Shown: piece after piece, positions 1 to 37,436 of the stretch
Numbering within the stretch: the stretch's first letter is position 1
Layout of the letters: each line of letters opens with the position of its first letter
Notes under the pieces: model-generated
Told to the model about the DNA's origin: nothing
The model's input: the letters and a program-made list of their open reading frames with translations, nothing else
Database searches by the model: none
Made by a program: the position numbers and the translations under genes
Source of the DNA: a virus
Length of the DNA: 37,436 nucleotides
Direction: 5' to 3' (one strand)
Virus record (IMG/VR): IMGVR_UViG_3300024520_000224
Span: 1-37,436 of that record

Positions 1-159
1 CCGCGTCGTCACTAAACTGGCTGTGGAGGAAGGTATCGATGCTATGCGTCGCATTCTTCCTCGCTCGTACTTTGACGAGAGAAAGTGCCGCAAAGGTATT
101 CAAGCGCTAAGAGAATATCGCAAGGAGTACGACGAGAAGCGCCGCGAGTTCAAGAAGGC
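1..159. repeat. Terminal direct repeat, left copy
   Basis: This stretch matches the last 159 bases of the window at 158 of 159 positions. The only difference is G at 127 against T at 37404. The repeat lies inside the terminase large-subunit gene and joins its two halves in one reading frame, so it is most simply the overlap of a circular assembly. It does not by itself prove physical terminal repeats in the virion DNA. Confidence 0.95.
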
Positions 160-343
160 GCCGCTCCATGATTGGTGCTCCCATGCCGCAGACGCCTCCC
201 GGTCTTTCGCTGTCGGGTGGGATGACTACATGGAGACGGGTGGAGTGAGACCCCAGAAAGTTTCGATGGACTCTTATGATCCCTTCTCCTCGCAGGGCGC
301 GAACAGGCCCAGCCGGAATAGAGGGTACGAGGTATTCGCCTGA
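2..343 (+). CDS. Terminase large subunit, C-terminal part (gene continues from the right end)
   Basis: This is the 3' end of the DNA-packaging ATPase/nuclease whose 5' part starts at 36226. Joined across the repeat the protein is about 464 residues. The part here is the C-terminal tail after the nuclease core. It is rich in Lys, Arg and Asp and contains MRRILPRSYFDERKCRKGI. The stop codon TGA at 341-343 overlaps the ATG of the next gene, so translation is probably coupled. A GTG at 23 is an internal valine codon, not a real start. The Glu at codon 125-127 is Asp in the right-end copy. Confidence 0.9.
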   Translation, partial: RVVTKLAVEEGIDAMRRILPRSYFDERKCRKGIQALREYRKEYDEKRREFKKAPLHDWCSHAADASRSFAVGWDDYMETGGVRPQKVSMDSYDPFSSQGANRPSRNRGYEVFA

Positions 344-933
344 TGGCAAAATTCTTTGGCACCGCCGCCGGCCAGGGCAACTTCAACAACGCGAAAGAGG
401 CGTTCATTTTCATCGAGGAATTCTTCCGCGGCGGCAACCCGGTGTTTACCGAGGGCGTCGATGGTCCCGAAGAGATACATAGTTTTGATCAGCTCCTGAA
501 ATCGATAGGCCAGGGCGACGTCAGCGCACCCAATATCGCTGTCGTTGGGGAGCACGGCAACGACAAAATTGAGGAAGCCATGGGCGGCCTCAATACTGTT
601 TCGGGTGTAGTGAATAAGTTCAGGGCCCAGCGCGGGAGCATCCTCCAGAATTTTACGCCGACTGCTCCGTCTGAGCCGGCAAAGAAAGCCGCTCCAACTC
701 CCCAGGCGCCAAGCATCCAGGCGCCGACTCCCAGGCCGCTCCCGAAGCTGGGGGAAATTCCTGGCACACCCAACGTCACCAATCTTGGGTCGGGGAAGAC
801 TGTCGAAGGCAACACCCGCAAGCCCAAGGGAAGGGCTTCGACCATCTTTACTTCACGGCGAGGTGTGGAGGGCCCGGCGCCCATCAAGCTCGCTCAACTT
901 AGTAGCGGCTCACGGCCGCTCCTGGGATCATAA
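343..933 (+). CDS. Hypothetical virion-associated protein between terminase and portal
   Basis: A 196-residue protein whose function I do not recognise. The first 105 residues look like a small alpha/beta or helical domain. A Pro/Ala-rich linker follows at about 108-140, and then a basic tail with GRASTIFTSRRGVEGPAP near 163-180. Short tails of the form GR-S-TI-T-GV/GL occur in small proteins of many podophages, which I recall only loosely. Its place between terlarge and portal suggests a packaging or head-assembly accessory role. The start ATG overlaps the terminase stop (TGATG), with GAGG upstream. Likely a real gene; function open. Confidence 0.75.
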   Translation: MAKFFGTAAGQGNFNNAKEAFIFIEEFFRGGNPVFTEGVDGPEEIHSFDQLLKSIGQGDVSAPNIAVVGEHGNDKIEEAMGGLNTVSGVVNKFRAQRGSILQNFTPTAPSEPAKKAAPTPQAPSIQAPTPRPLPKLGEIPGTPNVTNLGSGKTVEGNTRKPKGRASTIFTSRRGVEGPAPIKLAQLSSGSRPLLGS

Positions 934-2628
934 ATGCCCGACATTAAAGAATTGCATAAGCGTTATTCCAAACACGTTGAAGAGCGCCGCCTCTGGGAAG
1001 GACTCTGGCAGGACATCGCCAATTATATTCTCCCGAGAAAATCAAACATCACCGTGCAGAGGTTCCCGGGCCAGAAGCAGACAAAAAGTATGTTCGACTC
1101 CACGGCGCCCAACGCGCTCGAGATGCTGGGCGCTTCGATCTACGGCGCCATGACTCCCTCGAACGTGCGCTGGTTCGTTCTCAAGATGCGGACTAAGGAG
1201 CTGAACGACATCGACCCGATCAGGGAATGGCTCGAGGAAGTGCAGGACCGGCTCCTCCTGGCGTTCCGGCAGAGCTCGTTCAACATGGCGGTCAATGAAT
1301 ATCTTATCGACACCGCCGGCTTTGGTACCGGCGCAATAATTGTCGAGGAGAGGGTGGGCCCGTTCAACTTTAACGGCTTCGAGTTCACTCTCATGGCGCC
1401 CGGCAAATTCGTTATTGCCGAGGGCAACGACGGAACCGTTGACACGCTGGGCCGCGAGTTTGAGCTCCCGCTTCGCCTCATCGAAAAGCGCGGGTGGAAG
1501 CTCTCGACGCAGATGCTCAAGGCGAAGGCCGAAGACAAGCCCGACAAAATGTTCGAGATCATCCACATGGTCATGCCTCGTGAGGATTACGACTCGAGGA
1601 AAGTGGACAATCAGAATATGTCCTATGCGTCCGTGTATTACTCGGCGAAGGATAAGGAGCTCCTCCACGAGAGCGGCTACCGCGAGAAGCCCTTCATGGT
1701 ATCGCGCTGGGCGAAGACCTCAGGCGAGACCTATGGCCGGGGCCGCGGACATATCGCGCTCCCCGATGTGAAGACGCTCAACAAAGCGAAAGAGCTCGAG
1801 CTCAGTGCCTGGGCGAAGATGGTGGACCCGCCCCTGTACGTTCTCGATGACGGCGTGGTCGGAAATGTAGACACCCGGCCTGGAGAGCTGACAGTTGTGC
1901 GCGATCTGCAAGCCATCAGGGAGCAACAGTTCAACCCGCGCTTCGACCTGACGAACCTGAAGAGTGAGGAGCTCGCGGATGCGATCCGCAAGAGCTTCTT
2001 CGCTGATTTGATTGTCCTGCGCGATGGCCCTCAGATGACGGCCACCGAAGTGCTCGAGCGTAGCCAGGAGGTTCAGCGCCTCCTGGGTCCGACCTACGGG
2101 CGCTTCGAGCATGAGTTTCTGAATCCGTTCATCGAGCGTGCGTTCTCGATCATGCTCAATACCGGCGCCCTGCCTCCGCTCCCTCCCGAGCTCGAGCAAG
2201 TGATGGCCGAGGGCGATGCGAATATTGACATCGAATATGAGGGCCCCCTGGCCATGGCCCAGAGGTCTCAGGATACCCAGGCCGTGCAACAGCTCGTGGC
2301 TCTGGGTACCGCGATTGGACAGGCGCAGGGCCAGCCGGCTCCGCTCGACGTCCTCAAGATCGACGACGCGATGATGGAGGCGGCCGAGGTGTGGGGTGTC
2401 AGGGCGTCAGTCCTCAGAAGCGATGAGGAGCTCGAGGCCCTGAAGGAAGCCAAGGCGGAAGACGCCCAGGCCGCCGCACGCGCCGAGGCGCAGAGAGCAG
2501 ACGCCCAGGCACTTGGGTCTGCCGCGCCGGCCCTCAAGGTGATGGGTGAGAACCAGGGGCAAGAGCCCCCGGCGGTGGACGAAGGATTATTTGACGAAGA
2601 GCTCGAGGAAGAGTTCGCGGTGGCTTAG
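934..2628 (+). CDS. Portal protein (head-to-tail connector)
   Basis: A 564-residue protein of the T7 gp8-type portal family (Pfam head-tail connector). It forms the ring at the capsid vertex through which DNA is packed and ejected. The N-terminus has the family layout: a helical start, then IANYILPRKS (about 29-38), TKSMFDSTAPNALEMLGAS (about 51-69) and MTPSNVRWF. The C-terminal 100 residues are acidic and Ala/Glu-rich, as usual for the crown and barrel region. The length suits the family (about 500-560). It follows the previous stop directly and overlaps the next GTG start by one base. Confidence 0.95.
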   Translation: MPDIKELHKRYSKHVEERRLWEGLWQDIANYILPRKSNITVQRFPGQKQTKSMFDSTAPNALEMLGASIYGAMTPSNVRWFVLKMRTKELNDIDPIREWLEEVQDRLLLAFRQSSFNMAVNEYLIDTAGFGTGAIIVEERVGPFNFNGFEFTLMAPGKFVIAEGNDGTVDTLGREFELPLRLIEKRGWKLSTQMLKAKAEDKPDKMFEIIHMVMPREDYDSRKVDNQNMSYASVYYSAKDKELLHESGYREKPFMVSRWAKTSGETYGRGRGHIALPDVKTLNKAKELELSAWAKMVDPPLYVLDDGVVGNVDTRPGELTVVRDLQAIREQQFNPRFDLTNLKSEELADAIRKSFFADLIVLRDGPQMTATEVLERSQEVQRLLGPTYGRFEHEFLNPFIERAFSIMLNTGALPPLPPELEQVMAEGDANIDIEYEGPLAMAQRSQDTQAVQQLVALGTAIGQAQGQPAPLDVLKIDDAMMEAAEVWGVRASVLRSDEELEALKEAKAEDAQAAARAEAQRADAQALGSAAPALKVMGENQGQEPPAVDEGLFDEELEEEFAVA

Positions 2629-2888
2629 TGGAAAAGAGCGAAGCGGAGCGCATCCTCCAGAAGAGGGCGTCCGATTTTTTCCAGTGCTTCGACACGGGCC
2701 CCGGGAAGATGGTGCTCGAGCACTTGCGGCAAAGTTTCGGGGGATCGTGCTACACGAAGGGCGATCCTTATGACACGGCATACAAGGCTGGCCAGCAGAG
2801 CGTGCTTGTTGAGATCGGGCGCATCGTGGCGGCCGGGGAGAATCCAGAAAACATTCGCTTAAAGGCGATCCAAAAACAGCCCGAGTAA
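2628..2888 (+). CDS. Bbp19-like small phage protein
   Basis: An 86-residue protein starting at GTG, which overlaps the portal stop (TAGTG). The pattern GPGKMVLEHLRQSFGG, then GDPYDTAYKAGQQSVLVEIG, resembles the family named after Bbp19 of Bordetella phage BPP-1. That family usually lies between portal and scaffold or capsid genes, as here. No enzymatic motif is visible. The family is known mainly by position in the head gene block and its function is undefined. Assignment rests on remembered pattern and synteny. Confidence 0.75.
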   Translation: MEKSEAERILQKRASDFFQCFDTGPGKMVLEHLRQSFGGSCYTKGDPYDTAYKAGQQSVLVEIGRIVAAGENPENIRLKAIQKQPE

Positions 2889-2898
2889 AGAGGTCAGA

Positions 2899-3723
2899 AT
2901 GTCAGACGAATTAGGTGGTGGTGGGGATGGTGGTGGCAACGGGGCAACCGACGGAGACGTCAGCGTCGAGTGGAAAGAGGCGCTCCCCGAGGGACTGAAG
3001 AACGACCCGACTATCGCTAACACCAAGAGCGTCGAGTCGATGGCGAGCCAGCTCGTGAATTCCCAGAAGCTCGTGGGTAATTCGCTTCGCTTGCCGGGTG
3101 ACGATGCCTCGACCGAAGAGTGGAGCGGATTCTACGCGAAGCTCGGTCGCCCCGACGATGCCACTGGCTACACCTACAAGCCGGGCGAAGATGTCGGCGA
3201 GGAATTCCATGTCGATAAGGGACGTCAGACCGAGATGTTCCAGATGATGCACAACATGGGACTCACCGACAAGCAGACCACGGTCATGATGGATATGATC
3301 GTCAACGAAAATGTCCAAGAGAACGAGCGCTTCGTCACTACCTCGCAAAAGGCACTTGACGTTTTACGGTCGGAGTGGGGCGGACAGTACGACACTAACG
3401 TCCAGATAGCCAACCGTGCGCTCAACTCTTTCGGCGGCGAGGCCCTCAGGGGTCTTCTCGCCCAGGCCGGTCTCCAGAATAACGCGGAGGTCATCAGGCT
3501 CTTTAGCCGAATCGGGAATGCGATGGGCGAAGATAAGCTCGTTGCCGGCGACGCGCTGACCGGGCCGCTCATGGCTGAAGAGGTTGACGCGAAGATCGCG
3601 GAGGTAGAGGCGAAACTGGCTAAAATGACCTCGGACAATTCGGAATACAAATCCTTGCTCGCGGAGAAGGAAAGGCTCTACGAGCAGAGGTACGGAACGA
3701 GAGTGATCGCAACCGTAGGATAG
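2899..3723 (+). CDS. Capsid scaffolding protein
   Basis: A 274-residue acidic protein placed between portal-side genes and the major capsid gene, the standard scaffold position. The N-terminus is Gly/Asp-rich and disordered. The middle has the recurring scaffold pattern ending in KLGRPDDATGYTYKPG (about 81-96). The C-terminal 60 residues form a charged coiled coil (EVDAKIAEVEAKLAKM), the part that usually contacts capsid subunits. GAGGTC lies 7 bases before the ATG. Scaffolds guide procapsid assembly and leave before or during packaging. Confidence 0.88.
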   Translation: MSDELGGGGDGGGNGATDGDVSVEWKEALPEGLKNDPTIANTKSVESMASQLVNSQKLVGNSLRLPGDDASTEEWSGFYAKLGRPDDATGYTYKPGEDVGEEFHVDKGRQTEMFQMMHNMGLTDKQTTVMMDMIVNENVQENERFVTTSQKALDVLRSEWGGQYDTNVQIANRALNSFGGEALRGLLAQAGLQNNAEVIRLFSRIGNAMGEDKLVAGDALTGPLMAEEVDAKIAEVEAKLAKMTSDNSEYKSLLAEKERLYEQRYGTRVIATVG

Positions 3724-3868
3724 TTTCACTGCATTAGGGTCCGGTTCTCAGGTGTAGGCCGGATAGCCTTCAACACCCGTCTGGGCGGCGTAACCGCCAA
3801 GGCAGGGTCCGCACTACGCGGGGAGCCCTCCGAGTTTTGGATTTCTCGAACTCATGGAGGGCACTCCA

Positions 3869-4735
3869 GTGTCCCAGCAGATCACCGATGCATTTGTGCA
3901 GAATTACCGCGGGACTGTTATTCAGCTCGCGCAACAGAAAGGTTCGCGCCTGCGCGGTGCTGTCACCGTGCATCCCGACGTCACGGGGAAGACCGACTTC
4001 TTCGACCGGGTAGGTGCGACTACCGCCCAGGTCAAGACCACGCGGCACGGCGACACCCCGCTCATCGAGACCCCCCACTCGAGGCGCATGGCCAGCCTGG
4101 CCACCTACGAGTGGGCGGACCTCATCGACAAGGCGGATAAGGTCCGCACCCTCATCGATCCCGAGGGCGAGTACGCCAAGGCCGGCGGTTGGGCCATGGG
4201 GCGCTCGATGGACGATGTCCTCATCACCGCGCTGACCGGCACCGCCGCCACTGGCGAGACCGGATCGGGTTCGCAAGTTCTGCCTTCCGGCCAGAAAATC
4301 GCCGAGAGCTCCGTCGGTCTCACAATCGCCAAGCTCCGCGAGGCGAAGCGTCTGCTCGACGCCGCCGAGATCGACCCGAGCGACCCGAGGTTCTTCCTCG
4401 CGTCGGCCGTGCAGATCGATGACCTCCTGGCCACCACGGCCGTGACGTCGTCCGATTTCAACACGGTGAAGGCTCTCGTCCACGGCGAGGTCGATACGTT
4501 CCTCGGCTTTAAGTTCATCCGCACCCAGCGGCTGAACACCACGGCCACGAGCGTGCGCGGTTGCATCGCCTTCTCGAAGAGCTCCATCGGTCTCTCGGTC
4601 GGGATGGATGTCATCGCCCGAATCACCGAGCGCTCCGACAAGAGCTATTCCGTCCAGCCTTACATGGCCATGGACCTGGGCGCCGTCCGCGTCGAGGACG
4701 AGGGCGTAGTCGAGGTGTCCTGCCGCGAGTCCTAG
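3869..4735 (+). CDS. Major capsid protein
   Basis: A 288-residue HK97-fold type capsid protein, in the family often listed as Phage_capsid_2. The N-terminus SQQITDAFVQNYRGTVIQL matches the usual start of that family, and conserved blocks follow, such as RMASLATYEWADLIDKADK and the C-terminal YSVQPYMAMDLGAVRVED. I chose the GTG at 3869 because GGAGGG at 3856-3861 lies 7 bases before it. The in-frame ATG at 3854 would add five residues and would have that ribosome site inside its coding region. The 145-base gap upstream has short inverted repeats such as GGCGG/CCGCC but no clear terminator. Confidence 0.9.
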   Translation: MSQQITDAFVQNYRGTVIQLAQQKGSRLRGAVTVHPDVTGKTDFFDRVGATTAQVKTTRHGDTPLIETPHSRRMASLATYEWADLIDKADKVRTLIDPEGEYAKAGGWAMGRSMDDVLITALTGTAATGETGSGSQVLPSGQKIAESSVGLTIAKLREAKRLLDAAEIDPSDPRFFLASAVQIDDLLATTAVTSSDFNTVKALVHGEVDTFLGFKFIRTQRLNTTATSVRGCIAFSKSSIGLSVGMDVIARITERSDKSYSVQPYMAMDLGAVRVEDEGVVEVSCRES

Positions 4736-4788
4736 GACCGGGCCGGCTTAACGGAACACACAACATCATCCTCTAAGGAGAGAAACAA

Positions 4789-5280
4789 ATGACGGCTTTC
4801 ACCGGAACACCTTCCAGCTCTGTGCAACACGCCTTGCAGAGCGGCGGCACTGGCGGCAACGCCAATGTGTCGGACGTCGGAGCTCGTCTCCGAATCGCGT
4901 TTTTCGAGTACACCCACACCGCCACCGAGGGAGCGGGAACGGGCGCTGTGAATCTCGTGGTCCTGCCTTACGGCCGGATTCGGATTTACGCGGACCTCTC
5001 GCGCATCGTCACCTCGGCGATGGTCACCCTGGCCGATGTGCATCTCGGCTACCGGGCCTACACCCAGATCGACGGGACCGCTGTCGTGGAAGACGACAAC
5101 GCCTTTGGGGATAACGTCAACGGTGGCTCGGCCATCGACGAGGCGTTTTCGCTCCCGGCCGAGGGTTTCCTCGAGATGGATTCCCAGGGCGGCATCACGA
5201 TCTTCGCCACCATCGACACGGCGAACATCGAGGCCGACGACACCATCAAGGGGTGGGTGGCTTTCACTAACCAGGACTAG
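4789..5280 (+). CDS. Probable capsid cement/decoration protein
   Basis: A 163-residue beta-rich protein with a strong ribosome site (AAGGAGAG) and a position directly after the major capsid gene. In BPP-1 the capsid gene is paired with a jellyroll cement protein, Bbp16, and this gene occupies the equivalent place. The sequence has alternating hydrophobic strands (VNLVVLPYGRIRIYADLSRI) and many Gly/Thr/Asp turns, with no membrane segment or catalytic motif. The role is inferred from position, size and composition, not from a recognised motif. Other virion roles remain possible. Confidence 0.65.
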   Translation: MTAFTGTPSSSVQHALQSGGTGGNANVSDVGARLRIAFFEYTHTATEGAGTGAVNLVVLPYGRIRIYADLSRIVTSAMVTLADVHLGYRAYTQIDGTAVVEDDNAFGDNVNGGSAIDEAFSLPAEGFLEMDSQGGITIFATIDTANIEADDTIKGWVAFTNQD

Positions 5281-5286
5281 GTGCAT

Positions 5287-5306
5287 GGGGGCCCTACGGG
5301 GCCCCC
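5287..5306 (+). terminator. UACG-capped GC hairpin between late genes (partial terminator or mRNA-stabilising stem)
   Basis: GGGGGCCC, a TACG loop, and GGGCCCCC form a perfect 8-bp GC-only stem just after the cement gene stop. The closing pair is C-G, so the RNA loop is C(UACG)G, a member of the extra-stable UNCG tetraloop class. No T-run follows, so a full rho-independent terminator is unlikely. It could mark an mRNA 3' end or processing boundary, or protect the abundant capsid/cement message. Confidence 0.7.
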
Positions 5307-5325
5307 TCACCTATGGAGGGGTCGT

Positions 5326-5517
5326 ATGAGCTTCACCTCAGACCTTGCAGACAAGGATTTGATCGAGCGGAGCACGAATGGCGAGGCAACGGTCGTCCTC
5401 GTGGGCACCGCGTTCCACATCAAAAACTCATCTTACAACGGCTCCGTTCAACAGGCTGACGACGGCTACACGATTTATGCGGCCGCCTCAAACGCCAAGA
5501 GCGCTTACGGACTGTAG
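5326..5517 (+). CDS. Small hypothetical late protein
   Basis: A 63-residue protein of unknown role. The ATG at 5326 is chosen because GGAGGGG lies 5-6 bases upstream. The longer frame starting at 5281 would run through the GC hairpin and lacks a ribosome site. The chain looks beta-rich, with ATVVLVGTAFHIKNSSYNGS in the middle and no membrane segment or cysteine. It lies between cement and fibre-like genes, so a minor virion or assembly protein is the likeliest reading. Confidence 0.7.
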   Translation: MSFTSDLADKDLIERSTNGEATVVLVGTAFHIKNSSYNGSVQQADDGYTIYAAASNAKSAYGL

Positions 5518-5527
5518 GGGGTAGGCC

Positions 5528-5830
5528 ATGCCCGACTTCATTATCAAATCAGGCGATACGTTCACGGCCGAGGATACGTTCTCGGAGGGCCAGAAGTTCG
5601 AGACCGTCAGGCCGGTGGACATCTCCATTATTGGCACCGCGTGGACGGGCACGGTCACTCTTCAACGAAAGCCCGAAGGCGATTCTACCTGGCGGGACGT
5701 TGACTCCTGGGCGAGCGGTATCGATTTCGAGGGCCAGTTCGAGGTGGGCAATCCCCACATGGAGTATCGCATCGGCGTCAAGAGCGGCGAACACGCCGGC
5801 ACCTCGGTGATCGCGGAGCTCACTCAGTGA
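5528..5830 (+). CDS. Small beta-rich structural protein
   Basis: A 100-residue protein beginning MPDFIIKSGDTF. The segment VTLQRKPEGDSTWRDVDSW (about 40-58) resembles short beta-sandwich modules of phage virion proteins that follow capsid genes. No membrane segment or enzymatic motif is seen. A GGGGGTAGGCC ribosome-site region precedes the ATG. The stop overlaps the GTG start of the next gene by 4 bases (GTGA), so the two are probably translated together. Function is inferred from position only. Confidence 0.7.
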   Translation: MPDFIIKSGDTFTAEDTFSEGQKFETVRPVDISIIGTAWTGTVTLQRKPEGDSTWRDVDSWASGIDFEGQFEVGNPHMEYRIGVKSGEHAGTSVIAELTQ

Positions 5831-7530
5831 GTATCCTCAAAGGGTTCTTTAATCGTCTCAGGCTGGGGAGCGGCTCGAGCGGTGCCCCCTCGATGGCATT
5901 CAAGGAAGAGCCTGGCCTCGGCTTGTACCGGAAAGAGGCTGGGGTCATCGGTGTCAGTGGAGGCACGCTCGAAGCGGCAAGCCATCCCTTCTCCGATGCC
6001 ACTGCGATTGTTAAGGGCTCGGTGGACGCCACCAAACAGGTGCGCGTCGAAGCCGATGGCCTCACTACGGGCACCACCCGCGTCCTGACGATGGCCGATC
6101 AGAACATCGACCTTACTCCCGGCACGGGTTCCTTCGCCACGGGAGCGGAGGGAGACCTGGCCGCGACTGCCATGCAAGACCTGGTCAATGACGCCACTCC
6201 GCAACTTGGGGGCAACCTTGATGCGAATGGGAAGACCATCGACGGAAGGGTTGTCGCCACCGACGGAACGAAGCTCGATGGCATCGAGGCATCCGCAGAT
6301 GTGACCGACGCCACCAACGTGAATGCCGCCGGCGCCGTCATGGAGTCGGACTACAACGCGCACACGGTTCTTCAGGCCACCTCTGATAATACGCCGGTGC
6401 CGATCACGATTGCAGAGCAGACCGTCGTGGGTCGCATCACCGCCGGGAATATCAAGGGGCTCACGGCCACCGAGCTTCGCACGCTCATCAATGTGGAGAG
6501 CGGTGCTACCGCCGATCAAAGTAACGCGGAGATTAAAACGGCCTACGAGGCCAATGCCGATACAAATGAGTTCTCGGATGCGGAGCAAACCAAACTCGCT
6601 GGTGTCGAAGCATCCGCTGACGTCACTGATACCACGAATGTCACAGCGGCCGGTGCTGTCATGGACAGCGAAATTCTCGATGAAGACAACATGGCCTCGG
6701 ACAGCGCGACGAAGGTGGCGAGCCAGCAGTCCATCAAGGCTTACGTCGATGCGGCGATGGGCGGGGTCGTGTCTCCCTTCGTGCCGCAGGGGCTGAAACT
6801 CAGTCATGACACCGACACCGATCATGACGTCAATGTCACGGCCGGCCAGTGTAGGGACGCCACCGACGCGGTCAACATGATCTTGACCAGCGAGATCACG
6901 AAGCAGATCGACGCCGCCTGGGCCGTGGGCGATGACGCTGGCGGGATGGACACGGGCTCCGTCACGACTGATACGAATTATTATGTGTGGCTTATTAAGC
7001 GATCCGACACGGATGTGGAGGACGTTTTGTTCTCTACCTCCGCGACCGCCCCGACGATGCCGACCAACTACGATTACAAGCGTCTCATCGGAATGGTACA
7101 CACCGACGCCTCTTCAAATATCGAATCGTTCTTGCACGTTGGTGGCGACGAGTTCATGTACACGGCGTCTCCAATTCGTGATTTGTCCGACGCCACCCTT
7201 TCCGCTGGGGTCTTCGAGGTCGCAACACTGTCCTGCCCGGCAAACTGTATCGCTGAGATCACTCTTCTCATGGATGATCCAAACGCCGGGGGGGTTGATT
7301 GGAAGATTCAGGTCAGGGAGGCGGATTCTGCGTTCCTCTATAACCAGGGCGACTTCGTTCTCCATTGGGACAGCGGCACTCTCTCGGGTGCAAACCGAAT
7401 GGAAGAGCAAGTTTTCGTAAACGTGAACGGTTCGAGTCAGGTTGACTACGCGGGACCGAATGTTTCTTCCTCGGGCAAGATTGAGATTCGTACCCGTGGA
7501 TTCAGGATGCTTACAAGGAGCCACCCATAA
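5827..7530 (+). CDS. Fibre-like/appendage virion protein with internal repeat
   Basis: A 567-residue late protein starting at GTG. It contains a duplicated segment: KLDGIEASADVTDATNVNAA (about 150-169) and KLAGVEASADVTDTTNVTAA (about 256-275), each followed by GAVM and an acidic stretch. Such repeats (G-EA-ADVTD) are typical of trimeric fibre or whisker shafts in phages. The C-terminal 200 residues are beta-rich. It sits between head genes and tail-tube genes, away from the main fibre gene at 19198, so it may be a head or collar fibre. The stop overlaps the next ATG (TAATG). Confidence 0.75.
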   Translation: MSILKGFFNRLRLGSGSSGAPSMAFKEEPGLGLYRKEAGVIGVSGGTLEAASHPFSDATAIVKGSVDATKQVRVEADGLTTGTTRVLTMADQNIDLTPGTGSFATGAEGDLAATAMQDLVNDATPQLGGNLDANGKTIDGRVVATDGTKLDGIEASADVTDATNVNAAGAVMESDYNAHTVLQATSDNTPVPITIAEQTVVGRITAGNIKGLTATELRTLINVESGATADQSNAEIKTAYEANADTNEFSDAEQTKLAGVEASADVTDTTNVTAAGAVMDSEILDEDNMASDSATKVASQQSIKAYVDAAMGGVVSPFVPQGLKLSHDTDTDHDVNVTAGQCRDATDAVNMILTSEITKQIDAAWAVGDDAGGMDTGSVTTDTNYYVWLIKRSDTDVEDVLFSTSATAPTMPTNYDYKRLIGMVHTDASSNIESFLHVGGDEFMYTASPIRDLSDATLSAGVFEVATLSCPANCIAEITLLMDDPNAGGVDWKIQVREADSAFLYNQGDFVLHWDSGTLSGANRMEEQVFVNVNGSSQVDYAGPNVSSSGKIEIRTRGFRMLTRSHP

Positions 7531-7937
7531 TGGTAAAGGGATATTTCGTTGATTTCAGCAACGCCGACGCCCCCGTAGGTTATTTCGGGAACCGCGCCGA
7601 TAAGCCGTCGCTCGAGGGGAGTCACAACTGGATTGAGAGCTCCGATCCCGACGCCCCTCTCGCAAGAAATGCTTTGGCTATGGATCGGGACACGCATCGC
7701 TTCGACGTACCGACCAAATCGATTGTCGCCCTCACCCAGCAGGAGCTGGACGACAAGGAGCCCGCGCTCGCCGCGGCAGAGTTCGATATGCCGGCCGCTG
7801 ATCAGCCCCTCCCCGAGAAGAGGGTGAGGGCCGCTTTCGCAGTGGCACGGGAATTGATCAACGAAGTGAGAGTTGCATCCGCCCTGGCACCAATATCCAA
7901 GGCCGATTTCCGGCAGAGGGTACTGGACAAACTCTAG
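7530..7937 (+). CDS. Hypothetical late protein
   Basis: A 135-residue protein overlapping the fibre-like gene by one base. The first 70 residues are rich in Asp, Asn and Pro. The C-terminal half is helical, with RVRAAFAVARELINEVR (about 93-109). No known motif or membrane segment is recognised. Its coupling to the fibre-like gene suggests a partner, chaperone or assembly role, but this is only inference. Confidence 0.7.
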   Translation: MVKGYFVDFSNADAPVGYFGNRADKPSLEGSHNWIESSDPDAPLARNALAMDRDTHRFDVPTKSIVALTQQELDDKEPALAAAEFDMPAADQPLPEKRVRAAFAVARELINEVRVASALAPISKADFRQRVLDKL

Positions 7938-7944
7938 GCGGATT

Positions 7945-8580
7945 ATGTGGCGTTACCGAGAAATGATGTTCGAGGGTGAGCCGCCCAACCTGGTAGGGAA
8001 ATACAGCGGCACGCTCCTGGTGGTGGGGGGCGGACGATGCGTCTTCAAAGACATCGCAAAATACACGGGGGATTCGGGAACGGGAACCTTCACGGGTCTT
8101 CGTCGCTGGCAAGAGTCGGGCTCCCACGATGTTATGGCGGTCAACGATATAGGCCAGTGGCTCACTTGCAAGATCGAGCACTGGTGCTCACTGCACGCCG
8201 ACCACCTGATGAATTGGATGACACTCAGGCGCCACCACGGACTGAATTGCGACGCCATCCAGACGCACGGCCACAAAGAGAAGCCCGGCATCGATAACCC
8301 TTGGCCGATGGTCCCGAACATGGGCGGCCTGTCGGGGCTCTATGCCGCGATGCTTGGCGTGCTCCTGGGATACGAGAAGGTAGTGCTCGCCGGCATTCCG
8401 TGTGACGGCACGGGCCGCTTTTATGATCCGCCCGACTCTGGGGGGATGCACGGAGAGCGATCCATCATCACCGCGTGGGGCGAGAACATGAATTGCTACC
8501 CAGAGATGAAGGAATACGTCACTTCCCTAAGTGGCTACACGAGAGAAGTTCTAGGAGGGCCAGATGGCATCGGTCGTTGA
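7945..8580 (+). CDS. Rossmann-like protein resembling MptE-like/DUF115 family
   Basis: A 211-residue protein. TLLVVGGGRCVFKDI near the N-terminus is a glycine-rich nucleotide-binding loop. HDVMAVNDIGQWL follows, and then LGVLLGYEKVVLAGIPCDG (about 140-158). That order is shared by DUF115/MptE-like proteins, some of which sit in sugar and glycan loci. I chose the ATG at 7945, behind AGGCGG. The longer frame from 7873 would overlap the previous gene by 65 bases. It lies inside the virion gene block, between fibre-like and tail-tube genes, with its end overlapping the next start by 17 bases. Substrate is unknown. Confidence 0.6.
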   Translation: MWRYREMMFEGEPPNLVGKYSGTLLVVGGGRCVFKDIAKYTGDSGTGTFTGLRRWQESGSHDVMAVNDIGQWLTCKIEHWCSLHADHLMNWMTLRRHHGLNCDAIQTHGHKEKPGIDNPWPMVPNMGGLSGLYAAMLGVLLGYEKVVLAGIPCDGTGRFYDPPDSGGMHGERSIITAWGENMNCYPEMKEYVTSLSGYTREVLGGPDGIGR

Positions 8581-9124
8581 GATTTGTTCAAACGCTCTTA
8601 ACCTTCTGGGCGATGACCCGATCAGTTCTCTGACAGAGGACAATGATAGGGCCCGTCTCTGTAACGCCTTCTATGCCCAGGCGCGTGATGCGACCCTGAG
8701 GGCCCACCCGTGGAATTGCGCCATCGTCTATCAGGAGTTCGCCCAGCTTGCGGCGGCGCCTCCTCATACCTGGGACTACTCCTTCCAGCTCCCGACTAGC
8801 CCGTACTGCCTCCGCGTTCTTCAGGAGGAACAGCCGACGGTAAAGTTCCAGGTTGTTGGCCGGAAGCTCTACGCGGACGAAGACTCCTTTAAGGCCATCT
8901 ACATCAGTCGGGTTATAGACCCCGCACAATTTGATGCGAGCCTGTACATGGCGCTGACCGCTCGCATGGCCTGGATGATGGCATACCCGCTCACAAAGAG
9001 CAGGACTGTCGCGTCGGACATGAAGGACCATTACAAGGACCAACTCCAGCTCGCCCGAGGAGACGACGGGCAGGAGGGAACGCCCACGAGGGTTCAAGCA
9101 AACATACTCGCCGAACAGAGGTAA
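8564..9124 (+). CDS. Tail tubular protein A-like (gatekeeper/adaptor)
   Basis: A 186-residue protein matching T7 gp11-type adaptors that bind below the portal. The diagnostic N-terminus VVEICSNALNLLGDDPISSL is present, then RARLCNAFYAQARDATLRA and HPWNCA (about 47-52). GGAGGG precedes the ATG, which lies within the end of the upstream gene. Gene order (adaptor then nozzle) is the standard podophage order. Length agrees with the family. Confidence 0.92.
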   Translation: MASVVEICSNALNLLGDDPISSLTEDNDRARLCNAFYAQARDATLRAHPWNCAIVYQEFAQLAAAPPHTWDYSFQLPTSPYCLRVLQEEQPTVKFQVVGRKLYADEDSFKAIYISRVIDPAQFDASLYMALTARMAWMMAYPLTKSRTVASDMKDHYKDQLQLARGDDGQEGTPTRVQANILAEQR

Positions 9125-9126
9125 CA

Positions 9127-11067
9127 ATGGCTCGGCTTCGACCTATTCAGACGAACATGACGGCGGGGGAGCTCTCCCCCAAGCTCGCCGGCCAGGTCAA
9201 CCTGGATAAGTACAAAAACGGCGCCGAGACCGTCGAGAATTATACGATCTTCAAACAGGGCGGCGCGACCCGTGCGCCCGGCACCCGCTTCGTCAAAGAA
9301 GTGAAGGACTCCACGGCCAAGACCATTTTGGTGCCCTTCGAGTTTAACATCACCCAGGCGTACATCCTCGAATTCGGCAACCTCTACATCCGCATATATA
9401 AGGACGGCGGCAACATCGAGAATAGTGGTGCCCCCGTTGAGGTCGTGACGCCCTACCTGACGGCCGACCTCCTCGAGCTACAGTTCGATCAGAGCGCGGA
9501 CGTTCTCTATATCACCCACCAGGACTACCGCCAACAAAAGCTCACGCGCTCGAGCCACACCTCGTGGACACTGACTGAGGTGGACAACCTCAACGGCCCC
9601 TGGCTCCCGACCAACACGACCGCGATCACAATGACCCCGTCGGTGACATCCGGCTCGGGCACGCTCACGGCGTCCGCGTCGTTCTTTGATGCACTTCATG
9701 TGGGCGCCATCTTCCAGATGCACAGCGGCTATGTGAAGATCGATGCATTCACGAGCGATGTGTTGGTGGACATGACGGTGGTGGAGACGCTCTCCGCGAC
9801 CACGGCGACTGCGAGCTGGGAAGAGGGCGCCTGGAGCGACTACCGGGGCTACCCGGGGGCGATTGCGTTTCACGACCAGGCCCTTTGGTATGCCGGCTCC
9901 ACGGAACAGCCGACCAACGTATGGCGCTCCCTCGTTGGCTCATTCGATGATTTCGACCTCGGCACCGGGCTGGCCACCGAGGGCATCAACGTCGAGATCA
10001 CGGAAGACAATATCATCAGGTGGCTCTCCTCGCAGGACCGCGTGCTCGCGTTGGGTACCGCAACGGCCGAGGGCTTCCTCCATTCGGGCAACGACACCTC
10101 ATCCATCGCGCCGGGTGTAATTGAATACAGCAATCAATCCAGTTATGGCTCTGGGACCATTCAGCCGCTCAAGGTTCACGGCGCCGTTCTTTTCGTTCAA
10201 CGCTCGGGAAGGAAGGTTAGAGAGGGAACCTTTCCTAAGGCTCCAGGTGGCGAAAGGTTCGCGCCTGACCTCTCTATCCTTTCCGAGCACATCACCTCAG
10301 GCGGCATCCTCGATTGGGCCTATGCCCAGGAGCTCGACTCCATCGTGTGGATGATCAGGAATGACGGCCAGCTCTTGGCGATGACCTACGAGCGGCCTCA
10401 GGACGTTGTGGCCTGGGCGAGGCGGAAGACCACCGACGCCACCTCGGACTGCGTGTTTGAGAGCGTGGCCGTCATCCCACACCCCGACGGTGACAGGGAC
10501 CAGGTCTGGGTGACGGTGAAGCGGACCATCAACGGCGCCACCAAGCGCTACGTCGAGTACATGGACGAAAACCTCCAGGTCGATTGTGCGCTGACCTACT
10601 CGGGCTCCGCGACTACGTCACTCACGGGGCTCACCCACCTCGAGGGTGAAGTGGTTGACGTCGTCTCGAGCGATGTTCCTCAGGCCCAGAAGACCGTGGC
10701 CGCGGCCGCCATCACCATTGATACGGCTGGCACGGATGTAGATGTGGGCCTCCACTACGACAGCGAGCTGAAGCTCCTGAGACCGGAAGCGGTGCTCGGC
10801 GATGGCTCACTCCAGGGTCGGAAGAAATCCTGGGGCGAGATCACCGTGCGCGTGTTCGAGTCTCTGGGGCTCACCATCAATGACACGCTCATCGATTTCA
10901 AGACTGCATCTGATCTCATGGACACGGCCATCCCCGTGTTCACGGGCGACAAGAAAGCAAAGAAGCTCGGCTGGGACGAAGAGGGACAGATCACCATCAA
11001 GCAGACCCAGCCACTCGCTCAGACCGTTCTCGCGGTCACGGGCGTGCTGGAAGTAACGGGGGATTAA
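9127..11067 (+). CDS. Tail tubular protein B-like (tail nozzle)
   Basis: A 646-residue protein of the podophage nozzle type. The family N-terminus is clear: MTAGELSPKLAGQVNLDKY and then a segment ending GGATRAPGTRFV. The beta-propeller-like middle has TLTEVDNLNGPWLP and many aromatic-rich strands. It forms the distal tail tube in T7-like particles (gp12). It follows the adaptor by two bases and is followed immediately by the internal virion genes, as expected. Confidence 0.92.
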   Translation: MARLRPIQTNMTAGELSPKLAGQVNLDKYKNGAETVENYTIFKQGGATRAPGTRFVKEVKDSTAKTILVPFEFNITQAYILEFGNLYIRIYKDGGNIENSGAPVEVVTPYLTADLLELQFDQSADVLYITHQDYRQQKLTRSSHTSWTLTEVDNLNGPWLPTNTTAITMTPSVTSGSGTLTASASFFDALHVGAIFQMHSGYVKIDAFTSDVLVDMTVVETLSATTATASWEEGAWSDYRGYPGAIAFHDQALWYAGSTEQPTNVWRSLVGSFDDFDLGTGLATEGINVEITEDNIIRWLSSQDRVLALGTATAEGFLHSGNDTSSIAPGVIEYSNQSSYGSGTIQPLKVHGAVLFVQRSGRKVREGTFPKAPGGERFAPDLSILSEHITSGGILDWAYAQELDSIVWMIRNDGQLLAMTYERPQDVVAWARRKTTDATSDCVFESVAVIPHPDGDRDQVWVTVKRTINGATKRYVEYMDENLQVDCALTYSGSATTSLTGLTHLEGEVVDVVSSDVPQAQKTVAAAAITIDTAGTDVDVGLHYDSELKLLRPEAVLGDGSLQGRKKSWGEITVRVFESLGLTINDTLIDFKTASDLMDTAIPVFTGDKKAKKLGWDEEGQITIKQTQPLAQTVLAVTGVLEVTGD

Positions 11068-11790
11068 ATGGCAATCACGACGGCCCTCGCGGTCGGGAGT
11101 TTTGCTCTCAGTGCGCTGGGGGCGATCCAGGGAAGGAACGCATCAAAGGATGCCGCCCGGGCACGGTCAGACGCGCTCGAGGCACAGGCTCGCATAGATG
11201 CGCTGAACGCCGAGGCATTCGAGGAACAGGCCGAGCTCGCCGCGTCGATAGAAGAAGAGAACGCCATCCTCATCGAGCAGGACGCGGACCTCAAATTCCT
11301 CCTCCTATTACAGGACGCGGACCTGGCACGCTTCGCGGGACTCAATGCGGCCGAGGACATGGCCCTCGTAACGAGGGTGGAATACGCGGACTCGGTGAAC
11401 GACCTGGCGGGGGGCGGCATCAGCATCGAGTCGGCCTCCTCGATCAATTTCATGCAGGAACAGCTTTTCATCGCCCAGAAAAATATCAACACGATTACAT
11501 TCAATGCCGAAATACAGGCGACGGCACGGGAGAACGAAGCAGACCGCGTCCTCTTCGCCGGGGATGTGGCGGCCAAGGGTGCCCGGGACAACGCGAGGCA
11601 GGAGCGCCTCAAGGGTGAGATTGCCAAGCGCGGAGCCCTCGCGGCGGCGGCCAATAACAGCCGGGCATCTGGCGCGGCGCTCACCTCGGGCAACGCCATG
11701 GCCAACGCACAGTTCACCTCGAACATCGGGAACAGTCTCCTCACGTTCGCCAGCTCCAAGGGCGGACAGGAAGCCATGGGCGTAACCTGA
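11068..11790 (+). CDS. Internal virion (ejection) protein, T7 gp14-like
   Basis: A 240-residue Ala/Glu-rich helical protein. The hydrophobic start ITTALAVGSFALSALGAI, a long coiled coil (about 25-95) and a Ser/Gly/Asn-rich end are the layout of gp14-type core proteins, which are ejected to form a channel in the outer membrane. It is the first of three genes in the usual gp14-gp15-gp16 order. GGGGGATTAA lies ahead of the ATG, and the stop overlaps the next ATG. Assignment rests on synteny and composition. Confidence 0.75.
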   Translation: MAITTALAVGSFALSALGAIQGRNASKDAARARSDALEAQARIDALNAEAFEEQAELAASIEEENAILIEQDADLKFLLLLQDADLARFAGLNAAEDMALVTRVEYADSVNDLAGGGISIESASSINFMQEQLFIAQKNINTITFNAEIQATARENEADRVLFAGDVAAKGARDNARQERLKGEIAKRGALAAAANNSRASGAALTSGNAMANAQFTSNIGNSLLTFASSKGGQEAMGVT

Positions 11791-13397
11791 TGCCGACATT
11801 GAAACGAACCAAGCCATCCATGAACGCGCTCTCCTCGAGCGGGGAGCGGTCACTGCTTCCCACATCGAGTGGGCGACGCCAGGTTATCGCCACCGGGACG
11901 AAGGTGCATCCTGACGGCATATCGCCCTCGGTGGCGGCCATGGAGAACGAGGCCAAGGCCAAGGGCCATCAGGTTCTCGCTGACCTCGGCAACCAGGCCG
12001 CCAGTATCTTCTTCCAGATCGACGAGCGGCTCAACCGGGCCGAGGATGCCGCTACCCTCTCGCAATTCAAATCCCAGCTCAAGGTGGGCCTCAACTCCAT
12101 CGGCAATCAGTTCGGTCAGCAAGACCCGTCCGTGGCCGACTACTCCAAGAAGGCCGAGAAGGCGTTCGGGACATTCGCCACCAAACTTGCGAAGGGATAC
12201 TCGAAGGATGCGCGTTCGGGACTCAAGGCCGGTATCAGCGGGGAGATCAACAAGGCGCTCGCAGACAACTCCATCAAGTTCCAGAACGCGACCATTAAGC
12301 GCCGGAAAGACCAGGCTGTGGCACGGAGCGTAGACATCGTTGACGCTTACAAGAAGGCTGGCGTGACGGCAGACACTGAAGAGGTCGAGATCATAAAGGC
12401 CGACATCTCTAAGCTCCTGAGGGGGCTGTCAGCCAACGGCGTGATCCCCGCACCCACGGCGGCTAAGCAGATTCATGCCGCACGCAGGGAAATCGACGAG
12501 GGACGCGCACGGTGGTCTGCCAGCAACGAAGACTTTCATGTATTCAAGGATAGGCTCAGGAGTGGGGAGTTCAGGGAGGGGGACTATCTATTCCTGCAAC
12601 GGCAAGAAAAATACTCGATTGATCTCAAGGACAAACTCGAGCGGCGTGCCGTTCGTCTCAAGGAGAAGGATCAAAAGCGGTCGCTTCAGATCGTGTACGG
12701 GAAGATTGACAAGGGTCTTTTCACCGAGTCTGACATAGCGAAAGAGGGGGCACTCGGCAATATCTCTCCCGCTGGCGTTAATGCGGCAAACGCCAGGCTG
12801 AACAAATTCCTTACGGACGGCGGTAGACCTGACAACTCAAAAGAGGTTGGTCGCATCAGGCAAGATATGTTTGAGCACCCCGACAAGTACAACAACCAGA
12901 CCCTGAACGCTATCTATGTCAATGGCGAGATTAACCACAAGGAATTGCGTAGTCTCGAGAAAGACCTGGACTCGCTCGACCTGTTCAAGGCGCGTGAGTA
13001 TAGGCCGGGCCTCAACGCCATCCGCAGGGCTTTCGGCTTTGACTCGCGTGGCATGGCATTCGAGAAGAGATACACGCAAGACGAAAACGTCCACCGGTTC
13101 GGTCAGGCCATGGCCGAGTTCAACAACCTTATTGCTGGCCGCGCCGTAACCCCAGATAAAATACTCGACCTGTCGGTTGACATGATCGCCAAATGGAAAG
13201 TCATATCCGGTGCCCGGCTCAAGGTCGCACCCATGACGAAAGATGAAGCGGTGGCTCGCTACAGGGAGAGGCACGGGAAAGACCCGGCCACATTAGAGCA
13301 AGAGAGACAGCAGGATTTTGAGAATGCCCGAAAGAGCGGACAGAGGTCTGGCTGGAAAGCCAGACAGGACGCCTTTCGTAAGATAGGGGTGAAATAA
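11790..13397 (+). CDS. Internal virion protein, T7 gp15-position
   Basis: A 535-residue Lys-rich, mostly helical protein in the second slot of the ejection-protein trio. Residues 1-40 are Ser/Thr/Lys-rich and probably disordered. The rest is predicted helix with repeated Lys/Asp/Ala patterns (EKAFGTFATKLAKGYSKDAR). No enzymatic motif is seen. In T7 the equivalent protein lines the trans-envelope tunnel. The end is basic (RKSGQRSGWKARQDAFRKI). Confidence 0.7.
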   Translation: MPTLKRTKPSMNALSSSGERSLLPTSSGRRQVIATGTKVHPDGISPSVAAMENEAKAKGHQVLADLGNQAASIFFQIDERLNRAEDAATLSQFKSQLKVGLNSIGNQFGQQDPSVADYSKKAEKAFGTFATKLAKGYSKDARSGLKAGISGEINKALADNSIKFQNATIKRRKDQAVARSVDIVDAYKKAGVTADTEEVEIIKADISKLLRGLSANGVIPAPTAAKQIHAARREIDEGRARWSASNEDFHVFKDRLRSGEFREGDYLFLQRQEKYSIDLKDKLERRAVRLKEKDQKRSLQIVYGKIDKGLFTESDIAKEGALGNISPAGVNAANARLNKFLTDGGRPDNSKEVGRIRQDMFEHPDKYNNQTLNAIYVNGEINHKELRSLEKDLDSLDLFKAREYRPGLNAIRRAFGFDSRGMAFEKRYTQDENVHRFGQAMAEFNNLIAGRAVTPDKILDLSVDMIAKWKVISGARLKVAPMTKDEAVARYRERHGKDPATLEQERQQDFENARKSGQRSGWKARQDAFRKIGVK

Positions 13398-13398
13398 C

Positions 13399-16300
13399 GT
13401 GGTTGATCAGATCAACGCCGGTGCAGACGCCGTGAATGATACGGGTGAGCCCGTCCTCCATTTCTCGATGAGCGCCCCTGTCACTGACACGCAAGACCCA
13501 GACTTCGAGGTGGACAGCGACGATATTACGGAGCGCCTCGGCACCTTCTACGAGGACATGGAATTTGAGCAGGACGAGGCTGTTGCGTATGGGCACGAGC
13601 TTGAGGATGTTGCCCAGACCGCCAAGCAGGAAGAACACGACGTACAGCGACAGGAAGCCGCCGTCCGAAACGAAGCCGAGAATATAAAGGTGAGCGAGGC
13701 CGACTTCGCCGCAGAGCCTTCCGGTGGTTCAGAGGTGGTGGACGATGTGGTCGAGGGCGCACAGGAGGCACCCGTTCAGATAGTTGGTGCCGTCATCGAT
13801 GCGATCAAGCAGACAGGCCAGGCGCTCGTGGACATGGGGCTTGGCATGGCGAAGCGTCCCGGCTCTCAGGGGGCCCTTGGTCTCGCTAGCGCGATGGCTA
13901 TCAGCGGACACGACACGCCGGAGAGCTTCGAGGCAGAGATGCGGAAGGGTATCGAAGCCCTTCCCACGACCCCCGACGCGAAGACATGGACGGGCGCATT
14001 CATCAGGCACGGCACGCGCATGGGCCTTCAGTTCGTTGCGGGTTCCAAGGCGGCAGGAGCGGTGGGCGCGACCAAGTTATACCTCAAGGGCATGGCTGGC
14101 GGTGTTGTGCTTGATGCGGGGGGGCAGTCGGTCGATGAAGACAACCTCGCGGCGATGAGTGAACAGCTCGGTGAGTGGCTTTCCGGCTTCGACCCCGAGA
14201 GTGCCGAATGGAAGAGGGTGCTCCACAACATGAGCCCCCTGTTCAATAACGCGATTACTAAGTACATCGGCGAGCCTGTCGAGGAACTGGAGAACGGCGC
14301 CGCAGAGAAAAGGTTCCGCAACGCGCTCGATGGTCTTGTGGCCGAGGCCCTGATCGGGACGGTCGTTGCTGTGGCCAAGGGGATGAACGCATTCGTAAAG
14401 AACAAAGGGCTTCTCGCTCGGATCAGAAAAGAGGTCGGCAATTTTCTGCGTGACCAGGAGGGTGCCCTGCATCTCGGGCCCGGTCAGGCGAAGCAGATTG
14501 TCGAGGACAACGACACGCGCCTGGCGATGCAATTCTATAGCCCCATTCTCACAGAAGAGCAGACCACCGCAGACGCGCTTAAATTCATTGGGTCTGACAA
14601 CCACAAATTGGCCGGGGTTCTTGTCCGCAACGTGGACGAGCAGTTGGGCCTCTCGGCCTCCAATACTCAGGCGGCCGTGGGAGATTGGGCCAGCCCTAAA
14701 TATGGCTCGGGCTCCGAGGCGTCTTTTGTCACCACCGTCTCGGGCTCGAAGATGCGCTCGCTCCAAGACACCTTCAACCTTTTCAAACTCTCGGCGGCCA
14801 TCAAGGGCCGGCTCCTCAACCAGCGGTCTGTCATTGTGTTTGTGGAGGGCGAGGGTAAAGAGGCCACCTCTCGGGTGCATGACGCCTTTGTTCCCAGCGG
14901 GTCAGGGAGTATTGAGCAGATCAAGGCCGCCCTCAGTGAGGCGGGGATTGAGGGGCGCACTCTCGTTCCAGAAGCCGGTGGCACCCGCATATATGTGTTT
15001 GACGAAGACGGCTCAAGGGGAGATACTTTCAAGACCTTTGTCAACGCCTATGAGGGCATTGGCGATTATGGTGTTCGTTCTGGAATGGGGGAAGAATTCG
15101 GTGCCAAATTTGGAGAACCAAGGTCCGCCGCCCGGGCGGTCTATGAGAAAGAGGAAGAAGCCCTCAAACTTGCAACCAATAGATCGTACCGGGAAATCGA
15201 CTCAGGAGGCGAGGGGGCTATTCTTGCCGGGTCAAGGGAATCTCGGGAACTCTTCCGAGCCGCCCAGGTCTTCAGGGACCGACGCGACGGAGTAATCCAC
15301 CTCGATGGAATAGATGCCGAGCTTGTTGTAAAGCGGACCGGGAAGAATGGTCCCGAGCGCGGCCTGAAGAAAATGAACTCGAAGAATGCGAATGCCCTTG
15401 CGGATGCGGGGGCATTTTCATTTGTGGCCACCGACTCTCCGCGAAAGGGCTACGCCAAGTTCAACGAGTGGATGACCGAGAACGTGCCGGCGTGGGAGGA
15501 CATCAATCACGAGCCCACGCGCAAAGCTATCCACAAGAAGGCCAAGGCCTCATTCAAAAAGCTCGCCGCGATGGCGGTCAAGGGGCACAAGAAACGACTG
15601 AACTCGCTCGAGGAGCTGAACGAGCTTTATCTCAAGGGCGAGTCCAACTCGCTCTGGTACGTCGATGCACAGAGTGCCATCAAATCCTTCGTTGTTAAGG
15701 GCCACGAGAACATCTTCACGGCCTTCTTCGCCGCGACATCCAACATGGCAGACCCAGCCGCTAACGTGGGCCACGCCATCGAGGTGTACCTGAAGTTTCT
15801 GGCCGGCGAGCCCATCCTCCAGGGCGATTTCAAATCCACAGCGGCCGAGGCCATCGCCAAGGCCTCCAACAAGATAATTGAAGCCGCCAAGAAGGGCGGC
15901 CTCGACACCGACTTCTCGCCGTTCCTTGGCCCGAAGACGATGCCATTCTACAAGAACCTTGGTGGCGACCTTAATTACTCCACCAATGATGTATGGCAAG
16001 GCCGAGCACACGGCTGGCTTCTGGGCGGCTCGTTGCGCGACGCCAAGGGGAACGTCCTCAAGCGAACCAAGACGTATCCCGACGGCTCCACCAGGGAATT
16101 CAATAAGACCGGCCCAGCTCCCACAACCGCACAGCACAACTTCATGGAAGCGTCCACCAAGTATCTCGCTCGACAGAACGGCGTAGCCCCTGCCGTACAG
16201 CAAGCAGGGATGTGGGCCGGCATCAAGATGCTTCTCGACAAGAAGGGTCTGGGTGCCGTGGAGGACGTAAGGAAGACACTCGTCCGCATCGCCACAGAGC

Positions 16301-19197
16301 ACGCCCAGCGACTCGAGGAGTTCGTGCCTGGTGCCACCGAGCGGCTCGCAGAGCTTGCAGATGGCGGCATGAAGCTGGGATTGATGGTGCTCATGGCTCC
16401 GGCTGTACTGGCGGCCATGGCGGTAGGTGATGCCGAAGCCAGCGAGGAGGTGTTCACCGAGAAGCTCAATGAGGACATGGAGCTTCAGGGCATTCAGGTT
16501 GCCGGCGGTGCTCAGTTCGGGAAAATGATCAAGGAAATCTGGAAGAAGATCGCGCCGGACGTTCTGAAGGCTGGCCAGAAAGCGGCCGACATGGGACGCC
16601 GGGCAACGGGCGCGACCCAGCGCCTCGACGTCAAGGTGGGCCGGGCGGCAGATGACGCGTCAAGGAAATACGAGAACAAGCCCATAGAGGGGTTTATCGA
16701 GCGCCGGAAGATGGAAGCCGCGGCTAGGGAAGACGCAAAGCGTGGCACCCAGAGTATTGAGGAGACCACGCACAAGGCCCTGAACACCATGATGACCGAT
16801 GATGAGATCAAGGCCCTGTACCCCGGCTCAACGCGCAACGTGGAAGAGGTCACGGCTATGCGGTTCCTGATAGCCCGTCAGATTAATAAGCTCGGCAAGA
16901 GTGCGGATGACCTCCTGGCCGGCATGGACTCGGGAGACATGAGCCAGGCCGATACGATGGAGCGGTTTGAGAGCTTCCTCGTTGACCTGTGGGGGCTCGG
17001 CACCAACACCAACAAGGCAGACGCCCTCATCAGCGAGGCTGGCCGCGAGATGCGCTTCGAGCAGGAAGAGTTCGTCGCCGGCGCCAAGCGGTTTATGGCG
17101 CAGTTTCGGGCGGCTGTCGATGACCCCACGAGCGGCATGACGCCACGAAAATTACTCCTCCTATTCAAGGAGCTGAAGACCGACTCTGGAAAGGTTGCGT
17201 TTGTCACGGGCATTACGAAGCCGGGTATGCTCGATATTCTGCTTGAGTATTGGATGGGTATAGGACTCCTGTCAGGGCCTCGCACACAGCTCAGAAACTT
17301 CATCGGCAATGGCTCGATAGCCGTAGTACGTCCCATTGAGACCGCCATCGCGGCCAGGCTCCCCGGTAAGTTTGCTGGCACTATCGCTCGCGGCGAAGCT
17401 ATGGCCGAGGCATACGGGTGGTGGGCCATGCAGGGCTCTGCCCTTAAGGCGATGGCACTGGCCTGGCGTACACGCGAGGCTGGCGCGGCATTCGATATTC
17501 TCGCACCCGGCACAAAATCCACCGCGGCCACAAAGCTCGGGACCGTTTCACGCGACATCGTTACACGCGAGAACTTTCCTAAGCTTGGATACTTGGCTGA
17601 CATATACGGCGCTACGGCAAGGCTCTCGTTCAGGGCACTCGTGTCGGTCGATGAATACAATAAGGCGGCCATGTTCGGCGCGGCCATTCACAAGGAAGCC
17701 TGGTCACGGGCCATCATTGAAGAAGGCCTGACGGGTGATGCGGCATGGAAGAGGATGGAGTATCTCGTTCTTCATGCGGCCGAGGAGATGCCCAACGCTA
17801 TCAAGGCGGCCAAGATGGCGGCCGTTGATGGCACATTCCAGGCACCCCTAGGGCCGATAGCCAAGGCACTGCAAGAGGCGGCGAAGGAGCAACCTCTCCT
17901 GCGCCTCATGGTCCCATTCATCGTGGCGCCTACCAACGTCATCAAACAACAGTTACGCCGCACACCCCTTGCGCTCGCGTCCAAGAACTTCAGGGACGAG
18001 TTGGCCGGTAAGGTTGGCGCCACCCCGAGAGATAAGGCACGCAACGCCCAGACGGCTCGGGCGCAACAGGCATTCGGCGCGGTCATACTCACGACGGGAG
18101 CGATGCTCGCGTACAAGGGGATGATAAACGGCAACGGTCCCGGCAACCACCGTATAGCACGCACCTGGCGTCAGAATCACATGGCGCACGCGGCCTACAT
18201 GGGAACCGACAAGCAGGGCAAGGCAATCTGGATGGATACCAATAACACCATGATCGGCGACATCATGACCATGTGGGCTGACGTCGTTCAGATGGTGGAT
18301 TTCCTTCCCGAGGACGAAGAGACAACGCAGTATCTCACCGATGTGGCCGGTGCCCTCCTAACGCTAGTGGCGAAAAATGTGCCCAACAAAACCTTTACCA
18401 AGGGTACGGCAGAGTGGATGAGCGCCATGACAAATCCAACCGATCCTCGCACTGGCGCCGGCCCGGTACTCTCTAGGTTCCTGACATCCTTCTTCCCCGC
18501 CGCGGCGGCCCAGGCCAATCAGGAATGGAACACCACAGCGATGCTGGAGGTGAGGGATTTCATCGACGGCATCAAGGCCAAGACCTGGTACTACAACAAT
18601 GACTACCCGACCGATGAAGGCTTAACCCCCGAGTGGATCGCAAGCCACCAGGACTTCTTGCCGCCTCGCCGCGAGAGCGTGTTCGGTTGGCGCGTGGACA
18701 TGGTGACGGGTGGACCCATGAAGGGCTACTTCTCTCCCTTGGGCGTAAGGCGCATCGAGAAGGATGCGGTCTACAAGGAACTGGAGAGACTCAAGTTGAG
18801 CTTCAATCCTCCCCGCCGCTCCTTCAGCGGGGTCAAGCTGTCACGGTGGGAATACGACAGCATGGTGCGGCTGACCCAATCGCTGACCATTCCCCTGAAG
18901 GTGACCGAGGGTAAATCAGAGAAGACGCTGGAACTAAACTTACACGAGCTTCTGACGCGTCTGGTAGCGTCAAGAGAATATCTCATTCTCCCGAGCGATG
19001 ATTTTAAGAAGCAATTCATCCGCTCCGAGATTGAGTCCGCCAGGTCTCGCGGGATGGCTACATATTTCAGCAACAATGAATCGCTTATGAAGAAACTCAA
19101 GAACGATACTGAGAAAGTTCAGGCGCAGATAAAAGCCGCTCGGGAAACCTCCTCGGCGATCAGCGCCCCAAGCCTATTCGGCGGGAGGGGTAACTAG
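13399..19197 (+). CDS. Giant internal virion/ejection protein with large-polyvalent-protein-like domains
   Basis: A 1932-residue protein, 15 percent of the genome, in the T7 gp16 slot. GTG start behind GGGGTGAAA. The N-terminal 130 residues are acidic. Around 450-600 and 740-960 are blocks resembling domains of phage large polyvalent proteins, including SLWYVDAQSAIKSF and NYSTNDVWQGRAHGWLLGG. A hydrophobic segment GLMVLMAPAVLAAMAVG lies near 1000. The C-terminal 650 residues, beginning near LLSGPRTQLRNFIGNGSIAV (about 1290), are conserved-looking ejection-protein sequence. I see no convincing transglycosylase or polymerase motif. It probably enters the cell with the DNA and may carry more than one activity. 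Confidence 0.75.
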   Translation: MVDQINAGADAVNDTGEPVLHFSMSAPVTDTQDPDFEVDSDDITERLGTFYEDMEFEQDEAVAYGHELEDVAQTAKQEEHDVQRQEAAVRNEAENIKVSEADFAAEPSGGSEVVDDVVEGAQEAPVQIVGAVIDAIKQTGQALVDMGLGMAKRPGSQGALGLASAMAISGHDTPESFEAEMRKGIEALPTTPDAKTWTGAFIRHGTRMGLQFVAGSKAAGAVGATKLYLKGMAGGVVLDAGGQSVDEDNLAAMSEQLGEWLSGFDPESAEWKRVLHNMSPLFNNAITKYIGEPVEELENGAAEKRFRNALDGLVAEALIGTVVAVAKGMNAFVKNKGLLARIRKEVGNFLRDQEGALHLGPGQAKQIVEDNDTRLAMQFYSPILTEEQTTADALKFIGSDNHKLAGVLVRNVDEQLGLSASNTQAAVGDWASPKYGSGSEASFVTTVSGSKMRSLQDTFNLFKLSAAIKGRLLNQRSVIVFVEGEGKEATSRVHDAFVPSGSGSIEQIKAALSEAGIEGRTLVPEAGGTRIYVFDEDGSRGDTFKTFVNAYEGIGDYGVRSGMGEEFGAKFGEPRSAARAVYEKEEEALKLATNRSYREIDSGGEGAILAGSRESRELFRAAQVFRDRRDGVIHLDGIDAELVVKRTGKNGPERGLKKMNSKNANALADAGAFSFVATDSPRKGYAKFNEWMTENVPAWEDINHEPTRKAIHKKAKASFKKLAAMAVKGHKKRLNSLEELNELYLKGESNSLWYVDAQSAIKSFVVKGHENIFTAFFAATSNMADPAANVGHAIEVYLKFLAGEPILQGDFKSTAAEAIAKASNKIIEAAKKGGLDTDFSPFLGPKTMPFYKNLGGDLNYSTNDVWQGRAHGWLLGGSLRDAKGNVLKRTKTYPDGSTREFNKTGPAPTTAQHNFMEASTKYLARQNGVAPAVQQAGMWAGIKMLLDKKGLGAVEDVRKTLVRIATEHAQRLEEFVPGATERLAELADGGMKLGLMVLMAPAVLAAMAVGDAEASEEVFTEKLNEDMELQGIQVAGGAQFGKMIKEIWKKIAPDVLKAGQKAADMGRRATGATQRLDVKVGRAADDASRKYENKPIEGFIERRKMEAAAREDAKRGTQSIEETTHKALNTMMTDDEIKALYPGSTRNVEEVTAMRFLIARQINKLGKSADDLLAGMDSGDMSQADTMERFESFLVDLWGLGTNTNKADALISEAGREMRFEQEEFVAGAKRFMAQFRAAVDDPTSGMTPRKLLLLFKELKTDSGKVAFVTGITKPGMLDILLEYWMGIGLLSGPRTQLRNFIGNGSIAVVRPIETAIAARLPGKFAGTIARGEAMAEAYGWWAMQGSALKAMALAWRTREAGAAFDILAPGTKSTAATKLGTVSRDIVTRENFPKLGYLADIYGATARLSFRALVSVDEYNKAAMFGAAIHKEAWSRAIIEEGLTGDAAWKRMEYLVLHAAEEMPNAIKAAKMAAVDGTFQAPLGPIAKALQEAAKEQPLLRLMVPFIVAPTNVIKQQLRRTPLALASKNFRDELAGKVGATPRDKARNAQTARAQQAFGAVILTTGAMLAYKGMINGNGPGNHRIARTWRQNHMAHAAYMGTDKQGKAIWMDTNNTMIGDIMTMWADVVQMVDFLPEDEETTQYLTDVAGALLTLVAKNVPNKTFTKGTAEWMSAMTNPTDPRTGAGPVLSRFLTSFFPAAAAQANQEWNTTAMLEVRDFIDGIKAKTWYYNNDYPTDEGLTPEWIASHQDFLPPRRESVFGWRVDMVTGGPMKGYFSPLGVRRIEKDAVYKELERLKLSFNPPRRSFSGVKLSRWEYDSMVRLTQSLTIPLKVTEGKSEKTLELNLHELLTRLVASREYLILPSDDFKKQFIRSEIESARSRGMATYFSNNESLMKKLKNDTEKVQAQIKAARETSSAISAPSLFGGRGN

Positions 19198-20838
19198 ATG
19201 ACAGTCGCATCCGAATCAACCGGCCGGAAGGAATACACCGGCAACAATTCACTGACCACATACGCCTACGATTTTCTCATCTTCGCGGACAGCGACCTCA
19301 AGGTCTATCTCGCGGGGGTGCTCCAGACATTGACCACGCACTACACGGTGACCAACGCCGGCGAAGACGCCGGGGGGAACGTGGAGTTTGTTACAGCTCC
19401 CGGCTCGAGCGTTGAGATCGTCATCCTGGCGGACATCCCCTTCACGCAGGAGAGCGACTTCGTTGCCAACGTCGCGTTCCCGGCTGAGACGATGGAGGAC
19501 GCGGTCGATAAGCTGACGCGCCTGACGCAACAGCTCAACGAGAAGCTGGGCAGGGCGATCAAGTTTTCGGAGAGTTCTACCTTCGAGGACATCGACCTCC
19601 CCGAGCCGAGCGCAGGGCTGGCGCTTGTCTGGAACGGCGACGCGGATGGCCTGACGAGCGCGGCGGCACTACCCACCGACACGACGACCATCTCGGCATT
19701 CATGATCACACTACTGGACGACGCGGCCGCTGGGAATGCTCTCACCACTCTCGGGGTCACCGCATACGCCCAGACGCTCCTCGATGACGCTGACGCACCA
19801 ACAGCCCGTGAGACCTTGGGCGTATCCTCGGCCAAGAACTTCATCACCAATGGGCAGTTCGCCGTGGCGCAGAGGGGGACCGCGTTCACCGCCGCGACCA
19901 CCCCGGCTAACAGCGACGATGTCGTCCTCCTCGACCGCTGGTTCCTGCTCTCGGACGGCAACGACGTTGTCGATGTTTCTCAGGACACCAGTGTCAGGCC
20001 CGACGGCTCCTACTCCTCGATCAAGTTCCTTGTGGCCACCGCCAACAAGAAGTTCGGTATCTTCCAGCCGCTCGAGGGAATCGACTCCGCGAGTCTCAGG
20101 GGCAAGACGGTCTCACTCTCATTCAAAGCGCGGACCACTACCGGCGCTGTCATCGAGAATGTCAGGGCCGCAGTGGTCTCGTGGGACAGCACCATCGACG
20201 CGATCACCTCGGACATCATTTCAGCCTGGGCCGTCGAGGGGACCAACCCGACGCTCGCCACCAACTGGACCGCCGAGAACACGGCCGCCAACCTCGCTGT
20301 GACGGCAGATGCATTCGCCACCCACACGATCAAGGGCATCTCGGTTGATACCTCGAGCATGACGAACCTCGGCGTATTCATTTGGGTGGACGACACCGAC
20401 GCGGCAACGGGCGACATCCTCAACATCGGCGACGTCAAGCTCGAGCTTGGCTCTGCCGTGACGAGCTATGAGCCCGACCCGTTCCAGAGAGTGCTCGATG
20501 CCTGTCAGAGGTTCTGCTACACCATCGACGCCCAGAGCACTCCCGACACCATCGGTGCCGGCCAGCAGATCACCACCACCAATGCAGAGGTGCCCCTAAG
20601 ATTCCCCGTTCAGATGAGGGGAGAGCCATCTCTCACCGTCTCGAGCGCCGCGCATTTCGGCCTGACCACCGGCGCCCCAACCCTGAAGACTGCGGACGCC
20701 GTGACCATCGAGGAGCCCTCGAACCAGATGGCCCTTATCGATGTCACATGGACGGGTGCGTCGGGGGCGGCAGGAGACTGCGCCATCCTCGCCTCGGCCA
20801 ACGCCTCTGCAAAACTCACCTTTGACGCGGAGCTTTAG
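19198..20838 (+). CDS. Tail fibre / receptor-binding protein
   Basis: A 546-residue fibre gene with a strong GGGAGGGG ribosome site. Residues 1-110 carry the T7 gp17-type tail-attachment start: STGRKEYTGNNSLTTYAYDF, then EDAVDKLTRLTQQLNEKLGR near 100-119. A short shaft follows, and from about 220 a host-facing domain starts with NFITNGQFAVAQRG and RWFLLSD, a pattern common in carbohydrate-binding fibre ends. Gene order after the ejection proteins supports a main tail fibre. The C-terminal half should decide host range. Confidence 0.88.
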   Translation: MTVASESTGRKEYTGNNSLTTYAYDFLIFADSDLKVYLAGVLQTLTTHYTVTNAGEDAGGNVEFVTAPGSSVEIVILADIPFTQESDFVANVAFPAETMEDAVDKLTRLTQQLNEKLGRAIKFSESSTFEDIDLPEPSAGLALVWNGDADGLTSAAALPTDTTTISAFMITLLDDAAAGNALTTLGVTAYAQTLLDDADAPTARETLGVSSAKNFITNGQFAVAQRGTAFTAATTPANSDDVVLLDRWFLLSDGNDVVDVSQDTSVRPDGSYSSIKFLVATANKKFGIFQPLEGIDSASLRGKTVSLSFKARTTTGAVIENVRAAVVSWDSTIDAITSDIISAWAVEGTNPTLATNWTAENTAANLAVTADAFATHTIKGISVDTSSMTNLGVFIWVDDTDAATGDILNIGDVKLELGSAVTSYEPDPFQRVLDACQRFCYTIDAQSTPDTIGAGQQITTTNAEVPLRFPVQMRGEPSLTVSSAAHFGLTTGAPTLKTADAVTIEEPSNQMALIDVTWTGASGAAGDCAILASANASAKLTFDAEL

Positions 20839-20840
20839 AA

Positions 20841-21089
20841 ATGAACGACCGCCGCCGTGGCGACGAAGAGGTACTTGAGCACCTTGGCTATATCAGGGGC
20901 AAGGTGGACGGGATAGAGGGCCATGTCGGCTCCATATCGAAACAGGTGAAAGAGCACGACAACCGCTTGGACTCGCTCGAGGTTAGCCGCGCCAAGGCCA
21001 CCGCTATCGGCGCCTTTGTTTCTGGGTGCGCCCTCTTCATGGGGGGACTGGCCGCCTTCTGGAATAATATATTTGGAGACAAGCCGTGA
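20841..21089 (+). CDS. Small membrane protein, holin- or XhlA-like
   Basis: An 82-residue protein with a charged coiled coil (GHVGSISKQVKEHDNRLDSL, about 26-45) followed by one membrane segment (ATAIGAFVSGCALFMGGLAAF, about 53-73) and a short tail. This layout resembles XhlA-type lysis proteins. It opens the lysis block and overlaps the lipoprotein gene by 4 bases. A second, better holin candidate lies at 21819, so this may be an accessory or antiholin-like protein. Confidence 0.7.
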   Translation: MNDRRRGDEEVLEHLGYIRGKVDGIEGHVGSISKQVKEHDNRLDSLEVSRAKATAIGAFVSGCALFMGGLAAFWNNIFGDKP

Positions 21090-21343
21090 GGTGGGTGCTA
21101 GGGCTCCTGCTTGTTGTAATGACCGGGTGCGCTTCCTCGGGCGCGAGGATGTCACCCAGCGAGATGGTGGCCAAGCATGGGCCGCCAATGATCGCCGGCC
21201 AGGGGATGTGCCCTATCGGCTGGGTCATGTTCGCTGACAAACATATCGATGTGCAGGGCGTTGATCGGTGCAAGAAGGCCATCAAGGACGCCCTCGAAGG
21301 CAAGAACGAAGCGCCCCCGCCCGAAAGGGGAAAGTTCTTTTGA
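21086..21343 (+). CDS. Small lipoprotein in lysis block, possible outer-membrane spanin subunit
   Basis: An 85-residue protein beginning at GTG. MRWVLGLLLVVMTGC is a signal peptide with a lipobox (MTGC), so Cys15 should be lipidated after cleavage. The mature part has two more Cys (about 42 and 62) and a Pro-rich end (EAPPPERGKFF). Phage lysis lipoproteins are often outer-membrane spanins, but no clear inner-membrane partner is visible, and Rz1-like proteins are usually shorter and more Pro-rich. The lipoprotein call is firm; the spanin role is a guess. Confidence 0.72.
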   Translation: MRWVLGLLLVVMTGCASSGARMSPSEMVAKHGPPMIAGQGMCPIGWVMFADKHIDVQGVDRCKKAIKDALEGKNEAPPPERGKFF

Positions 21344-21810
21344 CCCATTCAGTCCCCCCGTTTCGCATGGGCCCCGACAGCCCCGGCCCCGAAGCATGGT
21401 CTGACCTTGAGGTGGTGGCCGCGACCATCGCGCTCGAGGCGGCGGCTGAGTCATACGTCGCCAAGCTGGCCGTGGGCTACGTCATCCGCAACCGTACCAA
21501 TCCTGGTACTAGCTGGAAGAGGGTGTGCCTCAAGCCTTGGCAGTTCTCGTGCTGGAACGATGATTACAAGGAACAGGCCGGGGAACGCCTGAAGCTCCGC
21601 ACCGCTACCCGGGCCGACTCATGGAAGGCCGCGTCGTCCGCCATGAACGCCCTCGAGCCCGACCCGACTCACGGCGCCACACACTACCTGAATATCCCCC
21701 TGACGAAGAGAACCAGGGGAGGGACTCTGCCGGCCTGGGCAGAGAACGCCGTCAACGAGAATAAGGTGACCGCCGAGATTGGCGCACACACCTTCTTACG
21801 CCTGAAGTAG
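21340..21810 (+). CDS. Endolysin, SleB-like cell wall hydrolase
   Basis: A 156-residue protein of the cell wall hydrolase type (Pfam Hydrolase_2, SleB-like). Motifs in order: TIALEAAAES (about 29-38, Glu33 a candidate catalytic residue), AVGYVIRNR (44-52), WQFSCWN (67-73), GATHYL (112-117), PAWA, and IGAH near the end. It should cleave peptidoglycan glycan strands. I chose TTG at 21340, which overlaps the lipoprotein stop (TTGA) and lies behind AAAGGGGAAAG. The ATG at 21367 has no ribosome site, and the longer frame from 21268 overlaps the lipoprotein gene. No signal peptide, so a holin is needed. Confidence 0.85.
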   Translation: MTHSVPPFRMGPDSPGPEAWSDLEVVAATIALEAAAESYVAKLAVGYVIRNRTNPGTSWKRVCLKPWQFSCWNDDYKEQAGERLKLRTATRADSWKAASSAMNALEPDPTHGATHYLNIPLTKRTRGGTLPAWAENAVNENKVTAEIGAHTFLRLK

Positions 21811-21818
21811 GAGAGACC

Positions 21819-22328
21819 GTGGGATTCGATTGGAAAGAAGCAGTGAGGGCGGTTGCCCCCACGATAGCGACCGTTCTCGGTGGGCCCCTTGCAGGGACGG
21901 CCGTGGGAGCCCTCAGTAACGCGCTCCTGGGCAAGCCCGATGGGACCGAGGATGAGCTGGCCGCTGTCCTCAAATCTGCGAGCCCAGAACTCCTCGGGAA
22001 GCTCAAGGTCGAGGAGATGCAGTTCAAGCTAAAGATGAGGGAGCTGGGCGTCGAGGTGGACAAGCTCCACGCGGCAGACCGCTCGAGCGCCAGGCAACGC
22101 GAGATGGCCGTCAGGGATTGGGCGCCGTCTCTCATCGCGTTGGCCAGCTTCGTCGGTTTCTTCGCCATCCTCGGGGCCATGATGGTCTGGGAGATACCCG
22201 ATACATCCGTTCAGCCGGTCAATATCATGCTCGGCGTCCTGGGCGGCATCATCGCTTCGATCACCGCCTACTATTTTGGGAGCAGTAAGGGTGCGGACAA
22301 CAAGGATGCCCTACTGGCGACACGCTAA
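21819..22328 (+). CDS. Holin of the three-TM type
   Basis: A 169-residue protein, GTG start behind GGAGAG. An N-terminal hydrophobic Gly/Ala segment (ATVLGGPLAGTAVGALSNAL, about 17-36) is followed by a charged helix with AADRSSARQREMAVRDW and two clear membrane segments (about 109-127 and 136-156). This matches the holin family described for gene-transfer-agent release (HOL_3TMs). It would form the inner-membrane lesion that lets the endolysin out. The stop overlaps the next ATG (TAATG). Confidence 0.85.
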   Translation: MGFDWKEAVRAVAPTIATVLGGPLAGTAVGALSNALLGKPDGTEDELAAVLKSASPELLGKLKVEEMQFKLKMRELGVEVDKLHAADRSSARQREMAVRDWAPSLIALASFVGFFAILGAMMVWEIPDTSVQPVNIMLGVLGGIIASITAYYFGSSKGADNKDALLATR

Positions 22329-23080
22329 TGCTGGCGGTCGTAACCAACGACTACCACGTTCCCTTCCACACGCCGAGCGTGGTGGCGCTGGCCACACAAC
22401 TGATCAAGGCACTGAAGCCCGACGTCCATGCGATCATCGGGGACTTCTACGACACCTACCCGATCTCTGATTTCACCAAGAGGCCGTTCTCACACGGCAC
22501 GCTCGACACCGAGGTCGAGGTCGGCGCCAAGATACACCACGAGCAGACGCCGCACGCGAAGAAGACCTACCTCCTGGGCGGTAACCACGAGTTCAGGATC
22601 ACCAAGTGGATATGGTCGGCCGAGGGCTTCTTCTCAAAGCTCGGGGATGCGGCAGAGGAGGCCATGAAGCTCCTCCACCCGAGAAAGCTGTTCAAGCTCG
22701 ACCGCCACGGCATCGTGTGGATGGACTACGGGAAGCCGCTCTTCCTGGGCGACCTCATGCTCAGACACGGCGAGGTGGCTGGCACACACACGGCCGCAAC
22801 GAACCTCCGCAAGTTTCGTAGGTCAGTCATCACGGGTCACAACCACCGGCGCGAGATGAAGGCACACTCCTCGGACGGGATGCCCGACATCGAGAGCTGG
22901 ACAAATGGGTGCCTCTGCACGCTCGAGCCCGAGTACGCACGCGGCCCGGTCGATTGGCAACACTGCATGGCGGTCGTGGACTATGACAAGAAGGGGCCCT
23001 TCAACGTGCAACAGCTTCCCGTGCGCTGGGACAAGGCAGGGAACCCATACGTCAGGATGGGGAGGGACGTCATTAAGTGA
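22328..23080 (+). CDS. Metallophosphoesterase
   Basis: A 250-residue calcineurin-like phosphoesterase with every metal-binding motif: DYH (8-10), GDFYD (38-42), GNHE (85-88), HG (147-148) and GHNH (170-173). Substrate could be a nucleic acid, nucleotide or phosphoprotein and cannot be read from sequence. It follows the holin with a one-base overlap and no ribosome site of its own, so it is expressed late, which is odd for a nucleotide-metabolism enzyme. Its own stop overlaps the next gene. Confidence 0.88.
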   Translation: MLAVVTNDYHVPFHTPSVVALATQLIKALKPDVHAIIGDFYDTYPISDFTKRPFSHGTLDTEVEVGAKIHHEQTPHAKKTYLLGGNHEFRITKWIWSAEGFFSKLGDAAEEAMKLLHPRKLFKLDRHGIVWMDYGKPLFLGDLMLRHGEVAGTHTAATNLRKFRRSVITGHNHRREMKAHSSDGMPDIESWTNGCLCTLEPEYARGPVDWQHCMAVVDYDKKGPFNVQQLPVRWDKAGNPYVRMGRDVIK

Positions 23081-23361
23081 AACATAAGGACGAGGTGACG
23101 CTCATTATCTGGGAGGATGCCGAGGCAACGTGCGGCTGGGTGGACCCCGAGACCGAATGGAAGGCACCGCTCGTGCATTCGGTGGGGAAGGTGACCAGAG
23201 AGAGCCGCTCGAAGACGAAGGGCTACGTCGTGCTCTCCGCAGATTTCTCACCGGGGAGTAAAGACGAGGAGGACGTCAACCGTCAGATGCGGATTCCGAA
23301 GGGGATGATTCGGAAGAGGGAGGTGATTTGGCGTCATAACGCCCCACCCAGCAAGAAATAG
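23077..23361 (+). CDS. Hypothetical protein ending the late operon
   Basis: A 94-residue soluble protein starting at GTG within the phosphoesterase end (GTGA). It begins with a beta pattern (VTLIIWEDAEATCGWVDPE) and ends with RIPKGMIRKREVIW. Small phage proteins with a WxDA start and IP-x2-I end are common near lysis or replication genes, function unknown. It converges with the leftward gene 23276-23446 and overlaps it by 86 bases. No clear terminator separates them. Confidence 0.7.
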   Translation: MKHKDEVTLIIWEDAEATCGWVDPETEWKAPLVHSVGKVTRESRSKTKGYVVLSADFSPGSKDEEDVNRQMRIPKGMIRKREVIWRHNAPPSKK

Positions 23362-23446
23362 ACCTCATACCGTAAGGCTTCGCCGGGCCCATGTATGACC
23401 AGCCCTCGCCCTTGTACTTCTCGAGCTCTTCGACGGCGATATGCAT
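23276..23446 (-). CDS. Last gene of the leftward early operon, small hypothetical protein
   Basis: A 56-residue protein. The start ATG at 23446 is chosen because it overlaps the stop of the preceding small membrane gene (TGATG). The frame could be extended to a GTG at 23515, but that would overlap the membrane gene heavily. The N-terminal two thirds look like a real fold (MHIAVEELEKYKGEGWSYMG). The last 16 residues are Ser/Pro-rich and lie opposite the coding strand of the convergent late gene, so the true end may be poorly constrained. Confidence 0.55.
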   Translation of the reverse strand: MHIAVEELEKYKGEGWSYMGPAKPYGMRSISCWVGRYDAKSPPSSESSPSESASDG

Positions 23447-23589
23447 CACCCAGTGCTGTCCAGCACCAGGGCGGTGTTCCCGACCGACCAACTCAACAAC
23501 ATTATTCCGATCCACGTTCTACCCCACAAGAGCTCATAGATGCCGGCGAACAGGTAAAGAGGGATTGAGATGAGGAGGGGCCAGTTCAT
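23446..23589 (-). CDS. Tiny two-segment membrane protein
   Basis: A 47-residue protein starting MNWPLLISIPLYLFAGIYEL. Two hydrophobic stretches (about 4-20 and 26-43) are separated by WGRTW, giving a probable hairpin in the inner membrane. The ATG overlaps the stop of the upstream gene (ATGA) and the stop overlaps the downstream ATG, so it sits exactly in the operon chain. Function unknown. Small early membrane proteins of phages can act in host takeover or superinfection exclusion, but nothing here proves that. Confidence 0.65.
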   Translation of the reverse strand: MNWPLLISIPLYLFAGIYELLWGRTWIGIMLLSWSVGNTALVLDSTG

Positions 23590-23711
23590 TCGGGCCGAGA
23601 TTCATCTTTGGGCAGGAGCGGCCCGACGGCGGCGACGGCTTCTGCATGAGATATGACACAGGGAAGAACATTCATTGAAAATTCATCTCTTAGCGCGGTG
23701 TTGTCGCCCAT
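23586..23711 (-). CDS. Tiny hypothetical protein of the leftward operon
   Basis: A 41-residue soluble protein, MGDNTALRDEFSMNVLPCVI followed by a short helix and an acidic end. Its ATG overlaps the stop of the upstream gene (TGATG) and its stop overlaps the next ATG (ATGA). That exact coupling, more than its content, supports it as real. No motif recognised. Confidence 0.6.
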   Translation of the reverse strand: MGDNTALRDEFSMNVLPCVISHAEAVAAVGPLLPKDESRPE

Positions 23712-23977
23712 CACGCCGCCTTCGCCTCTTCCATGAGCTCGTCCACGCGATCCACCAGGTAGTCCCGCGCCTCGCCGATGAGCGGGAACCGGAGGGCCAC
23801 GATGCGCTTGCCGTCTTTGAAGATTTCCCCCAGGTAGAAGTGTTGCATCAGGCCCCTGATCCTCGGCGCCGGCGTCACCCTGGTGAACAAAACAAAACCG
23901 CGATAGTTGGCGATCTTCTTCTCGGCGCCGTCCATCACCCAATCCAAATTCCCGTTCGATTCTTTAATCGATCCCAT
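23711..23977 (-). CDS. Hypothetical early protein
   Basis: An 88-residue protein. I chose the ATG at 23977, with AGGGAGAG upstream, over a longer frame from 24037 that would overlap the zinc-ribbon gene by 74 bases. It has a mixed alpha/beta pattern (YRGFVLFTRVTPAPRIRGLM, then a C-terminal Glu/Asp-rich helix). No catalytic motif is seen. It is part of the tightly packed leftward chain and overlaps the upstream gene by 14 bases. Confidence 0.7.
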   Translation of the reverse strand: MGSIKESNGNLDWVMDGAEKKIANYRGFVLFTRVTPAPRIRGLMQHFYLGEIFKDGKRIVALRFPLIGEARDYLVDRVDELMEEAKAA

Positions 23978-24167
23978 GTTCTCTCTCCCTGTTGTAGTGA
24001 TATTGGGCGTCGGCGGCTTCGTCTCTTTGTATCTCACCGCAGTCGTTGCAGAGATTCCCGTCCTCTGCGTCCTCTCCGCATTTTGGGCACGGCTCGGTCG
24101 AGCGGAGGTGAGGGCTCCTGCTCTCGATGATGCGTTCCCATTGAGCCAGGGCCCGGTCGTTATCCAT
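23964..24167 (-). CDS. Small zinc-ribbon protein
   Basis: A 67-residue protein with CPKCG (Cys27, Cys30) and CNDCG (Cys40, Cys43), a typical four-cysteine zinc ribbon. The N-terminal helix begins MDNDRALAQWERIIESR. Such small ribbons bind nucleic acid or proteins, and phages often carry several. AAGGA precedes the ATG, which overlaps the end of the nuclease-like gene by 8 bases. Confidence 0.75.
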   Translation of the reverse strand: MDNDRALAQWERIIESRSPHLRSTEPCPKCGEDAEDGNLCNDCGEIQRDEAADAQYHYNREREHGID

Positions 24168-24471
24168 CGTTATCCTTCATCAAAATAATCTTCGTGCCGT
24201 CGTCGCCGACCATGACACCCAGGCCATCGTCGCTGAGATTCTCGAGCACACACTTGTAGATGTTCTTCACAGATTTAACCTGGAAGGCGGCACCTTTCTC
24301 GGACCACATAACGTCGCCGCCATACGGATCGAAATCTGCGCGGTGGCATACGACAGCTCGGCCGCCCATCTTTGCGATGAGTAGATCACGCACAAGCGAG
24401 TTAGTGCGGTGCCCCTTCACGCGGTTCGCCCTGCCAATCGCTGACGGGCTCCGCTTCTTCTTCGATGCCAT
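24160..24471 (-). CDS. Putative PD-(D/E)XK nuclease-like / Holliday-resolvase-like protein
   Basis: A 103-residue basic protein. RVKGHRTNSLVRDLL (about 17-31), GGRAVVCHRADFDPYGGDV and FQVKSVK (about 64-70) follow the order of small archaeal-type resolvases: a KG-rich helix, a conserved arginine region, an aspartate, then E/Q-x-K. The usual acidic residue before x-K is Gln here. Together with the ERF gene upstream it would fit a recombination set. The nuclease call is inference. ATG with AAGGAAAACC upstream. Confidence 0.55.
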   Translation of the reverse strand: MASKKKRSPSAIGRANRVKGHRTNSLVRDLLIAKMGGRAVVCHRADFDPYGGDVMWSEKGAAFQVKSVKNIYKCVLENLSDDGLGVMVGDDGTKIILMKDNDG

Positions 24472-24670
24472 GGTTTTCCTTGACCATTCGAATTAAGAGG
24501 TCGGCGGAACCAATGATTTGTTCATCGGTGCGGTTGCGCTTGGCGAATTGCTCGGCCATGTATTCGTCGGTCATTAGGTCGAAGGGGAGGGGGGGGAGTT
24601 GTGGCGGATTCCCCCCGTATTCGTAGGGGGTGGGTATGTGATTCGCGCAATATGAAGCAAGCCAATTCAT
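24401..24670 (-). CDS. Hypothetical early protein
   Basis: An 89-residue acidic protein starting MNWLASYCANHIPTPYEYGG, with a Pro-rich segment (NPPQLPPLPFDL) and a helical middle. GAGGAG lies 5 bases before the ATG. The last 23 codons overlap the nuclease-like gene in another frame, a long overlap for this operon. No family recognised. Confidence 0.65.
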   Translation of the reverse strand: MNWLASYCANHIPTPYEYGGNPPQLPPLPFDLMTDEYMAEQFAKRNRTDEQIIGSADLLIRMVKENHGIEEEAEPVSDWQGEPREGAPH

Positions 24671-24741
24671 GTCATCTCCTCAATCCTGGGGCGGCGCCAG
24701 GTACCCCCCGGTGACCCGACGCCGCTACCCAGGTGACCGGA

Positions 24742-25212
24742 TCACTCCAAGTGACCGGCCGTTTCGAGTTTCGTTTTGCGCTCCGCGGCGCCTTCCTTCG
24801 TGAACCATTTCTCCCAGGCCAGGAGCCCGGCAACGTCTTTCTTCTCGCGGCCGTTGTTCAGCCACCTCAGGCCGTCGTAATAGTCGTCCGTGACCGTCTC
24901 TGCCTTCTTGCCGAACCAATCAAGATGGCCCCAGCACCTGACCGTCTCGAGCGGCGATGTCCCAGCGAGCGGGTTGCGCGATTGCTTTTGCTCGACCTCG
25001 CGCTCACTCCTACACCGATACCCAACGTGGAGGTCACGGTAGGTGCGCTCGGGGTGCGCCATGTGACAGGTGTCGCACGCGAGGTGAGGGTCACGTTCAA
25101 TCCATAGGTAACCACTCCGGTCGTTACCCTCGAGTACGAGCCGCTCAAAATTGAGATCACCCTGTCGGGAGGCTTGGTTGTACATCTCCACCAGATCGAT
25201 TGTTTCGTTCAT
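24742..25212 (-). CDS. Hypothetical early protein with CxxC motif
   Basis: A 156-residue protein. ACDTCHMAHPERTYRDLHVG holds Cys46 and Cys49, and Cys67 follows, possibly a partial metal site. RCWGHLDWFGKKAETVTDDY (about 91-110) is conserved-looking. AAGGAG precedes the ATG. The gene overlaps the upstream one by 56 bases. Position downstream of the ERF gene suggests an early replication or recombination role, but no enzyme family is recognised. A 71-base gap follows before the next gene. Confidence 0.7.
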   Translation of the reverse strand: MNETIDLVEMYNQASRQGDLNFERLVLEGNDRSGYLWIERDPHLACDTCHMAHPERTYRDLHVGYRCRSEREVEQKQSRNPLAGTSPLETVRCWGHLDWFGKKAETVTDDYYDGLRWLNNGREKKDVAGLLAWEKWFTKEGAAERKTKLETAGHLE

Positions 25213-25639
25213 CGTGATCTCCTTCCAATAAATCGGCGAAATATGAGCGGAGGGAGTCCCTCGTTACGGCTGGGTCATTTAGAATGCGATCCTCACAAAG
25301 CAGATAGGTGAGGGTTGAGCGGTTGCAGAGGGCCATCACGGTGCGCTCGTCGGCCCACGGCGCCACCTCGAACGCGCCAGAGGAGTTATCGAAGAACCGC
25401 CACACCATGGCCATGGCCAGTACGAGCCCGTAGTGATCGACCAGGGTGAAGAGGGCTTTCCTCTCATACATTTTGAACTGGTACTTGATCGGGCCCCACT
25501 TGGACTGATTGACCTCGCCGTACTTGGCCGCCCAGAACTTCTGGAGCTTCGAGACGTTCGCCCAGACAGCCCTCTCGCTGTCGCTCTGGGGGAGCTTCGC
25601 CCTGAGCTTGGCAAGTTGGAGTTGGGTGACCTGGCCCAT
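25157..25639 (-). CDS. Hypothetical protein next to ERF
   Basis: A 160-residue protein with a basic, Trp/Tyr-rich middle (QSKWGPIKYQFKMYERKALF) and a helical hydrophobic segment (YGLVLAMAMVWRFF) that is too polar overall for a clear membrane anchor. The C-terminus is Asp/Arg/Asn-rich. The ATG overlaps the stop of the ERF gene (TAATG), so the two products are probably made together and may work together. Family not recognised. Confidence 0.7.
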   Translation of the reverse strand: MGQVTQLQLAKLRAKLPQSDSERAVWANVSKLQKFWAAKYGEVNQSKWGPIKYQFKMYERKALFTLVDHYGLVLAMAMVWRFFDNSSGAFEVAPWADERTVMALCNRSTLTYLLCEDRILNDPAVTRDSLRSYFADLLEGDHDERNNRSGGDVQPSLPTG

Positions 25640-26358
25640 TACTTCGCCCCCGCCTTCTTGGGCGTACCCGTGGGCGTCATGGCCTCAAGTGCGGCCAATA
25701 GGGCGGCCTTGTTCTCACGGCGAAGGAATTTGGGGTCTTTGACATCGATCTCGACGCAAGCCTGATCGAGCTGATCAAGCGCATACCCCTTGTCGGCTAG
25801 GTAGGTCATGAGATTTTTGAATTCATCTTTAGTGAGGAGGCCGCCCCCAGACTCATCAGATTGAGTCTTCGCGGGGGCGGCTTTCGGGGTCTGCTTCGCC
25901 GGGCCAGGGTTGGCGTCCGGCTTGTGGTCAATATTGTCGCGCTCGGGATTGTTGTTCTGGGGCGTCTCGGCGTCACCCGTCACGAGATTGAAGGTCTCGA
26001 GCGTCGCGTATTTCTTCGCATATGAGTATGCCTTGCCGGGGCCCTTGTCCTGCGGATCGATTCCGTAGCCAAAGAACGCACACGTTACGCGGTCCTCGGG
26101 ATCGTCGATATTGATATAGCTCACCTGAAGATCGACCTCGGTGCGGTTGCCGTCCTGTCCGTGTTCGAGAACGTGATAGATGGCGTTGACGCCGTGCTTG
26201 ACGAGGAGGGGGTGGAGAGCCGCCGTGACGGCGTCGTGGCTGACGAAGGTGTACTGGTTGTTGACTCTCTTGTTCTCTTTCTGGACGTAGTCAAGGTCCG
26301 CCATGATGGCGTTTATGCGTTGGTGGATGTTCAGCTTCTTTTCCTTCTTCTCAGCCAT
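25639..26358 (-). CDS. ERF-family single-strand annealing protein
   Basis: A 239-residue recombination protein of the ERF superfamily. Family marks: an N-terminal helix (NIHQRINAIMADLDYVQKEN), YTFVSHDAVTAALHPLL, and the core YGIDPQDKGPGKAYSYAKKY (about 118-137) followed by a hydrophobic stretch ending TGD. A Pro/Ala/Lys linker and a small C-terminal domain follow. It anneals single strands, helping circularise or recombine phage DNA, and may act with the SSB at 28846. The ATG at 26358 has AAGGAAA upstream and is preferred to the longer frame from 26385. Confidence 0.92.
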   Translation of the reverse strand: MAEKKEKKLNIHQRINAIMADLDYVQKENKRVNNQYTFVSHDAVTAALHPLLVKHGVNAIYHVLEHGQDGNRTEVDLQVSYINIDDPEDRVTCAFFGYGIDPQDKGPGKAYSYAKKYATLETFNLVTGDAETPQNNNPERDNIDHKPDANPGPAKQTPKAAPAKTQSDESGGGLLTKDEFKNLMTYLADKGYALDQLDQACVEIDVKDPKFLRRENKAALLAALEAMTPTGTPKKAGAK

Positions 26359-26584
26359 TCGGATAGTTTCCTTTTCGGGCGGCAACGTATTCCTCGATGT
26401 CGTTGAGCCGGGCCTCGATAGCTTCGAGCCGACGATAAAGTTCGGACCCCTTACGCTTGCGGTCCATCATGTAGGTCTGGAGTTCCTTGACTCGCGCAAA
26501 CAACTCGGCCATCGTGCCGGGCTCTTTCGGCGAGGAGGGGGCTTTCTCGATCGTGTATTTCTTCCCGGCTATAGAATCAGCCAT
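26351..26584 (-). CDS. Small coiled-coil protein upstream of ERF
   Basis: A 77-residue basic and acidic helical protein. KELQTYMMDRKRKGSELYRR and LEAIEARLNDIEEY (about 33-68) form a coiled coil. It overlaps the ERF start by 8 bases and the upstream membrane gene by 16. No known family. Possible accessory to the annealing protein by position. Confidence 0.7.
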   Translation of the reverse strand: MADSIAGKKYTIEKAPSSPKEPGTMAELFARVKELQTYMMDRKRKGSELYRRLEAIEARLNDIEEYVAARKGNYPNG

Positions 26585-26736
26585 GCGTACACTCCCAGCT
26601 CGATGACGAGAATGGCCAAGCAGACGTCAGCGATCAGACCATCCCACCAGGAGTCTTCTTCTAAGTTATGGTCAACTAGATACTCAGTGCCGGCGGGGCT
26701 TTCATTGGCCACGGCAATTCTGATATGTCGTGTCAT
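26569..26736 (-). CDS. Tiny membrane protein, first gene after the leftward promoter
   Basis: A 55-residue protein starting MTRHIRIAVANESPAGTEYL with an acidic middle (EEDSWWDG) and one C-terminal membrane segment (LIADVCLAILVIELGVYAWL). The stop lies within the start of the coiled-coil gene. Only a weak GGGCG precedes the ATG. It is the first open frame after the AT-rich control region, so it should be expressed early. Function unknown. Confidence 0.6.
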   Translation of the reverse strand: MTRHIRIAVANESPAGTEYLVDHNLEEDSWWDGLIADVCLAILVIELGVYAWLIL

Positions 26737-26772
26737 GATATACGCCCATTAAATATAGGGTTTTCGCTTTTG

Positions 26773-26803
26773 ATTATAGTGACCATATTGAAATCCTTGT
26801 GAA
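26773..26803 (-). promoter_or_regulatory. Leftward sigma70-like promoter of the ERF operon
   Basis: On the minus strand a perfect -10 box TATAAT (26773-26778) is preceded by TTCACA (26798-26803) at a long 19-base spacing. The start would lie about 30 bases before the tiny membrane gene. The region 26737-26936 is far more AT-rich than the genes around it and holds no gene. The 11-mer CCTTGTGAAAT (plus strand) occurs at 26795 over the -35 box and again at 26927, so it may be a regulator site. Confidence 0.45.
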
Positions 26804-26936
26804 ATAGGTTGCACATTCGTTATCGATTCGTTGTATATTTGCTATCTTTCGCCACTATATGTTGGGGTTAATCAAACACTTGAGGACACTACATCGTAGA
26901 AGAAGTGATAATATATGATATGTCCCCCTTGTGAAA

Positions 26937-27167
26937 TTATTTATCTAATGGATACCTTTTCCTTGGATACAGCACTTTCGCTTTCGCTCTTCTTTCGTCC
27001 AGCATTTTAATCATTGTCTGGTCCGGTGTCCAGAGTTTTATGGGCTCAACTTGCAGGGCGTAGGCGAGGCGGAAGAGGGTGATGGCGGCCGGGTTCTCGG
27101 TGCCGTTCTCGAGCGTGGAGATAACAGTGGGTCCATTTCTACCATAGGGAATGCACGCGGTCAACAA
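26937..27167 (-). CDS. XRE-like regulator with shortened N-terminus
   Basis: A 76-residue frame whose TVISTLENGTENPAAITLFR is the second half of an XRE-type helix-turn-helix, followed by LAYALQVEPIKLW. Helix 1 and most of helix 2 are missing. The best start is TTG at 27167 or 27164, with no ribosome site, and a stop lies a few codons upstream. The basic tail ends KAKVLYPRKRYPLDK. It may be a leaderless gene, a truncated remnant of a repressor, or use a start I cannot see. It reads out of the operator array at 27181-27242, which suggests autoregulation. Confidence 0.55.
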   Translation of the reverse strand: MLTACIPYGRNGPTVISTLENGTENPAAITLFRLAYALQVEPIKLWTPDQTMIKMLDERRAKAKVLYPRKRYPLDK

Positions 27168-27172
27168 AATAA

Positions 27173-27200
27173 TGTATATAAATTGCTAATATACGTTCAA
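27173..27200 (-). promoter_or_regulatory. Leftward promoter overlapping operator 1
   Basis: Minus-strand TTGAAC (27195-27200), a 16-base spacer and TATACA (27173-27178) make a sigma70-like promoter. The -35 box is the centre of the inverted repeat at 27189-27206, so a bound repressor would block it. The second repeat copy holds the same TTGAAC at 27226-27231 with AT-rich -10 candidates (TATATA at 18 bases), giving possible tandem promoters. Initiation would fall almost on the TTG start of the XRE-like gene. Confidence 0.5.
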
Positions 27201-27242
27201 GTATATATCAGAATTGCTAATATACGTTCAAGTATATATCAG
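27181..27242 (+). repeat. Two tandem 31-bp repeats, each with an 18-bp inverted-repeat operator
   Basis: The 31-base unit at 27181-27211 is repeated exactly at 27212-27242. Each holds ATATACGTTCAAGTATAT (27189-27206 and 27220-27237): 6-bp arms ATATAC/GTATAT around GTTCAA. The centres are 31 bp apart, close to three helical turns, so proteins bound at both would face the same side of DNA. A further GTATAT half-type sequence lies at 27174. This is what a cooperative repressor operator looks like. Confidence 0.85.
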
Positions 27243-27282
27243 AATTGTACTATTGGCATATATGGGTATTATTAATAGAACC

Positions 27283-27325
27283 AAAAAACCCCCACCCCAT
27301 CAGATCGCGGGGCAGGGGGTGGGGG
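27283..27325 (-). terminator. Rho-independent terminator of the leftward XRE operon
   Basis: Read on the minus strand, CCCCCACCCC pairs with GGGGTGGGGG in a perfect 10-bp stem, directly followed by TTTTTT. It lies just after the stop of the gene at 27328-27636 and would separate that operon from the operator and promoter array downstream. No T-run follows on the plus strand, so it acts leftward only. Confidence 0.9.
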
Positions 27326-27327
27326 CG

Positions 27328-27636
27328 TTACAGGTTGGATTCTGCGAGCGCTTCCTTGGCCTGTTCGATGGCCTTAGTGGAACGGGTGTGTGCGAGGAGA
27401 TTGGTCAGCGCGTCGTGGAGACGGCCGGCGGATGCGAGAAGTTTAGCGGTCTCCCAGGCTTCCTCGCCCGTGCCATTTACCTGGGCGATCAGGCCGCGAG
27501 GGGAGACGTTATCGATCACGACGTATGGACAGAGCTCTCTCGGCTCCAGCGTCGAAAGGTCTACGGCTTTCCATATCCCCGGCCGGGTGTACAGATCGGG
27601 TGGCCGGGGGAAATTAGGGTTAGTCTGTTTTGCCAT
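27328..27636 (-). CDS. Hypothetical protein ending the XRE operon
   Basis: A 102-residue protein starting MAKQTNPNFPRPPDLYTRPG, with a beta-like section (CPYVVIDNVSPRGLIAQVNG) and a helical C-terminal half rich in Ala and Leu. No motif recognised. The start lies 17 bases inside the XRE gene, behind GGGAA. It ends three bases before the strong leftward terminator. Confidence 0.7.
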   Translation of the reverse strand: MAKQTNPNFPRPPDLYTRPGIWKAVDLSTLEPRELCPYVVIDNVSPRGLIAQVNGTGEEAWETAKLLASAGRLHDALTNLLAHTRSTKAIEQAKEALAESNL

Positions 27637-27820
27637 TTTCCCAGAGCTCCTTTATGAGGCGGTCGGAAGAGCATCCGAGAGGGGGCGCCAGCTTGAGAAT
27701 GGTGTCGATTGTTGGAAATTGGCTACCCTTCTCGATCCGAATTATTGTCCCTCTTGTTATACCACTCTGATCGGCCAATTCAACCTGGGAGAGGCCGGCT
27801 TCCTCCCTTAATTTTTTCAT
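27620..27820 (-). CDS. XRE-family helix-turn-helix regulator
   Basis: A 66-residue complete XRE/Cro-type DNA-binding protein: REEAGLSQVELADQSGITRG (helices 1-3), TIIRIEKGSQFPTIDTILKL, then a short helix and a charged end. GGAGGTGG precedes the ATG. At this size it has no extra sensing or cleavage domain, so it resembles Cro-like or small plasmid-type regulators more than LexA-like repressors. Candidate targets are the inverted repeats at 27189-27237 and 28571-28589. Its ATG overlaps the previous stop (ATGA). Confidence 0.9.
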   Translation of the reverse strand: MKKLREEAGLSQVELADQSGITRGTIIRIEKGSQFPTIDTILKLAPPLGCSSDRLIKELWENGKTD

Positions 27821-28023
27821 ACCACCTCCACTTCCTTGGGCTCAACGGTCCTGTGATAGGGCTCACCGCCGGGCACGGTGTAGTAGATGTCCGCCCCCTT
27901 GGGGTAGTTGGCCGAAAGCGCCTTGATGAATTCGGCGCTCGCGTTGATGCCCGAGGTGAAGTGCCTGGTCTTGGCCACCTCTCCCCGGTGCTCGATTTTA
28001 AGTGCCCACTGCTCGTCGTACAT
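27817..28023 (-). CDS. Small hypothetical early protein
   Basis: A 68-residue protein, MYDEQWALKIEHRGEVAKTR then a helix and DIYYTVPGGEPYHRTVEP. Mixed alpha/beta with no cysteine, membrane segment or recognised motif. It is coupled on both sides by TAATG and ATGA overlaps, so it is firmly part of the operon with the XRE regulator. Confidence 0.7.
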   Translation of the reverse strand: MYDEQWALKIEHRGEVAKTRHFTSGINASAEFIKALSANYPKGADIYYTVPGGEPYHRTVEPKEVEVV

Positions 28024-28265
28024 TAAAATTCCTCCACGGGTGAAAAGCTCTCGAGTAGATTGCCGAAGCCGACCGAGTAGCTGATGCGCTGGCCGGCGAT
28101 GGCGTCATTGTCGATGACATGGCCTGGGGCGATGAAGCCCGGGAAGCACGAGTCGAGCGCACGGGTCGCGCCGTTCTCGCAGTAGACGGCCTGGCCATCC
28201 TCGAAGCAGAGCAAGCCGAGGCCGCTCGACCACGAGCCGTTAAATCCCTTGATGATTCCTTCCAT
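28023..28265 (-). CDS. Small beta-barrel-like phage/plasmid protein
   Basis: An 80-residue protein. GIIKGFNGSWSSGLGLLCFE, then AVYCENGATRALDSCFPGF and GQRISYSVGFGNLLESFSP, match a small family I remember from phages and plasmids with a cold-shock or SH3-like strand pattern. Function unknown; nucleic acid binding is plausible from the fold pattern only. GGGAGGAG lies ahead of the ATG. It overlaps the next gene by one base. Confidence 0.72.
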   Translation of the reverse strand: MEGIIKGFNGSWSSGLGLLCFEDGQAVYCENGATRALDSCFPGFIAPGHVIDNDAIAGQRISYSVGFGNLLESFSPVEEF

Positions 28266-28343
28266 TTCACTCCTCCCTTTTAATCCCGAGCCGGCGACGC
28301 CCCCGCCCGAAGAAGGGCGCCACCAGCCCGGTGCCCCGAGGGG

Positions 28344-28502
28344 CTAGTAGTTTTCCGCGTCCTCGTCGGGGTCAATCCCGTGGTCCTCGAATACGTCGAG
28401 CGCGACCTGGTACTGCCGGGAAATTTCGAGCGACACCCGGCCACCGGCGAGCCGGCAACAATGAAACGACTGATAGGCTTCTCTGGCTTCGTCTAAGCTC
28501 AT
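28344..28502 (-). CDS. Small hypothetical protein, first gene of the leftward XRE operon
   Basis: A 52-residue protein. The start ATG at 28502 has a strong AGGAGGAA site 7 bases upstream. The longer frame from 28550 does not. It begins MSLDEAREAYQSFHCCRLAG and ends in an acidic helix (DEDAENY). A 78-base gap follows with a short GCCCC/GGGGC stem but no T-run. Function unknown. Confidence 0.65.
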   Translation of the reverse strand: MSLDEAREAYQSFHCCRLAGGRVSLEISRQYQVALDVFEDHGIDPDEDAENY

Positions 28503-28570
28503 TACGATTCCTCCTGGTTGATGTAGCGTCCTCGGTACATAATCTCTCACAATACGTCCGAATCCACAAG

Positions 28571-28589
28571 AATAAAGTACACTTTTATT
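28571..28589 (+). promoter_or_regulatory. Candidate operator in the divergent 28.5-28.6 kb control region
   Basis: AATAAAGTACACTTTTATT is an imperfect inverted repeat (AATAAAGT against AATAAAAGT on the other strand) that touches the -35 box of the rightward promoter. A further half-site ACTTTA lies at 28602-28607 in the promoter spacer. The leftward XRE operon starts on the other side, so a small XRE protein could control both directions here. Confidence 0.45.
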
Positions 28590-28617
28590 GCGGATGATGA
28601 CACTTTACCTGTATAAT
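28588..28617 (+). promoter_or_regulatory. Rightward promoter of the SSB operon
   Basis: TTGCGG (28588-28593), an 18-base spacer and a perfect TATAAT (28612-28617). TG lies directly before the -10 box. The expected start is near 28624, about 36 bases before the GTG at 28661, or almost on the ATG at 28628. It is the best sigma70-like promoter I see on the plus strand. Confidence 0.7.
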
Positions 28618-28660
28618 CGCTCAAATCATGTACTTACGGGTACCAAAAAGGAAAAAATAT

Positions 28661-28843
28661 GTGGGAGAGATAAGGGTAGGAAGGCCCAGCCTGGGCGAAA
28701 AGGCACTCACGCATCGCATCACCGCGGTGTTCTCGGCGCGTGAGGATGAGCTCATTAGGCGGTTCGCCGAGAGCCGCAAAGAGAGGATTGGCGCCGTCGT
28801 GCGTCGCCTCACCATCGGGGAGCTGGTGCTCCCAGGAGAGTGA
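28661..28843 (+). CDS. Small ribbon-helix-helix-like DNA-binding protein
   Basis: A 60-residue basic protein. LTHRITAVFSAREDELIRRF (about 16-35) and ESRKERIGAVVRRLTIGEL resemble a strand followed by two helices, as in ribbon-helix-helix regulators. I chose GTG at 28661 because AAAGGA lies 8 bases upstream. The ATG at 28628 would add 11 basic residues but would sit about 4 bases from the transcript start, making it leaderless. First gene of the rightward operon, so possibly its own regulator. Confidence 0.6.
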   Translation: MGEIRVGRPSLGEKALTHRITAVFSAREDELIRRFAESRKERIGAVVRRLTIGELVLPGE

Positions 28844-28845
28844 AT

Positions 28846-29262
28846 ATGCCGAGTTTAAATAACGTGACCATGATCGGGCACCTGACGCGAGACCCCGAGA
28901 AGAGGTTCTTGCCGAGCGGCACCTCGGTCGTCAATTTCGGGATCGCGGTCAACAGAAAATGGGGCCAGGGCGATCAGCAAAGGGAAGAGGTCTGCTTCAT
29001 CGACATCGCCGTGTTCGGCAAGCCGGGCGATTGGCTGATCGAGAATGGGCAGACCCATAAGGGCACGGCCGTCACCGTGCATGGGTACCTGAAGTTCGAC
29101 ACCTGGGAGGGCACTGACGGCTCGAAGAAGAGTAAGCACTCCATCGTCGCATTCACAGTCGTCCCGGCCGCAGGGAGAGCGCAGGGCTCGAGCGGTGCTG
29201 GTCAGCAGACGGCGCCCCCGACCGGCAACAAGCCCATGACCGACGACGACATCCCCTTCTGA
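28846..29262 (+). CDS. ssb: Single-stranded DNA-binding protein (SSB)
   Basis: A 138-residue SSB. The OB-fold start (NNVTMIGHLTRDPEKRFLPS, then VVNFGIAVNRKW) and the acidic tip DDDIPF at the C-terminus are textbook features. The Gly/Gln/Pro-rich linker is at about 108-130. It covers single strands during replication and recombination, and the tip recruits partner proteins, often host ones. The ATG at 28846 has GGAGAG upstream and is preferred over GTG at 28840. The stop overlaps the HNH gene start (TGATG). Confidence 0.96.
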   Translation: MPSLNNVTMIGHLTRDPEKRFLPSGTSVVNFGIAVNRKWGQGDQQREEVCFIDIAVFGKPGDWLIENGQTHKGTAVTVHGYLKFDTWEGTDGSKKSKHSIVAFTVVPAAGRAQGSSGAGQQTAPPTGNKPMTDDDIPF

Positions 29263-29684
29263 TGGACATGAAGGTGTGTCGTAAATGCGACTGCTTGCTG
29301 CCGCTCGAGGAGTTCTACAGGCACCCCAACAATCGAGATGGACACTTCAGTAAGTGCAAGCCTTGTGTTAGGGAGTACGCACGCGGTCGCTACGACGTTG
29401 ATGTGTGGAGGGAGTATCGAAGCGCTGGCCATGGCAAACGGTCTGCGGAGGGATGCCATAATCGGTGGCGGATGAGTAACCCTGAAAAGATAAGGGCCCA
29501 ACGGACCTTCGCCTATTACATCCGTAAGGGCAAGATCAAGAAGGGCACCCACTGCTCAGAGTGTTATTCCACCAAGTACGTCGAGGCCCACCATGAGGAC
29601 TACTCGAAGCCGCTCGAGGTGGTGTGGCTGTGCAAAAGCTGTCACGGGCTCACCAGGAGGATTGACGAGCCGCTCGCTGTATAA
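29262..29684 (+). CDS. HNH endonuclease-like zinc protein
   Basis: A 140-residue protein with two metal-binding parts. The first has Cys6/Cys9 and Cys32/Cys35 around a PLEEFYRHPNNRDGHFSKC stretch. The second has Cys98/Cys101, then EAHHEDYSKPLEVVWLC (about 108-124) and CH at 127-128, the pattern of phage HNH nucleases. It may be a homing-type endonuclease or a packaging/recombination nuclease. No intron or split gene is visible beside it. Translation is coupled to ssb. Confidence 0.85.
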   Translation: MDMKVCRKCDCLLPLEEFYRHPNNRDGHFSKCKPCVREYARGRYDVDVWREYRSAGHGKRSAEGCHNRWRMSNPEKIRAQRTFAYYIRKGKIKKGTHCSECYSTKYVEAHHEDYSKPLEVVWLCKSCHGLTRRIDEPLAV

Positions 29685-29834
29685 AATTCTCGGGGCGAGG
29701 GGTGGAGTCTAGGAGATCGTCTCCCAGGACCGTGGGGGCGTGAGAAGGGTGGCCAGGTGGTGTTCGGTCAAGCAACCTGGCGTGTAGCCTCGAGAAGATA
29801 TTTCGATCTAGGTCGCCCAATGGAGGAGTAAAAG
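29685..29834 (+). other. Structured gap between the HNH gene and a small gene
   Basis: The 150 bases hold several stems: CTCG/CGAG near 29688, GGAGA-TCG-TCTCC (about 29712-29724) and GCCAGGT paired with ACCTGGC (about 29752-29781). No start with a ribosome site occurs until 29835. It could be a structured leader or small RNA. There is no T-run or tRNA shape. Confidence 0.35.
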
Positions 29835-29972
29835 GTGGACGAAAAACCAACGTATGAGGAGCTCGAGGCCGCCCTGGCACTCGCAGAGAGAAAGTTGAAT
29901 GCGCTGGAAGCGGCCGGCGTGGATAATTGGGAAGGATATGGCGAGGCGATGAGGAGCCTCGAGGAAGAGTAG
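29835..29972 (+). CDS. Tiny coiled-coil phage protein
   Basis: A 45-residue protein starting at GTG with GGAGGAG 9 bases upstream. EELEAALALAERKLNALEAA is a short coiled coil, and GVDNWEGYGEAM follows, an ending I recall from many small phage proteins of unknown role. It is the last gene before the strong terminator at 30004. Confidence 0.75.
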   Translation: MDEKPTYEELEAALALAERKLNALEAAGVDNWEGYGEAMRSLEEE

Positions 29973-30003
29973 GCACAAGCTGTAAAGATAGTCCGAAGGT
30001 GAG

Positions 30004-30050
30004 AAGACCCGTAGGTGAGCACAATAATCGTGCCACTTGCGGGTCTTTTT
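30004..30050 (+). terminator. Strong rho-independent terminator of the SSB operon
   Basis: AAGACCCGTAGGTGAGCAC pairs with GTGCCACTTGCGGGTCTT in an 18-pair stem, with two G-U pairs and one bulged A, around a 7-base loop (AATAATC). TTTTT follows at once. It ends the operon from 28.6 kb and separates it from the control region at 30.05-30.49 kb. Confidence 0.93.
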
Positions 30051-30486
30051 GCTGAGTTCTCCAGCAAACGGCTCCCGGGGGTATAGACAGGTAGCCAATG
30101 TCGGTGTAGCCTCGTTTGAGTGAGGCGTGGTTCACAACAATGTCAGGCTCGAATCGCTGTAGGCTTTCTCTCCGACCTTGTTATTCACCGCCTCATAAGT
30201 TATCTGATTCGAGTGACCACGGCGATCTCAGGCGTTTTGAAAGCCTGAGGCCGAAGCTCAAGCGGACAATTCTGTCCAAATTTGGACCTCACACCCCTGA
30301 ATTCTCGTTACTCCCCCCGTGAATTCCCGTACAATACCCTTGAATTTGAGTACAAATATACCCATAATTGCACCGTTGAATCTCCTTCCTGGGCAAGGGG
30401 AGGGGGCTTGGGCTGTTGGCATTGACCGCCGCAGAGTCAACCCGGGCCTCCTCCCTGAGCTTAGAGCATCCCGCCCTGGAGCTCTC
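30051..30486 (+). promoter_or_regulatory. 0.43-kb non-coding control region, origin or operator candidate
   Basis: No convincing gene lies here; an open frame on each strand looks random. The region holds a hairpin CTCAGGC/GCCTGAG (30227-30249), a perfect palindrome GTCCAAATTTGGAC (30274-30287) whose left half also pairs with GGACA at 30264, and spaced TGAATT boxes at 30298, 30320 and 30341 (22 and 21 bp apart), each close to CGTTAC or GTAC. A TGAATC stands at 30377. Helically spaced boxes plus palindromes fit regulator binding or a replication start. Neither is shown. Confidence 0.5.
30340..30368 (+). promoter_or_regulatory. Rightward promoter before the dNMP kinase
   Basis: TTGAAT (30340-30345), a 17-base spacer and CATAAT (30363-30368) form a good sigma70-like promoter. 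The start would be near 30375, about 110 bases before the kinase ATG. The -35 box is part of the third TGAATT box, so a protein bound to these boxes would affect it. Confidence 0.55.
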
Positions 30487-31017
30487 ATGATCATCGCATT
30501 CACTGGCAAGAAGAATTCCGGTAAATCCACCGCGGCCAACTACCTGGTGGAGCACCACAACTTCGAGCTGATCCAATTCAAGGCGGTGCTCGTGGACATG
30601 GTCAGAGCGATGGGGCTCACCGAGGCCGAGATCAATGGTCACCTGAAGGAGGTACCATGCGCTCTCCTCTGCGGACAGACGCCGCGCCACGCCATGCAGA
30701 CCATCGGCACCGAGTGGGGAAGGGACATCATCCACGCCGACATCTGGACGAACATCTGGGAGAGCAGGGCACGCGAGTTCGACAACGTCGTGGTCGATGA
30801 CTGCCGCTTCATTAATGAGGCCGAGGTGGTCGAGAAGCTCGGCGGTGTGATCGTCAGGGTAGAGCGTGACCAAGAAGAGACGGCCGGCGCCACACACGCG
30901 AGCGAGACCGAGATGAATAACATCATGCCGAGTCAGACGGTGTTCAACCACCAGGACATCGAGGCGTTAGAGAACATCATCGAGGGCGTGTACCAAGACG
31001 AGTTGGTGCTCAGTTGA
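30487..31017 (+). CDS. Deoxynucleoside monophosphate kinase-like protein
   Basis: A 176-residue P-loop kinase. GKKNSGKST (7-15) is the Walker A loop; GTEWGRDIIHADIW (about 77-90) and VVVDDCRFINEAE (about 101-113) follow the order of phage dNMP kinases (T4 gp1-like). It phosphorylates dNMPs to dNDPs to feed DNA synthesis. The ATG at 30487 has GGAG 7 bases upstream. The longer frame from 30319 would run through the control region. Confidence 0.85.
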   Translation: MIIAFTGKKNSGKSTAANYLVEHHNFELIQFKAVLVDMVRAMGLTEAEINGHLKEVPCALLCGQTPRHAMQTIGTEWGRDIIHADIWTNIWESRAREFDNVVVDDCRFINEAEVVEKLGGVIVRVERDQEETAGATHASETEMNNIMPSQTVFNHQDIEALENIIEGVYQDELVLS

Positions 31018-31037
31018 ATATCGGACCTACTGAGCCC

Positions 31038-31251
31038 GTGAATTACTCATCCCACTCCGACGGCGGCCCGGCTTTCCCAGGCAAGGGAACGGAAAAAGAC
31101 CCCAGAACGTCGGCTGACCGTGAAGTAGATGAACCCGGCATGAGCCTACGAGATTGGTCCAGAAATAGTTGACGACGCGAAGGTGGTGGCCCGAGCATCA
31201 TACGAGATCGCAGACGCCATATTGAAAGAGAGAAACAAGCCTCCGTCCTGA
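31038..31251 (+). pseudogene. Frameshifted small phage gene (GGPAFP / SLRDW family)
   Basis: From GTG 31038 one frame reads SHSDGGPAFPGKGTEKDPR and PGMSLRDW, then stops after a few residues. In the +1 frame the sequence continues as PEIVDDAKVVARASYEIADA and ILKERNK, ending at TGA 31249-31251. A well-known family of small phage proteins has exactly this order: GGPAFP, then M(S/T)LRDW/Y, then Y-x-ADAML. The usual dozen or more residues between SLRDW and the end block are shortened here, so a deletion out of frame is likelier than a one-base sequencing error. Confidence 0.6.
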
Positions 31252-31258
31252 GGTGAGC

Positions 31259-31495
31259 ATGAACGACGAGGAATACTTCGAGACGCTCGATGAGAATGCG
31301 TCGATCATGAGGTGCTCAGTCTGCGACATCATCGCCGAGGTCGAGGTCAGACCCACCGGCGCCATCTGTAAATTCTGCCTTGAGACCGCCCAGGAAACAT
31401 TCGGACCATTAGGAGGGAAGGATGAGACCACCAAAAGGATTCACGAGGAAGGGAATGATCGCCTGGCTGAAGGCCAATCCGAAGATGGGGTTTAG
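31259..31495 (+). CDS. Small zinc-finger-like protein
   Basis: A 78-residue protein with Cys19/Cys22 and Cys37/Cys40 (CSVC and CKFC), a four-cysteine metal site. The start MNDEEYFETLDENASIM is acidic. The ATG at 31259 has GAGGTGAG upstream. The C-terminal 24 residues overlap the next gene in another frame. Probably a small regulatory or host-interaction protein. Confidence 0.68.
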   Translation: MNDEEYFETLDENASIMRCSVCDIIAEVEVRPTGAICKFCLETAQETFGPLGGKDETTKRIHEEGNDRLAEGQSEDGV

Positions 31496-31691
31496 GTCGG
31501 ACTATCCAGATCAGTGAGCCAACGCCAAGTTCCTAAGGTTTTTGGGATACAAGAATGCGTCATTCGTTACAACGACAGGCCGCACCGAGCGGGGTGGTAA
31601 GAAATTTCGCGCACCGGCATGGGCATCAGATATTGCTTATGCGTGGACCGGCTCTTCAAAGGGAGCGCTCAAGGCGTTGGGAGTGAAATGA
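31422..31691 (+). pseudogene. Small gene interrupted by an in-frame TGA
   Basis: ATG 31422 follows GGAGGGAAGG. The frame reads MRPPKGFTRKGMIAWLKANP and FRSDYPDQ, then TGA at 31515-31517, then continues in the same frame as ANAKFLRFLGYKNASFVTTT to AWTGSSKGALKALGVK and TGA at 31689-31691. The second part is protein-like and its stop is coupled (ATGA) to the next gene. So the full frame of 89 codons was one gene. The stop could be a nonsense mutation, a consensus error, or a read-through site. Other genes here use TGA as a normal stop. Confidence 0.65.
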
Positions 31692-31966
31692 ACGAAGACC
31701 TGAAAGAGCTTGCCGAGCTCCTCGGGACGGTGGTGGCGAAGGTAGACGCGAAGATGAAGGAGGGCGACCTGGCGATCAGGACGCTCCAGTGGCTCGTTCA
31801 TGAACACCTCAAGCGCGACGTCATGAAGCCGTATTGCTTCAGGATCGTTGACAGGGCTCTCTCTGAGATTGAGGGCAGGGAGCCCGTGGAAGAGGTGAAC
31901 GTGAGCCATGACCACCGTCGTGGTGTCGGTGACATCGGTGGACACAACCTGGGAGGCGGGGCGTGA
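31688..31966 (+). CDS. Small hypothetical protein
   Basis: A 92-residue protein. The helical N-terminal part (DLKELAELLGTVVAKVDAKM) is followed by AIRTLQWLVHEHLKRDVMKP and a Gly/His-rich end. The ATG at 31688 lies behind GGGAG and overlaps the stop of the interrupted gene. The final 20 residues (DHRRGVGDIGGHNLGGGA) look unusual. No family recognised. Confidence 0.65.
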   Translation: MNEDLKELAELLGTVVAKVDAKMKEGDLAIRTLQWLVHEHLKRDVMKPYCFRIVDRALSEIEGREPVEEVNVSHDHRRGVGDIGGHNLGGGA

Positions 31967-32087
31967 GGGTAACGCTGACGCTCAAGGATGAAGAGTTGAT
32001 GAATATCCCCTCTGGGCGGCCGAGAAGAGGGCGAGGAGAGAGCTAGAGCATGGGCTGAAGAGGGAGCTCGAGAAGGTGGGTGAATGA
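31963..32087 (+). pseudogene. Tiny gene with a one-base frameshift
   Basis: GTG 31963 overlaps the previous stop (GTGA) and reads MRVTLTLKDEELMNIP. After the run CCCC at about 32007-32010 this frame goes to SGRPRRGRGES and a TAG. One extra C would restore a frame reading LWAAEKRARRELEHGLKREL and ending at TGA 32085-32087, which overlaps the next ATG (ATGA). Coupling at both ends supports a single 41-residue gene with a one-base loss in a homopolymer. Confidence 0.6.
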
Positions 32088-32314
32088 CAACTCGTAGGGC
32101 ATTTCTCAAGGGCGTGGTAGCAACCACGGCGATGGTGGCTCTCGGGATGCCAGAGCTCTCCGAGCCCCAGGTGAAGATGAACGAGTATCTCGTGTTCCTT
32201 ATCCCAAGGGGTGACGGCACGTTTGATGTCCACTACTCACCGACTCATGGAGGGTGGCATAAGCCGGAACCAACAGGCTGGGCACTCCCGAAGAGGAAGG
32301 TGGATGGAAAGTGA
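32084..32314 (+). CDS. Small secreted protein with twin-arginine (Tat) signal
   Basis: A 76-residue protein. MTTRRAFLKGVVATTAMVAL has the consensus Tat motif T-R-R-x-F-L-K, followed by a moderately hydrophobic stretch. The mature part (about 50 residues, from about residue 25) has EYLVFLIPRGDGTFDVHYSP and ends with a basic tail. If the signal works, the folded protein would be exported through the host Tat system. Phage genes with this signal are uncommon. No lipobox or catalytic motif is visible. Confidence 0.7.
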   Translation: MTTRRAFLKGVVATTAMVALGMPELSEPQVKMNEYLVFLIPRGDGTFDVHYSPTHGGWHKPEPTGWALPKRKVDGK

Positions 32315-32408
32315 GCGGATGTTCGCGTTGGGAGGGAGGAAGGGGAGTGTTCAGGGATTGAACAAACTTATGGGCCTGGCCCTGTCTCGCCCACCGTCTC
32401 ATGGGTAG
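32304..32408 (+). CDS. Possible tiny basic protein
   Basis: A 34-residue frame starting MESERMFALGGRKGSVQGLN, with GAGGAAGG 4-10 bases upstream. It overlaps the Tat-type gene by 11 bases. Short, without any recognised feature; it may be chance, but the ribosome site and packed context argue for listing it. Confidence 0.35.
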   Translation: MESERMFALGGRKGSVQGLNKLMGLALSRPPSHG

Positions 32409-32417
32409 AGGGATGAA

Positions 32418-32537
32418 ATGACCTATCTCCCTGTATTTATTGGTGTTGTGCCGTCCAAATCGTGTGGATTTCTAACATTCTACCAGGTAGATGTCCAGGT
32501 GTCTCACCACCTCGAGGCCACCTTCCATAACATCTAG
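32418..32537 (+). CDS. Possible tiny hydrophobic protein
   Basis: A 39-residue frame, MTYLPVFIGVVPSKSCGFLT followed by a more polar end with HH. GAGGGATG lies before the ATG. Base composition shifts toward A and T at this point. Weak evidence beyond ribosome site and position. Confidence 0.35.
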   Translation: MTYLPVFIGVVPSKSCGFLTFYQVDVQVSHHLEATFHNI

Positions 32538-32788
32538 GTAAATTGTAAGTGATTGATAACATTAGCGTAACGTGGAGATGTAATGATAATCTACATTATG
32601 TCAAATGATGGGCCCATAATGATGTATCTCCCTGGAAAAACAATAGGTTGCGGGGATTATGGGGGCATTATCCCGTCACCTTCGTGATATTTTCGCCACC
32701 ATATATTGTGGGGCCGGCCTCGCGTCGGCACATTATGTGGGGGTACCCCCAAGAAGGGGGTGGGGCCCCGAGAGTACGTTAGAACAAA
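32538..32788 (+). promoter_or_regulatory. AT-rich intergenic region with ATTATG-type repeats and a GC palindrome
   Basis: About 250 bases without a gene. ACATTATGT-like boxes occur at about 32591 and 32730, with CATAATG and CATTAT variants between. ATGGGCCCAT (about 32606-32615) is a perfect palindrome, and GGGGGTACCCCC (32739-32750) is a perfect 12-bp one without a T-run after it. No promoter stands out clearly. It separates the eroding gene cluster from the next set of small genes. Confidence 0.4.
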
Positions 32789-32840
32789 CATGGCTAGAAC
32801 ACGATTTCCGAATTCCGCCTGTATCGAGGACGTTACATGG
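32789..32840 (+). repeat. Duplicated gene leader, copy A
   Basis: These 52 bases align without gaps to 33114-33165 at 40 positions. Both copies contain ACACGATTT, CTGTA-CGAGGA and end at a start codon (TACATGG). GAGGA serves as the ribosome site. The genes behind the two copies are not related, so the leader was copied on its own or one gene was replaced. Confidence 0.75.
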
Positions 32841-33109
32841 GCACCCATGACGACTACTACCTGAAAGACCCACGCGCCAAGACCATCGAAGGGTTCCGCG
32901 TCGCCCTCGACATCCTCGCCAAGTATGCCAAGGACGGCGAGAAGACATCTTATTTCTGCCACGCCGAGCACGACATCCTTTACACCGGGCCCTCCCTCAA
33001 GGATGTGCCCGAAGATTCCGAGGAAGGCAAGACGCTCACCGGCCTGGGTTTCCATGTAAACGAAGACGACACCGACATGGACAACGACTGCTGGGCGTAT
33101 TTCTGCTGA
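32837..33109 (+). CDS. Small acidic hypothetical protein
   Basis: A 90-residue protein, MGTHDDYYLKDPRAKTIEGF then a helical middle with FRVALDILAKYAKDGEKTSY and a very acidic end (EDDTDMDNDCWAYFC). Strand pattern KTSYFCHAEHDILYTGPSL lies in the middle. GAGGA ahead of the ATG is part of the duplicated leader. The acid-rich surface is typical of small phage proteins that bind host DNA-binding proteins, but there is no specific motif. Confidence 0.7.
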   Translation: MGTHDDYYLKDPRAKTIEGFRVALDILAKYAKDGEKTSYFCHAEHDILYTGPSLKDVPEDSEEGKTLTGLGFHVNEDDTDMDNDCWAYFC

Positions 33110-33113
33110 CCAA

Positions 33114-33165
33114 TCTGGCCAGCACACGATTTTCACAATCCTCCTGTAACGAGGACCGTACATGG
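33114..33165 (+). repeat. Duplicated gene leader, copy B
   Basis: Second copy of the 52-base leader (see 32789). It starts within a few bases after the stop of the gene behind copy A and ends at the ATG of a 42-residue frame. The match is strongest in ACACGATTT, CTGTA-CGAGGA and TACATGG. Confidence 0.75.
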
Positions 33166-33290
33166 ACCCAGAAAACGTCGCCCGAGACCTCATTAAGATT
33201 GGCGAGCACATAACCGCCATGGCAGACGTAGCGCGTCAGGTGGCCATGGTTCAGCAGTGCTACCGCGAGCTTCATATCCAGCCCGTGTAG
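33162..33290 (+). CDS. Tiny hypothetical protein behind leader copy B
   Basis: A 42-residue mostly helical protein starting MDPENVARDLIKIGEHITAM and continuing ADVARQVAMVQQCYRELHI. The ATG is preceded by the GAGGA site in the duplicated leader, which is good support for translation. Function unknown. Confidence 0.6.
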   Translation: MDPENVARDLIKIGEHITAMADVARQVAMVQQCYRELHIQPV

Positions 33291-33298
33291 TAAGCAAA

Positions 33299-33373
33299 AT
33301 GTCAGGTATGGCAGATTATGTAGGGAAATACCTATTAACAAGACAGAAATGGCCGCCCGTGGAGGAAAAGTAA
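33299..33373 (+). CDS. Possible 24-residue leader-like peptide
   Basis: ATG 33299 reads MSGMADYVGKYLLTRQKWPP and ends at TAA 33371-33373, which overlaps the ATG of the following membrane gene (TAATG). No ribosome site for the first ATG, while a weak AGG lies before the second ATG at 33308. It may be a real tiny gene or a coupling peptide for the gene behind it. Confidence 0.35.
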   Translation: MSGMADYVGKYLLTRQKWPPVEEK

Positions 33374-33528
33374 TGACATTGAATCTAGCATCTGAGTGGG
33401 GCATCTGGCTCTGGGGTCTGTACTCCTTCGCCCTCGCGCCGTTCGTGGGGCTGGGGATAATTGTGGCCGCGCTGGGCCTCATTGGAATGGCTGGCCGCAC
33501 CCTCGCTAGCGGTCGGGGCGGTTATTGA
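33373..33528 (+). CDS. Tiny membrane protein
   Basis: A 51-residue protein. IWLWGLYSFALAPFVGLGII and VAALGLIGMAG form one long or two short membrane segments, and the end is basic (RTLASGRGGY). GGAGGAAAAG precedes the ATG. The stop overlaps the next ATG (TGATG). Holin-like size, but far from the lysis genes; function unknown. Confidence 0.65.
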   Translation: MTLNLASEWGIWLWGLYSFALAPFVGLGIIVAALGLIGMAGRTLASGRGGY

Positions 33529-33923
33529 TGAGCCGCTTCGCTGATGTGAAGCACGCCGTCTCGTGGAAGCACGCCCCGGGCATCATGTCCGAGGTGTTCT
33601 TCCATCTCGGCGACGCACGACGGGCCGTCAAGAAATTACTCAGGGAAGAGGAGAGGAGCGGCCTGGACATGAAGATCGCCATTGGCACCTGGGTCCGCAC
33701 CGACATGGACAACGTCTACCGCCTGTCGCAGACGGTCAATTTTATGATCACGGACGGCAAGGCGTGGGAGAAGCGTAATTGGATGACCGAGATCGTGGAG
33801 TCCGACATCACCAAGGAATCCTGCTATCGCCGAGAAGAGGAAGATGGCCGTGGACACCATCAAAATTATCCAGGCCAAGATGGTGGTGAGGGGGCAGGAG
33901 GCCGCGGCGGACAGGATTGTTGA
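33528..33923 (+). CDS. Hypothetical protein, possibly frameshifted at its end
   Basis: A 131-residue frame. The first 95 residues look real (FADVKHAVSWKHAPGIMSEV, DMKIAIGTWVRTDMDNVYRL, NWMTEIVESDITKE). The last 35 (GHHQNYPGQDGGEGAGGRGG) look like a shadow of the next gene, which overlaps by 80 bases. Just upstream of that next start, its frame reads PAIAEKRKMAVDTIKIIQ without a stop, so a one-base shift near 33820 may have split a single gene of about 195 residues. Function unknown. Confidence 0.6.
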   Translation: MSRFADVKHAVSWKHAPGIMSEVFFHLGDARRAVKKLLREEERSGLDMKIAIGTWVRTDMDNVYRLSQTVNFMITDGKAWEKRNWMTEIVESDITKESCYRREEEDGRGHHQNYPGQDGGEGAGGRGGQDC

Positions 33924-34116
33924 GGACCGCCCCGGGAGGTTCGTCATCAGGTTTGGCATCCTCCCGGCCATGGTCATCGATGCCATTTCTCAGTTCACCG
34001 AGACGCCAATCCCCTTGGCGGACCTACTCAAAGAAAACGAAGACGACGACACCGCCCAGAAAGATGAGGGCGATGAGAGCAGTCTACGATCTGAAGGTGA
34101 GCCCACCGACGTTTGA
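33844..34116 (+). CDS. Hypothetical protein
   Basis: A 90-residue protein starting MAVDTIKIIQAKMVVRGQEA, with FVIRFGILPAMVIDAISQF in the middle and an acidic end (ENEDDDTAQKDEGDES). AGAGG lies ahead of the ATG. It may be the second half of the gene at 33528, as noted there. The end overlaps the glycosyltransferase-like gene by about 50 bases. Confidence 0.6.
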   Translation: MAVDTIKIIQAKMVVRGQEAAADRIVEDRPGRFVIRFGILPAMVIDAISQFTETPIPLADLLKENEDDDTAQKDEGDESSLRSEGEPTDV

Positions 34117-35011
34117 TTTCCTGAAGTTTCTCGTACAGGCCGCGATGTGGCGCGATAAGCACCACCCCCAGGAGCGCATCGATCTCTATATCGTTCCCGG
34201 GCCGCGGGGCGGCTTCCGCGATGACCCGCTCCCGCCCGACATTGAAATGCGGCGCCGGATGCTCGTCCAGGTGGTTTTCTCCTCGTGCCTCCTGATGCGG
34301 GACGTCAGGCCCATCCTGTGTGCTGCGAGGAAAGAGGGCCCAGACACGGCTCACTTCCCAGAGTGTTACCGGGCGTCTCAGCCCAGCTCGAGCTATCAGC
34401 TCATGCCGATTGTGAAGGCCCACGAGCAGGGAGAGAGGGTGGAGTCACTCAAGGCTCCCGATGCCGGTCTCCGTATCGCCGACATGATTTTAAAGGGCCG
34501 CACCAACGTCGTGCCCCTTGTCCTGCGCGAGGCCGCCTACTGGCCGGCGAGGAATTCCGATATGGCAGAGTGGTTCCGCTTCGCCAGCTTCTTGGACGAC
34601 GAGGGATACGTTCCCCTATTCGTGAGGGACGCCGCCAATCAGTACAAGCCTATTGAAGTGTACGGCTCGGGCGTCGGGTGGGAGACCTGTCCGCTTGCCA
34701 CGGGGGATGTGCTCGTGCTCTCGGCGCTCCTCGAGCGTGCTCCGATGTCGTTCTTTGTGAACGGCGGCACCGCACTCCTGGCCCAGCTCAATCATCATGT
34801 GCGCTTCTGCGTGTCGAAGATGATCGTGCCCTCGTGCCCGTCCGCCACCGAGGGGTTTTTCAAGGGAGCCGGCTACACCATCGGCAAGGATTTTCCTGGG
34901 CACACCGACAATGTGATCGTGTGGGGTCACGACTACTTCGAGCGTCTCGTGGGAGCCTACCATGAGTTCGAGAAACGAGATGCAGAGCCAATGTTAAAGG
35001 GGATGCGATGA
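34064..35011 (+). CDS. Glycosyltransferase-like protein
   Basis: A 315-residue protein. VVPLVLREAAYWPARNSDMA followed by EWFRFASFLDDEGYVPLFVR (about 147-186) resembles the C-terminal half of sugar transferases of the fucosyl/heptosyl transferase type, where a TLREY...RNS motif precedes a Rossmann domain. LLAQLNHHVRFCVSKMIVPS near 240-260 also fits. The donor and acceptor are unknown. Start ATG at 34064 or 34073; the longer frame from 33917 has no ribosome site. With the MptE-like gene at 7945 it suggests the phage handles a sugar or surface glycan. Confidence 0.5.
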   Translation: MRAMRAVYDLKVSPPTFDFLKFLVQAAMWRDKHHPQERIDLYIVPGPRGGFRDDPLPPDIEMRRRMLVQVVFSSCLLMRDVRPILCAARKEGPDTAHFPECYRASQPSSSYQLMPIVKAHEQGERVESLKAPDAGLRIADMILKGRTNVVPLVLREAAYWPARNSDMAEWFRFASFLDDEGYVPLFVRDAANQYKPIEVYGSGVGWETCPLATGDVLVLSALLERAPMSFFVNGGTALLAQLNHHVRFCVSKMIVPSCPSATEGFFKGAGYTIGKDFPGHTDNVIVWGHDYFERLVGAYHEFEKRDAEPMLKGMR

Positions 35012-35361
35012 GCGAGACAGTGCCCGACGGGCCAGATGAATTGATCAATGGCATGGGCGGTGGTGCGCCGACCGAGAGCGAGACCCGGGAGCGCATCGAG
35101 AAAGAGAAAAAGATCGAGGCGTACAAGGCCGCATACTCGCCCATCGTTACCCAGCGCGAGGGCCTTCGCCGCAACTTCATCAGCGATCTAATCCTGAAGC
35201 TCGTCGCCGGTGGGCAGATGGACGAGGCCGGCCTGGTCTCCTACGCCGAAAACATCGGCACCGAGATAGAGAAGGCCGAGCTGGACCCGTGGGGCCTCAA
35301 CACTGAATTATTCCGCCAATCAATCGAGATAGAGGGGATCACCCTTGAGGACTTGGAGTAA
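35008..35361 (+). CDS. Hypothetical protein upstream of terminase genes
   Basis: A 117-residue protein. Disordered Gly-rich start, a charged helix (ETRERIEKEKKIEAYKAAYS), then RRNFISDLILKLVAGGQMDE and an acidic end. No motif recognised. Its ATG overlaps the previous stop (ATGA). Position before the small-terminase candidates suggests a packaging or late regulatory role. Confidence 0.7.
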   Translation: MSETVPDGPDELINGMGGGAPTESETRERIEKEKKIEAYKAAYSPIVTQREGLRRNFISDLILKLVAGGQMDEAGLVSYAENIGTEIEKAELDPWGLNTELFRQSIEIEGITLEDLE

Positions 35362-35725
35362 TGCGACCAGGGAGGAGGTCGTTGCAAAGTACAAGCTCGT
35401 GGGCTCAGTCAGGGAGACCGCCAGGCTCCTGAAGATGGGCCCCGTCACCGTCGGCCGCCACCTACGCGCCGCCGGCATCAACCCTACTCGCCCCCTGAAG
35501 TATCCCGTTCACAAAGTGATCGAGGCTGTCGTCCAATCGAAGACTCTCAACCAGGCGTCAAAGCGTCTCGGCGGATACGCGCCCCGCCTCATAGAAGCGT
35601 GCCTGGATCGGCACAAGCTCGTAATCCTCGACAATCTATCTATTTATAGTGCTCAAGGTGAAGAGATTACCTTCCTAAACTATAAATCCTCTCCATACTG
35701 GCCCCTCAATGACCGAAGTGACTGA
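35345..35725 (+). CDS. Helix-turn-helix protein, small terminase or regulator candidate
   Basis: A 126-residue protein. NATREEVVAKYKLVGSVRET, ARLLKMGPVTVGRHLRAAGI (about 6-45) is a clear helix-turn-helix of the kind that repeats in small terminases and homeodomain-like regulators. A second, weaker HTH-like section follows (ASKRLGGYAPRLIEACLDRH). TTG at 35345 is the chosen start because GAGGGG lies 7 bases upstream. It could recognise the packaging site or regulate late genes. Confidence 0.65.
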   Translation: MRTWSNATREEVVAKYKLVGSVRETARLLKMGPVTVGRHLRAAGINPTRPLKYPVHKVIEAVVQSKTLNQASKRLGGYAPRLIEACLDRHKLVILDNLSIYSAQGEEITFLNYKSSPYWPLNDRSD

Positions 35726-36359
35726 TTCTACAACTCCTGAAGGGGAGCTCGAATCCGATGAATTAGAAGAACCGAAAAAGCGAGGACTCCCCGCGGCGCT
35801 CGAGAAGTATAAGTTTCAGCCGGGCCAGAGTGGCAACCCCTCGGGGGTGTCGCGGGACGGCTCGACGAAGCGCAACCGCGATTTCAGGGACCGCATCGGT
35901 ACGAAGACCAACGGCGGCCACACGGTCGTGAATTTCCTAGTGTCCGTCATGAACAACGAGGTCTTCGACAAGCAGAGCGTGCGCGGCGCCAAATCGCTAC
36001 GAAAGCAAGTAAGCATCAAGGATCGCATTCAGGCCGCGAAGTTGTTGGCAGAGTTTGGGTTCGGGAAACCAGCACCTCAATTACAGGTTCCGACGACACC
36101 CCAACTAGCTGACGCTGGCCCGAAGGTCGTGATCCTTCAGCTCACGCCTCAAGAGGTCGTCGATGGCGGCCTCGCACGAGAGGCGGAAATTATCGACGCC
36201 GAGGTTGAACCGGCGGGGGAAACAGATGGCGGTAGTGGTTCCACACAAATTCCAACCGAGAGCCTACCAACTGAACATCTGGCAGGCGATGGACTCGGGG
36301 TATCGGAAGGCGATAGGGCTGTGGCACCGGAGGGCGGGGAAAGACAAGACGACGTTTAA
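35709..36359 (+). CDS. DUF5681-like protein, small-terminase candidate
   Basis: A 216-residue protein. YKFQPGQSGNPSGVSRDGST (about 36-55) is the DUF5681 signature, often found directly upstream of terminase large genes. A basic helical section (SLRKQVSIKDRIQAAKLLAE) follows. The last 45 residues lie in another frame over the start of the terminase large gene, an unusually long 134-base overlap. No ribosome site precedes the ATG, so translation may be coupled to the HTH gene, which overlaps by 17 bases. Confidence 0.75.
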   Translation: MTEVTDSTTPEGELESDELEEPKKRGLPAALEKYKFQPGQSGNPSGVSRDGSTKRNRDFRDRIGTKTNGGHTVVNFLVSVMNNEVFDKQSVRGAKSLRKQVSIKDRIQAAKLLAEFGFGKPAPQLQVPTTPQLADAGPKVVILQLTPQEVVDGGLAREAEIIDAEVEPAGETDGGSGSTQIPTESLPTEHLAGDGLGVSEGDRAVAPEGGERQDDV

Positions 36360-37436
36360 CTACGTCATCAAATCCACCCAGGTCCGCCCGGGCGTCTACT
36401 ACTACATCTTCCCGACCTACGCGCAGGGCAAGAAAGTTATTTGGCAGGGCAAAGACAAATCGGGAATGAGTGTGCTCGACCATATCCCGAAGGAATTACT
36501 CCTCAAGAAAAACGAGCAGGAGATGTGGGTTGAAATCGATTGCCCGAATTTTCCCGGTAAGACCTCCCTCGTTCAGATCGTTGGCTCAGACCGCATGGAC
36601 TCTCTTGTCGGCACGAATCCGGTCGGGGCGGTGTACTCCGAGTACGCTATTCAGAATCCTTTGGCCCGTGAGCTCCTGGCGCCAATCTTTGATGAGAACA
36701 AGGGCTGGGAAATTTACATCTACACGCCACGCGGTCACAACCACGGATACGACCTCTACCAGGCGGCGGGTGAACAGCCGGATGTCTGGTTCCGCGAGCG
36801 CCTCACCATCGATGACACCTACGAGGTCGTTGACGGCAAGCGCATACCAATCATTACCGAGGACTACGTCCATCAGCGTCTCAAAGAAGGTATGGATGAG
36901 AACCTTGCCCAGCAAGAATATTGGTGTTCCTTCGACGGCGCGATGCAAGGCTCCTTCTATGCGGAAGCATTTAAGAAGCTCGACGCGGAGAGCCGCGTAA
37001 GGAACATCGCCTGGGAGCCGAGCCTCCCGGTGCATACGGCGTGGGACTTGGGCGTCGGCGATGCTACCGGGATTTGGTTCCTTCAAATCGCCGGCAACGA
37101 GATTCGCTGGATCGATTATTACGAAGCGCAGGGCGAGGGGCTGACGCATTACATCAAAAAGCTCCACGAGAAACCCTATACATACGGAATGCATTTTGCC
37201 CCGCACGACATCAAGGTTCGGGAGTTTACGAGTGGAAAGAGTCGGCTTGAGATTGCGCGAAACATGGGCATCCGTTTCCGCGTCGTCACTAAACTGGCTG
37301 TGGAGGAAGGTATCGATGCTATGCGTCGCATTCTTCCTCGCTCGTACTTTGACGAGAGAAAGTGCCGCAAAGGTATTCAAGCGCTAAGAGAATATCGCAA
37401 GGATTACGACGAGAAGCGCCGCGAGTTCAAGAAGGC
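36226..37436 (+). CDS. Terminase large subunit, N-terminal part (continues at position 2)
   Basis: The packaging motor ATPase/nuclease. Walker A is HRRAGKDKT (34-42) in the adenine-binding start KFQPRAYQLNIW, Walker B is VGAVYSEYA (133-141, Glu139 catalytic), and the coupling motif is YIYTPRG (164-170). The nuclease part has TAWDLGVGDATGIWF (271-285, Asp274) and HFAPHDIKVRE (323-333, Asp328). The ATG at 36226 has GGGGGA upstream. It was cut by the contig end; the missing part is at 2-343. Full length about 464 residues, close to related podophage terminases. Confidence 0.95.
   Translation, partial: MAVVVPHKFQPRAYQLNIWQAMDSGYRKAIGLWHRRAGKDKTTFNYVIKSTQVRPGVYYYIFPTYAQGKKVIWQGKDKSGMSVLDHIPKELLLKKNEQEMWVEIDCPNFPGKTSLVQIVGSDRMDSLVGTNPVGAVYSEYAIQNPLARELLAPIFDENKGWEIYIYTPRGHNHGYDLYQAAGEQPDVWFRERLTIDDTYEVVDGKRIPIITEDYVHQRLKEGMDENLAQQEYWCSFDGAMQGSFYAEAFKKLDAESRVRNIAWEPSLPVHTAWDLGVGDATGIWFLQIAGNEIRWIDYYEAQGEGLTHYIKKLHEKPYTYGMHFAPHDIKVREFTSGKSRLEIARNMGIRFRVVTKLAVEEGIDAMRRILPRSYFDERKCRKGIQALREYRKDYDEKRREFKK
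37278..37436. repeat. Terminal direct repeat, right copy
   Basis: Right copy of the 159-base repeat at 1-159. Position 37404 is T where the left copy has G (127), changing Glu to Asp in the terminase. The unit circle would be 37,277 bp. Confidence 0.95.

Follow-up and report, generated by a model that had tools for sequence, protein, structure and literature searches.

The OR and OL operators of lambdoid phages are groups of dyads in an early control region near a small HTH regulator. Their sequences vary from one operator to the next, and they lie between divergent repressor genes. The operators of HipB in hipBA are another case. There are four sites of the form TATCCN8GGATA, and they are bound cooperatively (PMC3920265). 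Three homologous operators are also described for phage phi11 (PMC3991615). Short tandem duplications in phage DNA are a different kind of precedent. These are exact head-to-tail copies that share a few bases at the border, and an example is the 62-bp duplication at 4687-4811 of the viral contig L059.

The locus considered here can be compared with each of these. It lies in a viral sequence of 37,436 nucleotides, IMG/VR record IMGVR_UViG_3300024520_000224, the whole of which is called the window below. The original prediction put two exact 31-bp copies at 27173-27242. Both copies are there, but the extent was slightly off (Table 1). The unit AATTGCTAATATACGTTCAAGTATATATCAG occurs as two exact head-to-tail copies followed by a third AATTG, and the identity at period 31 is 36/36 bp. 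TRF reports 2.2 copies with a 100% match, its top score in the window. Among all other repeats in the window with copies no more than 200 bp apart, the longest has 14 bp. The 31-bp direct repeat is far above chance, and exact tandem duplications of such quality are rare, with few in 835 kb of other viral loci. The one in L059, whose contig bears a capsid gene, is exact as well.

Table 1. Features in and around the repeat, in window positions
Feature	Position	Strand	Remark
Tandem direct repeat, unit AATTGCTAATATACGTTCAAGTATATATCAG, 2.16 copies	27181..27247	.	36-bp exact identity at period 31
Imperfect dyad ATATAC-GTTCAA-GTATAT, copy 1	27189..27206	.	chance-level symmetry
Imperfect dyad ATATAC-GTTCAA-GTATAT, copy 2	27220..27237	.	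chance-level symmetry
Weak -35-like hexamer TTGAAC (4/6), copy 2	27226..27231	-	8/12 with best -10
Intrinsic-terminator-like hairpin with T tract	27289..27318	-	ends leftward gene group 28550-27328
Intact 66-aa XRE/Cro-type HTH protein	27620..27820	-	HTH_3 positions 1-54 of 55
Apparent N-terminally truncated XRE remnant	26937..27167	-	HTH_3 positions 23-52 only, without Shine-Dalgarno
ERF-type single-strand annealing protein, leftward operon	25639..26385	-	

Like the lambdoid operators, the copies are dyads that lie close to a small HTH regulator within the early control region of a phage. Unlike them, the copies here are identical, no S24-type repressor or integrase is matched, and the neighbouring HTH gene appears to be a truncated remnant. 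With HipB and hipBA the locus shares a Cro-type HTH protein, an AT-rich dyad, short half-sites and several sites in what would be one promoter (PMC3920265). The differences are that hipBA has four sites with binding shown, against two identical putative sites here, and that the neighbours scanned include no recognised partner toxin gene. Like other short phage tandem duplications this one is exact, head to tail and bordered by a few shared bases. It differs in that its unit happens to hold an AT-rich dyad.

Each copy of the repeat carries the 18-mer ATATACGTTCAAGTATAT, in which ATATAC and GTATAT form a 6-bp inverted repeat around GTTCAA, with 7/9 symmetric pairs. The strength of this dyad was judged against dinucleotide shuffles of a single-copy version of the 100-bp region. 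A dyad as good occurs in 44% of shuffles by the 7/9 pairs, in 60% by a perfect 6-bp arm and in 31% by both. Of 1,481 segments of real DNA, each 100 bp long with 20-30% GC and drawn from other viral loci, 26% reach the first criterion, 45% the second and 17% both, and the 6-6-6 geometry is found in 7%. The symmetry is thus not beyond chance, since 17-60% of comparable sequences hold a dyad as good. The two dyads must also be counted once, because both copies stem from one duplication. There is no other site within 3 mismatches of ATATACGTTCAAGTATAT in the window, and ATATACN6GTATAT within 2 mismatches finds the same two places only in the whole genome. In particular, the dyad is absent from the divergent intergenic stretch at 28551-28627, which precedes the gene group containing the intact XRE gene.

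It had also been proposed that TTGAAC -35 boxes are the centres of the operators. TTGAAC agrees with the consensus TTGACA at 4/6 positions. In copy 1 (27200-27195) the best -10 partners of the box are TATACA at 16 bp and TACATT at 18 bp, and in copy 2 the best is TATATA at 18 bp. All of these pairs reach 8/12 in total, and a leftward match of at least 8/12 is present in 90% of shuffles. A consensus scan at 9/12 does not list TTGAAC; it gives a different leftward candidate, ATGCCA-17-TATACT at 27259-27231. The possible overlap of operator and -35 box is no better than chance and has no statistical support. A distance of 31 bp is 2.95 helical turns at 10.5 bp per turn, close to three turns. This is a single value, and the prior for falling within one base of whole turns is about 30%. 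A designed cooperative pair is not supported by these results: dyad, boxes and spacing are each at chance level, and the copies are not independent.

The 100 bp that hold the repeat are the AT-richest of the genome, with 24% GC against 58% overall. They are non-coding, lie just past a leftward terminator and are upstream of the leftward early region. The terminator-like hairpin (27318-27289) is strong and divides two leftward gene groups. After it the leftward order is the repeats, the ORF at 26937-27167, more AT-rich DNA, two ORFs at 26569-26736 and 26351-26584, and ERF. The segments 26911-27010 and 26751-26850 are likewise among the AT-richest stretches. The repeats had been placed before a shortened XRE gene and the ERF operon. 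They are indeed upstream of this early region, but 445 bp separate them from the first gene of the ERF operon, which has candidate promoters of its own, with a promoter-like match TTCACA-16-TATTAT at 26935-26908 in between.

Both XRE proteins had been put forward as binders of the repeats, and one of them is a plausible candidate. The intact protein matches HTH_3 with E=3e-15 (domain at 27659-27820), and its gene is about 370 bp from the repeats. It has relatives in Bacillus phages at 47-49% identity and, among solved structures, HigA, HipB(Lp), C.BclI and CylR2; a comparison with viral contigs gave one distant match. By its sequence it is the only plausible repressor encoded nearby and a candidate binder of the repeats. 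The other protein is a poor candidate because its HTH is truncated at the N-terminus and it lacks a ribosome-binding site. Its HTH_3 match is below the curated cut-off, with helix 1 and most of helix 2 missing. Its ORF starts at TTG with no Shine-Dalgarno, unlike most other genes of the region. The N-terminal half was sought in other frames and none was found, and the truncated protein has no relatives in phages, genomes or viral contigs. It looks most simply like a remnant. AlphaFold models built for both proteins from single sequences were not good enough to use; even the clear HTH did not come out folded as one.

The genome is of podovirus type. Its head-tail connector is 35-41% identical to Pelagibacter phage proteins, its capsid protein is at most 63% identical to IMG/VR contigs, and its ERF gene is 47-60% identical to scattered viral contigs. 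Positions 1-159 and 37278-37436, at the two ends of the window, repeat each other directly over 159 bp with a single mismatch (99.4% identity). Given this terminal repeat, the genome is probably complete with redundant ends. No match to the tyrosine integrase, serine recombinase or S24 repressor families was found in it, despite the HTH_3 gene, so a lambda-like lysogeny switch is not indicated. Rfam and tRNA searches returned nothing.

It was suggested that the dyad be sought in relatives. None carries it, but this counts little since the searches turned up no close relative of the control region. The ERF and capsid loci of relatives have no other control-region genes in common with this genome. 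The control region has no blastn match in phage records, and the neighbouring genes 27328-27636 and 25157-25639 have no relatives in viral contigs. The exact dyad has three matches in viral contigs. These contigs are unrelated, and in each the match sits at the same position of one coding gene. Two dyads at 26-36 bp spacing have two matches, both within long reading frames. All of these were rejected. The pattern matches inspected lie in coding sequence, and there is no intergenic counterpart among them. The 23-bp core of the repeat is found in none of 84,980 species genomes. A tandem array near ERF in the contig L006 (1658-1737) resembled an operator array. It is a 24-bp imperfect array with an internal dyad, but it lies within a 264-aa minus-strand ORF upstream of ERF and was rejected as coding.

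We argue that the simplest explanation is a recent 31-bp slippage duplication within AT-rich promoter DNA at the head of this podovirus-type phage's leftward early region, and we give this a probability of about 55%. The structure is AATTG-N26-AATTG-N26-AATTG, with the two 26-bp blocks identical. Slippage between two AATTG microhomologies (5 bp) would duplicate 31 bp, and the dyad and the -35-like hexamer would be carried along inside the duplicated piece. Exact copies and extra identity at the border are the marks of such an event, and both are present here. Identity extends 5 bp past the 31-bp unit, to 36 bp, and given the local composition an overhang of this length has P of about 0.014. 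A single duplication would explain the paired "operators", the paired "-35 boxes" and the spacing together, and dyad, hexamer and spacing are singly what chance would give. We infer a slippage origin and promoter activity of the stretch, and see no need for a two-operator function. Some points count against this explanation. Tandem duplications this exact are rare in other viral loci, and the AT-richest spot after a terminator, with an HTH gene about 370 bp off, is where operators are expected. Slippage could also give rise to functional tandem operators, so this origin does not exclude such a use.

One can imagine a scenario where a dimer of the 66-aa XRE protein sits on each ATATAC-N6-GTATAT, so that two dimers, about three turns apart on the same side of the DNA, repress a local leftward transcript. 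We regard this as possible but doubtful. An intact HTH_3 protein, putatively the cognate, is encoded nearby, the site is AT-rich, non-coding and past a terminator, the dyad in broad outline resembles Cro-type operators such as that of HipB, and 31 bp is close to three turns. Two dyads of the same sequence do stand in the control region, though by way of one duplication. Against this, the dyad is at chance level for such DNA, it has no other site in the genome including the 5' end of the XRE gene's own group, no relative carries it, the -35 claim comes down to a 4/6 hexamer, and the lack of matches to S24 repressor or integrase families gives no hint of a lysogeny switch. A bolder version is a minimal two-site cooperative switch. 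A single Cro-sized XRE protein, bound to the two identical dyads three turns apart, would control the leftward ERF recombination region with no lysogeny repressor, a second XRE gene having been lost. This we consider unlikely. The broken end of the apparently truncated XRE gene coincides with the start of the AT-rich stretch, like a recombination junction. One could then read the locus as a scar, where an AT-rich segment was joined into the middle of this XRE gene and replaced its 5' part. The HTH does lack its first 22 profile positions exactly where GC drops, and it has neither a ribosome-binding site nor an N-terminal half in another frame. However, no intact relative was found to show the original sequence and the codon statistics are uninformative for genes this short, and we think a scar very improbable. 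The least probable reading is that the repeats are iterons of a replication origin, where an initiator would bind in an AT-rich unwinding element close to the genes for SSB and ERF. The lowest GC of the genome, a direct repeat close to these genes and the lack of a recognised replicase among the ORFs checked would all suit an origin. Yet an iteron-type origin has several repeats, DnaA boxes and an initiator gene, and here there are two copies only, DnaA-box-like matches occur in the number expected by chance for the genome, no initiator protein was recognised and the cumulative GC skew has no turning point at the repeats.

The repeat is real and of an ordinary kind, a short tandem duplication within a phage's control region, and reading it as operators is plausible but unsupported. 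To our knowledge early control in this podovirus group has been little studied. If the copies do serve as operators, they would add a further case of tandem Cro-type operators, from this group. If they are instead a product of slippage, the locus would illustrate how duplicated AT-rich DNA can mimic paired operators and promoter boxes without selection for either.
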